From an uncultured bacterium (GTDB taxonomy: Bacteria; CALINM01): a DNA stretch of 6,395 nt. A program made the translations under genes and the position numbers. Where the stretch lies: positions 1 through 6,395 of the forward strand of contig CALINM010000024.1 of assembly GCA_938045315.1 (NCBI GenBank), in the 5' to 3' direction. Below, one piece after another: positions 1-6,395 of this stretch; the stretch's first letter is position 1, and each line of letters begins with the position of its first letter. Under the pieces are notes generated by a model that did no database searches, was not told the DNA's origin, and saw nothing but the letters and a program-made list of their open reading frames with translations.

Positions 1-237
1 TATTTGTTTCAATTCATCTTCAAAATTAGGAATGTCATAAATACTTAATCCAAAGGAGAGCATCCTTTGGATATCATTATTAAATTTATTGCCCAGTTTT
101 CTAATAGATTTATAAATATTATTTCTATAGTCAATGTAAAAATTTATTGTTATCACAGTCGCAGTAATCAGCGTAGCAAATGCTATTGCAGTAAAAACTG
201 TGATATATAAAGGTGCTTTTATTGTTTTTTCTTTCAT
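1..237 (-). CDS. N-terminus of membrane-anchored sensor protein, probably histidine kinase (partial)
   Basis: Seventy-nine codons are open from an ATG at 237 to the window edge, so the C-terminal part is missing. The product starts with a short basic stretch (MKEKTIK), then one hydrophobic segment at about residues 9-32, then a polar, probably periplasmic region. That region contains 'LGNKFNNDIQRMLSFGLSI' followed by 'YDIPNFEDEL'. This pattern (a helix, 'GL.l.dip.fe..L') is common just after the first membrane helix of HAMP-containing sensor kinases and related receptors. No HAMP, kinase or output domain is visible, so the enzyme type is inferred. An in-frame TAA lies two codons upstream of the ATG, which fixes the start region, but I see no good Shine-Dalgarno sequence. 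It follows the binding-protein gene after 53 bases, which suggests a binding-protein/sensor pair. Confidence 0.6.
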   Translation of the reverse strand, partial: MKEKTIKAPLYITVFTAIAFATLITATVITINFYIDYRNNIYKSIRKLGNKFNNDIQRMLSFGLSIYDIPNFEDELKQI

Positions 238-290
238 ACTATTTTATAATTTTAGTTACGTTATTCATAATTACAAATATTATTATTATA
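238..290 (-). other. Short AT-rich intergenic gap before the sensor gene
   Basis: This 53-base gap separates the binding-protein stop from the sensor ATG. It is almost entirely A and T. I see no GC-rich hairpin that could act as a terminator and no convincing promoter pair, so the sensor is probably co-transcribed with the genes before it. Confidence 0.4.
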
Positions 291-1154
291 TCAATTTTTC
301 TTGCTGTTGTCATTTTTAAAATTTACTTCTTTGACCTGCTCACTTTTTTCCATAGATTTACTATCTAAAAAGTTTAGTAAAAAATCAGAAATCAATCTGC
401 CCTTTGCTCTAGGATCTGGTGCTACACACATTAACCCACCAGCATTAGTGACAGTTTCAGATACGGCTACCAATGGGACCCCTTTTTCTATAGCAAATTG
501 AGCAATTTTATTTGCACCTAATTCCAAAATTACGGAAGATGTTAAAAATATAGCATCCATGCTGTTAACATCAATTCCATAAACTGATTGTGGCGAATTT
601 ATAGGATGTAGAACAACTTTAAAACCCTCCTGTGTGCCTAATTCTTTAATTTTGCCTGCTTGAATTTCGCTTTCTTTCTCTATAGGGCAGTATAGTACGT
701 GGAGTGTTTTGAAACTTTTCACAGCCAATAAATGTCTTAGTAAAGTAACTGAAGGTATAACATTATATATTCCTGTCATTTTGTTTGTCTTAAATGCATC
801 AAGAATACCTTTCTCATATACATCAACATATATGAGCGGTACAGAAATTCTTTCTCTTAGAGCAGTATACGCAAGTGGCGCACCAAAAGCAATTATAATA
901 TCTGCTTCTATACCTTCCGCTCTTTTTAATGCATTGGCCCATGATACTGGATCTGGATCAGGAGTTGATAAGATTATCTGGATGTGTGCATCTTTTTTAT
1001 TTTCATGCAAGATTTTTTGTAATTCACTGTAAGCTACCCTGAACTTATCCAAATTTGATGCTAAGATTACAGCCACAATTTTATCTTTTGAATAAGATTG
1101 TCCAACCATCACTGAAGAAAATAAAAGAATCAATAAAACTAACTTTCTTACCAT
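291..1154 (-). CDS. Periplasmic ABC-type substrate-binding protein (PF04392-like)
   Basis: This is a 287-residue exported protein of the ABC_sub_bind type, with the two-lobed periplasmic binding fold. Residues 1-22 form a signal peptide (MVRKLVLLILLFSS core, cut probable after SYS). Family-like segments follow: 'ADIIIAFGAPLAYTAL' at 84-99, 'VPLIYVDV' at 105-112, 'MTGIYNV' at 126-132, 'DAIFLTSS' at 200-207, and 'GVPLVAVSE' to 'GGLMCVAPD' at 225-247. The ligand cannot be read from the sequence. I prefer the ATG at 1154 because GGGA lies six bases upstream. The alternative ATG at 1166 adds MGIK and has no such site. The start overlaps the barrel stop by 7 bases (ATGGTAA), implying translational coupling. 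No permease or ATPase gene is in the window. With a sensor gene directly downstream, it may serve as a sensing rather than a transport component; this is an inference. Confidence 0.85.
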   Translation of the reverse strand: MVRKLVLLILLFSSVMVGQSYSKDKIVAVILASNLDKFRVAYSELQKILHENKKDAHIQIILSTPDPDPVSWANALKRAEGIEADIIIAFGAPLAYTALRERISVPLIYVDVYEKGILDAFKTNKMTGIYNVIPSVTLLRHLLAVKSFKTLHVLYCPIEKESEIQAGKIKELGTQEGFKVVLHPINSPQSVYGIDVNSMDAIFLTSSVILELGANKIAQFAIEKGVPLVAVSETVTNAGGLMCVAPDPRAKGRLISDFLLNFLDSKSMEKSEQVKEVNFKNDNSKKN

Positions 1155-1804
1155 TTTAATTCCCATGGGACAAAGAGCATTTTTATGGTACCTTCAGTAG
1201 AGTATCTCGTTTTATCAATATGATCATTTAGGCTTGCTTCAAATTTGATTTTTGATTTTTTGTTAATTTCAAAAACATTGCCAACTAAAATCCTGTATTG
1301 ATAAAAATCAATGCTTGCCAGACTATCTAACCCTATTGTATTAAATGTATATGTTAAAGGAGGTGGACCTGGTGTAGTTTCACTACCTACAACAAGATGG
1401 GGATAATAGGTGCCATACCCTCTTATATAGCTGATATCAGAATAAACATTATATCTTTTGAATGTTTTATTTACATTTACCCCTCCCTGAAATAAAGTAA
1501 AATCATAGGGAACTTTTTTATCGTAAATAAAAGTAGGTGGTGTATTACCATACTGAATGTGGGATACAAATCTTTCATTATCATAAAAACCATAAATATT
1601 TAGCACCACAATATCTTTCAAGTCAAACCAGCAATTTAAAAATTGCTTTAACTCCTTGCTTCTAACAAAAAAACTATTCTCTGAATTGTTTTTTGAAGCA
1701 ATATACTCACTCTGTAAATATATACCTGAAAAACTATCATGGCCATTAGTTGAATACTCAATTTCTGATGTTTTTTTTGTAAGATGGATTGTAATTATTC
1801 TCAA
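1148..1804 (-). CDS. Barrel fragment 3: C-terminal strands ending in Trp
   Basis: This segment is in another frame and overlaps fragment 2 by 47 bases. True barrel sequence starts just after the A8 run, at 'TSEIEYSTNGHDSF'. The first ten or so residues of the open segment (MRIITIHLTK) are a shadow of the fragment 2 sequence. Strands continue to the final 'KIKFEASLNDH' and 'GTIKMLFVPWELKW'. It has no signal peptide or start of its own and makes sense only as the end of the same barrel. Confidence 0.5.
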   Translation of the reverse strand: MRIITIHLTKKTSEIEYSTNGHDSFSGIYLQSEYIASKNNSENSFFVRSKELKQFLNCWFDLKDIVVLNIYGFYDNERFVSHIQYGNTPPTFIYDKKVPYDFTLFQGGVNVNKTFKRYNVYSDISYIRGYGTYYPHLVVGSETTPGPPPLTYTFNTIGLDSLASIDFYQYRILVGNVFEINKKSKIKFEASLNDHIDKTRYSTEGTIKMLFVPWELKW

Positions 1805-2180
1805 CTTTTTGAGAAATTTTATAGTAAAAACCTTTCTTAGATCTACCTTCTACTGAAAAAATGCCTTTATTAGTATAAGAATATTCAGGAAGAGTAAAGT
1901 AGTTAAAGCTTCTATCAATTTCGGTCCTTTTCAAATATAGCTTAAAAATTAAAAGGGGTGATAATTCATATAAACCGGACAAATCAGCCGTTTTTTTTAC
2001 AAATGAAACAGCATCTTTAATACCTACAATATCTGTATTTAAAAATCTAACAGTATCAGGATTATTCTGCTCCCTATCAGTATAAATAACTTTTAAAGTT
2101 AACTTAAAATTTTTTCTTGGATAATATGCAAGGGAAACTAATGCATTATTTTGAGTCACATTGGCACCTTCACGTCCCAT
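1758..2180 (-). CDS. Barrel fragment 2: middle strands, same frame as fragment 1
   Basis: This 140-codon open segment begins with ATG directly after the TAA of fragment 1, in the same frame. It continues the barrel pattern, for example 'NNALVSLAYYPRKNFKLTLK' and then 'VIYTDRE', and a later strand 'KGFYYKISQKVENN'. It has no signal peptide, so it would not be exported as a separate protein. The last residues after the A run (NIRN) are probably out of frame. AGAG five bases before the ATG could allow weak re-initiation, but an independent gene is unlikely. Confidence 0.45.
   Translation of the reverse strand: MGREGANVTQNNALVSLAYYPRKNFKLTLKVIYTDREQNNPDTVRFLNTDIVGIKDAVSFVKKTADLSGLYELSPLLIFKLYLKRTEIDRSFNYFTLPEYSYTNKGIFSVEGRSKKGFYYKISQKVENNYNPSYKKNIRN
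1771..1778 (-). other. A8 homopolymer at the barrel frameshift
   Basis: On the minus strand, TAC is followed by eight A and then CATCAG. With eight A the reading is Y-K-K-N-I-R-N-stop. With seven it is Y-K-K-T-S-E-I-E-Y, which continues as barrel sequence for over 200 residues. The run is therefore the exact place where the frame is lost. Confidence 0.8.
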
Positions 2181-2183
2181 TTA
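2181..2183 (-). other. In-frame TAA inside the barrel gene, followed by ATG
   Basis: The minus strand reads GAT-TAA-ATG-GGA. The sequence on both sides is in one frame and looks like a single loop between two strands (NNHNRD, stop, MGREGANVTQNN). This favours a nonsense change over a natural gene boundary. Confidence 0.75.
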
Positions 2184-3011
2184 ATCTCTATTATGATTGT
2201 TTGTATCCCTTCTATTCACAGCAAAAGCCCAGCTTAATTGTCCTGTAAGGTTACTATATAATTTAAAATCATATGCGGTTTTATTTATATTTGGATAATT
2301 TAAAAGGTAATCTGGTGAATTATGATGTTTATTAGAAAAATTCTCTGAAATTAATTCACCAACAAAGCCAACTCCTCCAAAAATTCCATCTAATGTACCT
2401 GTTACTCTCTCGGTTTCAAATCTAATCTGCCTATCTCTTGAAAAAATATTACTCCTTATGCTAGCCGGTAGGGATAAAATATTGACATCAAAACTTCTAC
2501 TACCAAAAAACCTTTTCTGTATCGTCCCATCTCTTTCTATATCTTCTATAAAAAGTTTTAGATGTAAGGGATAATTATAAAGCTTATATTTAACTAAAAA
2601 ACTATTCTTGGAAAAATCTATTTTATATTTAGTGTAAGGATTCAGATCGTAAATTTGAGGGTTATAAAGTAGTTTTTTATGATCAAAATTATGAATAAAA
2701 CCAGTACTATTAAAATTCAGACAAATCGTATCTTTATGAATAAAACTTAAATACACATTTCTGTTATCTTTCTCATCTAAAAGTGCATCAAATATTATTT
2801 TATTATTAGGAGCCAAATCTTTATATATTAAAGAAAAATAAGGAGATGACTTTGCAGTATCATATTCAACAACTAAATTCAAAAAACCATCATACGAGTA
2901 AAACCTATAACCCAGGGAAGCATTTATTTCTCTATATTCGATCTCATCTGCCAAGCCAATCTTGAAAAAAATAAAAAAAATTATAATCAAATATAAACAT
3001 TTTTTCATCAT
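2181..3011 (-). CDS. Barrel fragment 1: signal peptide and N-terminal strands
   Basis: This is the first 276 residues of the interrupted barrel. It carries the signal peptide and strands such as 'EINASLGYRFYSYDG' and 'GQLSWAFAVNRRD', ending in a polar loop (NNHNRD) at the TAA. It has the strongest ribosome binding site in the window. If translated alone it would be an exported but incomplete barrel lacking the C-terminal signature used for outer-membrane insertion, so a working porin is unlikely from this piece by itself. Confidence 0.6.
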   Translation of the reverse strand: MMKKCLYLIIIFFIFFKIGLADEIEYREINASLGYRFYSYDGFLNLVVEYDTAKSSPYFSLIYKDLAPNNKIIFDALLDEKDNRNVYLSFIHKDTICLNFNSTGFIHNFDHKKLLYNPQIYDLNPYTKYKIDFSKNSFLVKYKLYNYPLHLKLFIEDIERDGTIQKRFFGSRSFDVNILSLPASIRSNIFSRDRQIRFETERVTGTLDGIFGGVGFVGELISENFSNKHHNSPDYLLNYPNINKTAYDFKLYSNLTGQLSWAFAVNRRDTNNHNRD

Positions 3012-3013
3012 CC

Positions 3014-3019
3014 CCTCCT
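3014..3019 (-). promoter_or_regulatory. Ribosome binding site AGGAGG formed by the cytochrome stop region
   Basis: The cytochrome stop TAG runs into the Shine-Dalgarno sequence of the barrel gene (TAGGAGGGGATGATG). AGGAGG lies two bases from the ATG at 3011 and five from the ATG at 3008, so the second ATG is the more likely start. The arrangement couples cytochrome and barrel translation tightly. Confidence 0.8.
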
Positions 3020-4016
3020 ACCTTAACATATGACCTTGTCTTTTTGGTAAAGTAGTAGTTGATCCAGAGGGGGTATCTGTACCATGTATAGATAAATGGC
3101 AATCGGTGCACCTATTATAGAATTTCAACTTATTTTGATTTGTCAACGCTTGACTTCTAAAAGAATGATGTCCTTCATGACATCTTAAACACAAAATTGG
3201 TTCTCTAACCTTAAGAAGATTATCATTCCCTGAACCATGGGGCACATGACAATTGTTACAATCCTCCATTAGATCAGCATGTTCAAAAATATACGGACCA
3301 CCTTTTTCAGTGTGACATTTAGAACAAGTTTCTCTTACTGATTCATCTTTTAATAAATTAGATGTCATGCTACCATGAGGATCATGGCAATCAGTACATA
3401 CAACTTTTTTTTCGTAAAAGGGATGCCTGGATAAATTTGAGATTTCAGCTTTAATTCTTTTATGACAATTTAAACACAGGTTGATTTGTTCGTCATGGCT
3501 AACTTTTTGTAAAGGTGAAGTGTGCAACCTGTGGCAATCACTACATGCAACTCCTGCTAAATCGTGTGAGGAGCCACGCCACATGGCAAGATTTGGTGTT
3601 GAAGCTTTAGTATGACATTTAAGACATATAATATTCTTTGCCTCAGAGGGTAATTTTTTTAAATTGATAAGACTTTCAAAATCACATTGTTTTTTACCAT
3701 TAACTACCTTAATATTCTCAATTGCTAAACTACCAGGGCCATGACAGGTTTCACAATTAACCAGAGGTAAATGAGTCTCCCTATCAACCTGTTCAGCATG
3801 AACACTTTTTTTAAAATAATCTGCAAGTTTTTTATGTTCATTACCTTTATCATGGCAATTTTTAAGACAGTTATCAGTACCAATATATTCTGCATCAATC
3901 CTTCCAGCAACCATCTTTTCAATTTCAGATTGTTTAAGCAAAGGCTTTGACTCGGTTAAATAACTACAACTATGAAATATTAAAAATAGTACTAATAAAT
4001 AACTAATCTTTATCAT
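3018..4016 (-). CDS. DmsE/MtrA-type decaheme c-type cytochrome, probable lipoprotein
   Basis: This 332-residue multiheme cytochrome probably carries electrons through the periplasm into an outer-membrane barrel, as MtrA does with MtrB. It has nine CXXCH motifs, with first Cys at residues 88, 131, 158, 181, 207, 231, 253, 276 and 303. One CX3CH (CLKNCH, 50-55) lies where the first heme is expected, giving ten potential hemes. Family-like features are 'CETCHGPGS', 'CTDCHDPHGSM' and the C-terminal 'CTDCHLSIHGTDTPSG'. Length also fits DmsE/MtrA proteins. The N-terminus MIKISYLLVLFLIFHSC looks like a lipoprotein signal with Cys17 as anchor, although His at -2 and Phe at -3 are atypical. I chose the ATG at 4016. 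A TTG at 4049 would add 11 residues but sits inside the likely -10 element. An extra Cys at 111 is not in a heme motif. The barrel gene follows directly. Confidence 0.9.
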   Translation of the reverse strand: MIKISYLLVLFLIFHSCSYLTESKPLLKQSEIEKMVAGRIDAEYIGTDNCLKNCHDKGNEHKKLADYFKKSVHAEQVDRETHLPLVNCETCHGPGSLAIENIKVVNGKKQCDFESLINLKKLPSEAKNIICLKCHTKASTPNLAMWRGSSHDLAGVACSDCHRLHTSPLQKVSHDEQINLCLNCHKRIKAEISNLSRHPFYEKKVVCTDCHDPHGSMTSNLLKDESVRETCSKCHTEKGGPYIFEHADLMEDCNNCHVPHGSGNDNLLKVREPILCLRCHEGHHSFRSQALTNQNKLKFYNRCTDCHLSIHGTDTPSGSTTTLPKRQGHMLR

Positions 4017-4040
4017 AATTATGTTCAGCTTTTTAGTGTA

Positions 4041-4071
4041 AGTATACAATTTTGAAAAAATAAAACATCAA
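4041..4071 (-). promoter_or_regulatory. Candidate sigma70-type promoter of the cytochrome-barrel block
   Basis: TATACT (4041-4046) matches the -10 consensus at five of six bases. TTGATG (4066-4071) matches -35 at four of six, but the spacer is 19 bases, longer than ideal. Transcription would start near 4034, about 18 bases before the ATG at 4016. It lies in the only sizeable gap between the two gene blocks (4017-4117). The AT-rich background makes chance matches common. Confidence 0.35.
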
Positions 4072-4117
4072 GTTTTAAATTTGACGGTAATGAAGTAACT
4101 TTTGAGTTTGTAAGATT

Positions 4118-5155
4118 TTATAAAATCCCGTATTTTTCTCTAAGCCTGAGCGATAAATCCCTTAACCAGGAATAAGCATCTTCAACTGTTTTAAATTCAT
4201 CAGGATTAAGTAGCGCACAAGTCGCTGGCATTATTATACTTTTAGCAAGAACCTCTTTTATATCAAATCCCTCTTTCAACAATTCATTCCATAACCTTTC
4301 TATATGATGGATCAAGTTTATCTGACTCTCCTTTTGAAACTCATCAAAATTTGCCGGTACTAATCCCCAACCTATAATTCCCCCTCTTTCCAAAAATCTT
4401 TTAATACTTCCTTTATATTTAACAAATATTTCACCACAGTTATAAGCATTGAAAGAAAGTATATCAATATCAAGATTAAGAAGGAAATCCCAATCGGGGT
4501 TACCACAAAGATGTATTCCTCTGGGATGTTCTATTTGATTGAAAAATATTTCAAAATCTTTTTTAGCCATATCATTTGTATACCCGGAAACACTGCTAAA
4601 AATATACTGTAACCCCGGTTCATCAATGAAGATAAAAGCCCTTGGGTTTTTTTCTTTAAGTTCATTTAATTGAACATTCGCCTTTTTAGCCATAAAGTCA
4701 AAGAGTATTGACCTAACTTCTTCATTAAAAATGATTGGCTTCTTATTTTCATCAAGAACTTTAAGGCCAAAACTAACGGGCCCCTCTAATTGCCCCCTTA
4801 TTGATATATATTTTGAAAGGTCGAAACCCAAAAAAGTATGATAGGTAGCAGAATATTTAGGTGACATTCTAAAAAAATCTGGGTTCTCAAAATTTGCAAA
4901 AGTATTTTCTAACTCAGTATAAAACTTTGCTGTGTCAAAATAAATATTAAGCCTATCAGGTTCTAATATTATACCAGGAAAATTCTCTGACGCTTGAACA
5001 TACATATCCTCAAAAAAACTCATCTTCGGTAATTGAGGCCAAAAAGGTATATCAACGGACATTGATATTTTTAAAGCCCTATCCATGTCCCTGTGGGGAA
5101 GTATTCCCATCCCCGTAGTCAGCAGATTCCCATCAAAGGGCATAAGTTTATTCAC
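4118..5155 (-). CDS. UROD/MetE-superfamily TIM-barrel protein, possible cobalamin-linked methyltransferase
   Basis: This 345-residue protein resembles the catalytic half of cobalamin-independent methionine synthase and related uroporphyrinogen-decarboxylase-like methyltransferases. Visible motifs are 'TTGMGILPHRD' at 13-23, 'FIDEPGL' at 176-182 (compare 'DEPAL' of MetE), 'HLCGNPDW' at 215-222 and 'MPATCALLNPDE' at 309-320. His215, Cys217 and Cys313 match the order of three zinc ligands of MetE. The place of the MetE glutamate ligand, in 'DILSFNAYN', appears to be Asn236. The length is about half of full MetE, as in single-domain core-MetE-like proteins. The substrate is not readable and a true methionine synthase role is not shown. 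The start is GTG at 5155, with GGA nine bases upstream; the ATG at 5143 has no such site. The GTGA overlap with the deacetylase gene suggests coupled translation. Confidence 0.75.
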   Translation of the reverse strand: MNKLMPFDGNLLTTGMGILPHRDMDRALKISMSVDIPFWPQLPKMSFFEDMYVQASENFPGIILEPDRLNIYFDTAKFYTELENTFANFENPDFFRMSPKYSATYHTFLGFDLSKYISIRGQLEGPVSFGLKVLDENKKPIIFNEEVRSILFDFMAKKANVQLNELKEKNPRAFIFIDEPGLQYIFSSVSGYTNDMAKKDFEIFFNQIEHPRGIHLCGNPDWDFLLNLDIDILSFNAYNCGEIFVKYKGSIKRFLERGGIIGWGLVPANFDEFQKESQINLIHHIERLWNELLKEGFDIKEVLAKSIIMPATCALLNPDEFKTVEDAYSWLRDLSLRLREKYGIL

Positions 5156-6288
5156 AACTTTCTATCCTTTATGTGAGGTATAATTTTTTCATATATAATT
5201 TCAATTTCTTTATCAACAACTTTAAGTAACTTTTTTTTCTGTTCATCAACTAATGAGTATTGCTTCCCAAAAATATTATCATCTTCAAAGCCATATTTAG
5301 CATAATTTTTTAAATATTCCTGAGGTATCTTACTATTAATTTCAACATTATTCATTATTGCCCAAGCAACTGTCCAAGCCCTGGCAACACATGCTATGTC
5401 GTATCCACCACCACCAAGTGCAATTAATGGTATTTTAAAATCTAATATTTTTTTCACAGCTTTTGCAAAACCGTAAATAGAGTAGTTTAGATGGGCGAGG
5501 GGATCATCATACAAAGTATCTACACCTAACTGAGCAATTATAATATCTGGTTTAAACCTATTTATACACTCTGCAACAACTCTATCAAAAGCATAGTGAA
5601 ATACATCATCATCACTATAAGGTGGCAATGGAACATTTATCGTATAACCGTAACCATCATTTTCTCCCATCTCCTCAACAAATCCAGTCCCTGGGAAAAG
5701 ATAATAACCAGTTTCGTGTATCGATATTTTTAAAACACGGTCTGTATTGTAAAAAATATGCTGAACACCATCACCATGATGAGCATCAATATCAATATAT
5801 GCAACCCTTTTACCACTATCTATCAAATATTTTATAGCAACAGCTATATCATTAATATAGCAAAACCCAGAAGCTCTATTTGGCAAAGCGTGATGAAGCC
5901 CTCCAGAAATATTAAAAGATAAGTCCACTTTTCCATCTAATACTAGTTTTGTAGCTTCCAATGTAGCACCAGCTACAAGCATAGACCAATCGAAAAGACC
6001 ATTAAAAATAGGATTATCTCCGTAGCCCAAACCAAATTGAATGGAATAAGGTACATCAACACCACTGTTTAATGCTTTTAAAACATCGATGTAATCACGG
6101 GTGTGGACTTTTAAAACATCCTTTTCTTCAGCGTATTTTGGAATGACAAACAAAGAATCTTTTAGCACATGCAGGTTATAAGATTTTATCAATTCATAAG
6201 TTAATTTTAGTCTGAAAGGTTTTAAAGGATGGGTATCACTATACTTAAATTTTGCAAAATCATCCGTATAAATAAAGGCCGTTTTCAT
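5152..6288 (-). CDS. acuC: AcuC/class I histone deacetylase-like zinc deacetylase
   Basis: This 378-residue cytoplasmic enzyme belongs to the arginase/deacetylase fold. Characterised AcuC removes acetyl groups from lysine, in Bacillus from acetyl-CoA synthetase. The active-site elements are all present: 'SGGLHHALPNRASGFCYIND' at 128-147 with the His132-His133 pair, 'YIDIDAHHGDGVQ' at 164-176 with zinc ligands Asp168 and His170, 'QLGVDTLYDDPLAHLNYS' at 253-270 with zinc ligand Asp257, and 'LGGGGYD' at 291-297 with the catalytic Tyr296. The length is close to Bacillus AcuC. No signal peptide is seen. The ATG at 6288 begins the natural N-terminus (MKTAFIYTDDF), though no clear Shine-Dalgarno sequence precedes it. 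The protein substrate here is unknown; an acetyl-CoA synthetase is the family-based guess, and none is in the window. The symbol reflects family resemblance, not proven function. Confidence 0.9.
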   Translation of the reverse strand: MKTAFIYTDDFAKFKYSDTHPLKPFRLKLTYELIKSYNLHVLKDSLFVIPKYAEEKDVLKVHTRDYIDVLKALNSGVDVPYSIQFGLGYGDNPIFNGLFDWSMLVAGATLEATKLVLDGKVDLSFNISGGLHHALPNRASGFCYINDIAVAIKYLIDSGKRVAYIDIDAHHGDGVQHIFYNTDRVLKISIHETGYYLFPGTGFVEEMGENDGYGYTINVPLPPYSDDDVFHYAFDRVVAECINRFKPDIIIAQLGVDTLYDDPLAHLNYSIYGFAKAVKKILDFKIPLIALGGGGYDIACVARAWTVAWAIMNNVEINSKIPQEYLKNYAKYGFEDDNIFGKQYSLVDEQKKKLLKVVDKEIEIIYEKIIPHIKDRKL

Positions 6289-6332
6289 GAAGTAAGCTTA
6301 TATCAAAAATCAGTTAATTTCAAGTTAATCAT

Positions 6333-6395
6333 CTAACTAACTTCTTCTTTTAAAAAACCCATCCTGTAGTACATAACGATATCAATAAAATCCTT
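6333..6395 (-). CDS. C-terminal end of an unidentified upstream gene (partial)
   Basis: Twenty codons are open from the window edge to a TAG at 6333-6335, reading KDFIDIVMYYRMGFLKEEVS. The mixed hydrophobic and charged composition looks protein-like, and the segment is on the same strand as the deacetylase, 44 bases upstream of its ATG. I do not recognise the family from so short a piece, and chance openness over 60 bases cannot be excluded. If real, it is probably the preceding gene of the same transcription unit, since I see no terminator between them. Confidence 0.45.
   Translation of the reverse strand, partial: KDFIDIVMYYRMGFLKEEVS

Follow-up and report, generated by a model that had tools for sequence, protein, structure and literature searches.

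A gene for a predicted outer-membrane beta-barrel, encoded beside a decaheme c-type cytochrome in the draft genome of an uncultured bacterium, is interrupted by a nonsense codon and, further downstream, by a frameshift, and the gene overlapping its end, for a binding protein, has lost its frame as well. We consider it probable that these lesions are real and that they mark one or more recent pseudogenes in a decaying operon, which is to say ordinary gene loss. The window analysed here is one whole contig of 6,395 bases (C24) from a draft of 244 contigs and 1.86 Mb (G000). It was studied within a set of three genomes from an almost unsampled phylum, the other two being a sister species in the same genus (G001) and a relative in the same family (G002).

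On its minus strand, the window is transcribed in the order histone-deacetylase-like protein, methionine-synthase/UroD-like protein, decaheme cytochrome, predicted barrel, binding protein and the start of a chemoreceptor. The sister species has the same gene order, and a short contig of G002 preserves it for the portion from cytochrome to chemoreceptor, so the adjacency of cytochrome and barrel is conserved in both relatives (a DNA search of G000 against G001 was too insensitive for mapping orthologous contigs). The histone-deacetylase/AcuC-like gene (5152..6288; PF00850; 74% identity to the sister species) and the methionine-synthase/UroD-like gene (4118..5155; 88% identity) are intact neighbours on this strand. 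The chemoreceptor, a methyl-accepting chemotaxis protein of 684 amino acids in the sister species, is present as its first 79 codons (1..237, minus strand), in frame until the contig end truncates it.

The cytochrome gene (3018..4016, minus strand) is in frame, and its product falls within the decaheme DmsE/MtrA type (TIGR03508, 243 bits against a cut-off of 192). It is 80% identical to its orthologue in the sister species, and an alignment search with it matched the G001 and G002 relatives only. A motif count gives nine CX2CH heme motifs and one CX3CH, the latter being the first heme motif of the protein (CLKNCH, with CLFKCH in G002). At the N-terminus, a lipobox-like SC is shared by the window and the sister species, and G002 has GC.

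The broken gene itself extends over 1148..3011 on the minus strand, as delimited by alignment with its orthologues, which are unbroken single frames of 625 codons in the sister species (63% identity) and 594 codons in G002 (32%). Its prediction as a barrel is based on a signal-peptide-like start, a KW end and its position beside the cytochrome. The original prediction reported a TAA with an immediate ATG, and both are present: codon 277 of the barrel frame is TAA (2181..2183, minus strand) and codon 278 is ATG (2180-2178), the window reading GAT-TAA-ATG where the sister species reads GAT-GAA-ATA. G002 also has Glu at the position of the stop. The stop codon is thus the product of a single base change, and the ATG that follows it is a separate Ile(ATA)-to-Met difference from the sister species, for which a special explanation is unneeded. 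Judged by sequence pattern, the stop appears to sit in a long loop between two strands.

The 140-codon continuation described earlier is indeed open in frame, but it is a second lesion that closes it, not the gene's natural end. This lesion is a +1 frameshift at 1771..1778 (minus strand), where the window has a run of eight A (T8 on the plus strand) and the sister species has seven. The first barrel frame meets a stop 4 codons past this run, and the last 207 codons, as far as the conserved KW end, occupy a different frame (about 1771 to 1148); the orthologue alignments also indicate a 15-base in-frame shortening just downstream of the A8 run. All segments align to a single orthologous protein, so the lesions amount to more than a chance reading of a list of open reading frames. 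Compared with intact orthologues, the window copy thus carries the frame-destroying lesions of a pseudogene, namely the TAA and the +1 frameshift. No second intact copy of the barrel was found in G000, and nothing was found when the first barrel segment was scanned against the genome_contigs set.

A third lesion lies in the adjacent gene. An ABC_sub_bind-type periplasmic binding protein (PF04392) is encoded at 291..1154 on the minus strand, its ATG overlapping the barrel stop (ATGGTAA), and its alignment shows that the frame is lost near the end. DNA alignment with the sister species reveals a 5-bp deletion near 314..323 (minus strand), which shifts the last ~25 codons; the tail is still readable in the neighbouring frame (239..316, minus strand), where the remainder KMTTARKIDIIIIFVIMNNVTKIIK aligns to NMKTAKRINITIPFTVLNNVTKVIK of the sister species. 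The cytochrome, the binding protein and the visible part of the sensor had all been described as intact. That description holds for the cytochrome and for the 79 sensor codons, but not for the binding protein.

No sign of relaxed selection was seen in the barrel gene. Relative to the sister species, dN/dS takes values of 0.15 upstream of the stop, 0.12 from the stop to the frameshift and 0.14 beyond the frameshift, all of them rough given a dS of 1.6-2.1. When G002 serves as outgroup, 37 residues are unique to the window and 34 to the sister species, balanced overall and in each segment. Such equally strong constraint, with no excess in rate, implies that the lesions are either very recent or errors. 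By these measures, the barrel gene was evolving as an intact gene until very recently, or is still doing so. If the barrel has been lost, the loss must therefore be very recent, and the absence of relaxed selection is then what is expected.

The unchanged constraint on either side of each lesion counts in favour of the explanation that we find somewhat unlikely but a live alternative beside barrel loss: that a draft assembled at low coverage introduced the lesions as errors and that the operon of the organism is intact. A base error had been named as the third option from the outset, and it had been proposed that a close relative with a sense codon at this site would point to one. Both relatives do have Glu here, but the sister species is a different species (63% identity), which leaves error unproven. 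An A8 slip is a common type of error, and a draft in this many contigs, with a window of this length, counts against decay. The distribution of the lesions speaks against error, as three fall within 2.7 kb of the operon, whereas the window's three other complete genes, 3.2 kb together, are free of them.

A survey of broken genes bears on both explanations. The stretches sampled came to about 515 kb in G000, where the letters of some short contigs were N, and 956 kb in G001. Many flagged stops were start-site or antisense artefacts, and other flagged genes of G000 reflected start-site or edge effects. After inspection, about 10 of 202 orthologues were truly broken in G000, mostly weakly conserved genes, whereas the reciprocal comparison gave no clear case among 178 in G001 (Fisher p 0.002, on hand-sorted counts). 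This disparity favours genuine recent pseudogenes, but it is also compatible with error, the sister being the better-assembled genome. Identity below 70% was found for 5 of 9 broken genes and 33 of 225 intact ones (Fisher p 0.007), a comparison to be read with the caveat that decay itself lowers identity and that the barrel is without such a drop. Errors spread evenly over the genome would not produce this lean toward weakly conserved genes. Most indels lie outside homopolymers, and for some genes base-calling slips are excluded: a 141-bp deletion in livF, a long deletion inside a GGDEF sensor and the reduction of an octaheme cytochrome to a remnant. The conserved domains of synthetases, EF-Tu-type proteins and ABC ATPases in G000 contain no clear internal stops; a single flagged TGA, in a MetG-like match, has a counterpart flag in G001.

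One argument for error comes from a single gene. In G000 adenylate kinase has just one gene (C32:10401-11045; L092, L143), with TAA at codon 96 where the sister species has TTA, and the remainder of the gene is 91% identical to that of the sister species. The adenylate kinase gene is normally essential. An internal stop in the sole copy is hard to accept as real and counts against decay, and it suggests that error may account for at least some of the draft's stops. A multiheme gene on contig C31, with several frameshifts yet readable heme motifs, adds to the case for error.

Other broken or shortened genes of the draft vary in the form of their lesions. Contig C57 (L119) holds several, including livF, in which a 4-bp insertion accompanies the deletion, livJ with a 1-bp deletion, and the GGDEF sensor, which has CXXCH motifs in the sister species and is without some 280 codons here. 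The octaheme cytochrome, of the tetrathionate-reductase family, is a short remnant at L085:12685-12908 (C25) and is complete in the sister species (L069:1967-3412). The multiheme region of C31 (L091:1150-2914) is read in several frames, and the relatives have an open frame of 564-569 codons at the apparently matching locus. A seryl-tRNA-synthetase-like match (C93:8402-8944) is open for 337 codons, where the sister species has 431; the shortening may reflect either the edge of a contig or a further lesion.

That the gene is still expressed, through read-through of the stop codon, re-initiation at the ATG or slippage on the A8 run, seems to us very improbable. The ATG directly after the TAA, the possible slippage site offered by the A8 run, and purifying selection visible up to now are all in its favour. 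However, it would take two separate rescues at once: read-through or re-initiation, as originally proposed, is unsupported and would still leave the frameshift at 1771-1778 to block a complete barrel, and slippage would leave the stop in place. Re-initiation would yield only a 140-residue internal piece, terminated by the frameshift and, as the original prediction had recognised, lacking a signal peptide, and the relatives encode the protein in a plain single frame. Reassignment of the stop codon was rejected, and recoding is not indicated, as in-frame TAA replaces Glu, Leu and Lys in different genes. A functional barrel still made from the split gene, whether from its pieces or by read-through and slippage combined, would account for the strong constraint on all segments, and we judge it more doubtful again. 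Least probable of all is that the lesion is polymorphic, the inactive allele having been assembled from a mixed population that still contains intact copies, an idea in keeping with recent lesions, strong constraint and a fragmented draft but at odds with the single gene copy in the bin.

Recent decay is supported by two independent lesions in the barrel gene and a third in the gene adjacent to it, with orthologues intact in both relatives. We hypothesize that very recent, independent lesions inactivated the barrel gene in this lineage, a GAA-to-TAA substitution and a +1 slip in the A run, and that the overlapping binding-protein gene was probably inactivated too, by its 5-bp deletion. The module of cytochrome, barrel, binding protein and chemoreceptor may be spare, given another intact decaheme/MtrB pair in the genome, and would be decaying alongside several other dispensable genes. 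The lesions, the intact orthologues, the constraint on all segments, the second pair and the other broken genes are seen in the sequences; the redundancy of the module, the correctness of the bases at the lesions and the role of the barrel as an outer-membrane conduit are what we infer.

The other pair, on contig C129 of G000, consists of a second decaheme cytochrome and an MtrB/PioB barrel (PF11854, 243 bits), both intact, and because of it the outer-membrane route as such is not lost. The suggestion that this strain had lost its outer-membrane conduit was therefore too strong, even though loss of the window barrel is the best-supported option. The two loci share a common two-gene arrangement, on one strand with the decaheme gene upstream, but the C129 pair is intact and its barrel matches PF11854, whereas the window barrel is neither intact nor matched. 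If the lesions are real, the lineage is freshly discarding one of two predicted outer-membrane electron-transfer modules, whose sequence has not yet decayed; if they are errors, they warn that a lone stop codon in a draft genome is a poor guide to physiology. Either outcome would be unsurprising to a specialist.

From its position, the window barrel would be an outer-membrane cytochrome conduit. As in the MtrAB conduits (MtrA-MtrB of Shewanella, PioAB, and OmaB-OmbB of Geobacter), a DmsE/MtrA-type decaheme gene is followed directly by a predicted barrel of ~600 residues, here in three species. Unlike those conduits, the window barrel matches neither PF11854 (MtrB_PioB) nor the sequence of a solved structure: the intact orthologues had no Pfam matches even at E 1, a PF11854 search of the genomes found other loci only, no PDB sequence match was obtained for the barrel, and the AlphaFold model of the sister-species orthologue, with a mean pLDDT of 32, is too poor to interpret. 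The window also differs in having no MtrC-like surface cytochrome, in the binding protein and chemoreceptor that follow, and in its broken barrel. A parallel for such a loss exists in Geobacter sulfurreducens: when it was kept on an anode for 17 years, mutations arose in conduits with no implicated role in current production and not in those being used (PMC13194489). That study tracked a known strain over years, whereas the present case is read from one draft genome in a poorly sampled phylum. In both, a conduit that is, or here may be, dispensable has been damaged while another stands intact.
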